DNA from: Clostridia bacterium
GTDB lineage: Bacteria; Bacillota; Clostridia; Christensenellales; CAG-138
DNA: 47,416 nt
NCBI GenBank assembly: GCA_017554455.1
Contig: JAFZIH010000075.1
Span: 1 to 47,416, forward strand
Direction of reading: 5' to 3'
Shown here piece after piece: positions 1-47,416 of the stretch. Both the position numbers and the translations under genes were made by a program. A model generated the notes under the pieces. That model was not told the DNA's origin and ran no database searches. It was given only the letters and a program-made list of their open reading frames with translations. How positions within the stretch are numbered: position 1 is the first letter of the stretch; every line of letters starts with the position of its first letter.

Positions 1-50
1 ATCTCCGTATCGCCGATCTTTACGATCCCGTTTCTTGCGTTTCCGAACAT
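1..50 (-). CDS. 5' end of a leftward gene, possibly an alpha/beta hydrolase (partial)
   Basis: Reading leftward from an ATG at 50-48 gives sixteen complete codons (MFGNARNGIVKIGDTE) before the window ends. A strong GGGAGG ribosome site lies at about 58-63, seven or eight bases before the ATG. The opening resembles what I remember of a Clostridial alpha/beta-hydrolase family that begins with an MFKNAKNG-type motif, but no catalytic residue is inside the window, so the family is only a suggestion. It is divergent from the restriction-modification gene at 202. Confidence 0.5.
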   Translation of the reverse strand, partial: MFGNARNGIVKIGDTE

Positions 51-81
51 TTGCTTCCTCCCATAGGTTCTGCATTCATTT

Positions 82-173
82 TACCACATTTCTTCCGTTC
101 GTGGAATGAAAACTTCTCGCTGTCCCATAAAAGGCATTGTGAAAAGGGGCGAAATACCGTATAATGGTACCGA
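82..173 (+). repeat. Direct repeat copy 1, promoter-bearing
   Basis: This stretch of about 92 bp is repeated at 4748-4840 with roughly 80% identity by eye. Identical blocks include TACCACATTTCTT, GGAATGAAAACTTCTCGCTG and AAAAGGCATTGT. It carries the promoter of the restriction-modification gene. The second copy carries the promoter of the epimerase gene. Confidence 0.85.
137..165 (+). promoter_or_regulatory. Sigma-70-type promoter of the restriction-modification gene
   Basis: TTGTGA at 137-142 and a perfect TATAAT at 160-165 are separated by 17 bp. The spacer contains GGGGCGAAA, a word also present in the spacers of the promoters at 4803 and, as GGCGCGAAA, at 23862. Transcription would start near 172, about 30 bases before the ATG at 202. 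Confidence 0.8.
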
Positions 174-201
174 AGCACGATCATGAGAGGGAGCAAACGC
201 C

Positions 202-2988
202 ATGACAGACGCACAACAGCGGGAAGCGGCCCGGCAATTCTATTACAGATGGAACAAAAAAGGCAACGAGGACGAGGACGCCCGTTCCTATTGGCTGGAG
301 CTGTTGGGCGATATTCTCGGCGTCGACCGCGCGACCGAGCGCGTCAGCTTTGAAAAGAAAGTCGTCGGCGCCGACGGAAATACCAAGCGCATCGACGTCT
401 ATATTCCGGAAACGCGCGTGCTGATCGAGCAGAAATCGCTCGGGATCGCGCTGGACAGGCCGCAGGCGGGACACGGCGGCAAAACGCCCTATGAGCAGGC
501 GAAGATGTACGACAACGGGCTGCCGTTCGACGAAAAAGCCCGCTGGATCGTCACGTCCAATTTTGCCGAGATCTGGATCTACGACATGAACACGCGCCGC
601 CCGGAACCCGTCAAGCTCGCGCTTTCCGACCTTCCCGCAAAATATCATATGCTCGACTTCCTTGTGAACAGGGAGACGAAGAAGATCACCGACGAAATGA
701 AGCTTTCGCTGGACGCGGGCCGTCTCGTCGGGCAGATTTATGACGCATTTCTGAAACAGTACAAAAACCCCGAAGACGAGCACACGCTGAAATCCCTGAA
801 CAAGCTTTGCGTGCGCATCGTGTTCTGTCTCTACGGCGAGGACGCGGGCATCTTCGGCAAAAAGAACATGTTTCACGACTACATGGCGCAGTTCGACGCG
901 GCGCACGCAAGAAAAGGTCTTCGCGATCTGTTCCGCGTGCTCGATCAAAAGCCCTCCGAGCGTGATCCGTACTTAAAGGACGACGATCCGCTGCTTGCGG
1001 CGTTCCCGTACGTGAACGGCGGTCTGTTCTCCGACGAGAATATCGAGATCCCGCCCTTTACCGACGAGATCAGAAGCTTAATCCTGCGCGACGCGTCCGA
1101 CAGCTTCGACTGGTCCGAGATCAGCCCCACGATCTTCGGCGCGGTGTTCGAAAGCACCTTAAACCCCGAAACCCGGCGCAGCGGCGGCATGCACTATACG
1201 AGCATCGAAAACATTCACAAGGTCATCGATCCGCTGTTTCTGGACGATCTCAAGGCAGAACTCGAAGAAATCAAGGGGATCGCGGTCGTCGGCACGCGGG
1301 AAAGGAAGCTGCGCGCGTTCCAGGACAAGCTCGCCTCGCTGACCTTCCTCGACCCCGCGGCGGGCAGCGGGAACTTTTTGACCGAAAGCTATCTCAGCTT
1401 GCGCAAGCTCGAAAATGAGACGCTGCGGCTGCTGCTTTCAGGCAAGATGGTGGGACTGGATGTGGATCAGGCAGAGTTTATTCGGGTCGACATCTCGCAG
1501 TTCTACGGGATCGAGATCAACGACTTTGCCGTCACCGTCGCGCGGACCGCGCTGTGGATCGCCGAAAACCAGATGATGAAGGCAACCGAGGACGTCGTGC
1601 ATATGTCCCTCGATTTTCTGCCGCTGAAAACCAACGCGCATATCGTGGAGGGCAACGCCCTGCGCATCGACTGGAACGACGTCGTCCCCAAGGAAAAGCT
1701 GAACTACATTATGGGCAACCCGCCGTTTGTGGGGGCGAGGTTGATGAGTGCAAGTCAAAAAGAAGACGTGCTTTCCATATTTGGCGCAAAATGGAGGAAT
1801 GTCGGCAATTTGGATTATGTTTGCTGCTGGTATAAACAGGCGACGGAAATGATGCAAAATACGCATATTCGTACCGCCTTGGTGTCTACTAATTCCGTAA
1901 CACAAGGAGAGACTGTAGCAAATCTGTGGAAGCCCTTAATGGAGGGCGGTGTACATATTGATTTTGCTTATCGCACCTTCCGTTGGGACAGTGAGGCAAG
2001 CATCAAAGCACATGTACATTGTGTTATTGTAGGATTCAGTGTAGCGGCGAATCATAAGGAAAAGGTGATTTTTTCCGATAATAGTAGGGAAATTGCATCC
2101 AATATCAACGGTTATCTAATCGATGCAGAAAACATTTTTGTCGAAAGCAGAAACAAACCGATTTGCAAAGTACCGGAAATCGGAATCGGCAATCAGCCGA
2201 TTGATGATGGGAACTATTTGTTTTCACATGAAGAAATGAAAGCATTTCTTGATATTGAACCGGCAGCAGAACCATATTTCAGACGTTGGTACGGTTCAGT
2301 CGAGTTTATTAACCGAAAGCCGAGATATTGTTTATGGCTGGGGGATTGTAAACCGAGCGATTTAATAAAAATGCCGGAATGTCTAAAAAGAGTACAAGCT
2401 GTGCAAAAATACAGACTTGCAAGCAGTCGCGCTTCAACAGTAAAACTTTCTAGCAAACCAACGCGTTTTCAAACAGAAAACATGCCTAACAGCACATATA
2501 TAGTTATTCCGGAAGTATCTTCTGAAAAGAGAAGGTATATACCCATTGGCTTTATGTCACCGGATATTCTATGCAGTAATCTTGTAAAACTTGTTCCTGA
2601 TGCAACTCTTTATCATTTCGGCATACTGACATCCAACGTGCATATGGCATGGGTGCGGGCCGTTTGTGGACGACTTGAAATGAGATACCGTTACAGCAAG
2701 GACATCGTTTACAACAATTTCCCATGGCCAGAGCCAACGGACGAGCAGAAGGCAAGAATCGAGCAGTCAGCGCAGGATATTTTGAAAGCCAGAGAGAACT
2801 ATCCAGATGTATCTTTTGCAGATATGTACGGTGAAAACATGTATTTATTTACCGATCTTATTTCCGCGCATCAGAACAACGACCGCGCGGTGATGCAGGC
2901 ATACGGCATGCCGATCAAGGAAACGGACGAGGCGGCTTGCGTGGCATGGCTCATGCGCCTGTATCAGGAAAAGGTCCGCGAAGCATGA
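202..2988 (+). CDS. MmeI-like (type IIL/IIG) restriction enzyme-DNA methyltransferase
   Basis: This 928-residue protein matches the length and layout of MmeI-family enzymes, which cut and methylate DNA in one chain. Near the N-terminus, D65, E76 and K78 form a D-x10-E-x-K pattern like a PD-(D/E)xK nuclease. A helical linker follows. The SAM-binding motif I (LDPAAGSGNF) begins near residue 383, and the adenine-N6 motif IV NPPF is at 505-508. The rest should hold the target-recognition domain and C-terminal cap. DNA from about 1735, just after NPPF, to about 2860 is clearly more AT-rich than both flanks, while the reading frame stays open; this suggests a swapped specificity segment. The start has AGAGGGAG upstream and follows a good promoter. 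The family call is firm; nuclease activity is inferred. Confidence 0.88.
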   Translation: MTDAQQREAARQFYYRWNKKGNEDEDARSYWLELLGDILGVDRATERVSFEKKVVGADGNTKRIDVYIPETRVLIEQKSLGIALDRPQAGHGGKTPYEQAKMYDNGLPFDEKARWIVTSNFAEIWIYDMNTRRPEPVKLALSDLPAKYHMLDFLVNRETKKITDEMKLSLDAGRLVGQIYDAFLKQYKNPEDEHTLKSLNKLCVRIVFCLYGEDAGIFGKKNMFHDYMAQFDAAHARKGLRDLFRVLDQKPSERDPYLKDDDPLLAAFPYVNGGLFSDENIEIPPFTDEIRSLILRDASDSFDWSEISPTIFGAVFESTLNPETRRSGGMHYTSIENIHKVIDPLFLDDLKAELEEIKGIAVVGTRERKLRAFQDKLASLTFLDPAAGSGNFLTESYLSLRKLENETLRLLLSGKMVGLDVDQAEFIRVDISQFYGIEINDFAVTVARTALWIAENQMMKATEDVVHMSLDFLPLKTNAHIVEGNALRIDWNDVVPKEKLNYIMGNPPFVGARLMSASQKEDVLSIFGAKWRNVGNLDYVCCWYKQATEMMQNTHIRTALVSTNSVTQGETVANLWKPLMEGGVHIDFAYRTFRWDSEASIKAHVHCVIVGFSVAANHKEKVIFSDNSREIASNINGYLIDAENIFVESRNKPICKVPEIGIGNQPIDDGNYLFSHEEMKAFLDIEPAAEPYFRRWYGSVEFINRKPRYCLWLGDCKPSDLIKMPECLKRVQAVQKYRLASSRASTVKLSSKPTRFQTENMPNSTYIVIPEVSSEKRRYIPIGFMSPDILCSNLVKLVPDATLYHFGILTSNVHMAWVRAVCGRLEMRYRYSKDIVYNNFPWPEPTDEQKARIEQSAQDILKARENYPDVSFADMYGENMYLFTDLISAHQNNDRAVMQAYGMPIKETDEAACVAWLMRLYQEKVREA

Positions 2989-3001
2989 TGCGATGAAAGT
3001 G

Positions 3002-3024
3002 AACGCTCCCTGCCCGGGAGCGTT
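3002..3024 (+). terminator. Hairpin after the restriction-modification gene
   Basis: A nine-base stem, AACGCTCCC paired with GGGAGCGTT, closes over a TGCCC loop 13 bases after the stop codon. The tail is T-poor (CCTTGCTGTT), so termination may be inefficient. The core stem ACGCTCCC recurs in the terminator at 4578. Confidence 0.6.
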
Positions 3025-3100
3025 CCTTGCTGTTATAAAAATACTTAACACATATATTGCATTTATGTTGCATCAGCGTACTGGATTTCGGGAATATTCG

Positions 3101-3109
3101 TGCTATAAT
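3101..3109 (+). promoter_or_regulatory. Extended -10 promoter directly in front of the lipoprotein gene
   Basis: TATAAT at 3104-3109 is preceded by TG one base upstream, as in extended -10 promoters. The hexamer 17 bp upstream (CTGGAT) is a poor -35. The first ATG is only six bases after the -10 box, so the transcript would begin at or beside the start codon. Confidence 0.6.
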
Positions 3110-3115
3110 ACCGGC

Positions 3116-4555
3116 ATGAAAAAGAACATGAAAACAATCATAGTATTCCTGTGCGCGGCGCTGCTGCTGACCGCATGCGCGGGCGGGAATCAGAATACGG
3201 CGGAGCCAATCGAAACGGCGCCCGCGGAAACGACCGCACCGGAGATCGCGGAAGAGATCGTTGATTTACCGGAGCCGGAACGCGTTCCGGTCGACCTTGA
3301 CGATTTCGCAGGATTTTATGACGATGGCAGTTATGATTTCGTCACGATCGAGAAGACAGAAGACGGCTACGCGATGACGGTCGAGCTGTACCGGCTGATC
3401 GCGCTTGAGGAAGGAACGGTCTCCGCTTCCGAAGACGGCGTCGTGTACCGCGCCGTCGACGCCGCAGGCAATCCGATGACGGTCCTGTTTTATCGGTACG
3501 GCGAAACGTACGCGCTGCGCGTGGACGAAAGCACCTGGGACCCGCTGGAAGCCGGAACGGTCATTTACAATTTCGTGCCGTCGACGGGCGAACGGGGCGA
3601 CCTCATTGACCCGAACGATCTTCTTGACGCGCCGCACAGCCATTATGTCTTTCAGCCGAAAGTCTGCTCCGTTTATATGGAGGAGGTTTTCGGCAAGGAT
3701 ATGTGCGACGCTTGGCTCAACCTCGTCGACGCGGTGCTCGCGGGCGAGGACACCTTTGCCTGCAAGGATCAGCACACCTACGACTGGATGATGGGGCAGT
3801 TTCCCGAGCATTGCCTGCCGGTCCTGCCCGAGCTGATCGATTACGCGTGGGATCGGGAGCATTCCGTGGTCGACGGCGTCGGGAGCTTTACGTATCGCGT
3901 CCCGCCCGAGGAGGCCAAGGCACGGATCGAGGAATTCGGCGAAATGATCGAGGGCATGCTGAACGAGATCTTTGAGGACGACTGGACGGACTTCGAGAAA
4001 GCGCTTGCCCTGTATGTTTATTTTGCCGAACACTACGTGTATGACTACGAAACGTACTGGGAGATGGACGACCATTACGTGAACTATACTTCGTGCTACC
4101 GCTTCTTTATGACCGGCATCGGCATCTGTCATGAGATCTCGTCGGCGTATTCCTACCTGCTGCTGCAGGCGGGTATGCAGGCGACCACCATGAGCGGAAA
4201 CCGCGCCTACGATCAGGCAGGACACCAGTGGAGCTTCGTGCGGCTCAATGGGAAGAACTACCACATCGATCCGACCTATGCGCTGGGGAGCTCCGACGAT
4301 TTGCGCTATTTTCTGATGACTGACGAAAAGCGTGAAGAGGAGGACTGTTACGATCCCAAGACATTCTACGCTGTTTCCCACTATTCGCGGGAGAATCCGC
4401 ATCCCGACTACACGGCGGACGACGAGACGTTCCGCACGCTGTGGGATCTGTTTTTCGAAGCGTTCTACCATAAAACCCATATCGTTCTCGGCAGGAAATC
4501 GATCGGCGATTTCGGCGAGTGGACCTACGAGGAATTCGACTATACCGGGTATTGA
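3116..4555 (+). CDS. Secreted lipoprotein with a transglutaminase-like domain
   Basis: The product is about 479 residues from ATG 3116. It opens with a lipoprotein signal peptide ending in LTAC (lipid-anchored Cys near residue 21), followed by an acidic, Thr/Pro/Glu-rich linker. The C-terminal third has the transglutaminase-like triad in order: Cys338 in GICHEIS, His370 in AGHQWSF and Asp385 in HIDPTYA. Bacterial proteins of this type are usually cell-surface peptidases or amidases; the substrate is unknown. Neither ATG 3116 nor the in-frame ATG 3128 has a clear ribosome site, and the promoter lies so close that the mRNA may be leaderless. The upstream extension to 2993 lacks a signal and was rejected. 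A strong terminator follows. Confidence 0.8.
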   Translation: MKKNMKTIIVFLCAALLLTACAGGNQNTAEPIETAPAETTAPEIAEEIVDLPEPERVPVDLDDFAGFYDDGSYDFVTIEKTEDGYAMTVELYRLIALEEGTVSASEDGVVYRAVDAAGNPMTVLFYRYGETYALRVDESTWDPLEAGTVIYNFVPSTGERGDLIDPNDLLDAPHSHYVFQPKVCSVYMEEVFGKDMCDAWLNLVDAVLAGEDTFACKDQHTYDWMMGQFPEHCLPVLPELIDYAWDREHSVVDGVGSFTYRVPPEEAKARIEEFGEMIEGMLNEIFEDDWTDFEKALALYVYFAEHYVYDYETYWEMDDHYVNYTSCYRFFMTGIGICHEISSAYSYLLLQAGMQATTMSGNRAYDQAGHQWSFVRLNGKNYHIDPTYALGSSDDLRYFLMTDEKREEEDCYDPKTFYAVSHYSRENPHPDYTADDETFRTLWDLFFEAFYHKTHIVLGRKSIGDFGEWTYEEFDYTGY

Positions 4556-4577
4556 GCCAAAAACGGAAAGAAAACAG

Positions 4578-4603
4578 ACGCTCCCTTTTGGGGAGCGTTT
4601 TCC
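4578..4603 (+). terminator. Rho-independent terminator
   Basis: The eight-base stem ACGCTCCC / GGGAGCGT encloses a TTTTG loop and runs into TTTTCCGTT, 20 bases after the lipoprotein stop codon. Positions 4604-4747 hold no gene that I can support. Confidence 0.8.
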
Positions 4604-4747
4604 GTTCAATGCATCAGACGAACAGGGCGCGGGATCTGCTCCCGGGAAACGGTGACCTGCGTTCCTAAAAGGATCGGAAGATGCGTTCTTGCGTAATCAA
4701 CCACATCCGCGCCGCTGCCATTTTGGGACACTTGTTTTGATACAAAA

Positions 4748-4840
4748 TACCACATTTCTTTCGCCCGGGGAATGAAAACTTCTCGCTGTTCCGGAAAAGG
4801 CATTGTAAAAACAGGCGAAAACCGATATAATAAATACCGA
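4748..4840 (+). repeat. Direct repeat copy 2, promoter-bearing
   Basis: This is the second copy of the element at 82-173. The two copies are in the same orientation and bracket the restriction-modification and lipoprotein genes, a segment of about 4.7 kb. Recombination between them would remove both genes and leave one intact promoter. Confidence 0.85.
4803..4831 (+). promoter_or_regulatory. Sigma-70-type promoter of the epimerase gene
   Basis: TTGTAA at 4803-4808 and TATAAT at 4826-4831 are 17 bp apart, with AGGCGAAAA in the spacer. Transcription would start near 4838, leaving a leader of about 110 bases before the gene. Confidence 0.8.
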
Positions 4841-4881
4841 TACCAAACTGAAGAACCGAAACAAGCAAGGAGAACAGGATC

Positions 4882-4932
4882 GTGAGCGTTTCGTTTGACA
4901 AGGATTCTCCTTTATTGTTCGGGCTTCGGTAA
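4882..4932 (+). promoter_or_regulatory. Possible 16-residue leader peptide ahead of araD
   Basis: Inside the epimerase leader, AGGAG at about 4869-4873 precedes a GTG at 4882 that opens a 16-codon frame (MSVSFDKDSPLLFGLR) ending in TAA at 4930-4932. The stop sits just before the GAGGAG ribosome site of the epimerase. The first ribosome site (AAGGAGAA) can pair with TTCTCCTT near the end of the small frame. This could be a translational control element or chance. Confidence 0.3.
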
Positions 4933-4947
4933 ACGAGGAGAATGAAT

Positions 4948-5643
4948 ATGTTAGAGGAACTCAAAAAACATGTTTTGGAAGCAAATCTGCTTCTGCCCAA
5001 ATTCGGGCTTGTGACCTTCACCTGGGGCAATGTTTCCGCGATCGACCGCGAGAGCGGGCTTGCGGTGATCAAGCCCTCCGGCGTGCCGTATGAGGGCATG
5101 ACCGCGGACGATATGGTGGTGGTCGATCTCAACGGCACGGTTGTCGAGGGAAAGTGGCGTCCGTCGAGCGATACGCCGACGCATGTGGAGCTTTATAAAG
5201 CGTTCCCCGAAATCGGCGGAATCTGCCATACGCATTCATCCTACGCTACCTCTTGGGCGCAGGCGGGACGCAGCGTTCCGTGCTACGGCACGACCCATGC
5301 GGACTATTTTTACGGCGACATCCCGTGCCTTCGGTGTCTCACCAAAGATGAGATCGAAGATGCGTACGAGCGCAATTCCGGCACGCTGATCGTTTCGGAA
5401 TTTGTCCGCCTCAAGCTCGATCCGACTGCCATGCCTGCGGTACTGTTAAAGAACCACGGACCGTTCACCTGGGGCAAGGATGCGGCGACGGCGGTGCACA
5501 ATGCGGTCGTGCTCGAAGAATGTGCGAAGATGGCGTACCGCGCAGAGCAAATCAATCCTTCGGTACAGCCCGCGCCACAGGAACTGTTGGACAAGCATTA
5601 TCTCCGCAAACACGGCAAGAACGCCTATTACGGACAAAATTGA
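4948..5643 (+). CDS. araD: L-ribulose-5-phosphate 4-epimerase
   Basis: This 231-residue class II aldolase-family enzyme interconverts L-ribulose 5-phosphate and D-xylulose 5-phosphate, feeding pentoses into the pentose phosphate pathway. It matches AraD nearly end to end: TFTWGNVS, the substrate phosphate segment KPSGV, SSDTPTH, the zinc-binding HTH in [23 protein letters not shown], and the C-terminal [17 protein letters not shown] chose ATG 4948 because GAGGAG at 4935-4940 is seven bases upstream; ATG 4942 would be only one base from it. There is no araA or araB neighbour, so the gene stands alone under its own promoter. Substrate could extend to related ketopentose phosphates (UlaF/SgbE), but the match is closest to AraD. 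Confidence 0.93.
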
Positions 5644-5658
5644 ACTGTAAAATACGCA

Positions 5659-5674
5659 GGTTGCTGCAGCAACC
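5659..5674. repeat. Perfect 16-bp palindrome
   Basis: GGTTGCTGCAGCAACC reads the same on both strands and lies 16 bases after the araD stop codon. It may fold in RNA or bind a dimeric protein. It stands just before the longer hairpin at 5696. Confidence 0.6.
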
Positions 5675-5695
5675 GCAGAATCAAGGCAAAACGAG

Positions 5696-5732
5696 AGGGC
5701 TTGCCTTCTGTTGATCACAGAAGGCAAGCCCT
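5696..5732. terminator. Long hairpin between convergent genes
   Basis: A 16-base perfect stem starting AGGGCTTGCC closes over a TGATC loop. It lies between araD and the end of the leftward glycan operon, where it could stop transcription from both sides. It has no clear T-run on the rightward side. I see no gene in the remaining spacer, 5733-5844. Confidence 0.6.
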
Positions 5733-5844
5733 TCATGTTACTGCATTTCGATCTTTTGTCTGACTTTTCGGGTGCAGAACAATGGCGCTGCGAACTGTCG
5801 TGTCAGGCGGCAAGAACGCTCACGGCAATCGGCAAAAGTTTCAT

Positions 5845-6867
5845 TCAGCGATTCCCGTACATGCGTTCATAGTAGTTCCGGTACTCGCCGGAAATGATCG
5901 TTTCCCACCATTCGCGGTGATTGAGATACCAATCGATCGTTTTGACGATCCCGACGCGGAAAGGCGTTTCGGGGAGCCATCCGAGCTCGCGATGGATCTT
6001 GGTCGGATCGATTGCATAGCGCATGTCGTGTCCCTTGCGGTCCTTGACATAGGTGATCAGATCATACGGCTTATGCAGATAATCGCAGATCAGCTTTACG
6101 ATCTCAATGTTCTGCATCTCGTTGTGTCCGCCGACGTTATAGACCTCGCCGGGCCGACCTTCGCGCATGATCAGGTCGATTGCGCGGCAATGGTCCTCGA
6201 CATAAAGCCAATCGCGGACGTTTTTTCCCTCGCCGTACACGGGCAGCGGCTTGTCGTTCAGCGCATTTGCGATCATCAGCGGGATCAGCTTTTCCGGGAA
6301 ATGATACGGTCCGTAGTTGTTGCTGCAGCGGCTGATGGAAACCGGCAGGCCGTATGTGCGGGCGTATGCCTGCACGAGCAGATCTGCGGAGGCCTTGGAT
6401 GCGCTGTAAGGCGAGCTTGTATGGATCGGCGTTTCCTCGGTAAACATCAGGTCGGGACGATCGAGAGGAAGGTCTCCGTATACTTCGTCCGTGGAAACCT
6501 GATGATATCGTTCGATCCCGTGCTTTCGGCAGGCGTCCATCAGCACCTGCGTACCGAGAATGTTTGTCCGCAAAAAGACTTCGGGGCTCTCGATACTGCG
6601 GTCCACATGGCTTTCCGCTGCAAAATTGACGACGATATCGGGCTTTTCGACCGTAAAGATGCGGTCGATGCCGTCGCGGTCACAGATGTCGGTCTTGTAA
6701 AACACAAAGTGCGGGTTTTCCATTGCGTCCTTGAGCGTCGAGAGGTTTCCCGCATAGGTCAGACAATCAACGCAGACGACCCGATCCTCCGGATGCGTGC
6801 GAAGCAGGTAGTAGATGAAATTGGAGCCGATAAACCCGGCGCCCCCGGTTACCAGAACGGTTTTCAT
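5845..6867 (-). CDS. rmlB: dTDP-glucose 4,6-dehydratase
   Basis: The 340-residue protein is an extended short-chain dehydrogenase that converts dTDP-glucose to dTDP-4-keto-6-deoxyglucose using bound NAD. Visible signatures are the Rossmann motif TGGAGFIGSNF at the N-terminus, AAESHVDRSI, STDEVYGDL with the catalytic Asp-Glu pair, and the YSASK active-site Tyr and Lys. Later come RCSNNYGPY and DWLYVEDHCRAI, all typical of RmlB. The ATG at 6867 has a GGAGGT site directly upstream. It is the last gene of the leftward glycan operon, 14 bases after rmlA. No rmlC or rmlD is present, which argues against rhamnose as the end product. Confidence 0.95.
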   Translation of the reverse strand: MKTVLVTGGAGFIGSNFIYYLLRTHPEDRVVCVDCLTYAGNLSTLKDAMENPHFVFYKTDICDRDGIDRIFTVEKPDIVVNFAAESHVDRSIESPEVFLRTNILGTQVLMDACRKHGIERYHQVSTDEVYGDLPLDRPDLMFTEETPIHTSSPYSASKASADLLVQAYARTYGLPVSISRCSNNYGPYHFPEKLIPLMIANALNDKPLPVYGEGKNVRDWLYVEDHCRAIDLIMREGRPGEVYNVGGHNEMQNIEIVKLICDYLHKPYDLITYVKDRKGHDMRYAIDPTKIHRELGWLPETPFRVGIVKTIDWYLNHREWWETIISGEYRNYYERMYGNR

Positions 6868-6881
6868 TTTGTACCTCCGAA

Positions 6882-7769
6882 TTATTGATAGCGAATACGT
6901 CCGTCCGCAACATGCTGCAGATGCTCGCCGTACGGGGATTTTCCGTAACGCTTTGCGGACTCCAGCAGCGTGTCCTTTGAGATCCAATGATACAGATACG
7001 CGATCTCCTCCGGCGCGGACATCTTAATGCCCTGCCGCTTCTCGATCATCTGCACGAACATGGATGCATCCATCAAGCTGTCCATCGTACCGGTATCCAG
7101 CCATGCGAAGCCGCGGCCGAGCAGAATGCCCTTTAAGGAACCGTCCTTCAGATAGAGATCGTTCAGACTTGTGATCTCAAGTTCGCCTCTCGCTGAGGGC
7201 TTGACCTTCTTTGCAAACTCGACCACACGCCGGTCATAGAAATACAGCCCGGTGATACAGTAATTGCTTTTCGGCTGCGTCGGTTTTTCTTCAACGGAAA
7301 GGATCGTGCCGCTGTCGTCGATCTCCATGATGCCGAAGCGTTCGGGATCGTTGACATAATATCCGAAGATCGTTGCGTATCCGTGCTCTGCGTTTGCAAC
7401 GGCCTGCCGCAGACGCTTTCCGAGCCCGTTGCCGTAGAAGATGTTGTCGCCGAGGATCATCGCGCAAAGATCGTCCCCGATAAACTCCTCACCGAGCAGA
7501 AACGCCTGCGCAAGCCCGTCGGGGGAGGGCTGCTCCTTGTAGGAGAGGTGAATACCGAACTGCGAACCGTCGCCGAGGAGCCGTTGAAAATTCGGCAGAT
7601 CGACGGGCGTGGAGATGATCAGAATGTCCTGAATTCCCGCAAGCATCAGCGTGGACAGGGGATAGTAGATCATTGGCTTATCATAGATGGGGAGCAGCTG
7701 CTTGCTCGTCACCATCGTCAGCGGATACAAACGCGTTCCTGCGCCGCCTGCAAGAATAATTCCTTTCAT
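6882..7769 (-). CDS. rmlA: Glucose-1-phosphate thymidylyltransferase
   Basis: The 295-residue enzyme joins glucose 1-phosphate and dTTP to give dTDP-glucose, the substrate for the adjacent RmlB. The nucleotide-binding signature [11 protein letters not shown] is followed by [17 protein letters not shown], then GDNIFYG and EEKP, all hallmarks of RmlA. The C-terminus has the usual LDTGT-type loop and the final helical part. The start at 7769 has AGGAGG upstream; the earlier in-frame start at 7814 lies inside the upstream gene and was not used. The gene follows the SDR gene after a 19-base gap in the operon. Confidence 0.95.
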
Positions 7770-7788
7770 GAAAACCTCCTTGTGTGAA

Positions 7789-8832
7789 TCATTTGGATTG
7801 CCGGATGATTGCAATCGTAGATCGCAATCCTTCCTCGAGCGTATACGATCCGGTCCAGCCGAGCTCTTTCAACTTGTCATTGTTGAGAACGCAATCCTGC
7901 GGTCGTGAAAATCCTTGACTTTCGATCGCGCTCGGCAGATCATAGACCACCTTCGTGCCGCATATGCAGGCAACCGTTTCCGCAACTTCTGCGATCGATG
8001 CAACGGATTTTTCGTATGAAATATTGTACGCTTCACCGCTCTTGCCTCTGAAAAGCGTAAAGAAGATCCCTTTTACAGTATCCAAAAGATAGCAGTAAGT
8101 CCTCTTTTGCAGACCTTTACTCTTCAGAACGATATCCTGGCCTTCCAGCCCGTTGCGCAGGAACTGTGCATGCGCCTTGCTGTCCGATTCCGCCATCGTC
8201 GGTCCGTAGATGCTGCAGAGCCGTGCAATCACAAAATCTACGTTGTATTCCTTTTGATAGCAGCGCATCAGGATTTCGGCGCATCTTTTGCTCTCCGGAT
8301 AGCAGGATCGAATCGCGTTCAGATCGATTTCACCGGAATCGGTTTCCCGATAGCCGTCTGCTTTTTCATTGATCCGTCCGTAAACCTCAAAGGTCGATGT
8401 AAACAGGAGGCGCGTCTTCGGATGATCCTTGCAGTAATCCAGAACATTTTTTGTGCCGACGAGGTTGGTCAGCAGCGTTTCTGCGGGGTAGAGTGCATAG
8501 GAAACGGGATCTGCGTTGCTTGCTGCATGGAGAATATAATCAATCGGTTCATCAATCGAAAGCGGTTCGCAGATATCCTGGGCAGCGAGCCGCAGTCGGT
8601 CTGTATCGGATTCATATGCAAACCGACGAAGAAGCTTGTCTGTGCTTCGACCGAGTGCGATGACGCGGAGATGATTGCCGAAATGCACGTCGGCATACAG
8701 CAGCGCGTCGACAAGGCAGGAGCCGATCATACCGGTCGCGCCTGTCACCAGAATGGTTGCGTCGACTTTCGGAATCTCCTCCGCGATCAGGGAGAGCTGT
8801 TCTCGATACAGGGTGCTGTCAATGATACTCAT
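7789..8832 (-). CDS. Extended SDR, NAD-dependent sugar epimerase/dehydratase family
   Basis: The 347-residue protein has an N-terminal Rossmann motif ([11 protein letters not shown]), the segment HAASNADP where related enzymes bind NAD, STFEVYG, and a catalytic Tyr-x3-Lys in YPESK. It ends with a sugar-nucleotide binding half containing [10 protein letters not shown]. It looks like a nucleotide-sugar epimerase, dehydratase or decarboxylase. It starts four bases after the stop codon of the IspD/TarI-like gene, suggesting coordinated production. One possibility is that the pair makes a CDP-linked sugar or polyol together; the actual substrate cannot be read from the sequence. Start 8832 is chosen because the longer frame overlaps the upstream gene. 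Confidence 0.8.
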
Positions 8833-8836
8833 ATGC

Positions 8837-9556
8837 TCAATGCATCCAGGCGTCCTTTTCCGCGTGGAGAAGCGCTTTGAAGATCTCGATATCCTCAACC
8901 GTGGTCAGCTTTAGATTCTTTTCCGATCCTTTGGACATATAAAGCTTTCGCCCGAGTTCGATGTACATCGTACAGGACGCAACGGAATTGGTGATGCCCT
9001 TTGCAAGCGCTTCCTTATGAGCGGAGGCGATGTCCTTGACAAAAAACGCCTGCGGCGTCTGAGTAATCTTGAGATTGTCGCGCGGGACTTGTTCCTCCGT
9101 CGAGAGGGAATCGTATGTCTTCAGCATGGCCGCGGTGCAGGGGATCACCGTGATCGCATTTCCGTAGGTGCGGCAGACGCGAATGTTTTCAGTGATGATT
9201 TCCTCGCTGAGCATGGGCCGAATCGCATCGTGAATCAACACGATATCGTCGTCATCGGTATAGCGTTCGGCGATGTCGTAGATCCCGTTGCGGATCGAAT
9301 CCTGTCCGTTTTTGCCGCCGCTTACGATGCGGTCAAGCTTTGCAATGCCGAACTGCCGCGCATATGCCGAGAGTGCGCCCTGCCAATCATCCAGACAGAC
9401 GATCTCGATTGCGTCGATCATCGGATGACGCTGAAAAGCTTCCATCGTGTACACGATCACAGGCTTATCATACACGTTGATGAACTGCTTCGGAATATCC
9501 TGCTTCATACGTGCACCGACGCCGCCTGCAATGATTAATGCAATATTCTTTCCCAT
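8837..9556 (-). CDS. IspD/TarI-family cytidylyltransferase
   Basis: The 239-residue protein uses CTP to activate a phosphorylated polyol. It has the N-terminal IIAGGVGARM nucleotide loop, PKQF, HDAIRP, TQTPQAF and a final TTVEDIEI, all features of the IspD/TarI family. IspD acts on methylerythritol phosphate in isoprenoid synthesis, while TarI makes CDP-ribitol for wall teichoic acid. Location in a surface-glycan operon directly after a protein with a TagF/CDP-glycerol-transferase-like domain favours the TarI role, as in ribitol-phosphate polymers. I cannot exclude that it is the organism's only IspD. The start at 9556 has AAGGAA upstream. Confidence 0.85.
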   Translation of the reverse strand: MGKNIALIIAGGVGARMKQDIPKQFINVYDKPVIVYTMEAFQRHPMIDAIEIVCLDDWQGALSAYARQFGIAKLDRIVSGGKNGQDSIRNGIYDIAERYTDDDDIVLIHDAIRPMLSEEIITENIRVCRTYGNAITVIPCTAAMLKTYDSLSTEEQVPRDNLKITQTPQAFFVKDIASAHKEALAKGITNSVASCTMYIELGRKLYMSKGSEKNLKLTTVEDIEIFKALLHAEKDAWMH

Positions 9557-9609
9557 GGTTTGACGATTCCTTTCTTACTGATGATGTCCGGGTCAAGTTT
9601 ATATCGTGA

Positions 9610-12600
9610 TTAGTCGCGTTTCAAAATCAGCTCTTTTTTCAGCATGTCAAGCAGACGATCCGAAGCGTTCGGATAATACTGCTTCAGCTCTTGACGGGAG
9701 AACGCCTCTCGCTGCGCTTTCATCGGGTCGTCGCCGTCGATAACGACTTTCTGAATAAAGTCAATGATGTCCTGCGCCTGCGTCGCATGATAGTATTGAT
9801 CCATGCACGCAACGCCGAGCGGCAGCAGCGTCGCCCTGGTCTGTTCAAGCGAACGCATCATATAGCAGCAGGGTTTTTCGGTGTACAGGTATTCTGCGAT
9901 AAACGAGCCGCAATCGTGAATCATGGCGTCGCTGTCCGCAAAGGTCTGGAAATAGTCGCCGCTCTTGTCATAAACGATGTTCGGGCTCTGCTGCAGCTGC
10001 GCGAGGTAATCGTCGATCTCCTCCTGCGTCCAAATATTGTGCGCGAGCAGATTATCAAACAGAAGCGGATGCGGGCGGAAGACAAAATCGACCTGCGGGA
10101 ACCGCTTCGGAAGCTCGATGAACAGGTCCGCATACTGCAGGAAGTTGGAGATGTTCAGCGTTTCCCAGCCCCATACCGTATGATGCGGGCAGATGAGGAC
10201 CTTCTTGCGCTCCTTTACCGCGGGAACATGGTTTGCAAGACTGTCCATCTTCATGTAGCCCGTTACATAGCCGTTTTTGCCCTTGATTGCTTCCTGTTCC
10301 TTCAGGAAGCGCAGATTCGATTCCGATTCGATACAGACCTTCCACATATAATTATAAAAGTCTGTATGGATCACCTGATTCCAGAATTTCAGGACGGGGA
10401 AGCCGTAATTGGCATAGAGCATCAAGACGTCCTTATTGAGGAAATATGTTGCACGATGGAACACGTGCGCATACAATTCATACGGGTTGCTGAAGCATAC
10501 GATCGGATACTGATCGCCGAGCTCGAGCACGGCGCCTTTATCCCAATCAAAGCCATGCAGAACCCGATTTCCGTAGGCAGCAGACAATTCGGCGTATGCC
10601 TCAAAATATTTCTCCCGCTGGTATTCCTGTGTGCGGTAAATGTTCGGGATGACGATGATCCAAGGATCGAAGACATCGTCATGCAGCATCTTTTCAAAAA
10701 CCGCTTGAAACGGGAAGACACCGTTGAACATGTTGAGAAATGCAACCTTGATTCTTCCATCCTGCTGATACCGGCTGCGTACGGCTTCGATCTTTGCAGG
10801 ATAGGCGCGGTACAGCCGTTCGAGCTTGGACGTGTTCGCGGATAGGCGTTTCCGTTTTCGCCGTTTTTCGGAAACGATCCGCTTTACGGTACGCGCGACC
10901 AATCCGAGCTTTCCCCCTTTTTGGTTCTTCTGCGCTTTGAACCATCCGGTGAAAGTCTGATACTGATCATAACTTTTTTTGCCTCTGAATTTGCAATATG
11001 TGTGATAGAGGCGCATCTGACGCCGAATGCAGGGCAGTGCGAAACAATCCTGCGGCGTGAGCTTTGTGTTTGTCAAAGCGTGCAGCAGCAGATCGCCGAT
11101 CTTCTTTTCCTCAAAGATGCTTTCGCAAGCCCGTCTTCCCTCTTCGCCGATCTGCGCTCGATCGGCTCCGTTCCGGCAGACGGCATCAATGACCTCCTTG
11201 ATCGTATGCGTGCGAAGCCCGAGCGTTTCAACGTCCGCTGAGTTCCAGCCGACCGAGTAGTCCGGAACGTCCTGCAGGAAGACATACTGGTTTTTGTAGA
11301 AGGGCGAGGGAGAGACGATCGGGATGACGGTCGGGATCCCCATCATGGCACAGTCCATTGCGCTGATGCCCATCGACATGACAAAGTCGGCGTTTTCGAG
11401 AACGTATTTGTCCCGCAATTCTCCGTAGAGGAACGAAGTAAACACAAACCGGATCTTCGGCGCATATTTCTGGATATTGATCCGATTGCGCGCATTGCCG
11501 TCGCCGACAATGTGAAATTCAACGACCTTATCGAGGTCCGACAGCAGAATATTATCAAAGCAGTTGATCAGCGAATACACCTTATCCGAATCAAGTCTGC
11601 CGAGCCACAGAATGCGGATCACGTCGTCGCGCGAATGATGCGGGATCGAGGAAACGTCGATCTGCGGCTGATGAACGATTGTGGAAACGTATTCGGGCAG
11701 AAAATTGCGGTCAGACAGACGGTTGATCGGAGCAAGATTGCTAGCATCCTGAAAACATGCGGAATTGGTTTCCCAAAGCATATTCAGGAACGGTTTTTCC
11801 TCGAACCGCACCGCAAAGAACTGATTCCTGTACCATTGCAGAATCTGCGGATGCCCGAAATACTGAAGAATGCGCACATTCTTCAGCGCTTTGATCTTGG
11901 TCAGCAGGAAGGACAGATGGTTGATCGAAACAAAAAACACCGCGCCCTCGAAGCTCTGAAAATCGACCGAGTCTTCGTTCATAATATGCAGCTTTTCTGT
12001 CTTTTCGGCGGCATATGCGCTTTCGATGGTGCCGCATACCGGGGCGATATAGTACGTCTCGTATCCGAGCGTTTCGGACAAATACTTGGCAAAATCGAGA
12101 TACACGGTCCGCCCGCCGCCGAACGGGACCTTGATTGCGGTATACAGAACGATCTTCGTGTCCTTCGGCAGCACATAGTCGCCGTTCCGCTTGATCTCGT
12201 ACCAATTCAGGTCCATGCGTTCGCATTCGGCGCTGAGCTCGGTCGTTTCCCAAAGCCGGAACCCCATCTTTTCATAAAACCGATTGGCGCGCGTATTCTC
12301 CACGCGCACATTGAGATACACCCGGTCAAGGCCGAGCGTATCGAATGCATAGGAAAGGATCTGTTCGGTTGCGGATTTCGCCGCACCCGTTCCCCACGCG
12401 TCGGGATGCATGGCGATCGCGTACTCTGCGTCGCCGCGCCGCTTTGAGATATTCTTGAGACTGATCGTACCGAGATAGGTATCCGCCTCGTCGACGACGG
12501 CGCGATGCACCGTGTCATCGGCGTCGTTCGCATGCGCAATGAACGATTCGACGTCGTTCTCGGTAACGTCCTTTCCGCCGATGCGCAAATACTGTGTGGC

Positions 12601-12690
12601 AGTTTCATCCCGCATCCATTCCAACATGCGGGGCGCGTCCTTCGGTTCCAATGCGCGCAGCCGATATGCCGTCTGTTTTATAGCTTCCAT
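9610..12690 (-). CDS. Trimodular GNAT acetyltransferase-glycosyltransferase-CDP-glycerol transferase fusion
   Basis: This 1026-residue protein appears to hold three enzymes. Residues 1-168 form a RimJ/RimL-type GNAT domain with an acetyl-CoA loop (AWGTGAA) and the terminal ENTRANRFYEKMGF element. From about 170 to 590 there is a GT-B glycosyltransferase-like region with a Gly-rich opening (KVPFGGGRTVYL) and an LWLGRLDSDK segment typical of GT4 enzymes. From about 650 to the end there is a CDP-glycerol glycerophosphotransferase-like (TagB/TagF) domain with PHHTVWGWE, FRPHP and DCGSFIAEYLYTEKP. Its ATG directly abuts the TAA of the aminotransferase gene, so translation is coupled. The GNAT domain is a good candidate to N-acetylate the amino sugar made by that aminotransferase, which the middle domain may then transfer. 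These roles are inferred. Confidence 0.82.
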   Translation of the reverse strand: MEAIKQTAYRLRALEPKDAPRMLEWMRDETATQYLRIGGKDVTENDVESFIAHANDADDTVHRAVVDEADTYLGTISLKNISKRRGDAEYAIAMHPDAWGTGAAKSATEQILSYAFDTLGLDRVYLNVRVENTRANRFYEKMGFRLWETTELSAECERMDLNWYEIKRNGDYVLPKDTKIVLYTAIKVPFGGGRTVYLDFAKYLSETLGYETYYIAPVCGTIESAYAAEKTEKLHIMNEDSVDFQSFEGAVFFVSINHLSFLLTKIKALKNVRILQYFGHPQILQWYRNQFFAVRFEEKPFLNMLWETNSACFQDASNLAPINRLSDRNFLPEYVSTIVHQPQIDVSSIPHHSRDDVIRILWLGRLDSDKVYSLINCFDNILLSDLDKVVEFHIVGDGNARNRINIQKYAPKIRFVFTSFLYGELRDKYVLENADFVMSMGISAMDCAMMGIPTVIPIVSPSPFYKNQYVFLQDVPDYSVGWNSADVETLGLRTHTIKEVIDAVCRNGADRAQIGEEGRRACESIFEEKKIGDLLLHALTNTKLTPQDCFALPCIRRQMRLYHTYCKFRGKKSYDQYQTFTGWFKAQKNQKGGKLGLVARTVKRIVSEKRRKRKRLSANTSKLERLYRAYPAKIEAVRSRYQQDGRIKVAFLNMFNGVFPFQAVFEKMLHDDVFDPWIIVIPNIYRTQEYQREKYFEAYAELSAAYGNRVLHGFDWDKGAVLELGDQYPIVCFSNPYELYAHVFHRATYFLNKDVLMLYANYGFPVLKFWNQVIHTDFYNYMWKVCIESESNLRFLKEQEAIKGKNGYVTGYMKMDSLANHVPAVKERKKVLICPHHTVWGWETLNISNFLQYADLFIELPKRFPQVDFVFRPHPLLFDNLLAHNIWTQEEIDDYLAQLQQSPNIVYDKSGDYFQTFADSDAMIHDCGSFIAEYLYTEKPCCYMMRSLEQTRATLLPLGVACMDQYYHATQAQDIIDFIQKVVIDGDDPMKAQREAFSRQELKQYYPNASDRLLDMLKKELILKRD

Positions 12691-13800
12691 TTATCTGTCC
12701 TTCTGCATAAACGTTCGAATTGCGGAAACTGTCGTTTCAAGCTGCCCGTCGGTCAGTCCGTAGAACATCGGCAGACTGATCTCCTGCGCGGCAATGCGCT
12801 CCGCAACCGGGAAATCGCCGACATGATAGCCGAGCTCACGGTATGCGGCATGCAGATGCATTGCCACCGGATAGTGCACAAGCGTCTGGACGCCGTTTGC
12901 CTTGAGGTGGGCCATCAACTCCGCACGGTTTTCGACGAGGATCGGGAAAATATGCCAAACATTTTTGACGTTTTGATCCTGCTTCGGCAGTACCGCGCCG
13001 CAATCTTTAAGCGCGGCAAGATACGCGTCTGCGATTTCAGAGCGTGCATCGTTCCAACGGTCAAGCGAGTGCAGCTTGACAGACAGCACGGCCGCCTGGA
13101 TCGGATCGAGACGGGAATTGACGCCCTTCAGGATGTGCGCGTATTTCTCCTTTGAACCGTAGTTGGAAAGGATACGAACCTTTTCGGCGATCGTATCGTC
13201 GTTCGTCGTCACCGCGCCCGCATCGCCGAACGCGCCCAAATTTTTACCGGGATAAAAGCTGAACCCGGAAGCGACGCCGAGCGATCCGGCCTTGCGTCCC
13301 TTATAGAGCGCGCCGTGCGCCTGCGCGGAATCCTCGATGATCGGCAAGCCGTGCTTTTTTGCGATCGCTTCGATCTCGTCAAAGCGCCCGATCCGGCCGT
13401 AGATATGGACAACCATGATCGCTTTGGTGCGCGGTGTGATCGCCTTTTCGAGCCGATCGGGGTCGAGACAGTAGGTATCCGGCTCAACGTCCGCATAGAC
13501 GGGGGTGGCCCCCGCATAGGTAACGGCGAGCGCGGTTGCGATAAAGGTGTGCGCGGGAACGATGACCTCGTCGCCTGCGCCGATCTCCATGGCACGCAGA
13601 ATGAGGTGCAGCGCATCAAGCCCGTTTCCGCAGCCGATACAGTGCCTTACGCCGACATAATCCGCATAGGCACGCTCAAACGCAGAGACCTCTTCGCCGC
13701 CGATAAAATAATTGCTGTCCACCACGCGGGCGATCGCTTCGTTCAAAGCGGGGCGGATCTCCGCATGCATTTGGGTAAAGTCCGAAAACGGTACGTTCAT
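12691..13800 (-). CDS. DegT/DnrJ/EryC1 sugar aminotransferase, FdtB/QdtB-like
   Basis: This 369-residue PLP enzyme belongs to the sugar aminotransferases that convert keto-sugar nucleotides to amino sugars. The N-terminal [13 protein letters not shown] is followed by [15 protein letters not shown], which binds PLP phosphate. The PLP lysine lies in [15 protein letters not shown], and the HIYGR segment is also typical. It overlaps the upstream FdtA-like gene by four bases (ATGA), so the 3,4-ketoisomerase and aminotransferase are made together, exactly as expected for dTDP-3-amino-3,6-dideoxyhexose synthesis. Whether the product is the fucose- or quinovose-type isomer depends on the isomerase and is not visible here. 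Confidence 0.92.
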
Positions 13801-14213
13801 TGCAAAACCCCTTCCTCTGCAAACCGTTTGACAACGGAATAGTCAAATACATAATCTTCCGGATCGTACGGACGGTCAACAAGGGCGAGCAAAACACAAT
13901 CGGCGGAAAAATGCAGCATTTCCCGCCAAATAAAGCCGTGAATATAGATGCCCTCTTCACGCGTGTTCAAAGTGACGATTTCGCGTTCTTTTCCATTGTC
14001 CAGAAGGACGTCGCAGCTTCCGCTGAGGCAGAGCAGGACCTGATTCAGATCCTTATGCGCATGCTTGCCGCGAACAGCATCCGGCGTGGTATTGTAAATA
14101 TAATAGATCCGTCCGATGCGGAAAGGTATGTCCTTGTCGTTTTCGATCGGCACGAGCGAGCCGCGCTCGTCGCCGAAGGACGAAAAGCGGATCCGATCTA
14201 CACCCGATATCAT
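13797..14213 (-). CDS. dTDP-4-oxo-6-deoxyglucose 3,4-ketoisomerase, FdtA/QdtA-like cupin
   Basis: The 138-residue protein is a single cupin of the WxcM/FdtA type. It moves the keto group of dTDP-4-keto-6-deoxyglucose from C4 to C3, creating the substrate for the next gene's aminotransferase. Key features are [10 protein letters not shown] near the N-terminus, RIYYIYN, the active-site segment [11 protein letters not shown] with two catalytic His, and [17 protein letters not shown] precedes the ATG at 14213. The stop overlaps the next gene's start. FdtA and QdtA differ in stereochemistry and are hard to tell apart from sequence alone. Confidence 0.9.
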
Positions 14214-14237
14214 CCGTATCCCTCCGTGTGCGTTGTT

Positions 14238-15176
14238 TTAAATGTGAAAAACCGCATGTACAATGCGCTTCATGCTCCAGATCGGTTTTTTGACCATCAG
14301 GAGAAGCTTATCCGAGAGAGATCCGCGTTCCCACTGCCGATGCAGCAGCGCATTCTCCATGCTCGCCGCTTTGTTCTGCTCAAGCCGCACCTGCAGCGCT
14401 TCCGGGTCCGCACAGTACGGGAAGACCTCTTTTTCATAGAAGCGGCGCATGTCCTCGGCAAGCGTAAGATTGTTGCTCTCCGGATTGCTGACGCCGCCTG
14501 ACCGCCGCCGAATGGCGCATTTGGGCCAGAAGCCGATGGTGATCCGCCGCCGCAGCGCCTGCATGATGAACGGGTAATCCTCCAAAAGACGATAATCGGT
14601 ATCGAACAATCCGATGGAGGAGAGACTTTCCCGCGTCCTTGCAATCGCACAGCCGGGCAGCAGCTTTTGCGTTTCGTGCGCGCGGTATATCTGTTCCCAA
14701 TCGCGCGACAACAGCAGTCTGATCTGCTTGCGATGCGGCCAACTGCCGCGAAAATGCGTTAATGTTTCGTCGTAGTTCGAGCAGCAGGCACCCATGATCG
14801 GGTCGCCCGATTCCATGAATGCGGCTGTCCAATCGGAAAGAACGTGTTCGTTTTCATAGACGTCGTCGCCGGAGAGGGGGAAAATATAGTCGCCCTTCGC
14901 ATGCAGAAGCGCGTCGTTGTAGTTTGCGACCGTGCCGACGTTCTGCGCATGACACAACAAAAGAAACTCCGAGAGGTTTTCGCGCCTGTTTTCCTGTACG
15001 AACGACCGGATTGCATCGGCGTCGAATCCTTCGGAACCGTCGTCGGCGATGATATACTGCAGCTTTGGATAATCCTGTGAGAGCACGGAACGGATCGCAT
15101 CGTGCAAATGCTCGCTGCGGTAGCTCAGCGTGATTACCGTGATCATAGGCAGACTGCCCGGATGCCCGTTCCGCAT
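14238..15176 (-). CDS. Family 2 glycosyltransferase
   Basis: The 312-residue protein starts with the GT2 fold: ITVITLSYRSEHLHDAI, then SQDYPKLQYIIADDGSEG, and a DxD-like acidic stretch in FPLSGDDVYEN. The second half contains RRRSGGVSNPES, typical of acceptor-side loops. GT2 enzymes of this type transfer a sugar from a nucleotide donor to a growing glycan at the cytoplasmic membrane face. It is the first gene of the leftward glycan operon, transcribed from the promoter at 15248-15276. Two starts are possible: 15176, with AAAGGA at a slightly long distance, and 15146, directly before the fold with no ribosome site. I prefer 15176. Confidence 0.88.
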   Translation of the reverse strand: MRNGHPGSLPMITVITLSYRSEHLHDAIRSVLSQDYPKLQYIIADDGSEGFDADAIRSFVQENRRENLSEFLLLCHAQNVGTVANYNDALLHAKGDYIFPLSGDDVYENEHVLSDWTAAFMESGDPIMGACCSNYDETLTHFRGSWPHRKQIRLLLSRDWEQIYRAHETQKLLPGCAIARTRESLSSIGLFDTDYRLLEDYPFIMQALRRRITIGFWPKCAIRRRSGGVSNPESNNLTLAEDMRRFYEKEVFPYCADPEALQVRLEQNKAASMENALLHRQWERGSLSDKLLLMVKKPIWSMKRIVHAVFHI

Positions 15177-15247
15177 GCTGCATTCGTCCTTTCCGTAAAA
15201 ATCCGATCCGCGATCGTAGGGAAATACTTTCCTATCTTATTTCTAAT

Positions 15248-15276
15248 AAAATACCATATTTACGCATGAATGTCAA
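15248..15276 (-). promoter_or_regulatory. Promoter of the surface-glycan operon
   Basis: Reading leftward, a perfect TTGACA (15276-15271) and TATTTT (15253-15248) are 17 bp apart in a locally AT-rich spacer. It drives all eight genes down to rmlB; no other strong promoter is seen in the operon. Confidence 0.75.
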
Positions 15277-15312
15277 CCAAAGCCGCAAATTGTCGGATTA
15301 TGGAGCGGTTAT

Positions 15313-15333
15313 CGAAAAACGCCGTGCGGCGGC
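15313..15333 (-). terminator. Possible weak terminator after the MATE gene
   Basis: Reading leftward, GCCG and CGGC close over a five-base loop and are followed by GTTTTTCG. The stem is short, so read-through into the glycan operon is possible. Confidence 0.3.
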
Positions 15334-15374
15334 TGCTTTCCGCGTGAAGATCCTTGTTTCCGACGAAGCGGATC

Positions 15375-16787
15375 TTACGGATCAACGTTCTCGTCCCGCA
15401 CGATATTGACGACCCAGCGGTCGCTCTTTACAAGGATGAAGCCGATTACACATTTGATAAGCTCAAGCGAGCAGCAGACGATATAGAGCGGCAGGATCGG
15501 AAGCGCTGTGAACCGGCTCAACACGAACGCGACGGGAATGCACAGCGCCCAGACGAAACAGCTGTCGAACAGCATGGTGATCTTCGTCTGCCCGCCGGAG
15601 CGCAGCGTGAAATAGCAGGCGTGCGTAAACGCGTTGAACGGCATCATGCACGCGGAGACCCAGAGGAAGCGCGTCGCAAGCATCTTTACCTCGCTGCCGG
15701 TGTTGTAAAGCCGCGGAATAAACGGAGCGGCGATCGAAAGCGCGGCGCCGAAGAACAGGCAGGTGCAGACCGAAAGCGCAATGATCTTGCGGTCCGTATC
15801 CTTCGCTTCCTCGAGTTTGTTCGCGCCGAGCAGATTGCCGACGATAATGCCGATCGAGGAGCCGATGGACATAAAGACGATGTTGAACAGGTTCGATACC
15901 GTGCTCGAAATGTTCAGCGCCGCGACGGCGGAAATGCCGCGCGTCGAATAGCACTGCATCATGGTCGTCATGCCGAGCGACCAGAACGCCTCGTTCAGCA
16001 AAAGCGGCGTGCCCTTCAAAACGATCTGCTTTGCAAGTGCGCCGGGCACGTAGAACGAGCGATAAACGCCTTTGAAAAACGGGAAGCGCTGCGTGTGCGT
16101 ATGTGCGTAAATAACGATGATCGCAAGCTCCACGAAACGGGAAATGACCGTAGCGATCGCCGCGCCGAGAACGCCGAGCGCGGGGAAGCCGAGCTTTCCG
16201 AAGATCAAAAGATAATTGAACACCAGATTGACGAGCACCGCGGAACCGCTGCCGACCATCGGCACGAAGGTCTCGCCCGTTTCGCGCAGGGAAAAGGCGT
16301 AGCACATCGAGATCGCGGAAGGAACGAGCCCGATAAGCATGATGAGAACGTATTTGCTGCCGTATTCGAGCGTAGCCGTAAGATCGCCTTCCGCGCCGCT
16401 TTCGTGCAGAAAAAGCGAGAGCAGAGGCCGGTGGAAAAAGCCGAGGACGACGAGCGCGACGATACAGATGACGGCGCAGATCAGAAGCTTAAAGCGGAGC
16501 ACGTGCCGCACGCCTTCCGTATCCTTCTTGCCGGCGAACTGCGCGCCGAAGATGCTGGCTCCCGATAGCCCGCCGAAGACCGTCAGATTGAACACGAAAA
16601 TGAGCTGATTCGCGATCGCGACGCCGCTCATCTGCTCGGTGCCGATCCGACCGACCATCAGGTTGTCCAGCACGTTCACGAACTGACTGACGCCGTTCTG
16701 GATCACGACCGGAATGACGATTATTAGGACCGCCTTATAAAACGCTTTATCGCCGATGTATTTTGAAAGAAAAGATCGCTTTTCCAT
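15375..16787 (-). CDS. MATE-family (MOP superfamily) transporter
   Basis: This 470-residue membrane protein has about twelve predicted helices in two related halves. The first half contains QFVNVLDNLMVGRIGTEQM and the GASIFGAQFAGKKD loop, both typical of MATE proteins. The second half repeats the pattern with SSIGIIVGNLLGANKLEEAK. Family members export cationic drugs or metabolites using a proton or sodium gradient. Relatives in the same superfamily flip lipid-linked glycans. Its position upstream of the glycan operon, in the same direction, makes an export role in that pathway possible, but the sequence looks more like the NorM/DinF branch than Wzx. Confidence 0.9.
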   Translation of the reverse strand: MEKRSFLSKYIGDKAFYKAVLIIVIPVVIQNGVSQFVNVLDNLMVGRIGTEQMSGVAIANQLIFVFNLTVFGGLSGASIFGAQFAGKKDTEGVRHVLRFKLLICAVICIVALVVLGFFHRPLLSLFLHESGAEGDLTATLEYGSKYVLIMLIGLVPSAISMCYAFSLRETGETFVPMVGSGSAVLVNLVFNYLLIFGKLGFPALGVLGAAIATVISRFVELAIIVIYAHTHTQRFPFFKGVYRSFYVPGALAKQIVLKGTPLLLNEAFWSLGMTTMMQCYSTRGISAVAALNISSTVSNLFNIVFMSIGSSIGIIVGNLLGANKLEEAKDTDRKIIALSVCTCLFFGAALSIAAPFIPRLYNTGSEVKMLATRFLWVSACMMPFNAFTHACYFTLRSGGQTKITMLFDSCFVWALCIPVAFVLSRFTALPILPLYIVCCSLELIKCVIGFILVKSDRWVVNIVRDENVDP

Positions 16788-16811
16788 GGTTCCTGTTTCC
16801 GCTTTTTTGAC

Positions 16812-16820
16812 AGTATAGCA
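16812..16820 (-). promoter_or_regulatory. Extended -10 promoter of the MATE gene
   Basis: Reading leftward, TGCTATACT forms an extended -10 element about 25 bases before the MATE start codon. No convincing -35 box is seen 17 bp upstream. Confidence 0.45.
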
Positions 16821-16870
16821 CGCCGGTTCAAAAAAGGGAAGCCGAAAACGGATACGGCCGTTACACGGGC

Positions 16871-16899
16871 TTGTATTTAAGTATGCGGCATGGTATAGT
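16871..16899 (+). promoter_or_regulatory. Promoter of the DUF5058/M20 operon
   Basis: TTGTAT at 16871-16876 and TATAGT at 16894-16899 are 17 bp apart. A second TATAAT at 16906-16911 lacks a matching -35 box. An AAAAGGAG ribosome site follows at 16916-16923. Confidence 0.6.
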
Positions 16900-16931
16900 A
16901 TTGTATATAATCCGGAAAAGGAGCATCAGAC

Positions 16932-17714
16932 ATGGAAGTCCTGGCTAAACTCAACAGTCCGGTCATGTACCTGATCTGCGGCGGCATCGTTCTGATCGTC
17001 GCGGTCATCTGCATGATCTTCGCCGTGCGCGCCTATCGCGCGGGCAAGGCGATCGGGATCGACGTCTCAAAGATGAAACGGGTCATCATCGCAAGCGCGA
17101 CGTTTGCGGTGCTGCCGAGCGTGGGGATCCTGCTCGGCGTGATCGCTCTTTCCGGCAGTCTCGGCACGCCGTGGCCGTGGCTCCGGCTTTCGGTCATCGG
17201 CGCGCTGCACTATGAAACGCAGGTCGCGGAAGCGGCGGCGGAGTCGGTCGGCATGGTTAAACTATCCGCGTCGGCAATGACGGCGCAGGGCTTTTCGACG
17301 ATCGCGCTTTTGATGAGCTTCTGTATCATCTGGGGCATGGTGCTGATGATCTTCAACGGCAAGGCATATTCGACCAAGCTCGTGCTGCCGAAGCCCGAGA
17401 CGGCCGAGCCGGACGGAAAGAAGAAAAAGCTGAATCTCAAGGCATTCGGAGACACGGCGATGACCGCCATGTTCATCGGCCTCGTCTCCGCCTATATCGC
17501 AAGCTATATCGGGCAGATCGTATCCTCGAACGGGCTCTTTACCTTTACGGGCGATTGGCTGCCTCTTGCGGTCGCGTGCGTATCGGCGCTTGCCATGGCG
17601 GTCTTTCTGCTCATCAGGGAGAAATGCAAGGCGGACTGGATCGACAGCTTTTCGATCGCAGGCAGCATGCTGATCGCCATGACCGCCGCGATCTTCCTCG
17701 GAAAGCTTGCATAG
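16932..17714 (+). CDS. DUF5058-family membrane protein
   Basis: The 260-residue protein has about six hydrophobic helices. The N-terminal helix (residues 10-32) is followed by KRVIIASATFAVLPSVGILLG, a conserved block that also contains GTPWPWLRLSVIG. The C-terminal half adds further helices with a lysine-rich cytoplasmic loop between (DGKKKKLNLKAFGD). The function of DUF5058 is unknown to me. It sits directly before a second membrane protein and an M20 peptidase, with tight spacing and overlap, so a two-part carrier for the peptide or amide that the peptidase hydrolyses is a reasonable idea. Confidence 0.8.
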   Translation: MEVLAKLNSPVMYLICGGIVLIVAVICMIFAVRAYRAGKAIGIDVSKMKRVIIASATFAVLPSVGILLGVIALSGSLGTPWPWLRLSVIGALHYETQVAEAAAESVGMVKLSASAMTAQGFSTIALLMSFCIIWGMVLMIFNGKAYSTKLVLPKPETAEPDGKKKKLNLKAFGDTAMTAMFIGLVSAYIASYIGQIVSSNGLFTFTGDWLPLAVACVSALAMAVFLLIREKCKADWIDSFSIAGSMLIAMTAAIFLGKLA

Positions 17715-17724
17715 GAGGTGCGAT

Positions 17725-18414
17725 ATGGAACAGAAAAACACACAGTATGAAGCGTATCTCTCCGCAACACATAAGCTCGGTCGGTGGCTGACCGTCCTTG
17801 TACTGATCCTTCTCCTTGCGGCGCCGTTTGCGATCGGGCTGTATCTTTCCGCAATGCCGAACCTCGGCGCGGCGATCAAAGCGTTCCTGGGCGTCGGGCT
17901 TGTGTACCTTGTCAGCGGCATCGTCGAGTATCTCATCTATGTGCCGATGCTCGGCGCGGGCGGAAGCTACCTCGCGTTCATGACCGGCAACCTGATCAAC
18001 ATGAAGATCCCCTGCGCGATCAACGCGCGCGACATCGTCGGCGTCAAGTCCGGCACGCCGGAAAACGAGATCATCGCGACGCTGTCGATCGCGACGTCCT
18101 CGCTCGTGACGATCCTCGTGCTCGCCGCGGGCGTGATCCTGATGATCCCGCTGCAGCCGGTCCTGCAGTCCCCGACGCTGCAGCCCGCATTTGAAAACGT
18201 CGTGCCCGCGCTGTTCGGCGCAATGGCTTGCAAGTATTACCGCATGAACCGCACCGTCGCGCTGATCGTGCTCGCATGCATGTCGCTGCTCTTTATCCTT
18301 GTGCCGGGCTTGATCGGCTCGACCTCCATGATGGTCATTCCGAGCGGCGCGCTTGCGATCGTGCTCGCGTATCTCGGCTTCCGCAGACAGCAGAAAGCGG
18401 AGGGCAGCTTATGA
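17725..18414 (+). CDS. Polytopic membrane protein paired with DUF5058
   Basis: The 229-residue protein has about six hydrophobic segments, beginning at WLTVLVLILLLAAPFAIGLY, and a Gly-rich stretch YVPMLGAGGSYLAFMTGNLIN that could line a substrate path. I do not recognise a named family. The ATG at 17725 is preceded by GGAGGT, and its stop overlaps the start of the M20 peptidase gene (ATGA). With the DUF5058 protein it probably forms a heteromeric membrane complex. Transport of the peptidase substrate is the simplest role given the context, but this is inferred. Confidence 0.75.
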   Translation: MEQKNTQYEAYLSATHKLGRWLTVLVLILLLAAPFAIGLYLSAMPNLGAAIKAFLGVGLVYLVSGIVEYLIYVPMLGAGGSYLAFMTGNLINMKIPCAINARDIVGVKSGTPENEIIATLSIATSSLVTILVLAAGVILMIPLQPVLQSPTLQPAFENVVPALFGAMACKYYRMNRTVALIVLACMSLLFILVPGLIGSTSMMVIPSGALAIVLAYLGFRRQQKAEGSL

Positions 18415-19847
18415 TCGCGCTGTATATCGCACTCGGGCTGCTCGGCGTGCTGATTCTGCTTGTGCTGATCGCCGTGATCCGGACTCTGCTCCAGCCGAAA
18501 AAAGTCTCCGCGTGGGAACCGAAGCGCGATCCCGAACGCGAACTGGCCTATGCCGAAACGCTTGCGAAGATGGTGCGGTATGAGACCGTCTCCCAAAAGG
18601 GCGAGATCCGGCGGGAGAAGTTTCTGGGCTTCCATACGCTTCTCGAAGAGCTGTTCCCGCTCGTGCATGCAAACCTCGAAAAGATCGAGATCGACGGCAG
18701 TCTGCTCTTTCATTGGAAGGGCAAGGCAAACGACCGGCCGCTCGTGCTGATGGGGCATCAGGATGTGGTTCCCGCCGAGGGCGAATGGGAGCATCCGCCG
18801 TTCTCCGGCGATATCGAAAACGGCAGAGTATGGGGACGCGGCAGCGCCGACGACAAATGCTCCGTTATGGCGTTTTTCCAAGCCGTCGAGGAGCTTTTGA
18901 AGCAGGACTTCGTACCGGAGCAGGACGTCTGGCTTTCGACCTCCAACACCGAGGAGGTCGGCGGCGACGGCTGCCCGAAGCTTGTCGAAGAGCTCATTCG
19001 CCGCGGCGTCAGGCCGTACATCGTCAACGATGAGGGCGGCTCGATCGTCACCGAGCCGATGGCGGGCATCATCGGCAACTACGCCATGATCGGCGTGCTC
19101 GAAAAGGGACAGGGAAATCTTCTGATCTCCGCAAGATCGAACGGCGGACATTCGAGTTATCCGCCGAAAAACTCCCCGATCGTGCGGCTTTCTAAATTTG
19201 TGACCGAGTTAAGCCAACACAGCCCGATGCGTTCCCAAATGAACCGGCAGGCGAAGGAGATGTTTGAGGCGATGGCGCCGTACGGACCGTTTTATCTGCG
19301 GCTGCTGTTCGGCAATCTCTGGCTGTTCAAGCCGCTTCTTGTCAAGCTCATGCCGTCGATCTCCCCGCAGGCGGCGGCACTCCTGAAAACGACGGTCGCG
19401 CCGACGATGCAGACCGGTTCCGACGGGTGCAACGTCCTTCCGCAGGAAGCGACGCTGACACTGAACCTCCGTTACATCCTGCATCAGGGCATGGCGGAAA
19501 GCAACGCCGCGATCGAACGGCTTGCGAAAAAGTACGATCTTACGGTAAAGGTCATTGACGCATACGATTTCTGCGAGCCGGTCGATACGCAAAGCGACGC
19601 GTTCCGGCTCGTCGAACGGGTGATCGGCGAGGTGTTCCCGAATCTTCCGTGCATCCCGTACGTCATGACCGGCGGCACGGATGCGCGGCATTATCAGAGG
19701 ATTTGCGGCGCCTGCATCCGCTTCTCCCCGGTCGTGTACGGCCCGGCGCAGATGAAGGGCATGCACGGGCTCAACGAGTATCTCGATACCTACAGCTTGC
19801 CCGGCGCGGTCGATTATTACAGAACGCTGATCCAACGGAACGTGTAA
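18411..19847 (+). CDS. M20-family metallopeptidase, membrane-anchored
   Basis: This 478-residue protein begins with one hydrophobic helix (residues 2-24), then a zinc peptidase domain. Metal-binding and catalytic positions are visible: His116 and Asp118 in LMGHQDVVP, the bridging Asp near 147 in RGSADDK, and a Glu-Glu pair near 181 in SNTEEVGGDG. A C-terminal His lies in MKGMHGLNEYL. A dimerisation domain is inserted around 240-350. M20 enzymes hydrolyse di- or tripeptides, acylated amino acids or other amides. I chose ATG 18411 because it overlaps the previous stop and starts the membrane helix; the longer frame from 18228 is not protein-like. Confidence 0.92.
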   Translation: MIALYIALGLLGVLILLVLIAVIRTLLQPKKVSAWEPKRDPERELAYAETLAKMVRYETVSQKGEIRREKFLGFHTLLEELFPLVHANLEKIEIDGSLLFHWKGKANDRPLVLMGHQDVVPAEGEWEHPPFSGDIENGRVWGRGSADDKCSVMAFFQAVEELLKQDFVPEQDVWLSTSNTEEVGGDGCPKLVEELIRRGVRPYIVNDEGGSIVTEPMAGIIGNYAMIGVLEKGQGNLLISARSNGGHSSYPPKNSPIVRLSKFVTELSQHSPMRSQMNRQAKEMFEAMAPYGPFYLRLLFGNLWLFKPLLVKLMPSISPQAAALLKTTVAPTMQTGSDGCNVLPQEATLTLNLRYILHQGMAESNAAIERLAKKYDLTVKVIDAYDFCEPVDTQSDAFRLVERVIGEVFPNLPCIPYVMTGGTDARHYQRICGACIRFSPVVYGPAQMKGMHGLNEYLDTYSLPGAVDYYRTLIQRNV

Positions 19848-19862
19848 ACGCGGAGGTGCGAT

Positions 19863-20534
19863 ATGACGCTGTATGACCGGCTGACGGAGGTCCAAGACGA
19901 AGAATACCGGGCGTTCATGGTGAATCTGGTTCCCAACGTCCCGCCCGAAACGATCGTCGGTGTGCGTACGCCCGCCATGCGCGCGATCGCAAAGGAGCTC
20001 AGCAAAAGCCCGGACCGGGACGCGTTTCTTTCGACCCTGCCGCATCCGTATTACGAGGAAAACCTGATCCACTTCTTCGTGCTTGCCGAGATCAAGGACT
20101 TCGATGAATGTGTAACGCGCGTGGAAGCGTTCCTGCCGTACGTAGACTGCTGGCCGGTCAGCGATCAGGCGACGCCGAAGGCGTTCCGCAAGAATCACGA
20201 AAAGCTTTTGCCCTATATCGAAAAGTGGATCGTGTCGGAGCACGTCTATACGGCGCGGTTCGGTCTGCGCATGCTGATGAACGAATTCCTCGACGCGGAT
20301 TTCAAGCCGGAATACCTTGCGCTTGCGGCGTCCGCAAAGGGCGAAGATTATTATCTCAAAATGATGGTCGCGTGGTATTTCGCGACGGCGCTTGCCAAAC
20401 AGTACGACGAAACGGTTCCCTATATCGAACAGCGCCGCCTCGACCCTTGGGTGCACAAAAAAGCCATTCAAAAAGCGATCGAAAGCTACCGCGTCACCGA
20501 CGCGCACAAGGAATACTTGAAAACACTGAGATAA
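19863..20534 (+). CDS. AlkD-like DNA alkylation repair protein
   Basis: The 223-residue all-helical protein belongs to the AlkD HEAT-repeat DNA glycosylases, which excise 3- and 7-alkylpurines. Typical positions are GVRTPAMRAIAKEL near the N-terminus, YYEENLIHFFVLA, VDCWPVSD (the Trp-Pro and Asp of the active-site groove) and the C-terminal helix WVHKKAIQKAIES. It has a GGAGGT site and lies 15 bases after the M20 gene, so it is probably carried on the same transcript although its function is unrelated. Confidence 0.9.
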   Translation: MTLYDRLTEVQDEEYRAFMVNLVPNVPPETIVGVRTPAMRAIAKELSKSPDRDAFLSTLPHPYYEENLIHFFVLAEIKDFDECVTRVEAFLPYVDCWPVSDQATPKAFRKNHEKLLPYIEKWIVSEHVYTARFGLRMLMNEFLDADFKPEYLALAASAKGEDYYLKMMVAWYFATALAKQYDETVPYIEQRRLDPWVHKKAIQKAIESYRVTDAHKEYLKTLR

Positions 20535-20546
20535 AGAGAGAACGAC

Positions 20547-20762
20547 ATGAGATCCATTCTGATCAAAGACACGACGCGCGAGGAGCGTGAAAAGATCGTC
20601 CGACAGGCGCTTTGGGGCGGCTGTGGATCGGAGTGCGAGTTCTGCTCCGGCTGCGACAATATGGGCGGCGGGCGGATCGACGAGATGTATCAGCCGTATA
20701 TCGACGGCGAGAAGGAGATCGCGGAGATCAACGCGGCGTATCGCGCGCCGTTCGTGCGGTGA
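20547..20762 (+). CDS. Small four-cysteine protein
   Basis: The 71-residue protein carries a tight cluster, C-x3-C-x2-C-x2-C, in GGCGSECEFCSGCDNMGGG, suited to binding zinc or an Fe-S cluster. The C-terminal part, MYQPYIDGEKEIAEINAAYR, looks helical. Similar small proteins occur in Clostridia as far as I remember, but I know of no function. It follows AlkD by 12 bases with an AGAGAG ribosome site and is the last gene of that operon. Confidence 0.7.
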   Translation: MRSILIKDTTREEREKIVRQALWGGCGSECEFCSGCDNMGGGRIDEMYQPYIDGEKEIAEINAAYRAPFVR

Positions 20763-20793
20763 GGGGATCGATCCGCAGACGCGCGAACGCGTA

Positions 20794-20822
20794 TTGACGG
20801 TTCGGCTTGCAGACAATATAAT
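20794..20822 (+). promoter_or_regulatory. Strong promoter of the LRR lipoprotein operon
   Basis: TTGACG at 20794-20799 and TATAAT at 20817-20822 are 17 bp apart. The leader is about 35 bases and ends with a GGGAGG ribosome site before ATG 20864. Confidence 0.85.
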
Positions 20823-20863
20823 CTGCATATCAACGGAATGACAGGATTGCGGGAGGTTGGAGT

Positions 20864-21985
20864 ATGAGGATCATCAAAAGGAAATCCGTCGCGCTGATCG
20901 CAGCGCTGCTGTCGCTTTGCCTTGTGCTGCCGGTCGCGTGCTGGTGGGAACAGTCGGAAATCGTCGTTCTCCCGCCGGAAGATCCGACGAGCGTTCCGAC
21001 GTCGACTTTGGTTTCGGAGACCGATTCACCGGCGCCCGCAACGCCGACGCCGGTCCCGGATACGCCCGCGCCTGCGCCGGAAACGCCGACGTCTGCGCCG
21101 AATACGCCGACGGCCCCGGCAACGCCGATCCCTTCGACCTTTCTGTTCGGCGGGGCGGAGCTGCCGACCGGTATTACCGAGATTGACACGAGCACCGTCG
21201 GCGCAAACGGCGTCAAGGTCGTCGGAGAACGCTCGGATATCAAGCATATCACGCGTGAAGAGGTGAAGGTGCTGGTCAATCTTTGCCCGAATATCCGCAA
21301 GCTCGACCTCGATTACTGCTATCTGGACGACTATGCGCCGCTTGCGAAACTGACCGAGCTGACTTCGCTTTCGCTGATGACCTGCGGAAATCAGGAAGAC
21401 GGCGTCAAGCTGACGAACATCGACTGGATCGCGTCGCTTACGAATCTCAGACAGCTGAATCTGTGCCACAATGCCATCGACGATATCAGCGCGATCGCGG
21501 GTCTGGATCAGCTGGAATATCTGAACCTTGCCGACAACGATCTTCGCGACGAACAGCTGAAGTACCTGACCGGATTGTACAAGCTCAGGGAACTGGATCT
21601 GTATCAACTGCCGAAGCTGACGGACGTTTCGCCGCTTGCAAAACTTTCGGCGCTGGAATATCTGCACCTCGGTCAGGATCATTCGATCGAAACCGTAAAA
21701 CCGCTGACAGGTCTGGACAACCTGAGAAAGCTTCGGCTCAACGACACGGCCGTGGAAGACATCGGTTATATCGGCGATTTCACAGCGCTTCGATATCTGG
21801 ATCTGTCCAAATGCAGCCGGAACGCCTCTGCATACTATGCGCTGAAGGACTGCAAGAAACTCAAAGCAGTCACGATTTCCGACGCGACCGAGGACGTAAA
21901 GAACGTCTTTTATGACCTGTCTCCCATCGAACTGTGGGCAAAGTGGAACGATTCATCTTCGCGGCTGGTTCCGCCGAAGCACTGA
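20864..21985 (+). CDS. Leucine-rich-repeat surface lipoprotein
   Basis: The 373-residue protein starts with a lipoprotein signal peptide ending LPVAC (lipid-anchored Cys26). Residues 40-92 are a Pro/Thr/Ala-rich stalk of repeated TPTPVPDTP-like units, as in wall-spanning linkers. Residues about 125-345 form leucine-rich repeats of 21-23 residues, such as LTELTSLSLM, LTNLRQLNLCHNAIDDISAI and LDQLEYLNLADNDL. These are the SDS22/internalin-like repeats also seen in the TIR membrane proteins at 24992-30899. Such proteins usually bind other proteins or glycans at the surface; the ligand is unknown. Confidence 0.88.
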   Translation: MRIIKRKSVALIAALLSLCLVLPVACWWEQSEIVVLPPEDPTSVPTSTLVSETDSPAPATPTPVPDTPAPAPETPTSAPNTPTAPATPIPSTFLFGGAELPTGITEIDTSTVGANGVKVVGERSDIKHITREEVKVLVNLCPNIRKLDLDYCYLDDYAPLAKLTELTSLSLMTCGNQEDGVKLTNIDWIASLTNLRQLNLCHNAIDDISAIAGLDQLEYLNLADNDLRDEQLKYLTGLYKLRELDLYQLPKLTDVSPLAKLSALEYLHLGQDHSIETVKPLTGLDNLRKLRLNDTAVEDIGYIGDFTALRYLDLSKCSRNASAYYALKDCKKLKAVTISDATEDVKNVFYDLSPIELWAKWNDSSSRLVPPKH

Positions 21986-22041
21986 AAAAGCGGCATGAAA
22001 GCGGCGACAAGAGAAAAACTTACGGAGGTTGCAAGAAGTTT

Positions 22042-22431
22042 ATGCTGCAAATCGGAATGAAGGGACATCTTGAAAGGACAGTGACAGCGGACCTGTCGGC
22101 AAAGGTCTGGGGCAGCGGCGCGGTGGACGTGTATGCGACGCCGTGCATGATCGCGCTCGTCGAGGAGACGGCGTGGAGAAGCGTGCAGGACGGGCTGGAG
22201 CCGGGGCAGGCGACGGTCGGAACGCGGCTCGACGTCGCGCACCTTGCCGCAACGCCGATCGGCATGAAAGTATGGTGCGACACGGAATTGATCGAGATCG
22301 ACCGCAGAAAGCTCGTGTTCGCGGTGACGGCCTATGATGAGACGGGCAAGATCGCGGAGGGCACGCACGAGCGTTTTATCGTCGACGTCGAGAAGTTTCA
22401 GACGAAAGCGAACGCGAAAGCCGCAAAGTGA
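22042..22431 (+). CDS. FlK-like hotdog thioesterase
   Basis: The 129-residue protein matches the fluoroacetyl-CoA thioesterase FlK in layout. The catalytic Thr falls in YATPCM, the Glu in LVEETAW and the His in DVAHLAATPIGM, followed by GTHERFIVDVEKF. Such hotdog-fold enzymes hydrolyse small acyl-CoAs. In most bacteria the real substrate is not fluoroacetyl-CoA; the nearest use may be general acyl-CoA clean-up. GGAGGTT lies about 12 bases before the ATG. The gene follows the LRR lipoprotein after 56 bases and probably shares its promoter. Confidence 0.85.
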   Translation: MLQIGMKGHLERTVTADLSAKVWGSGAVDVYATPCMIALVEETAWRSVQDGLEPGQATVGTRLDVAHLAATPIGMKVWCDTELIEIDRRKLVFAVTAYDETGKIAEGTHERFIVDVEKFQTKANAKAAK

Positions 22432-22445
22432 GGCAGGAGCAAACG

Positions 22446-22826
22446 ATGGAATGCAACGGTATCGACCTTCGACCGCATCACGCGCTGTGCGCACAGTTTT
22501 TTGAAGGGAAAGGGTACAGCGAGCAGTTTGTCGCGCATATGTACGGCGTGTTGGCGACGCTGGAACGCGGCGGCGTTGTCACGCTTACCGACGGGTGCGA
22601 CGCAATCTGCGCGGGCTGTCCGAACAACCGGGACGGCGTCTGCGAGACCGACGAAAAGGTGAAAGCCATCGACCGCCGCGCGATCGAAGCGATGGGGCTT
22701 TCGTTCGGCGACACGCTCCCGTGGCGCGACCTTTCGGCGCTTGCAAAGGAAAAAATCGTTGCGGCGGGAAAGCTAAAAGACGTCTGCCGCGACTGCGAAT
22801 GGATCGGTATCTGCGAAGGGAAATAG
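22446..22826 (+). CDS. DUF1284-family cysteine-rich protein
   Basis: The 126-residue protein begins with LRPHHALCAQFFEGKGYS, the signature of DUF1284. It has two later Cys groups, CDAICAGCPNNRDGVC and CRDCEWIGIC, that resemble ferredoxin-like Fe-S sites. The biochemical role of DUF1284 is unknown to me. An AGGAG site precedes ATG 22446; the upstream ATG at 22428 lacks one. A radical SAM gene starts two bases after its stop codon, so electron supply to that enzyme is an attractive idea but only inferred. Confidence 0.8.
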   Translation: MECNGIDLRPHHALCAQFFEGKGYSEQFVAHMYGVLATLERGGVVTLTDGCDAICAGCPNNRDGVCETDEKVKAIDRRAIEAMGLSFGDTLPWRDLSALAKEKIVAAGKLKDVCRDCEWIGICEGK

Positions 22827-22828
22827 GG

Positions 22829-23581
22829 ATGAACGAATATCTCAAAAACCTGAGCAAGATCGAGTTTGTCGTGACGGAGGCGTGCACGGGGCGCTGCAAG
22901 CATTGTCAAAACGACGAGCCGGTCCGTACTTCGGAACACATCGACACGGACGCCGCGGTCGACGCGATCGAAAAAGTCTGCGCGCATTACAGCATCAGGA
23001 CGGTGATGACCTTCGGCGGAGAGCCGCTGCTGTATCCGGACACGGTCTGCGCGATCCACAAAACCGCCGCGGAGATGGGCGCTTCTAAGCGGCAGATCAT
23101 CACGAACGGATATTTTGCAAAACAGCGCGAGCGGATCGCGGAAGTCGCGCAAAAGCTCAAAGAGAGCGGCGTCAACGATCTGCGGCTGTCCGTCGATGCG
23201 TTTCATCAGGAAACCATTCCCTTGGAACCGGTTCGGTTCTTTGCCGAATGCGCGGTCCGGGCGGGGATCCCGGTCACGCTGCAGCCCGCGTGGCTTGTAA
23301 GCGAGGAGGATCAAAACCCTTATAATGTCCGGACGAAGGAGATCCTCGGGACGTTTGAACCGCTGGGGATCCCGACGGGCTCCGGCAACGTGATCTTTCC
23401 GAGCGGCCGCGCGCTCATATACCTTCGGGAGTATTTCGATGAAAACGCCGTCGAAGCGTCTCCCTATGAGGAGGACCCAAAGGATGTCCGGGCGCTTTCG
23501 GTTCTGCCGAACGGGGACGTACTGAACGGCAACGTGTACCGGACGGACATTCTTGAAATTCTGCGGACGTATCAGCCGTAA
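22829..23581 (+). CDS. Radical SAM protein
   Basis: The 250-residue protein contains the radical SAM cluster motif C-x3-C-x2-C (Cys19, Cys23, Cys26 in TEACTGRCKHC) and the SAM-binding GGEP near residue 64. It ends without an extended Cys-rich SPASM domain. A short VLPNGDVLNGNVY motif near the C-terminus is typical of peptide- or protein-modifying members. The substrate is not evident; no obvious small precursor peptide lies next to it. The start follows the DUF1284 stop closely and has a GAAGGG site. Confidence 0.88.
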   Translation: MNEYLKNLSKIEFVVTEACTGRCKHCQNDEPVRTSEHIDTDAAVDAIEKVCAHYSIRTVMTFGGEPLLYPDTVCAIHKTAAEMGASKRQIITNGYFAKQRERIAEVAQKLKESGVNDLRLSVDAFHQETIPLEPVRFFAECAVRAGIPVTLQPAWLVSEEDQNPYNVRTKEILGTFEPLGIPTGSGNVIFPSGRALIYLREYFDENAVEASPYEEDPKDVRALSVLPNGDVLNGNVYRTDILEILRTYQP

Positions 23582-23597
23582 AACGGAGGAGGAAAAG

Positions 23598-23816
23598 ATG
23601 AAAAAGTGGTTGTTGGCGATCGGGATCGTTCTGATCGTCGCGAGTATCTTGTCGCTGCTGTTTGCCGCGCTGCAGCTGTTCGGGTATTATCACGTACTGG
23701 ACGGATCGGCGACGCTGTACGCGCGGTTGCACCGGCGGGCGATCGTCTCCTTTATCGTCGGCGGCGCGCTTGCTGTCGGTGCGGTTGCGTGTCTCATCCT
23801 GCGCGCGAGAAAATAA
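23598..23816 (+). CDS. Small two-helix membrane protein
   Basis: This 72-residue protein has two hydrophobic segments, about residues 3-28 and 48-68, joined by a short loop with YHVLDGSATLYARLHRR. A GGAGGAGG ribosome site lies just upstream. I recognise no family. It is probably the last gene of the LRR lipoprotein operon, since a promoter follows at 23862. Confidence 0.6.
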   Translation: MKKWLLAIGIVLIVASILSLLFAALQLFGYYHVLDGSATLYARLHRRAIVSFIVGGALAVGAVACLILRARK

Positions 23817-23861
23817 GCGAGGTCAAAGCCGAAAAAGAGGGCAAATTCGCGGAAAAGCGCC

Positions 23862-23890
23862 TTGTGAAACGGCGCGAAAAGCGGTATAAT
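23862..23890 (+). promoter_or_regulatory. Promoter of the PAP2 phosphatase gene
   Basis: TTGTGA at 23862-23867 and TATAAT at 23885-23890 are 17 bp apart. The spacer holds GGCGCGAAAAGCGG, close to the spacers of the promoters at 137 and 4803. Confidence 0.8.
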
Positions 23891-23928
23891 CGGTCTATAA
23901 AAGCCGGAGAACGGCGAGGAGGTACTGT

Positions 23929-24930
23929 ATGGGAGAAGCGGTCATCGGCGCAACATTCTTTTTTGACTGGGAAATGCAGCTCATGGAGTGGCTGCAGGCG
24001 CATATCGGCAAGACCGATATCGGATTCTGGATCCTTTCGAATCTGTCCGCGTTCGGCGAGGAGCTTTTGCTCATCGCCATCATGGGCTTTCTCTACTGGG
24101 GACTCAGCAAGGAGTTCGGCAAATACGTCGGTCTGAACGTGTTGATGGCGAACGTGTGGAACCCGATGGTCAAGAACGTGGTCCTGCGGCTCAGGCCGTA
24201 TTTCGTAGCCGCGGACAACGGGTACGCCATCGAAGCGCTGCGTCCCGTCGACAGCAGCAAGCCGCTGTACGACGTCGCCGCGCAGGGATATTCCTTCCCG
24301 AGCGGGCACTCGTCCAACGCCGTGACGATGTACGGCTCGCTTGCAGCGCATGAGAAGAAAAACAGGATCCTGTGGACGATCGCGATCGTTCTGCCGCTGC
24401 TCGTCGGCTTCTCGCGCGTGTTCGTCGGCGTGCATTATCCGACGGACGTGCTCGGCGGCTGGGTGCTCGGTATCATCATCGTGCTGCTCGTTCCGTTCCT
24501 TAAGAAAAAGATCAAAAACCGCTGGGTGTTCTACGGCGTGCTGCTTTTAACGACCCTTCCGGGCTTCTTCTACTGCAAGACGAACGACTATTTCAGCTCG
24601 TTCGGCATGCTCGTGGGCTTTATCCTCGCCGAGCCGTTTGAAGAACGGTTCGTCAAGTTCGAAAACACCAAGAATATCTTCCGCTGCATCCTGCGCACGA
24701 TCGGCGGCGCGGTCCTTTACTTCGGGCTGAACACGGTTTTGAAGATGCCGTTCCCGGACGCGCTTCTGAATCCGGCGGATCCCACTTTCCTGTCCAACCT
24801 GATCCGCACGTTGCGTTACGCGGTGGTGATCTTCATCCTCATCGGTGTCTACCCGATGCTGTTCAAGCCGACCGGCAAGCTGTGGGACAAGATCTTCGGC
24901 AAAAAGACGAAGGAAGCATCGGAGGAATAA
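23929..24930 (+). CDS. PAP2-family membrane phosphatase
   Basis: The 333-residue protein carries the three-part PAP2 active site: K82-x6-R89-P90, PSGH at 124-127 with its catalytic His, and S162-R163-x5-H169-x3-D173. It has several membrane helices, and a C-terminal extension of about 120 residues beyond the core adds more helices. PAP2 enzymes remove phosphate from lipids such as phosphatidate or undecaprenyl diphosphate, with the active site outside the membrane. A role in recycling the glycan carrier lipid is possible. The GGAGG site lies just before the ATG at 23929. Confidence 0.9.
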   Translation: MGEAVIGATFFFDWEMQLMEWLQAHIGKTDIGFWILSNLSAFGEELLLIAIMGFLYWGLSKEFGKYVGLNVLMANVWNPMVKNVVLRLRPYFVAADNGYAIEALRPVDSSKPLYDVAAQGYSFPSGHSSNAVTMYGSLAAHEKKNRILWTIAIVLPLLVGFSRVFVGVHYPTDVLGGWVLGIIIVLLVPFLKKKIKNRWVFYGVLLLTTLPGFFYCKTNDYFSSFGMLVGFILAEPFEERFVKFENTKNIFRCILRTIGGAVLYFGLNTVLKMPFPDALLNPADPTFLSNLIRTLRYAVVIFILIGVYPMLFKPTGKLWDKIFGKKTKEASEE

Positions 24931-24950
24931 AGCACTGACAAAAATCAAAA

Positions 24951-24979
24951 AGCAGACGCGATTTCGCGTCTGCTTTTTT
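24951..24979. terminator. Bidirectional terminator between convergent genes
   Basis: A ten-base perfect stem, AGCAGACGCG with CGCGTCTGCT, closes over an ATTT loop. It has an A-run before and a T-run after, so it can end both the PAP2 transcript and the leftward TIR-LRR operon. Confidence 0.9.
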
Positions 24980-24991
24980 GCGTGCTTTGGA

Positions 24992-27900
24992 TCAGTATTC
25001 GATATCCAGCCGGAACGGGAAGTCGTCGCCGAGCGATTCCCGCGCCTGCGGCATGTCGTGTGAGATGCAGGCGGCGTCCAGATTTTTCAGCGTCAGAAGC
25101 GGCGAGATGTCCGTAAGCTCCCGCGTCCAGGAGACCTTGATGTATTCAAGTTCGGGATGCTGCTCGATAAACGCCTTGAATGTCTCGTTTGTGAAGCGAC
25201 AGTTGCCTGCGTGGATCTCACGGATCTTCACGTTTTTGACCGCGTCCATCCACAGCGCGCAGTCCGTGTTGAACACGTTCAGGCACCAGAATTCCGGGAA
25301 GACGGAGAGCACATGATACTGCGCAGGATCCAGTCGGTCCTCGAGATTGTCGACCGAAAGATCGAAGCCGCTCCAGTCCTGAAGGGGTTCGGTCAGATCG
25401 AGCGCCGCAAGTGGAGAGAGATCCGTCACCTGCGTGCCGCTGAGCGTCAGGTTCTGAAGATGCGGAAGCTTCTCAATGCCTTCGATGGACGTGATTCCGA
25501 GTCCGTTGACGTTGATCAGATAAAGCGAAGGCATGTCGAACAGCACGGAAACGTCGGTGATCTTCGGACAGGTACGAATTTCGACTTTCTCCAGATTCGT
25601 CAACACCTCGATGCCGTCCAGCGACTCGATCGGATTGCAGAAGATATCGAGCCGCCGGAGATTCAGAAGGCGGGACAGGAAGGAAAGGTCGGTAAGCGGT
25701 CCCTGCGTGACGCGGAACCGTTCGTTCGATCCGTTGCGGGAAAGGTAACCCGCGGTCCCGTTGGACGACCAGTCGTCATCGTACCACCAGCTGTCGGGAT
25801 TGTAGACGGTGTCGCCAACGATCCGGATCTCCCGCACCTTCGCAAGAACGGAATCCGGCAGGGCAAGGAAGTCTTCGACCGGCGTGCGGTCGATCGCAAA
25901 CAGGACCTCGCAGTCGTCCGGCAGCGCGCTGATCGGTGTGAAATCGGTAACGTCCGTCCACTGCAGATCGAAGAACCGCAGCTTCGAAAGCCCCTGCACG
26001 CCCTCGATCGAATCCACCTGCGTGGACCAGATCTTCAGCTCTTCAAGCTTCGTCAGATTCTGCACACCCTCGATCGAGGTGATCGGTGCGTTGGTGAGCT
26101 GTAGCTTTTTGAGATTCTGCATCGTAAACGCGGCGGACGCGTCGGTAAGATCAAAGCACGCCTCCACGCAAAGATCCTCCAGATTGCCGAGGTATTGGAT
26201 GCCTTCGAGCGATTCAAGCGCCTGGTTCTGGATGTTCAGGTTTTTAAGCCCCGTCAGCTTGGAAAGCCGCGAAAGGTCCGTCATGGTCCCAACCGGGATC
26301 TCCTCGCGCTCGCCCGTTTCGCGGTCGGTCACATAAAAGACCGGCGGATAAACGTTCCAATCTGTGTCCGTTTCCTGCATATCCCAATTGATGACCCGGT
26401 CTCCGTAGATGTTCAGATCCTGCACGTGGGCAAGCAGCGCGCTCGGCAGAGTGTCGAGCTCGTCGAGGGACAGGAGCTTCACGTACGGCTCATACGGATG
26501 CCACCATTCGTTCGGATACTCGATGTTGATCTCGCTGAAGTTGCCGCTTTCCTTCAGAAGGTTCGCATGCTGACTGAGATGCGCCGGCACGGAAAGCCGA
26601 TAGCCCTTCAGATGATTCAGCGGGGACAGATCCGTCACGCCGTCGATGTCAAAGAGCTCGATGTTGTAATACCCTTTCGGATCGAGGTTGGAAAGCGGGG
26701 AAAGGTCTTGTAGATCGACGATGGATTCCAGACGGATGGTGCTGACGGAAAGGTCTTTGAAGCTCGGCAGCGTAAAGAGCTGTTCAAGGCGCAGACTGCT
26801 GAGCGACAGCCCCTCGAGCGCCGACCAGTCGGAAAGACGCGGGCAGTCCCGGATCTCCAGATTGACGGCCTTGCTGTTTTTGATCCGGTTGAGGTTCTGA
26901 ATGCCGTCCAGCGAGGTCAGGAAATCGGATTCGCTGATCGTGACTTGCGTCACATCAAACGCGGGCAGTCCGACAAGCGTGGGAATGCCGTGCAGTCTCA
27001 GCTCGCTTTGCACATCCGGGAACAGGGAATAATCCAGCGGCGCGTCGCTGCCGCGGCTGTTGTTGCCGCGGAACCAAAGCTCAAACCGGTTGACCTTCGC
27101 GTCCTTGATATACGGCAGCGCGCTTCCGTTGCGGTCGGTCACGTTCAGGAAATCGTAGCGCGTGATCGCCGTAAGCCCGGACCAGTCGGCGACCTCGGAA
27201 ACGCCGAAGCTGAAATAATCCTTATTGACGATATCGGCAAGATAGTTCACGTGATCCGGACCGGCGCCGTACAGTTCCAGCGTTTTCAGCCGCGGCAGAG
27301 AAACGATGGGCGTCACGTCCTTGAGATCGAAACTTTCGGAGAACTTCACACGGTTCAGCGCCGTACAGCCGGACAGCGCGGAAATATCGGTCAGATTGTG
27401 AAGCCCCTCGCAATCAATCTCATTGAGCGCGGTATGGTTTTCCAGCCCGTGCAGGGAGCGGATCGAATCGGCGCTGCGCAGATACAGCGAGTTGAGCGAG
27501 CTTGCGCCGGACAGGAAGAAGACGTCCGACGTGCGGAAATCCTCGGCGTTAAAATGCCGAAGACCGGGACAGGCGATCAGCGCGTTCAGATCGGACAGCG
27601 CAAAGCAGTTGTCGATGTAAACCTCCTTCAGCTCCTTATGCTCCGCAAGACCGTTCAGGGAGGTGAGTGCGGGAAGGTTGTTCAAGTCAAGCTTTGCGAG
27701 CGACCTTGCGTTTGCAAGGCAGGAAAGATCAGGCAGCCGCAGATCTTCGAACCGGACCTCGGTGAGTTTATTACAAGCCAGAAGCCCGGACGCTTCCCGA
27801 ACGCCGTTTTCGCTGCCGGCGGACAGCGTCAGATTCGTCAATGACGGCGGTCCGAACGAATCGAGGTCCTGCGGCGCGTCGCCCGTCAGGTCCATATTGA

Positions 27901-28849
27901 TGTACCGCAGCCGTTCGCAGTTGTTGAGCGGAGAGAAATCCATCGCTTCGCCGGTATAATCCAGATTGATGATCCGCGTTCCCGCGAGCCCTGCAAGATC
28001 GGAAAGCCGGCTGTCAAAGATGCGCACGGAGTCCAGCCGAGAAAGTCCGGAAAGATCGGGCAGCGTGCCTTCCATACAGACCAGGTCCAGAAACTGCAGA
28101 TTGATCATGTAGCGCAGAAAATCCAGGTCGTCCCAACGGCACAGCGCGATCTCGTCCCCTGTGTCGTTGTCCAGCCAATGCGCGCCGTCACCGCCAGAGA
28201 TGCGGTGGACGTAGTTTTCCGCGTCGACCCGGGCGATGTGAAGTGCCGCCACCCATTCCTCGTCGCCGAACAGCGCGTAGAACCGATCGCCGATGATGAA
28301 CACCTGATGCACACGGGCAAGGTCCTCGGGCCTAAGACCCACTCTCTCCGGCACGCGCGGCACTGCGGTCGGCGCGGGCGTTTCCTGCGGTTCGGTCTGG
28401 GTCACGGCGGGCTTTGCCTTGATCGCGTTTACGATCAGCAGAACGGCGGCAGCGATCAGAACCGCGGCGCCCGCGATGCCGATGATCCACGGCAGCCGAT
28501 TCTTTTTGGCGACGGCGGACGCGATGCGCTCGGCAAGCTCGTCGGCGGAGTAGCGCTCCGCCGCGATCGTATTGCGCGCAAGCAGCGCGTTTTTGATCAG
28601 CTCCGGCGGCGTGCTTTCGTCCAGCGCGACCGGGATCAGCGACGCGGTCTTTGATTGAATCGCAAAGAACTGTGCCGCGGCGGGGGAATCCTCTTTGAGA
28701 TTCTCAGACAGAAAGAGCAGGACCGCGTCGCCGCGTTTCGGTTTGTCCGTTTTCCGCACGGGCACGCCCTTTTTGCGCAGAGCGTCCAGCACGGGACGCA
28801 CCGCTTCGGCGTCCGCGGGCGCGTACAGAGGACAGATCGTCTGTTTCAT
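24992..28849 (-). CDS. TIR-like/transmembrane/giant leucine-rich-repeat receptor-like protein
   Basis: This 1285-residue protein has three parts. Residues 1-110 look like a degenerate TIR fold: a beta strand at the start, LLFLSENL, then PVALDE. The segment where a catalytic Glu would stand reads AAAQFFAI and has none. Residues about 119-143 form one transmembrane helix, followed by a Pro/Thr-rich stalk. Residues 170-1285 are an outer leucine-rich-repeat array of SDS22/internalin type, for example LTDLSPLAAL and TSIEGIEKLPHLQNL. A module opening with an L-A-x-V...G-D motif recurs at about residues 177, 806 and 1002. It is the last gene of a three-gene operon, and its start has GGAAAGGAA upstream. 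N-in, C-out topology is predicted, not proven. Confidence 0.82.
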   Translation of the reverse strand: MKQTICPLYAPADAEAVRPVLDALRKKGVPVRKTDKPKRGDAVLLFLSENLKEDSPAAAQFFAIQSKTASLIPVALDESTPPELIKNALLARNTIAAERYSADELAERIASAVAKKNRLPWIIGIAGAAVLIAAAVLLIVNAIKAKPAVTQTEPQETPAPTAVPRVPERVGLRPEDLARVHQVFIIGDRFYALFGDEEWVAALHIARVDAENYVHRISGGDGAHWLDNDTGDEIALCRWDDLDFLRYMINLQFLDLVCMEGTLPDLSGLSRLDSVRIFDSRLSDLAGLAGTRIINLDYTGEAMDFSPLNNCERLRYINMDLTGDAPQDLDSFGPPSLTNLTLSAGSENGVREASGLLACNKLTEVRFEDLRLPDLSCLANARSLAKLDLNNLPALTSLNGLAEHKELKEVYIDNCFALSDLNALIACPGLRHFNAEDFRTSDVFFLSGASSLNSLYLRSADSIRSLHGLENHTALNEIDCEGLHNLTDISALSGCTALNRVKFSESFDLKDVTPIVSLPRLKTLELYGAGPDHVNYLADIVNKDYFSFGVSEVADWSGLTAITRYDFLNVTDRNGSALPYIKDAKVNRFELWFRGNNSRGSDAPLDYSLFPDVQSELRLHGIPTLVGLPAFDVTQVTISESDFLTSLDGIQNLNRIKNSKAVNLEIRDCPRLSDWSALEGLSLSSLRLEQLFTLPSFKDLSVSTIRLESIVDLQDLSPLSNLDPKGYYNIELFDIDGVTDLSPLNHLKGYRLSVPAHLSQHANLLKESGNFSEINIEYPNEWWHPYEPYVKLLSLDELDTLPSALLAHVQDLNIYGDRVINWDMQETDTDWNVYPPVFYVTDRETGEREEIPVGTMTDLSRLSKLTGLKNLNIQNQALESLEGIQYLGNLEDLCVEACFDLTDASAAFTMQNLKKLQLTNAPITSIEGVQNLTKLEELKIWSTQVDSIEGVQGLSKLRFFDLQWTDVTDFTPISALPDDCEVLFAIDRTPVEDFLALPDSVLAKVREIRIVGDTVYNPDSWWYDDDWSSNGTAGYLSRNGSNERFRVTQGPLTDLSFLSRLLNLRRLDIFCNPIESLDGIEVLTNLEKVEIRTCPKITDVSVLFDMPSLYLINVNGLGITSIEGIEKLPHLQNLTLSGTQVTDLSPLAALDLTEPLQDWSGFDLSVDNLEDRLDPAQYHVLSVFPEFWCLNVFNTDCALWMDAVKNVKIREIHAGNCRFTNETFKAFIEQHPELEYIKVSWTRELTDISPLLTLKNLDAACISHDMPQARESLGDDFPFRLDIEY

Positions 28850-28872
28850 GGTTCGGGTTCCTTTCCTGATTT

Positions 28873-30072
28873 TTATCGGACGACGCGCACGATATACGGC
28901 GCGTCCGGTTCAAGGTTCAGCGGAAGCATATCGATGCTGACCGTCACGACGGAAAGCGCGGGAAGGGCGGACAGCCCCGTAAGATCAGTTACGGCGGTAT
29001 GTTCAAGGTGCAGCGAACGGAGCTGGGGCAGGTCATTGAGCGCTTCAATGCTCTCGACGCTGCTGCCGGAAAGCCAGAGTTCCTCCAAAACAACGTGCCC
29101 GTTCAGCGGAGAAAGGTCGGAAAGCGGCTGCCGGATGAGCGCGAGCCGTTCAAGATACGGCATATCGGAAATCACCGAAAGCTTCGTTACGTCACCTTCG
29201 ATCACGGCGCCGCTGCCGACACGGCAGGTCCCGTCCGCGTCGAACCGAACGTCGGACGTGTCGGTAAGATGCATATGCCCGCACAAAAACAGCTCCGTGA
29301 CGCCGTTCAGCTCGCTTTTATAGACACCGCCGGAGGACTTCCCGATCGCTGCGCGCACCGCGTTTTCCAGCAGCTTGCTGCCGCCGAAGTTCACCGGGAG
29401 CAAGCTTTCGTAACCGGACACATCCGGCGTCGGCGCAGGGGAGGGCGCTTCCGTCACGTACGGCGTCGGCGTCGGCGTCGGGGTCGGGGCAAAGGTCGCG
29501 GGAACCTCGGCGGTTTTTTTGAATGGATCGATCCGTCCGGTCAGGATGCCGTACAGCACAGCAAGCGTCAGCGCCATGAAAAGCAGCGCGGCAAAAAGCC
29601 CCATGCGGTCGAAACGAATGTTTTCACCGCGGCGGCGGTAGAACGAGCGCCCGAGTATGCGTGCGTTTCGCACGCCGGAAAGGATCGCCGCGTCGTCCGC
29701 CTCGTTCTTGAGGTCGATCGTCGTACCTTTGGAAAGCAGCGCGGTCCATCGTTCGTCGATCGGAGCGTCGTCCAGCGGAACGATCAGAAGAGGGCGATTT
29801 TCCGCGACCGCCGTTGCGATCTCGCTGAAACAGTTGGGCGACGCAAGCGCGGTCTTCGAACGGAAGAACAGCACCGCGCCGCACGCGCGCATATGCGCGT
29901 CAATGTTGCTCGACCAGTCGTTGCCGGCGGGGATGCCCTCGTCGTACCAAAGCCGCAGCTTGCCGTCGTGCAGCGGCTTGATGATCGACAGGACCCGCTC
30001 GGTGTCACGGTGCGAGTAGCTGATGAAAACGTAGGGGCGTTTGCCCTCGAACGGGCGGAAAAAGGTCGTCAC
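28873..30072 (-). CDS. TIR-transmembrane-leucine-rich-repeat protein with canonical TIR
   Basis: The 399-residue protein starts at GTG 30072, which overlaps the previous stop codon (GTGA) and has GGAGG nine or ten bases upstream. The longer frame to 30606 lies over the upstream gene and is a shadow. Residues 10-145 are a canonical TIR domain: YVFISYSHRD, then LRLWYDEGIPAG, and SPNCFSEIATAV, where Glu84 is the predicted NADase residue. A transmembrane helix spans about 157-177 and a TPTPTPTPY-type Pro/Thr stalk about 190-217. The rest is a small LRR ectodomain with the N-cap LLENAVRAAIGKSSGG. It is the only operon member with an intact TIR core, so it is the likely signalling or effector subunit. 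NAD hydrolysis is inferred. Confidence 0.85.
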   Translation of the reverse strand: MTTFFRPFEGKRPYVFISYSHRDTERVLSIIKPLHDGKLRLWYDEGIPAGNDWSSNIDAHMRACGAVLFFRSKTALASPNCFSEIATAVAENRPLLIVPLDDAPIDERWTALLSKGTTIDLKNEADDAAILSGVRNARILGRSFYRRRGENIRFDRMGLFAALLFMALTLAVLYGILTGRIDPFKKTAEVPATFAPTPTPTPTPYVTEAPSPAPTPDVSGYESLLPVNFGGSKLLENAVRAAIGKSSGGVYKSELNGVTELFLCGHMHLTDTSDVRFDADGTCRVGSGAVIEGDVTKLSVISDMPYLERLALIRQPLSDLSPLNGHVVLEELWLSGSSVESIEALNDLPQLRSLHLEHTAVTDLTGLSALPALSVVTVSIDMLPLNLEPDAPYIVRVVR

Positions 30073-30899
30073 GGCGCGTCGCCTCCGATCAGCACGATCT
30101 CGTACGTGTCCGAAAGCGTCAGCACGCGCTCGGCGTCCGAAAGGACGGCGTCCTGTGTAAGCTCGATCCGCGTCAGGTTCGGAAGCAGCGCAAGCTCGGA
30201 AAGATCCTCCGGAAGCGCCGAAAGGCGCAGCGTCGTCACGCCGGGAAGCGATACCTCCGTGATGAGACCGTTGATCGCACTGCGGACTGCCGCGGTCAGG
30301 GTCGGATCGGAAAAGAAGACGGTGTCCGTTTCCTGCGGTTCGACCGCGGCGGGCGGGGAGAACCGCCCGTACAGCAGCGCGCCCGTCAGCAGCAACGCAG
30401 CGAGCACGGCCACCGTCACCGCAAGCGCACGTACCCAATGGGACGCTTCCTTCTGCGGAGGACCCAAAAGATCCTGCGTAAAGCCCTTCGCCCGCAAAAG
30501 CGCCGCCTCGATCTCGTGCGGCGAAGCGCCCTCCAAAGACAGCGTCGGCGTATCGGAGGGCAGGCCGATCGAAAGCCCGCTGTCCCCGCCGTCGGTGTTG
30601 AGACACAGGAGCGTCTGTCCGCGCATATGACAGGCAAGCGCACGGCCTTTCGCGGTCACGTCCGCGCGGAACGCATCGTCAAGATACAGCACCACGAGCG
30701 CGGCGCTGCGCATCCGTTCTTCATTCGCGCGAAGCGCTTGTGCGGTTGCGCCGTTGTCCGCGGCGTACCATACGCGCACCCCGCGCCGCCAGAGCCGTCC
30801 CAGGAGCGGACGCACGCGCTTTTGATCCGCGTCCGAAAAGCAAAGATACAGATACGGCTCTTTACCCGCATAGGGCGGGAACGCCTTGGTCGCCTTCAT
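30069..30899 (-). CDS. Degenerate TIR-transmembrane-LRR protein, first gene of the operon
   Basis: The 276-residue protein mirrors the next gene's layout in shortened form. Residues 14-105 follow the TIR pattern (YLYLCFSDAD, then VRVWYAADNGA, then ALVVLYLDDAF), but the Ser-Tyr-Ser loop is altered and no Glu stands at the catalytic position. A transmembrane helix lies at about 155-177. The outer part has the LRR N-cap FFSDPTLTAAVRSAI and a couple of repeats (VTTLRLSALPEDLSELALL). AAAGGAGA precedes ATG 30899. Its stop overlaps the GTG of the next gene, so the two are translationally coupled and probably made in fixed ratio. A regulatory or scaffold partner is likely, but unproven. Confidence 0.78.
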   Translation of the reverse strand: MKATKAFPPYAGKEPYLYLCFSDADQKRVRPLLGRLWRRGVRVWYAADNGATAQALRANEERMRSAALVVLYLDDAFRADVTAKGRALACHMRGQTLLCLNTDGGDSGLSIGLPSDTPTLSLEGASPHEIEAALLRAKGFTQDLLGPPQKEASHWVRALAVTVAVLAALLLTGALLYGRFSPPAAVEPQETDTVFFSDPTLTAAVRSAINGLITEVSLPGVTTLRLSALPEDLSELALLPNLTRIELTQDAVLSDAERVLTLSDTYEIVLIGGDAP

Positions 30900-30937
30900 C
30901 TTCGCTCTCCTTTCCGCATTGTGCGTATATCCTACTA

Positions 30938-30943
30938 ATTATA
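30938..30943 (-). promoter_or_regulatory. Possible -10 box of the TIR-LRR operon
   Basis: Reading leftward, TATAAT lies about 40 bases before the first gene in an AT-rich stretch. No good -35 hexamer is present 16-18 bp upstream, so the promoter may need an activator or another sigma factor. Confidence 0.4.
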
Positions 30944-31047
30944 ATATATCATGCCGCTGTGTGTATGGCTATACCTTTTTTGACTTTTTCCGACGGATTT
31001 CTTCATACGGACCGGAAATGAAATGTACATTTCGGCGCGATTGAACG

Positions 31048-31077
31048 GTGACAAACCGCGGCGTCCTGTGCTATAAT
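31048..31077 (+). promoter_or_regulatory. Promoter of the HAD/M3 operon
   Basis: GTGACA at 31048-31053 and TATAAT at 31072-31077 are 18 bp apart, with TG one base before the -10. It points away from the TIR-LRR operon and drives the genes from 31114 onward. Confidence 0.65.
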
Positions 31078-31113
31078 CAAATATCATACAACAAAGCATG
31101 CGGGGCGGCGGAT

Positions 31114-31779
31114 ATGCGGTATCAAAACGTGATCTTCGATCTGGACGGAACGCTGACGGATTCCGGCGAAGGGATCAAAAACAGCGCGAAATACGCATTT
31201 GAACATCTGGGTCTTGCCGTGCCGGAGGACGGCGAACTCCGGAAGATGGTCGGTCCGCCGCTCTCGGTCGGGTTTTCCGTTCTGGGCGTCAGGGATGCGC
31301 AGATCGACGAGGCGATCCGGCTCTATCGCGTGCGCTACAACGAGGGCGGCGGCAAGTACGAAAACCGCGTGTACGACGGGATCGAAGCGTGCCTCAAAGC
31401 GCTGAAAGCGGCAGGCGCAAAGCTTTATGTCGGCACGTCGAAGCCGGAATCGCTAGCGCGGGAGATCCTTGCGGGCTTTCATCTCGCAACATATTTTGAC
31501 TATATCGCGGGCGCGACGTGGGACGGAAGCCTGCAGAACAAGGGCGACGTGCTCGAATATCTTCTCACCGCGATCGGCGGCGCGGAAGGCACGGTCATGG
31601 TCGGCGATACGCATTACGACGTGCTCGGCGCGCACGCGCGCCGTCTTCCGTGCATCGGTGTGACGTGGGGCTACGGTACGCGGGAAGAGCTACAAAACGC
31701 CCATGCGGACGCGCTTGCAGATGCGCCGGAGGAGCTTTTGGCGGCGCTTTTGCTGACAGAAAACGAATCAAAAGAATAA
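31114..31779 (+). CDS. HAD-family phosphatase, phosphoglycolate phosphatase-like
   Basis: The 221-residue protein carries HAD motif I in FDLDGTLTDSGEGI (nucleophile Asp9, acid Asp11), a helical cap, motif II/III around VGTSKPES, and motif IV in MVGDTHYDVLGA. This layout suits phosphoglycolate phosphatases and pyrimidine 5'-nucleotidases; the cap does not let me choose. I chose ATG 31114 because the fold starts there; the longer frame from 31048 lies inside the promoter. Ribosome-site match is weak (GGGGCGG). The M3 peptidase gene follows by 13 bases. Confidence 0.88.
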   Translation: MRYQNVIFDLDGTLTDSGEGIKNSAKYAFEHLGLAVPEDGELRKMVGPPLSVGFSVLGVRDAQIDEAIRLYRVRYNEGGGKYENRVYDGIEACLKALKAAGAKLYVGTSKPESLAREILAGFHLATYFDYIAGATWDGSLQNKGDVLEYLLTAIGGAEGTVMVGDTHYDVLGAHARRLPCIGVTWGYGTREELQNAHADALADAPEELLAALLLTENESKE

Positions 31780-31792
31780 AAGGAGAGCGAAC

Positions 31793-33508
31793 ATGGAGAA
31801 ATTCAAAGATCTTCCGTACAAACGGCCGGACGTGAAACAGCTGAAAAAAGAGCTTGCTCTGCATCTCGGACAGTTCAAAGCCGCAAAGACCTTCGAAGAA
31901 GCGGACGCGGCATTTCTGGACTATATGCGCGTGATGGAGTCGTGGGAAACGCAGAGCACCATCGCGAGCATCCGCAACACCATGAACATGAAGGACGAGT
32001 TCTACGACGCGGAGATCAAGTTCTTCAACCGCGAGGGCTCCAAAATGATGCTGACGCTGAAGAAGGGCATCAAAACCGTGCTGAATCATCCCTTCCGGGC
32101 GCAGTTCGAAGAAAAATACGGGAAGCATCTTTTCAAGACGCTGGAGATGCAGCTTCGGCTCATCAAGCCCTCGATCGTTCTGCCGTCGATCCGCGAGAGC
32201 AATCTCGGCACGGCGTATTCCAAGACCGCCGCGGGCTGCTCCGTCGAGTTCATGGGCGAGAAATGCAATTTCTACGGGCTGCTCAGGCACATGCAGTCGA
32301 CCGACCGCGCGGAGCGCAAGGCCGCGTTCGAGGCGTGGGCAAAACTCTACGAGAGCGTTTCGGAAACGCTGGACAAGCAGTACGACAAGCTGGTCAAAAC
32401 GCGCTGCACGATCGCAAAGCGGCTGGGGTTTTCAAGCTATGTCGACTATATCTATCCCGCGCGCGGCAGGTTTGACTACGACGCAGAAAAGGTCGCGGCG
32501 TTTCGCGAGGCGGTCAGAACCTTCATCACGCCGGTCTGCGAAAAGCTCTTTCGTGCGCAGGCGGAACGCCTGGGGTTACCTAAGCTCGAATGGTACGACG
32601 AGGATCTCTGCTTCCCGGACGGCAACGCGAAGCCCGTCGGCACGCCGGAGGAGCTGACCGAAAAGGCACGGCAGATGTACGAGGAGATGTCTCCGGAGAC
32701 CGCGGAGTTCTTTAACTTCATGGTCGAGCACGAGCTTTACGACTTCGTCACGCGCGAGAACAAGCATCTCGGCGGCTACATGACGTTTCTTGCGGACTAT
32801 AAAGCGCCGTTCATCTTCTCCAATTTTAACGGCACGTCCGCGGACATCGACGTACTGACGCACGAGGCGGGACACGCGTTCGAAGGCTATTACGCCTCGC
32901 GTCGGCTGCCGCTTCTGCTGCAGACCGGTTCGACGAGCGAGATCAACGAGATCCATTCGATGAGCATGGAGCTGTTCGCCTATCCGTACATGGAACGCTT
33001 CTTCGGCGACAAGACGGACAAGTACCGCTTCGCGCACTTCTGCGACGCATTCAATTGCATCCCGTATCTCGTCTGCGTCGACGAGTTCCAGCACCGCGTC
33101 TTTGAGAATCCCGGCATGACCGCCGCGGATCGGCGCAAGGTCTGGCGCGGGATTGAACGGAAGTACATGCCGTGGCGCAGCTACGACGGCAACGCTTTCC
33201 TCGAGGGCGGCGGGTTCTGGATGCAGAAGCAGCATATCTTCCTCTATCCGTTCTACTACATCGACTACGCCATGGCGCAGCTTGACGCGTTCGCACTGTA
33301 TCGCAAAACCGTCGAGGGCGGCAACGCGTGGGAAAGCTACCTCGCGCTGTGCGGCATGGGCGGCAAGTACGGTTACTTTGAGACGCTCGAACGCGCGGGA
33401 CTTCCGAACCCGCTGGACCCCGAAAACGTCAAGGCGCTCGCGGCATTCGTCGAAGGGCAGGCGGAACACTTAAAAAATATGGCGGAGGTGTCATTATGCG
33501 TACGGTAA
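31793..33508 (+). CDS. M3-family oligoendopeptidase
   Basis: This 571-residue zinc peptidase has the M3 motif HEAGH at about residues 357-361, with the third ligand Glu probably in EINEIHSMSMELF some 25-30 residues later. A long helical N-terminal region precedes it, as in oligoendopeptidase F-type enzymes that cut short peptides in the cytoplasm. AGGAG lies just upstream of the start. It is in the middle of a long rightward operon, with the next gene's start overlapping its last codons by 13 bases. The tail after HEAGH includes FLEGGGFWMQKQHIF, typical of the family. Confidence 0.94.
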   Translation: MEKFKDLPYKRPDVKQLKKELALHLGQFKAAKTFEEADAAFLDYMRVMESWETQSTIASIRNTMNMKDEFYDAEIKFFNREGSKMMLTLKKGIKTVLNHPFRAQFEEKYGKHLFKTLEMQLRLIKPSIVLPSIRESNLGTAYSKTAAGCSVEFMGEKCNFYGLLRHMQSTDRAERKAAFEAWAKLYESVSETLDKQYDKLVKTRCTIAKRLGFSSYVDYIYPARGRFDYDAEKVAAFREAVRTFITPVCEKLFRAQAERLGLPKLEWYDEDLCFPDGNAKPVGTPEELTEKARQMYEEMSPETAEFFNFMVEHELYDFVTRENKHLGGYMTFLADYKAPFIFSNFNGTSADIDVLTHEAGHAFEGYYASRRLPLLLQTGSTSEINEIHSMSMELFAYPYMERFFGDKTDKYRFAHFCDAFNCIPYLVCVDEFQHRVFENPGMTAADRRKVWRGIERKYMPWRSYDGNAFLEGGGFWMQKQHIFLYPFYYIDYAMAQLDAFALYRKTVEGGNAWESYLALCGMGGKYGYFETLERAGLPNPLDPENVKALAAFVEGQAEHLKNMAEVSLCVR

Positions 33509-33888
33509 AACGGATCGTTATCTGCGTGCTTGCACTCGGCATGGCTTTGTCGCTCGCCTGTCGGAAAACGGACGGCGAGCTGCACGACGAGATCGCGGGA
33601 AAAACGTTTGTACGGGAAAACGGCGGTTTCGGCGGGGATTTCACGATCACGCTGGACACGGACGACTCGTATCGGTACTATGAGGGGTATCTCAGCAGCT
33701 ATGTCGGTTTCGGAGACTGGACGGTCGAAGACGGTACGGCGATCCTGACCGAGCAGGGCGGGCATCATTCCGTCTATCGCTTCGCCGTAAAAGACGGCGC
33801 GCTCATCTATCTTGCCGACGGCTCGGACAACTTCCTCTATGTGAATACGGCGGACGGCGACCGCTTCCTGCCGGAGGATGCTAATTGA
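33496..33888 (+). CDS. Small lipoprotein of unknown function
   Basis: The 130-residue protein begins with a signal peptide ending LSLAC (lipid-anchored Cys22), then a beta-rich domain with repeated aromatic and acidic residues such as DDSYRYYEGYLSSYVGFGDW. The fold resembles small lipocalin-like or copper-resistance NlpE-like lipid-anchored domains in general form, but I cannot assign it. GGAGGT lies inside the end of the M3 gene, and the start overlaps it by 13 bases, so expression is coupled. Confidence 0.75.
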   Translation: MRTVKRIVICVLALGMALSLACRKTDGELHDEIAGKTFVRENGGFGGDFTITLDTDDSYRYYEGYLSSYVGFGDWTVEDGTAILTEQGGHHSVYRFAVKDGALIYLADGSDNFLYVNTADGDRFLPEDAN

Positions 33889-34211
33889 ACTGCGGGGATA
33901 ATAAGATGGCGTCGGAGAATGAGGAGATCGTCCGCGAATGGCTGGACCGGCTCAAAGGACTGAACGTCCGCGTCAAAAAGATGTTCGGCTGTTGGTGCCT
34001 GTACTGCGACGGGCAGGCGGTCGGCTGGATCCACGACGGCGTGCTGAGTCTTCGGGAGGTCGGGCTTACCTATCTGCCGGAAGAGATCAAGCGCCCAGGC
34101 AAGGAGGACCGCATACAGGAATTGGTCATCCCGCTCGATTGCGCAAACGCCGACTGGCTTTGCCGCGCCGTGCAGGATACCGCCGATCTTCGGAAAAGAA
34201 GCAAATCATGA
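33885..34211 (+). CDS. TfoX N-terminal-domain protein
   Basis: The 108-residue protein has the TfoX-N pattern: VRVKKMFGCWCLYCDGQAVGWIHDG, then LREVGLTYLPEEIKRPG. In proteobacteria TfoX/Sxy controls competence; in Firmicutes single-domain relatives have no clear role. The start is probably TTG 33885, which overlaps the previous TGA (TTGA) and has GGAGG seven bases upstream. The alternative ATG at 33906 has only a weaker GGGG stretch. Confidence 0.75.
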   Translation: MNCGDNKMASENEEIVREWLDRLKGLNVRVKKMFGCWCLYCDGQAVGWIHDGVLSLREVGLTYLPEEIKRPGKEDRIQELVIPLDCANADWLCRAVQDTADLRKRSKS

Positions 34212-34268
34212 AACGGGACGGGAACACGGTTTCCGATATAGAGTAAAAGATAAAAGGAGGACATCGGC

Positions 34269-34937
34269 ATGTTTGTATTCTGGGGCGACGGCTCGGATGA
34301 GTCGAAGGCGTTGGTGGACGCAATCCGCGTGCGCAGCACGGAGAATTTCAACTGGACATTTATCTTTATTCTGGCAGTGGTCTTTTACGTTTACTGGTCG
34401 GAGATCCACAAGAAGAACAGGGAGATCGTGATCGCGGGATTCGCGCTTTACGGCGTGCATTGGCTCTATGAGATCGCAAACGCCGTCATCGCAAAGATCT
34501 TCGGATACCCGCTTTGGGCGGTGTCGAACGCATCGACAACGTTCATCCTTCTGATCGGCGTCTGCTGGGAGCTTTCCATGATGTTCTCGCTTGCGGGCAT
34601 CATCTCGTTCAAGATGCTCCCGCAGGATCGCACGAAGCGGTACTTCGCAAAAAACGGCAAGAGGGGGATCAGCTGTAAACTCGTCGGCGCTTTGGAGATG
34701 GCACTGCTGTTTGCGCTGTTCGAATCGTTCCTTGCGGGCACGAGCAACCATTCCTTCATCTGGGTCTACAAATGGTGGGGCGTGCTTCCCGTGTTTATCA
34801 CGACCTATATCCCGTTCTTCCTTGCGAGCAACTACGTACCGGACATGGAGCCGAAAAAGCGCCGGATCTTCCTGATCGTCGAGTGGGCGCTCGTTATCGT
34901 GCTGCTTGCGGTGCTGATCCCGCTCGGAGTCATCTGA
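34269..34937 (+). CDS. Polytopic membrane protein of unknown function
   Basis: The 222-residue protein has about six membrane helices, the first at residues 28-43 (WTFIFILAVVFYVYW) and later ones including LYGVHWLYEIANAVIA, ILLIGVCWELSMMFSLAG and LPVFITTYIPFFLA. The acidic N-terminus precedes the first helix. I recognise no family. It is in the middle of the HAD/M3 operon, with GGAGG before the ATG, and the next gene begins nine bases after its stop codon. Confidence 0.72.
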   Translation: MFVFWGDGSDESKALVDAIRVRSTENFNWTFIFILAVVFYVYWSEIHKKNREIVIAGFALYGVHWLYEIANAVIAKIFGYPLWAVSNASTTFILLIGVCWELSMMFSLAGIISFKMLPQDRTKRYFAKNGKRGISCKLVGALEMALLFALFESFLAGTSNHSFIWVYKWWGVLPVFITTYIPFFLASNYVPDMEPKKRRIFLIVEWALVIVLLAVLIPLGVI

Positions 34938-34946
34938 TCTCACAAA

Positions 34947-35603
34947 ATGGGATTCAAGAAGGACATGCAATTCGAAAACGCGTATTTCATCACCGGCACG
35001 GCGTACGCCGGCAAATCAACGACGGTCAGACTGCTTGCGGAAAAGCACGGAGGAATTTTGTGCGGCGAAAACTGGCACGACGCTTATCCGGAACGGCTGG
35101 ATCCGGACGAGTTTCCCTGCCTGACCTATACGCACGATCTTAAGGATTGGCACGGTTTCATTCGCCGCTCGCCCGAGGCGTATGAGGCGTGGTACGACGG
35201 CGTGAGCCGCGAATGCGAAACGTTGGAGCTGAGGATGCTTCCGGCGATCTGCGAACAGGGGAAGCCGGTCTTTGTCGATACGAATATCTCCCTGGAAACG
35301 CTGAAAAGAATTGCGGCGCCGAACCATGTGCTTATCATGCTTGCCGATCCCGCGGTTTCCGTGCGGCGGTTTTTCGACCGAAACGACGCGGACAAGCAGT
35401 TTCTGTACCGGCTCATTTCAGAGGAACCGGACCCGAAGGCCGCCATGGAAAACTACCGGCAGGGGCTTTGCCGCATCAATTCGCGGGAACGGTACGACCG
35501 CTTTTTGCATGCGGGCTTTCCGGTGATCCTGCGGGACGAGAACCGCAGCGTCGGGGAGACGCTCGCGCTTGCGGAACAGGCGTTCGGGCTGAATCGCTGT
35601 TGA
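34947..35603 (+). CDS. P-loop kinase-like protein
   Basis: The 218-residue protein has a Walker A motif in ITGTAYAGKSTTV near residue 17 and a strand-ending acid in VFVDTNIS. This is the pattern of small nucleoside or antibiotic kinases, with a lid region that includes VRRFFDRNDADKQF. The substrate is unknown. Two starts are possible: ATG 34947 with no ribosome site, or ATG 34965, which has AAGGAC too close. The choice is open; the P-loop is intact in both. Confidence 0.75.
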   Translation: MGFKKDMQFENAYFITGTAYAGKSTTVRLLAEKHGGILCGENWHDAYPERLDPDEFPCLTYTHDLKDWHGFIRRSPEAYEAWYDGVSRECETLELRMLPAICEQGKPVFVDTNISLETLKRIAAPNHVLIMLADPAVSVRRFFDRNDADKQFLYRLISEEPDPKAAMENYRQGLCRINSRERYDRFLHAGFPVILRDENRSVGETLALAEQAFGLNRC

Positions 35604-35617
35604 TCGGAGGAACGGAT

Positions 35618-36661
35618 ATGGAACAGCAAAGCTTGCAGACGCTGCACGCAAGGATCACGGAGACGATCGCATCGCTGGACTTCGACCGGATATGGAAAGG
35701 ATTCCGGCCGATGAAGTTCGCGCTTTACAACGAGACCGAGTGCTGTCTGGACGGTCGGATGATCGAAAAGACGGTCGATTTTTGCGCAAACACGTCGATC
35801 GTATTTCAGGGCGAAACGATCGCGATCTGGGACGTGCAGGAGATGCTGCCGATCCCGGTCTTTGCGTCGAAGCTCGTACACGAGATGTTTCACGGGTTTC
35901 AGGACCTTTGCGGCTGGGACTGCTTTCCGGACGAGACGGACGCGCTGTACCGCTATCGGTACGACGTCGAAAACCTGAGTTTGCGATTGTGGGAAAATGA
36001 GCTGCTTGCAGAGCTTTTGGTGCGTTTCGACGCGCAGAAATACCGGACGCTGCTGCAAAGCCGGAAGGACCGGAGCGAACGGTTTCCCTATGAGTTCCTG
36101 TATGAAACCCGCGCGGAGGAGATCGAGGGGTCCGCGAACTACGTCGAATGGCAGGTCTTAAAGCAGCTTGATAAACCGCGCGCGGACGCGCTCGAGGAGG
36201 AAATGCGCAGGACCGTGACCGATCCGAAAAGCTTTTTCCCGATCCGCAGGTCGTGCTATTTTTCCGGCGCCATGATGATCCGCGCGATGATCTGCGCCGG
36301 GGAAGACCCGTTTACGGTCAAAACGCGTCCGGCAATCCTGCCGATCCTCGAGCGCACGCCCGCCTGCGCCGTACCGGTCGATCCTGCCTTGCGCAAAACG
36401 GTCGGGGACGCGGTTTCGGCATATCTTGCGGAATCGCGGGACATCATTCACACGGCCGTTGCGGAAAACGACGTCGCGCTCGAGGGTCCCTGCGATTTGG
36501 TCTCTGTCAATATCTACGACGCGCGCTGTCTGGAAGGGTATATCACGTCGCGGTTTTTCGTGCTGTATCAAATCAACGGCGAACAAAAGATGCTGGAAGG
36601 CAACTTTGTAGTCAAGATGCGGGACGCAAAGACGATCGAAACGATCTACCGCTGGAACTGA
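35618..36661 (+). CDS. Putative HExxH zinc-binding protein
   Basis: The 347-residue protein contains HEMFH at residues 88-92 in SKLVHEMFHGFQDLCGW, a zincin-type motif, and a later acidic segment EEIEGSANYVEW that could give the third ligand. I cannot assign it to a named peptidase family, and it may not be a peptidase. The start at ATG 35618 has GGAGGA upstream; the frame that begins at 35189 overlaps the previous gene and is a shadow. It lies between two P-loop kinase-like genes. Confidence 0.7.
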   Translation: MEQQSLQTLHARITETIASLDFDRIWKGFRPMKFALYNETECCLDGRMIEKTVDFCANTSIVFQGETIAIWDVQEMLPIPVFASKLVHEMFHGFQDLCGWDCFPDETDALYRYRYDVENLSLRLWENELLAELLVRFDAQKYRTLLQSRKDRSERFPYEFLYETRAEEIEGSANYVEWQVLKQLDKPRADALEEEMRRTVTDPKSFFPIRRSCYFSGAMMIRAMICAGEDPFTVKTRPAILPILERTPACAVPVDPALRKTVGDAVSAYLAESRDIIHTAVAENDVALEGPCDLVSVNIYDARCLEGYITSRFFVLYQINGEQKMLEGNFVVKMRDAKTIETIYRWN

Positions 36662-36690
36662 CGTCCGGGTTTCGGCATGGAGGAACGACT

Positions 36691-37218
36691 ATGGTCATAC
36701 TGCTCACCGGCGCGTCGCACACGGGCAAGACCGTGCTTGCGCAGAAGCTGCTTGAAAAACTGCATTATCCGTATCTGTCGGTCGACCATCTTAAGATGGG
36801 GCTCATCCGCAGCGGACAGACGGCGCTCACGCCTGCGGACGACGAACAGCTCACGGAATACCTCTGGCCGATCGTGCGGGAAATAATCAAAACTGCGATC
36901 GAAAACCGGCAGGACCTGATTGTCGAAGGCTGCTATGTGCCGTTCGACTGGCGAAAGGATTTTGATGCACGTTACCTCGACGCGATCCGGTTTGTCTGCC
37001 TTGCCATGACGGATTCGTATATCGACGCGCATTTCGACGCGATCAGATCGCACGCCTGCGATATCGAAGCGCGTCTTGACGACGCATACTGCACGGCGGA
37101 CCGGATGAAAGCGGAGAACCGGGCGGTGATTGCGGGCAATGAGGTCGCGGGCGAGCGGGTCACGCTGATCGACACGGACTGGGAAAAGGCGATCGAAACG
37201 CTGTCGGATAACCTTTGA
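36691..37218 (+). CDS. P-loop kinase-like protein
   Basis: The 175-residue protein begins directly with the Walker A motif in LLTGASHTGKTVLA, followed by a short substrate segment SVDHLKMGLIR and a strand ending LIVEGCYVP. This matches the small AAA/kinase proteins often called adenylate kinase-like or phosphoglycerate-kinase-like in genome annotation. The substrate is unknown. GGAGGA lies upstream of ATG 36691. It is the last gene of the operon, with a bidirectional terminator following. Confidence 0.78.
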   Translation: MVILLTGASHTGKTVLAQKLLEKLHYPYLSVDHLKMGLIRSGQTALTPADDEQLTEYLWPIVREIIKTAIENRQDLIVEGCYVPFDWRKDFDARYLDAIRFVCLAMTDSYIDAHFDAIRSHACDIEARLDDAYCTADRMKAENRAVIAGNEVAGERVTLIDTDWEKAIETLSDNL

Positions 37219-37279
37219 AAACAGACCGTCTCCGGTTCGCAGAACCTTGTCTATACAGCTGTAAAAAAACGCCCAACAA

Positions 37280-37307
37280 AAAAAGTCCCGGGATTCGGGA
37301 CTTTTTT
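37280..37307. terminator. Bidirectional terminator between convergent genes
   Basis: AGTCCCG pairs with CGGGACT over a GGATT loop, with an A-run before and a T-run after. It ends the rightward operon and the leftward TIR-propeller gene. Confidence 0.9.
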
Positions 37308-37334
37308 GATCGCAGCGGCGAAAACTGTCCGCGT

Positions 37335-40300
37335 TTACGGATCAATGCCATACGAGGCGCGTTCGCTTTCGGACAGCGTTTCGCCGTTCAGGAAGCGTTT
37401 ACCGAACTCGATCAGCTCCGCAACGGAGTAGCGCGGGGCAAACATCATCAGATAATCGTTGTCCGGACTCTGGAAATACAGCATCCGGCGGGAGGGCGAG
37501 TAATGCACGACGTTGTCGGCGCTCAGACAGACCGTCCAGTCGGTGAGATTTACGATGTTCAGCGTACCGTCCATGAGCAAGGCGAGCTCGCCGTCCGAAA
37601 AAGTCCATACCGTCTGCTGCACAGAGCTCAATTCGCTGTCAAGGGACGTGCTTCCGAGAAACCGGCCGTCCGCCGCGGCGTAGCGGTCAAGATGATACTG
37701 ATCGTCCCGGCTCAGGACCAGCAGAAGGTCCTCCTCCGCGCCGGCGTCTTCCGCTTTGCAGAAACGGACGGAAAAGACGGTGCGCGCATTGTCGCTGATT
37801 TCATAGAGCGGTTTGCCGTCAGATCCGCAGACGACCGCTTTCTGCTTGTCGCTGACGGCAAACAGCGATCCGGAGGCAGACGCATCCGCACTGACGGGAT
37901 TGTCGGTCAACGCGGCGTCCAAATATGACCACATATCCGTCGCGGGATCATAAAGACTCGGCGCATACGGGCGTGCGTCACGGTCCGTCTCATAAACGGT
38001 CAGCATGGTCTGCCGATCGTTCGCCATGATCGCAGGGGACAGATACCCGTCCGGAACGTCGATCTCTTTTTCATACGCAAACGTACCGTCCGGCTGCACA
38101 AGCAGGAACAGCAAGCGGTTTTTCCAGACGTTGTTTTCCAGGCAGCGGAGAGAAAAGCAAAGCCGGTCATTCAGAACGATACAGTCTCCGAAGATGGTTC
38201 CGCCGGATTGTTCTTTGAGATCGAAAGAATCCGTCAGCGTCCCGCTTTCGACGTCTACGGTATATATCGCGGACGGAGAACTTGTTTGCACGATCAGATA
38301 TCGGAAAGAGGCGTCGACGCCGATCAGATCTATGAAGGTGCTGTCAAAATCGGTTGAAAAACTGCGGATCAGCTTCTTTTCGTCCGGATCATAGAGGTCG
38401 AATGTCCGGCGGCTGTCCGAAAACTGTCCGCTCATCATCACGATCGGACGATCCTCTTCTGCTAATCCCTGCAAGCTTACGCTTCCGTAGGATACGGCGC
38501 CGTCAAAAGGAAGCAGATTTTCATCCCAGATGTTTTCATAGATCTGCAGACGCTTGCCGCCCGCTTTTACGATATAGATCCAGTTGCCGTCCGACGCCGG
38601 GAAGCGTTCCGCGTCAAGCAGTTCCTTTCGGAACATATCAATGCTCAGCGCCGACGTGCTGCCGGGTGCGTATAACACAAAATGTCCGTTGTGCTGTTCG
38701 ATCATCAGCCGGCTTCCGTCGGCTGTGAAGTCGGTATTGACGATCTCCGAATCCGTCTTGAACTGCGCAAATAAGCTCCCATCGTCCTGATCGTAAAAGA
38801 AGATCTCGTTTCCGCAGATTGCGGCCGTCAGAGCATGGGGCGCGCCGTATGTGTCGACCGTCTCACACGCAAAGCAGCTTTTTCGGTTTCGGATGTATTG
38901 CAGCGCAGAAGATGTGAATTGAGAGTTCCAAAGCGTCTTGCCGGTCCGTGTGTCGACGCATCGGACGGAAAGAACCGTCTGCTCCAGCATGACCATTCCG
39001 TTCATCGAAAAAGCGCCGGTTCCGTCCGAAATGCCGTACAAAACGATCCGTCCGTCCGACAGCGGAACGATCGTAAACAAACTCGTAAACAGCGGATCCA
39101 GCGGATACGTTTCGATCTCGCCGGTGTCGAGCGAACAGCACCGGAGTTCGTCATATTGCGTGTATGTTCGGGTTACAAAACAGAGCCGACCGTTTTGTTC
39201 GTCAAAGGCGACGGAGCCGACCGACTGGGCGAACGAAAACGGGGACGGGCTGCTTTGGAAAATCTCCGCGCCTGTGGACGGATCCAGTTCAAGGACTTCC
39301 AGCAGGTTCTCCGACGCCCATTGTTCGTTGATCCTGTAAATGTTTTCAATGACAAAGATGCGGTCATGATCGACGAACGCGGCAAGCAGACTGACGGACT
39401 CCTTTGAATAGGTCCAGATCGTTTCGCCGCTGATGCCGTCCAGCAGCAGGATCGCGTCTGAACCCATTACGGCAATACAAAGCCGCGATCCGACGTGAAC
39501 GATATGCAACGAACGGATCGTCCGACCGGTCTGGCGTGCAAAGAGCGTTCGATGCCCCAAAAGGTCCCACGCGTAAACATAGCCGGAGTAATCGTATGCA
39601 AAGGCAAGCCGCTGATCCGGATCGACCAGATAGTCTTCGATCGTGCCGCGCGTCGACATATTCCAGACTGCGCGATAGGTGGTGTAATCGCGGATGGTAT
39701 ATGTGGCGATCGCTTTGTGCATGGCAAATTCGGCGACGGCGGTATACGGCCGCTCCGGATGCTCCTCGGAGGGCAGAGCGGCCAGCGCAAGCTGTACGGC
39801 AAGGACGCGGTTCTCCGATTTGGTCTCGTTGAGCGATTCGTTGGCAAGGTAAACGGACTGATTTCGATATGCCTGCGTGAGGTTCGCTTCCGCCTGCGCG
39901 TAATTCGTTTCTGCAAGCAGCCGGTTTTCCTCCGCCTGCGCATAGTTCGCTTCGGCAAGCAGCCGGTTTTCCTCTGCCTGCTGCCAGTTGCTGCGGATCT
40001 GACGATTGCTCCAGATAAGATATCCGATCGCGACGGAGATGAGTACAGCCGCCGCGGACGCAAACGCCGCGAGACGCCGCATTTTGTATTGCCGCGCGCG
40101 CATGATCAGCTCGTCATAGGAACAGCCCAAAAGCGCGGCGGCGAGCCGCGGAATCTCCGTTCTGCGGGCGGTTTTCATGTTGCGATAATCGCAGGAGAGC
40201 GGTTCGAGAACCTGCTTTTGCTCCGTGGCGTTGCCGGATGCGTCTTCCGTTATGACGGTTTCTTCACACAGAATGGACGGGATGACGTCGTTCGGCTCTC

Positions 40301-40637
40301 CGTCGACCAGCACCGTCAGAACATGATTGCGATCGTGCGTTTTCAGAAACTGTTCGATCTCGCGCGGGACCCATGTGGAATACTTTGTGGAGGTGGAACA
40401 GATGACGATCAGAAATTCCGCGTCATTCAATGCCCGAACGATATCGCGGCCGAGGTCGCTTGTAATGGGGAGTTCCTCCTGATCCCGAAAGATACGCTCG
40501 ATCTTTTGCCGTCCGGTTTTTTTCCGGATCGCCTTGGGCACGCGAAAATGCTCCAGCCGATGCTGGACTTCCCGCGCGACGGCGATGTCGGCCGGCGCAT
40601 GCTTGTAGGAGATGAAAGCGTTGTAATGAAACTGCAT
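37335..40637 (-). CDS. TIR-transmembrane-coiled-coil-beta-propeller protein
   Basis: The 1100-residue protein has an N-terminal TIR domain (residues 4-180): FHYNAFISYKHAPAD, an FRDQEELPITSDLG segment and STWVPREIEQFL with Glu93 at the predicted catalytic position. A transmembrane helix lies at about 188-208. It is followed by a Gln/Glu/Ala-rich coiled coil built from near-identical 14-residue repeats (NYAQAEENRLLAE). Residues about 300-1080 form repeated beta strands of WD40/PQQ type, such as YSGYVYAWDLLGHRTLFARQ and SGETIWTYSKES, consistent with one or two propellers. A good promoter and a GGGGAG ribosome site stand upstream. Outer-face ligand sensing with inner TIR signalling is inferred; related proteins exist in gut Clostridia to my knowledge. 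Confidence 0.85.
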   Translation of the reverse strand: MQFHYNAFISYKHAPADIAVAREVQHRLEHFRVPKAIRKKTGRQKIERIFRDQEELPITSDLGRDIVRALNDAEFLIVICSTSTKYSTWVPREIEQFLKTHDRNHVLTVLVDGEPNDVIPSILCEETVITEDASGNATEQKQVLEPLSCDYRNMKTARRTEIPRLAAALLGCSYDELIMRARQYKMRRLAAFASAAAVLISVAIGYLIWSNRQIRSNWQQAEENRLLAEANYAQAEENRLLAETNYAQAEANLTQAYRNQSVYLANESLNETKSENRVLAVQLALAALPSEEHPERPYTAVAEFAMHKAIATYTIRDYTTYRAVWNMSTRGTIEDYLVDPDQRLAFAYDYSGYVYAWDLLGHRTLFARQTGRTIRSLHIVHVGSRLCIAVMGSDAILLLDGISGETIWTYSKESVSLLAAFVDHDRIFVIENIYRINEQWASENLLEVLELDPSTGAEIFQSSPSPFSFAQSVGSVAFDEQNGRLCFVTRTYTQYDELRCCSLDTGEIETYPLDPLFTSLFTIVPLSDGRIVLYGISDGTGAFSMNGMVMLEQTVLSVRCVDTRTGKTLWNSQFTSSALQYIRNRKSCFACETVDTYGAPHALTAAICGNEIFFYDQDDGSLFAQFKTDSEIVNTDFTADGSRLMIEQHNGHFVLYAPGSTSALSIDMFRKELLDAERFPASDGNWIYIVKAGGKRLQIYENIWDENLLPFDGAVSYGSVSLQGLAEEDRPIVMMSGQFSDSRRTFDLYDPDEKKLIRSFSTDFDSTFIDLIGVDASFRYLIVQTSSPSAIYTVDVESGTLTDSFDLKEQSGGTIFGDCIVLNDRLCFSLRCLENNVWKNRLLFLLVQPDGTFAYEKEIDVPDGYLSPAIMANDRQTMLTVYETDRDARPYAPSLYDPATDMWSYLDAALTDNPVSADASASGSLFAVSDKQKAVVCGSDGKPLYEISDNARTVFSVRFCKAEDAGAEEDLLLVLSRDDQYHLDRYAAADGRFLGSTSLDSELSSVQQTVWTFSDGELALLMDGTLNIVNLTDWTVCLSADNVVHYSPSRRMLYFQSPDNDYLMMFAPRYSVAELIEFGKRFLNGETLSESERASYGIDP
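39879..39984 (-). repeat. 42-bp tandem repeat within the TIR-propeller gene
   Basis: Two close copies of a 42-bp unit (39901-39942 and 39943-39984) and a partial third encode the 14-residue repeats of the coiled coil. In-register length changes would lengthen or shorten the stalk by 14 residues. Confidence 0.8.
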
Positions 40638-40676
40638 AATGCTCCCCTTTCACGCAAGTGCGATCCATTCCACTAC

Positions 40677-40705
40677 AGTATAAATCATCCCGCTGCACAC
40701 GGCAA
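40677..40705 (-). promoter_or_regulatory. Promoter of the TIR-propeller gene
   Basis: Reading leftward, TTGCCG (40705-40700) and TATACT (40682-40677) are 17 bp apart. The ATG at 40637 follows a short leader with a GGGGAG site. Confidence 0.75.
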
Positions 40706-40760
40706 GTGATTTTTGCCTGCAAACGGCGGTACGCGCGGCTTGCTTCCGCCGGCTGTACGA

Positions 40761-40789
40761 TTGAAAACCCGGCATGGATATGGTATACT
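40761..40789 (+). promoter_or_regulatory. Promoter of the P-loop/methyltransferase operon
   Basis: TTGAAA at 40761-40766 and TATACT at 40784-40789 are 17 bp apart. It is divergent from the promoter at 40677 and drives the gene at 40815. Confidence 0.75.
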
Positions 40790-40814
40790 GAACAAAAAAG
40801 AGGGGGACGGACGT

Positions 40815-41402
40815 ATGGCAAATCTGATCGTGGTCAGCGGACCGCAGGCGGTCGGCAAGATGACGGTGGCGGAAGCGCTGCGCGACAAGCTCCGCTATCA
40901 CATGATGATGAATCACGACAGCATCGAGCTAAGTGATCGCATCTTCGGCTTCGGCACGCCCGCGCAGAAGGAGTTCAACGGGGCGATCCGCGAGAGCGCC
41001 TTCGCGCTTGCGGCGAAATACAACGTGGATCTGATCTTCACGTTCGTCTGCGCGTTCGACATGCCGGAGGACGTCGCGTATTTAAGAGCGCTCGAAGCGC
41101 AGTTTACCGAAAGCGGCGGGACGTTTTACTTCGTCGAGCTGTCCGCAGCGCTCGAAACGCGTCTTTTCCGCAACGAAACGCCGCACCGCATGGAGATGAA
41201 GCCCACAAAGCGGAATACGGAATGGAGCAAAAGGGACATTTTGGACACCGCGGAACGGTACAAGCTGAACACGGACGCGGGCGAAACGCTCTTTGCGCAT
41301 CATCTGAAGATCGACAACACGCGCCTTAGCCCGGACGAGGTCGCGGACCGCGTGATCGAGGCGTTCGGTCTCGTGCCGAACGAGAGGAAAGACGGGGAAT
41401 AG
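40815..41402 (+). CDS. P-loop kinase-like protein
   Basis: The 195-residue protein has a Walker A motif in VVSGPQAVGKMTVAEAL near residue 9 and the acidic strand DLIFTFVCAFDMPED. A lid-like region with basic residues, RNETPHRMEMKPTKRN, lies near 120-135. It resembles shikimate-kinase-like or nucleoside-kinase-like proteins, but the substrate cannot be read. GAGGGGGA precedes ATG 40815. The methyltransferase gene follows after 11 bases. It is the third gene of this general type in 6 kb. Confidence 0.78.
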   Translation: MANLIVVSGPQAVGKMTVAEALRDKLRYHMMMNHDSIELSDRIFGFGTPAQKEFNGAIRESAFALAAKYNVDLIFTFVCAFDMPEDVAYLRALEAQFTESGGTFYFVELSAALETRLFRNETPHRMEMKPTKRNTEWSKRDILDTAERYKLNTDAGETLFAHHLKIDNTRLSPDEVADRVIEAFGLVPNERKDGE

Positions 41403-41413
41403 GGAGGACCGAA

Positions 41414-42202
41414 ATGGAAAGCAGGATCGAGATCGTCAGCAGTCATTATGCGGGCTGCGACGAGGACGGACGGCTGGACCGCTCGCGGCACGGGCAGATG
41501 GAATTTTTCACCACCATGCACTATATCCATCGCTTTCTCACGCCCGGCGCAAAGGTGCTGGAGATCGGCGCTGGCACGGGACGGTATTCGATCGCGCTCG
41601 CGAAGGAGGGCATGGACGTCACCGCCGTGGAGCTTGTCGAACACAACCTCGAGATCCTCAGAGAAAACGCAAAGGGGATCGCGAACCTTCGGGCGTATCA
41701 GGGCGACGCGACGGACCTCGGAAGATTCCCGGACGACGCGTTCGGTTTGACGCTTGTGCTCGGTCCGATGTATCACCTCTACGAGCCGGAGGACGTGCAC
41801 CGCGCGATCGGCGAGGCGATCCGCGTCACCCGCCCCGGCGGCGTGCTGTTTTTCGCGTTCCTGTCCGCGTACGCGATCCTGTACAACAACTATTTTCAGG
41901 GGAACTGGACGTTCGGACAGCAGGAAAACTTCACATCGGACGGCAGGGTGCGGCATTTCAAGGAGCAGCTGTTTACCGGTTACGACGTGACCGAGTTTGA
42001 GCAGCTGTTCAAAGATAAGCCGGTGGACTATATCACGACCGTCGGCACGAACGGCATACTGGAGTCGATCGAGGAGCGCAAAGATTTCGAACTCTCGGAC
42101 GCGGATTTCGAAGCGTTCGCGAACTGGTATCTGAAGTTTGCAGAGAAGCGCGAGCTTCTCGGCACGACGTGCCATCTGCTGTACATCTGCCGAAAGAATT
42201 GA
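41414..42202 (+). CDS. Class I SAM-dependent methyltransferase
   Basis: The 262-residue protein has SAM motif I in VLEIGAGTGRYSIAL, the acidic end of strand two in VTAVELVEHNL, and a motif IV-like LVLGPMYHLYEPED. The remaining C-terminal cap, rich in aromatic and acidic residues, determines the substrate, which is unknown. These small-molecule methyltransferases act on many acceptors. It is between a P-loop kinase-like gene and an ABM-domain gene, all in one operon. Confidence 0.9.
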   Translation: MESRIEIVSSHYAGCDEDGRLDRSRHGQMEFFTTMHYIHRFLTPGAKVLEIGAGTGRYSIALAKEGMDVTAVELVEHNLEILRENAKGIANLRAYQGDATDLGRFPDDAFGLTLVLGPMYHLYEPEDVHRAIGEAIRVTRPGGVLFFAFLSAYAILYNNYFQGNWTFGQQENFTSDGRVRHFKEQLFTGYDVTEFEQLFKDKPVDYITTVGTNGILESIEERKDFELSDADFEAFANWYLKFAEKRELLGTTCHLLYICRKN

Positions 42203-42218
42203 ACGAGAGGAGAAACCC

Positions 42219-42692
42219 ATGATCATACTGAACGTCACTTACAAATGCATTCCCGGCATGCGGGAGGAATTTTTGGAGGCGATCCTGCGCGAAGGGATCG
42301 ACGAGGCAAGCCGCGCGGAGGCGGGCAATCTCAAATACGATTATTATATCCCGCTTGACGGCGGCGACGATCTGCTGCTCGTGGAAAAGTGGCGCGACGG
42401 CACCGATTTGAAAGCGCACGCGGAGACGCCGCACTACGCAAAGCTCAAGGAATTGAAGCCCGTTTACGTGACCGAAACGGTCGTCGAGCGGTATGAGATC
42501 ACGGAGCACACGAAGGAGGAGAAACCGATGGAAGAACAAATCATCACGATCACGGTCAAAACGCAGGGCGACTCGTGCGAACTCTCCGATGCGGAGATCA
42601 AAGACTGGTACATGAACAAAATCACGGCGCTGTTCGATCCCAGATGGGGCGCGCCGGAGATCACGGTCGACGTGAAACGCAGACCGCTGTGA
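42219..42692 (+). CDS. ABM-domain protein with a C-terminal extension
   Basis: The 157-residue protein begins with an antibiotic-biosynthesis-monooxygenase (ABM) domain: NVTYKCIPGMREEFLEAIL, YDYYIPLDGGDDLLLVEKW and HYAKLKEL. About 54 residues follow from a second Met (EEQIITITVKTQGDSCE...). GAGGAGAAACC precedes both the first ATG and this internal ATG at 42528, so the extension might also be made alone. ABM domains in such proteins bind quinones or act as oxygenases in small-molecule modification; the role is unknown here. Confidence 0.78.
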   Translation: MIILNVTYKCIPGMREEFLEAILREGIDEASRAEAGNLKYDYYIPLDGGDDLLLVEKWRDGTDLKAHAETPHYAKLKELKPVYVTETVVERYEITEHTKEEKPMEEQIITITVKTQGDSCELSDAEIKDWYMNKITALFDPRWGAPEITVDVKRRPL

Positions 42693-42699
42693 AACACAT

Positions 42700-42737
42700 G
42701 CGGCGCGGTCCTTAGGACTGCGCCGCGTTTTTCTTTT
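42700..42737 (+). terminator. Rho-independent terminator
   Basis: A twelve-base stem with one G-T mismatch (GCGGCGCGGTCC with GGACTGCGCCGC) closes over TTA and is followed by GTTTTTCTTTT. It ends the ABM operon, seven bases from the end of the leftward flavoprotein gene. Confidence 0.9.
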
Positions 42738-42740
42738 GGT

Positions 42741-44114
42741 TTACGCCTGTTCCGCAATCTTCCGCGCAACGTACACGCCGCTTGCCGAGGCGTGCGAGAG
42801 CGAGTGCGTGACGCCGCTGCCGTCGCCGATGACGAAAAGACCTTTGTGCTTCGTCTCAAGATCGGCGGACAGCTCCACCTGCATGTTGTAGAACTTGACC
42901 TCGACGCCGTATAAAAGCGTATCGTCGTTCGCCGTGCCCGGCGCGATCGCGTCGAGCGCGTAGATCATCTCGATGATGCCGTCCAGGATCCGCTTCGGCA
43001 TGACGAGCGACAGGTCGCCGGGCGTTGCGGCAAGCGTCGGGACCGTGAAACTTTCCGCGATGCGCTTTTCGGTCGAGCGCCGCCCCGCGATGAGGTCGCC
43101 GAACTTTTGCAGCATCACGCCGCCGCCGAGCATGTTACTGATCTTTGCGATATTTTCCGCGTACGCCGTGCTGTCGTTGAACGGCTCGGTAAAGCGCTTA
43201 CTGACCAGCAGCGCAAAGTTCGTGTTCGGCGTGTGCATCTTCGGGTCCTCGTAGCTGTGCCCGTTGACCGTCACGATGCCGTTTGTGTTCTCGGTGACGA
43301 CCGCGCCGTGCGGGTTCATGCAGAACGTGCGGACGAGGTCGCCGTATTTTTCGGTGCGGTAGACGATCTTGCTCTCATATAGCTCGTCGGTGAGGTGCGA
43401 GAAGATCTCTGCGGGCAGCTCCACGCGCACGCCGATGTCGACGCGGTTGCTCATCGTCGCGATGTCGAGGTCCCTGCACACGCTTTCCATCCACTTCGAG
43501 CCGCTTCTGCCCACCGAGATCACGCATTTTTCGCAGCGGTATTCCTCGCCGCCTGCGAACACCGCAAAGCCGCCGTCGCGCGTTTCGACGCGCTCGACCG
43601 GCGTGCGGAAGAAGAAATCGACCTTGTCTTTCAGAAGATCGTAGAGATTTCCGAGCACGACGTAGTTTTTATCCGTGCCGAGATGCCGCACCTGCGCTTC
43701 GAGGAGGTGCAGCTTGTTTTCGAGGCAGAGCTTTTTGATGTGCGAATTCGCGGTCGAGTAGAGCTTCGTGCCTTCGCCGCCGAACGCCATGTTGATCCCG
43801 TCGACGTACTGCATCAGCTCCAAGGCCTCCGTCTTGCCGATGTATTCGTGAAGATTGCCGCCGAATTCGTTGGTGATGTTGTACTTGCCGTCGGAAAACG
43901 CGCCCGCGCCGCCGAAGCCGTTCATGATCGCGCATGTCTTGCAGTGCACGCAAGCCGTGACTTTCTTCCCGTCGATCGGGCACCTGCGCTTTTCGAGCGG
44001 ATTTCCCGCCTCGAACACGGCGATTCTCATATCCGGCGCAAGCTTTTTGAGTTCATATGCGGTAAAGATCCCGCCGGGTCCCGCCCCGACGATGATGACG
44101 TCATACTGCTTCAT
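42741..44114 (-). CDS. COG2509-like FAD-dependent oxidoreductase
   Basis: The 457-residue flavoprotein starts with the FAD-binding fold IIVGAGPGGIFTAYEL. A Cys-rich segment, CVHCKTCAIMNGFGGAGAFSDGK, comes soon after and may contact the flavin or a metal. The C-terminal GLFVIGDGSGVTHSLSHASASG closes the FAD site. This is the layout of the uncharacterised FAD-dependent dehydrogenases of COG2509. Reaction and substrate are unknown. The start is ATG 44114, with GAGGAGAAACC upstream. It is a single-gene unit, divergent from the GNAT gene. Confidence 0.88.
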   Translation of the reverse strand: MKQYDVIIVGAGPGGIFTAYELKKLAPDMRIAVFEAGNPLEKRRCPIDGKKVTACVHCKTCAIMNGFGGAGAFSDGKYNITNEFGGNLHEYIGKTEALELMQYVDGINMAFGGEGTKLYSTANSHIKKLCLENKLHLLEAQVRHLGTDKNYVVLGNLYDLLKDKVDFFFRTPVERVETRDGGFAVFAGGEEYRCEKCVISVGRSGSKWMESVCRDLDIATMSNRVDIGVRVELPAEIFSHLTDELYESKIVYRTEKYGDLVRTFCMNPHGAVVTENTNGIVTVNGHSYEDPKMHTPNTNFALLVSKRFTEPFNDSTAYAENIAKISNMLGGGVMLQKFGDLIAGRRSTEKRIAESFTVPTLAATPGDLSLVMPKRILDGIIEMIYALDAIAPGTANDDTLLYGVEVKFYNMQVELSADLETKHKGLFVIGDGSGVTHSLSHASASGVYVARKIAEQA

Positions 44115-44190
44115 GGGGTTTCTCCTCTGTCGCACATATTTCTAATCATATCATAGCAGAAAAATGAACGGGAAGCAACAGGAATCCCCT

Positions 44191-44218
44191 TTGTTTTTCG
44201 GGTCGATGATGCTATAAT
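44191..44218 (+). promoter_or_regulatory. Promoter of the GNAT/flavoprotein/SDR operon
   Basis: TTGTTT at 44191-44196 and TATAAT at 44213-44218 are 16 bp apart. ATG 44246 follows after a short leader with a GGAGG site. Confidence 0.65.
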
Positions 44219-44245
44219 AAAGCAAAGAACGACGGAGGATGGGGG

Positions 44246-44698
44246 ATGGACATTTCGATCACGATCCTGAACAAAGACCGCATGGCGGAGATGATCGCGT
44301 TTCATCATCTTTGCTTTCCGAACGACGCGTGGAAGGACGAGGACTGGGAAGACCTGCTTTCCGACCCGCGCGCGGTGTATTACGCGCTGCTCGACGGCGA
44401 TCGCATCGTCGGCAACGTGTTTATCTACAACTGGCAGGGCGAGAACGATTACGTCAAGATCATGAATCTGTCCGTGCACCCGGATTATCGGGGGAAGGGA
44501 TACGCGCATCGGCTCTTAAACCATGTGACGGAGCAGATGCGTCCGCTCGGCATGAAGCGCTTTTGCGCCGAAACGCGCGCTTCGAACAAGCCGATGCAGA
44601 AGGTTTTCGATGATTGCGGCTATCGTTTCCGCAGGGAAGAGGACGTCGGGTTTATTAATCCGAAGGAGAACGGATACAAGTACGAATTGAAACTGTAA
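44246..44698 (+). CDS. GNAT N-acetyltransferase
   Basis: The 150-residue protein has the acetyl-CoA-binding motif A in SVHPDYRGKGYAHRLLNHV and motif B in TRASNKPMQKVFDDCGYRF, both usual in the GNAT family. The acceptor is unknown. It lies 15 bases before a large flavoprotein gene, under the promoter at 44191. The ATG at 44246 is in a GGAGGATGGGGG context, which fits a ribosome site. Confidence 0.88.
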   Translation: MDISITILNKDRMAEMIAFHHLCFPNDAWKDEDWEDLLSDPRAVYYALLDGDRIVGNVFIYNWQGENDYVKIMNLSVHPDYRGKGYAHRLLNHVTEQMRPLGMKRFCAETRASNKPMQKVFDDCGYRFRREEDVGFINPKENGYKYELKL

Positions 44699-44713
44699 AT
44701 CGGGAGGGAATGT

Positions 44714-46789
44714 ATGGATCCGAAATTTGAACCGCTGTTTACGCCGTGGAAGGTCGGAAACGTCACGATCAAAAACCGCGTCGTGATGCTGCCCATGGAG
44801 GGCACGAACATGATCCAATGGGAGGCAAAGACCGGCGTCGTCAAAGGCATCGACAAATTCTATGAGGACCGCAGGGATCAGGATATCGGTCTGTTCATTC
44901 CGGGGTTGATCCCGCTGATCTCGATCGTCGGCAAAAAATGGGTCTACCGGCATCCCGAGGTGTTCGAAAAGGTCCGCCCGATCATCGACGGCATCCATCA
45001 AAGCGGCGCGAAGGTCTTTTTCCAGATCAGCGCCGGTTCGGGTCGTTCGATGCTGCTGCCGCCGATTTTAAGACCGTTTGTCAAAAAGGGCGTACTGAAC
45101 AAGATCGCCTCGCCGGTGCTTGCGAACAAGTGGTGGTGGTCCGCGCCGGACGACGACGAGCCGAACGTGTGGGACCCGTCGGTGAAGATGGACCTGTTCA
45201 CGGACAAGATGATCGAAAAATTCATCTATGCCTTCGGGCAGACGGCGCTTCGCTGCAAAGAGATCGGCTGCGACGGCGTGGAGATCCATGCGGTGCACGA
45301 GGGGTATCTATTGGACCAGTTTGCCATGCCGTATACGAACCACCGGACGGACAAGTACGGCGGCTCGCTCGAAAATCGCCTGCGCTTTGCGTGCGAGATC
45401 GTCAAGGAAATCAAAAAGGTCTGCGGAAAGGACTTTCCCGTGTCGGTCCGCTATTCCGTGCGCTCCATGACGCGCGGCTTCAACGAAGGCGCGGTGCCGG
45501 GCGAGGTGTTTTCTGAGGTCGGACGCACAATGGAGGAATCCGAAAAGGCGATCAAAATCCTCGAGGAAGCCGGTTACGACATGTTCAACTGCGACAACGG
45601 CACCTATGACGCGTGGTTTTGGGCGCATCCGCCGGTGTACGCGCCGCTGAACATGAATCTCAAGGACGTCGAGCACATCAAGCAATTCACGACCAAGCCG
45701 GTCGTGTGCGCGGGGCGCATGCAGCCGGACGCGGCGGCGGAATCCATCGATGCGGGACGCATCGACGCGATGGGCGTCGGGCGGCAGCTCCTGTGCGATC
45801 CGGAATATGTCACCAAGATCAGGGAGGACCGCATGGATGACGTGCGGCCGTGCATCTCGTGCCACGGCGCGTGCCTGACGTTCTTCGGGCTGAACGGCAA
45901 GGGCACGGACATCGATCCGATGCACGTGGAGATGGGCCGCTGCGTCTTAAACCCGTGGACGAACAACGAGACGAAGTATTCGAAAGCGCCCGCAAAGAAT
46001 CCGAAAAAGATCGCGGTCATCGGCGGCGGGATTGGCGGCATGGAGACCGCGATCCAGGCGGCTTTGCGCGGACACACGGTCGACCTCTACGAAAAGACCG
46101 ACCGGCTCGGCGGCGTGTTCAACGCGGCGGCGGCAATGTCGTTTAAGGAGAAGGATAAGGAGCTGCTTCTTTGGTACCGTCGGCAGCTTAATGCTTGCGG
46201 TGCGAACGTACACATGAACGCCGAGATCACCGATCTCCGCGCGCTGCATGCGGACGTCGTCGTGATCGCGACCGGCGCGCATGCAAGGACCTTGAAGATC
46301 CCCGGCGCGGAGCGTGCGATCACCGCGACCGATTTTCTCGACGGAAAAGCCGCGGTCGGCGATTCCGTCGTGATCGTGGGCGGGGGACTGACCGGCTGTG
46401 AGATCGCATACGAATTGGCATTGCAGGGCAAGCATCCCGCGGTCGTCGAAATGACCCCGTATCTTGTCGGCGCGCGCGGCATCTGTATGGCAAACTCGTC
46501 GATGCTCCGCGAACTTTTGCGCTTCCACAAGGTCCCGGCGTATCTTTCCGCGACGGTTGAGGCGATCACGGACGAGGGCGTTGTGCTGAACACGCCCGAG
46601 GGCAAAAAGACCGTGCCCGCGGATTCGGTGATCCTGTCGGTCGGCTACACGCCGGACACGCGCTTTGCGGCGCTGAAGGAGCAAAAGGGGACAAATGTGT
46701 ATTTCGTGGGCGACTGCGACCGCGTCGGCAGCTTGAAGACCGTCGTGAAGCAGGCGTATGAGCTCGTACAGACCATCAGCTACCGGTAA
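44714..46789 (+). CDS. Old-yellow-enzyme-type Fe-S flavoprotein, 2,4-dienoyl-CoA reductase/BaiCD-like
   Basis: The 691-residue protein joins an N-terminal FMN-binding TIM barrel (residues 5-360, with KNRVVMLPMEG and CDGVEIHAVHEGYLLDQF) to a 4Fe-4S site and a C-terminal FAD/NAD fold (AVIGGGIGGMETAIQA near 437; VIVGGGLTGCEIAYEL near 555). Family members include FadH, enoate reductases and bile-acid BaiCD/BaiH proteins, which reduce enoyl or enone bonds. The Fe-S cysteines are Cys380, Cys383, Cys387 and Cys410, with 22 residues in the last gap, longer than the 11-12 usual in FadH-like proteins as I recall. It is followed by an SDR gene, so a two-step redox pathway on an unsaturated substrate is plausible. 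Confidence 0.9.
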   Translation: MDPKFEPLFTPWKVGNVTIKNRVVMLPMEGTNMIQWEAKTGVVKGIDKFYEDRRDQDIGLFIPGLIPLISIVGKKWVYRHPEVFEKVRPIIDGIHQSGAKVFFQISAGSGRSMLLPPILRPFVKKGVLNKIASPVLANKWWWSAPDDDEPNVWDPSVKMDLFTDKMIEKFIYAFGQTALRCKEIGCDGVEIHAVHEGYLLDQFAMPYTNHRTDKYGGSLENRLRFACEIVKEIKKVCGKDFPVSVRYSVRSMTRGFNEGAVPGEVFSEVGRTMEESEKAIKILEEAGYDMFNCDNGTYDAWFWAHPPVYAPLNMNLKDVEHIKQFTTKPVVCAGRMQPDAAAESIDAGRIDAMGVGRQLLCDPEYVTKIREDRMDDVRPCISCHGACLTFFGLNGKGTDIDPMHVEMGRCVLNPWTNNETKYSKAPAKNPKKIAVIGGGIGGMETAIQAALRGHTVDLYEKTDRLGGVFNAAAAMSFKEKDKELLLWYRRQLNACGANVHMNAEITDLRALHADVVVIATGAHARTLKIPGAERAITATDFLDGKAAVGDSVVIVGGGLTGCEIAYELALQGKHPAVVEMTPYLVGARGICMANSSMLRELLRFHKVPAYLSATVEAITDEGVVLNTPEGKKTVPADSVILSVGYTPDTRFAALKEQKGTNVYFVGDCDRVGSLKTVVKQAYELVQTISYR

Positions 46790-46798
46790 GGAGGAAAT

Positions 46799-47416
46799 AT
46801 GATCAAAAACCAAAACATCGTCATCACCGGCGCGTCCAGCGGGATCGGCAAGTCCATCCTCGAAATGCTTGCGGCGCCGGAAAACGGCAATCGCATCGTG
46901 GCGGCAAGCCGCAGCATCCAAAAGCTCACCGGTTTCGGCGAAAACGTCACGCTCTTTCCGTGCGATCTGAGCACGCAGCAGGGCGTGGACGCCCTGTTCG
47001 GCAAGGCGACGGAGCTGTTTGAGAAGATCGACATCCTGATTTGCAACGCCGGCGCGCCGTACTACGAGCGCTACGATTACGAGGACTGGGAGCGCATCGA
47101 AAAAATCTTCTCGCTCAATACGTTCTCCTGCATGTACAGCTATTCGAAGTATCTGAATCATCTGAACGGGCGCGAGGGACGCCTCGTCTACACGATCTCC
47201 GCGATGGGCGAGATGGCGCTGCCGGGCTACGCGCTGTACGCCTCCACGAAGTTCGCGATGAAGGGCTTTCAGCAGGCGATCCGCATCGAATCGCCGAAGA
47301 ACCTCAGAATCACCTGCGTCTATCCGGTGTCCACCAAGACCAACTTCTTCGAGGTCGGCGGCGCCGGGCACAAGGTGGAGCAGCCCTTCCCGGTGCAGAC
47401 GGCGGAGGCGGTGGCA
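46799..47416 (+). CDS. Short-chain dehydrogenase/reductase (3' end outside the window)
   Basis: The 206 codons inside the window form a classic SDR: TGASSGIGK at the N-terminus, CNAG near 82, a Ser in YTISAMGEMALPGY, and the catalytic Tyr-x3-Lys in YASTKFAMKG. GGAGG lies directly before the ATG, nine bases after the flavoprotein stop codon. The frame is open to the end of the window. SDR enzymes interconvert hydroxy and keto groups with NAD(P). Next to an enone-reductase-type enzyme, steroid, bile-acid or secondary-metabolite work is possible, but the substrate is unknown. Confidence 0.9.
   Translation, partial: MIKNQNIVITGASSGIGKSILEMLAAPENGNRIVAASRSIQKLTGFGENVTLFPCDLSTQQGVDALFGKATELFEKIDILICNAGAPYYERYDYEDWERIEKIFSLNTFSCMYSYSKYLNHLNGREGRLVYTISAMGEMALPGYALYASTKFAMKGFQQAIRIESPKNLRITCVYPVSTKTNFFEVGGAGHKVEQPFPVQTAEAVA

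What the first reader, a model, noticed from the sequence alone, without database searches (positions are those of the whole stretch)
37335..40637. Fourth TIR membrane protein with a repeat coiled-coil stalk and a propeller ectodomain
Some 6.4 kb from the TIR-LRR operon, a separate gene pairs a TIR domain (with Glu93) with a transmembrane helix, a coiled coil and a large WD40/PQQ-like ectodomain. Two different ectodomain types on the same inner module within 16 kb suggest a family of modular TIR sensors in this genome.
Basis: partly seen in the sequence, partly recalled or inferred. Interest (0 to 1): 0.7.

Follow-up and report, generated by a model that had tools for sequence, protein, structure and literature searches.

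The report
Membrane TIR receptor with propeller ectodomain
A gut Clostridia bacterium carries a single-pass membrane protein whose inner half is a TIR enzyme domain (the type that destroys NAD+ in immunity) and whose outer half is a large propeller-shaped sensor; it belongs to a family found in many Clostridia that is built like a receptor reading something outside the cell.

Summary
Window 37335-40637 (-) encodes one 1100-aa protein: N-terminal TIR domain with Glu93, one membrane helix (aa ~190-210), an alanine/glutamate-rich helical stalk with a 14-aa repeat, and a WD40/PQQ-type propeller. The architecture recurs in 38 aligned proteins from at least seven GTDB families of Clostridia. In all 38 Glu93 is invariant, and the hydrophobic segment has more Lys/Arg on its TIR side, predicting TIR in, propeller out. 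The TIR half is far better conserved than the outer half (50% vs 22% mean identity). One relative has a Ser/Thr kinase instead of the TIR on the same membrane-stalk-propeller module, as in receptor kinases such as M. tuberculosis PknD, whose propeller is extracellular. The same genome has other TIR-membrane proteins with LRR and RCC1-type outer parts, so the "modular TIR sensors" reading is largely right. Not shown: a canonical coiled coil, blade number, ligand, NADase activity, anti-phage role. The neighbourhood is housekeeping, with no conserved partner and no viral-contig relative. Best reading: an outside-in receptor that cleaves NAD+ when ligand clusters its propellers. New variant of a known kind.

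The parts
37335..40637 (-). whole gene, 1100 aa: TIR - membrane helix - helical stalk - propeller
   Evidence: ORF; single full-length copy in the genome; full-length relative at 37% identity (L031)
40642..40650 (-). ribosome-binding-like site AAAGGGGAG upstream of the ATG
   Evidence: read in the sequence; inference
40239..40625 (-). TIR domain, aa 5-133
   Evidence: Pfam TIR_2 and ThsB_TIR over cut-off; PDB sequence matches to plant, CRISPR-Cat1 and bacterial TIRs; structure matches
40359..40361 (-). codon of Glu93, the predicted catalytic glutamate (motif WVPREI)
   Evidence: invariant in 38/38 aligned proteins; aligns with Roq1 'WCLEEL'
40008..40070 (-). single transmembrane helix, aa 190-210
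   Evidence: hydropathy and charge bias at the same place in 38/38
39852..40007 (-). Ala/Glu-rich helical stalk, aa 211-262; length varies among relatives
   Evidence: alignment; predicted continuous helix (low confidence); no heptad period
39889..39981 (-). 42-bp tandem repeat (14 aa, 2.2 copies) within the stalk
   Evidence: Tandem Repeats Finder score 151
39699..39851 (-). conserved helical hairpin ending '...NRVLAVQLALAALP...AEFAMHKAIATY', aa 263-313, shared with a kinase-headed relative
   Evidence: alignments; same motif in L195
37440..39692 (-). predicted extracytoplasmic WD40/PQQ-type beta-propeller region, aa 316-1066 (blade number not determined)
   Evidence: PQQ_2; profile against solved WD40 propellers; strand-rich prediction
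37338..37433 (-). conserved C-terminal tail 'RYSVAELIEFGKRFLNGETLSESERASYGIDP', aa 1069-1100
   Evidence: alignment; same type of tail in many class-wide relatives
37278..37310 (-). terminator-like inverted repeat with T-run after the stop codon
   Evidence: read in the sequence; inference

Best explanation
A single-pass membrane receptor. The TIR domain lies in the cytoplasm (N-in), the helix at aa 190-210 crosses the membrane, and the stalk and propeller lie outside (C-out). Inferred working: a ligand or surface change outside clusters or rotates the propellers. The stalk passes this through the membrane and brings the TIR domains together in the active arrangement. Through Glu93 they then cleave NAD+, either depleting it (growth arrest or suicide) or releasing an ADP-ribose-type signal. 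Shown by computation: domains, conserved glutamate, conserved membrane segment with charge bias, fast-evolving outer half, and the swap of TIR for a Ser/Thr kinase on the same outer module. Inferred: topology (strongly), oligomer switch, NADase activity. Guess: that the signal is an attacker such as a phage or rival bacterium.
For: TIR and Glu93. Topology: K/R excess on the TIR side in 38/38. Family in at least seven GTDB families of Clostridia. Kinase-TM-stalk-propeller relative L195 with Pkinase 1.9e-35 and PQQ_2 2.8e-10. The same plan is known for PknD, whose propeller sensor is extracellular and whose kinase is activated by dimerisation (PMC3601408). TIR 50% versus outer half 22% mean identity over 703 pairs, higher in 98.6% of pairs; window versus L031 78% versus 28%. 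Other TIR-TM-ectodomain genes in the same genome.
Against: No activity, ligand or localisation is measured. The outer half could not be modelled (mean pLDDT 46). Its Cys content (1.6%) is ordinary for both exported and cytoplasmic proteins of this genome, so that topology test is undecided. In several relatives the hydrophobic segment is only moderately hydrophobic (KD 1.45-1.7). No defence genes lie beside it and no partner is conserved across the family.
Confidence: 0.62

Rival explanations
1. Same topology and enzyme, but a housekeeping sensor of the cell envelope, nutrients or peptides that makes an NAD-derived signal, not an immune or suicide receptor.
For: Solitary gene among housekeeping genes; in relatives the neighbours are Sua5, a DHH-DHHA1 phosphoesterase, or an M13 peptidase lipoprotein; no relative on viral contigs; patchy but chromosomal.
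Against: TIR domains of known bacterial function mostly act in phage defence (established knowledge); the outer half diverges fast; the gene looks exchanged between families.
Confidence: 0.35
2. The TIR domain is a scaffold that assembles other proteins, without cleaving NAD+.
For: Many animal TIR domains are scaffolds; the best structural match is MyD88 TIR, though the difference in Z from enzymatic TIRs is about 1 and not meaningful.
Against: Glu93 invariant in 38/38 and aligned with the glutamate of plant NADase TIRs; no partner gene is conserved across the family.
Confidence: 0.15
3. The hydrophobic segment only anchors or is buried, and the propeller works in the cytoplasm as WD40 propellers usually do.
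For: WD40 propellers are mostly cytoplasmic; composition test undecided; hydropathy alone is within reach of shuffles.
Against: Position and charge bias conserved in 38/38; one transmembrane pass puts the halves on opposite sides; a kinase-headed version with the same module parallels PknD.
Confidence: 0.12

Closest known systems
Receptor Ser/Thr kinases with propeller sensors (PknD of M. tuberculosis)
   Same: Cytoplasmic enzyme, one membrane helix, extracellular beta-propeller; a kinase-headed relative of this very module exists (L195)
   Different: TIR instead of kinase; WD40/PQQ-type propeller region of ~750 aa instead of a six-bladed one; long repeat stalk
Animal Toll-like receptors
   Same: TIR inside, one membrane helix, repeat-protein sensor outside (predicted here)
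   Different: Reversed order (TIR is N-terminal here); propeller instead of LRR; predicted enzyme with conserved glutamate; no adaptor proteins seen
Thoeris (ThsB) and other bacterial TIR defence systems (SPARTA, CBASS TIR-SAVED, CRISPR Cat1)
   Same: TIR fold and conserved glutamate; Pfam ThsB_TIR model matches
   Different: Those are cytoplasmic systems with partner proteins or nucleic-acid or cyclic-nucleotide triggers; here a predicted membrane receptor with no partner found
Bacterial and plant TIR-NB-LRR/WD40 (STAND) proteins
   Same: TIR head with WD40 or LRR sensor
   Different: No nucleotide-binding domain; membrane helix and stalk in its place

Membership tests
TIR domain superfamily | TIR fold and sequence profile | tested here: met
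   TIR_2 and ThsB_TIR over cut-off; PDB sequence and structure matches
TIR NADases | catalytic glutamate in the helix after strand C | tested here: met
   Glu93 in 38/38 and aligned with Roq1
TIR NADases | NAD+ cleavage on self-association | not testable with these tools
   needs an enzyme assay
Single-pass receptors with N-in/C-out topology | one membrane helix with positive charges on the cytoplasmic side | tested here: met
   38/38; prediction, not measured
Single-pass receptors with N-in/C-out topology | sensor composition typical of exported proteins (few cysteines) | tested here: inconclusive
   Cys 1.58% against medians 1.24% exported and 1.73% cytoplasmic
Beta-propeller (WD40/PQQ) proteins | WD40 or PQQ repeat profile | tested here: met
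   PQQ_2 over cut-off; family profile to solved WD40s 3.1e-27
Beta-propeller (WD40/PQQ) proteins | closed ring of blades in a model | tested here: inconclusive
   full-length model pLDDT 46
Coiled-coil stalk | heptad (3.5-residue) hydrophobic period | tested here: not met
   no 3.5-residue peak in the window protein or five relatives; a helical repeat remains likely
Thoeris | ThsA partner (STALD/SLOG domain) | tested here: inconclusive
   no STALD in the genome, but the search also found none in any control genome; no ThsA-like neighbour
Toll-like receptors | N-terminal LRR ectodomain, C-terminal TIR | tested here: not met
   TIR is N-terminal and the ectodomain is a propeller
TIR-STAND (NLR-like) | NB-ARC/NACHT/STAND ATPase between TIR and sensor | tested here: not met
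   no NTPase model match; a membrane helix and stalk occupy that place

The most novel reading that the evidence does not exclude
Clostridia have a Toll-like logic of their own: families of membrane receptors with cytoplasmic NAD+-cleaving TIR domains and interchangeable outer sensors (WD40/PQQ propeller, RCC1 propeller, LRR) that detect phages or rivals at the cell surface before entry.
Probability: 0.3. Interest if true: 0.85.

Novelty: new variant of a known kind. Interest (0 to 1): 0.52.

Why it matters
The bacterial TIR defence systems with known function that I know of sense signals inside the cell. A widespread family predicted to sense outside and cut NAD+ inside would be an outside-in TIR receptor in bacteria, comparable in plan to Toll-like receptors but with reversed order, and common in gut Clostridia. 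The kinase-for-TIR swap gives a direct way to test signalling with chimeras.

Tried and rejected
Cysteine exclusion as a topology test: does not discriminate in this genome. Search of viral contigs for relatives: none. Thoeris partner search: uninformative control. A methyltransferase neighbour matching a PADLOC 'mad2' model was judged a generic methyltransferase match, not a defence system. Literature searches for transmembrane bacterial TIR-propeller proteins found no description in the held library; subscription papers are mostly not held, and one likely relevant paper (PMC7685563) could not be read. A resemblance of the helical hairpin and C-terminal tail to those of nSTAND1-WD40 proteins is recalled from memory and was not tested.

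Full report
Observation. The window encodes at 37335-40637 (-) a single 1100-aa protein with its own ribosome-binding-like site and a terminator-like repeat, so it is probably transcribed alone. Pfam finds a TIR domain (TIR_2 4.4e-8, ThsB_TIR 9.1e-8) and a PQQ/BamB-type propeller region (3.4e-8), all above curated cut-offs. NCBIfam gives only sub-threshold BamB matches, and PADLOC gives only weak ThsB/SAVED-TIR similarity. The genome (2.29 Mb, 166 contigs, 88% complete) has one copy.

Family. In the GTDB family of the source genome, 20 of 103 genomes, the source genome included, have a match. Full-length relatives are L031 (a MAG labelled Lachnospiraceae, 37% identity) and L032/L033 (Clostridia MAG from goat colon, 26%). 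A profile of the part after the TIR finds matches in 23 of 291 genomes sampled across the class, but few among 398 genomes drawn from the phylum. Of 19 class-wide proteins read in full, 18 are TIR - hydrophobic segment - stalk - propeller and one is kinase-headed.

TIR. A profile of 21 family TIR domains matches solved TIRs of L6, Roq1, AT1G72930, CRISPR Cat1, TcpB and AbTir by sequence. The model of aa 1-185 (pLDDT 67, pTM 0.67) aligns best to TIR domains throughout: MyD88 Z 9.3, SPARTA 8.9, SARM1 8.1. Foldseek alone was weak (no E below 0.001). Glu93 (WVPREI) is invariant in 38/38 and falls on the glutamate of Roq1 'WCLEEL' in the alignment; that this is Roq1's catalytic residue is established knowledge, not tested here.

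Membrane segment and topology. Hydropathy alone is not remarkable for an 1100-aa protein: 10% of shuffles reach 2.19 somewhere. But all 38 have a hydrophobic segment directly after the TIR domain, of poorly conserved sequence, with 5-9 Lys/Arg in the 15 residues before it and 1-4 in the 15 after it, more before than after in 38/38. By the positive-inside rule this puts the TIR inside and the propeller outside. The sequences are related, so 38 is not 38 independent events. Cysteine content could not decide.

Stalk. Its length varies from almost nothing (L033, L034) to several repeats (L043, L040). Prediction gives one long helix from the end of the TIR to aa 268 (low confidence). The hydrophobic period of a canonical coiled coil is absent, so I call it a helical repeat stalk.

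Propeller. The outer half of the family matches WD40 propellers of known structure (2ymu 3.1e-27, Apaf-1, PkwA). Some relatives have strong WD40 repeats (L181, L185, L176) and others PQQ-type matches like the window protein. I could not determine the number of blades.

Module swap. L195 carries a Ser/Thr protein kinase (Pkinase 1.9e-35), a membrane helix at aa 313, the same helical hairpin and C-terminal tail motif, and a PQQ_2 propeller (2.8e-10). It is a rare form: one clear case in 79 genomes of that family (the second hit there matched only the kinase part). Receptor kinases of this plan have the sensor outside; PknD's extracellular six-bladed propeller and activation by dimerisation are described in PMC3601408. 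This is the main argument beyond charge bias for a sensor outside.

Evolution. Over 703 pairs the TIR part averages 50% identity and the outer part 22%, as expected for a conserved output with a changing sensor; relaxed constraint would also produce this. In the TIR tree the window gene sits with relatives from other GTDB families (branch 100/100), sister to L031 (99/99), while its genus mates carry another clade. This suggests horizontal acquisition or an old duplicate. GC content is ordinary.

Other TIR receptors. The same genome has TIR-TM-LRR on contig 64, TIR-TM-RCC1 propeller on contig 165, the LRR operon in the window, and a zinc-ribbon-like/TIR protein with C-terminal hydrophobic segments on contig 153. 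21 of 23 genus genomes have TIR_2 matches, most of those read being TIR-TM proteins. So three kinds of outer part (LRR, RCC1 propeller, WD40/PQQ propeller) are used in one genome. The TIR subfamilies and linkers differ, so this is one plan reached with different parts, not one inner cassette with exchanged sensors.

Context. Neighbours in the window are housekeeping-like (P-loop proteins, methyltransferase, M3 peptidase, HAD hydrolase); no defence system is called. In relatives, recurring neighbours occur only within related groups: Sua5 upstream in five, a convergent DHH-DHHA1 phosphoesterase in six, a lipoprotein upstream in three (M13 peptidase in the one tested). No relative was found on viral contigs.

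Verdict. A real, conserved membrane TIR receptor family; topology well supported but not measured; NADase activity likely; biological trigger unknown. New variant of a known kind. The held literature has no description of it that I could find, which does not prove it is undescribed.

Noticed in passing
window 24992-30899 (-): TIR-TM-LRR operon: a full TIR-TM protein (28873) flanked by two proteins whose TIR-like heads look degenerate (24992, 30069). A similar pairing of a true TIR-TM-LRR with a degenerate TIR-TM partner occurs in L134, L135, L136 and L139.
   Followed up: partly
L056:4254-5951 (-) (same genome, contig 165): TIR-TM protein with an RCC1-type propeller ectodomain (RCC1_2 5e-59), a third ectodomain type.
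   Followed up: partly
L055:4226-6379 (-) (same genome, contig 64): TIR-TM-LRR protein separate from the window's operon.
   Followed up: partly
L195:2822-5671 (-): Ser/Thr kinase - TM - same stalk hairpin - PQQ propeller - same tail: kinase in place of TIR.
   Followed up: partly
L143, L144, L145, L057: Another TIR family of the genus: zinc-ribbon-like N-terminus, TIR, often a hydrophobic segment and repeats of about 40 aa; often in tandem clusters of two or three. L143:10063-12783 has repeated 'KADGTVVATKYTGDP' units.
   Followed up: no
window 20864-21985 (+): Exported-looking LRR protein with a signal-peptide-like N-terminus, 3 kb from the TIR-LRR operon on the other strand; possible partner of the LRR receptors.
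   Followed up: no
L182, L183, L186, L188, L190, L194: DHH-DHHA1 phosphoesterase gene convergent with the TIR-propeller gene in six genomes of two GTDB families; could turn over a nucleotide signal or be mere synteny.
   Followed up: partly
L178, L179, L184: Lipoprotein gene directly upstream, same strand; the L178 copy is an M13-family peptidase by Pfam.
   Followed up: partly
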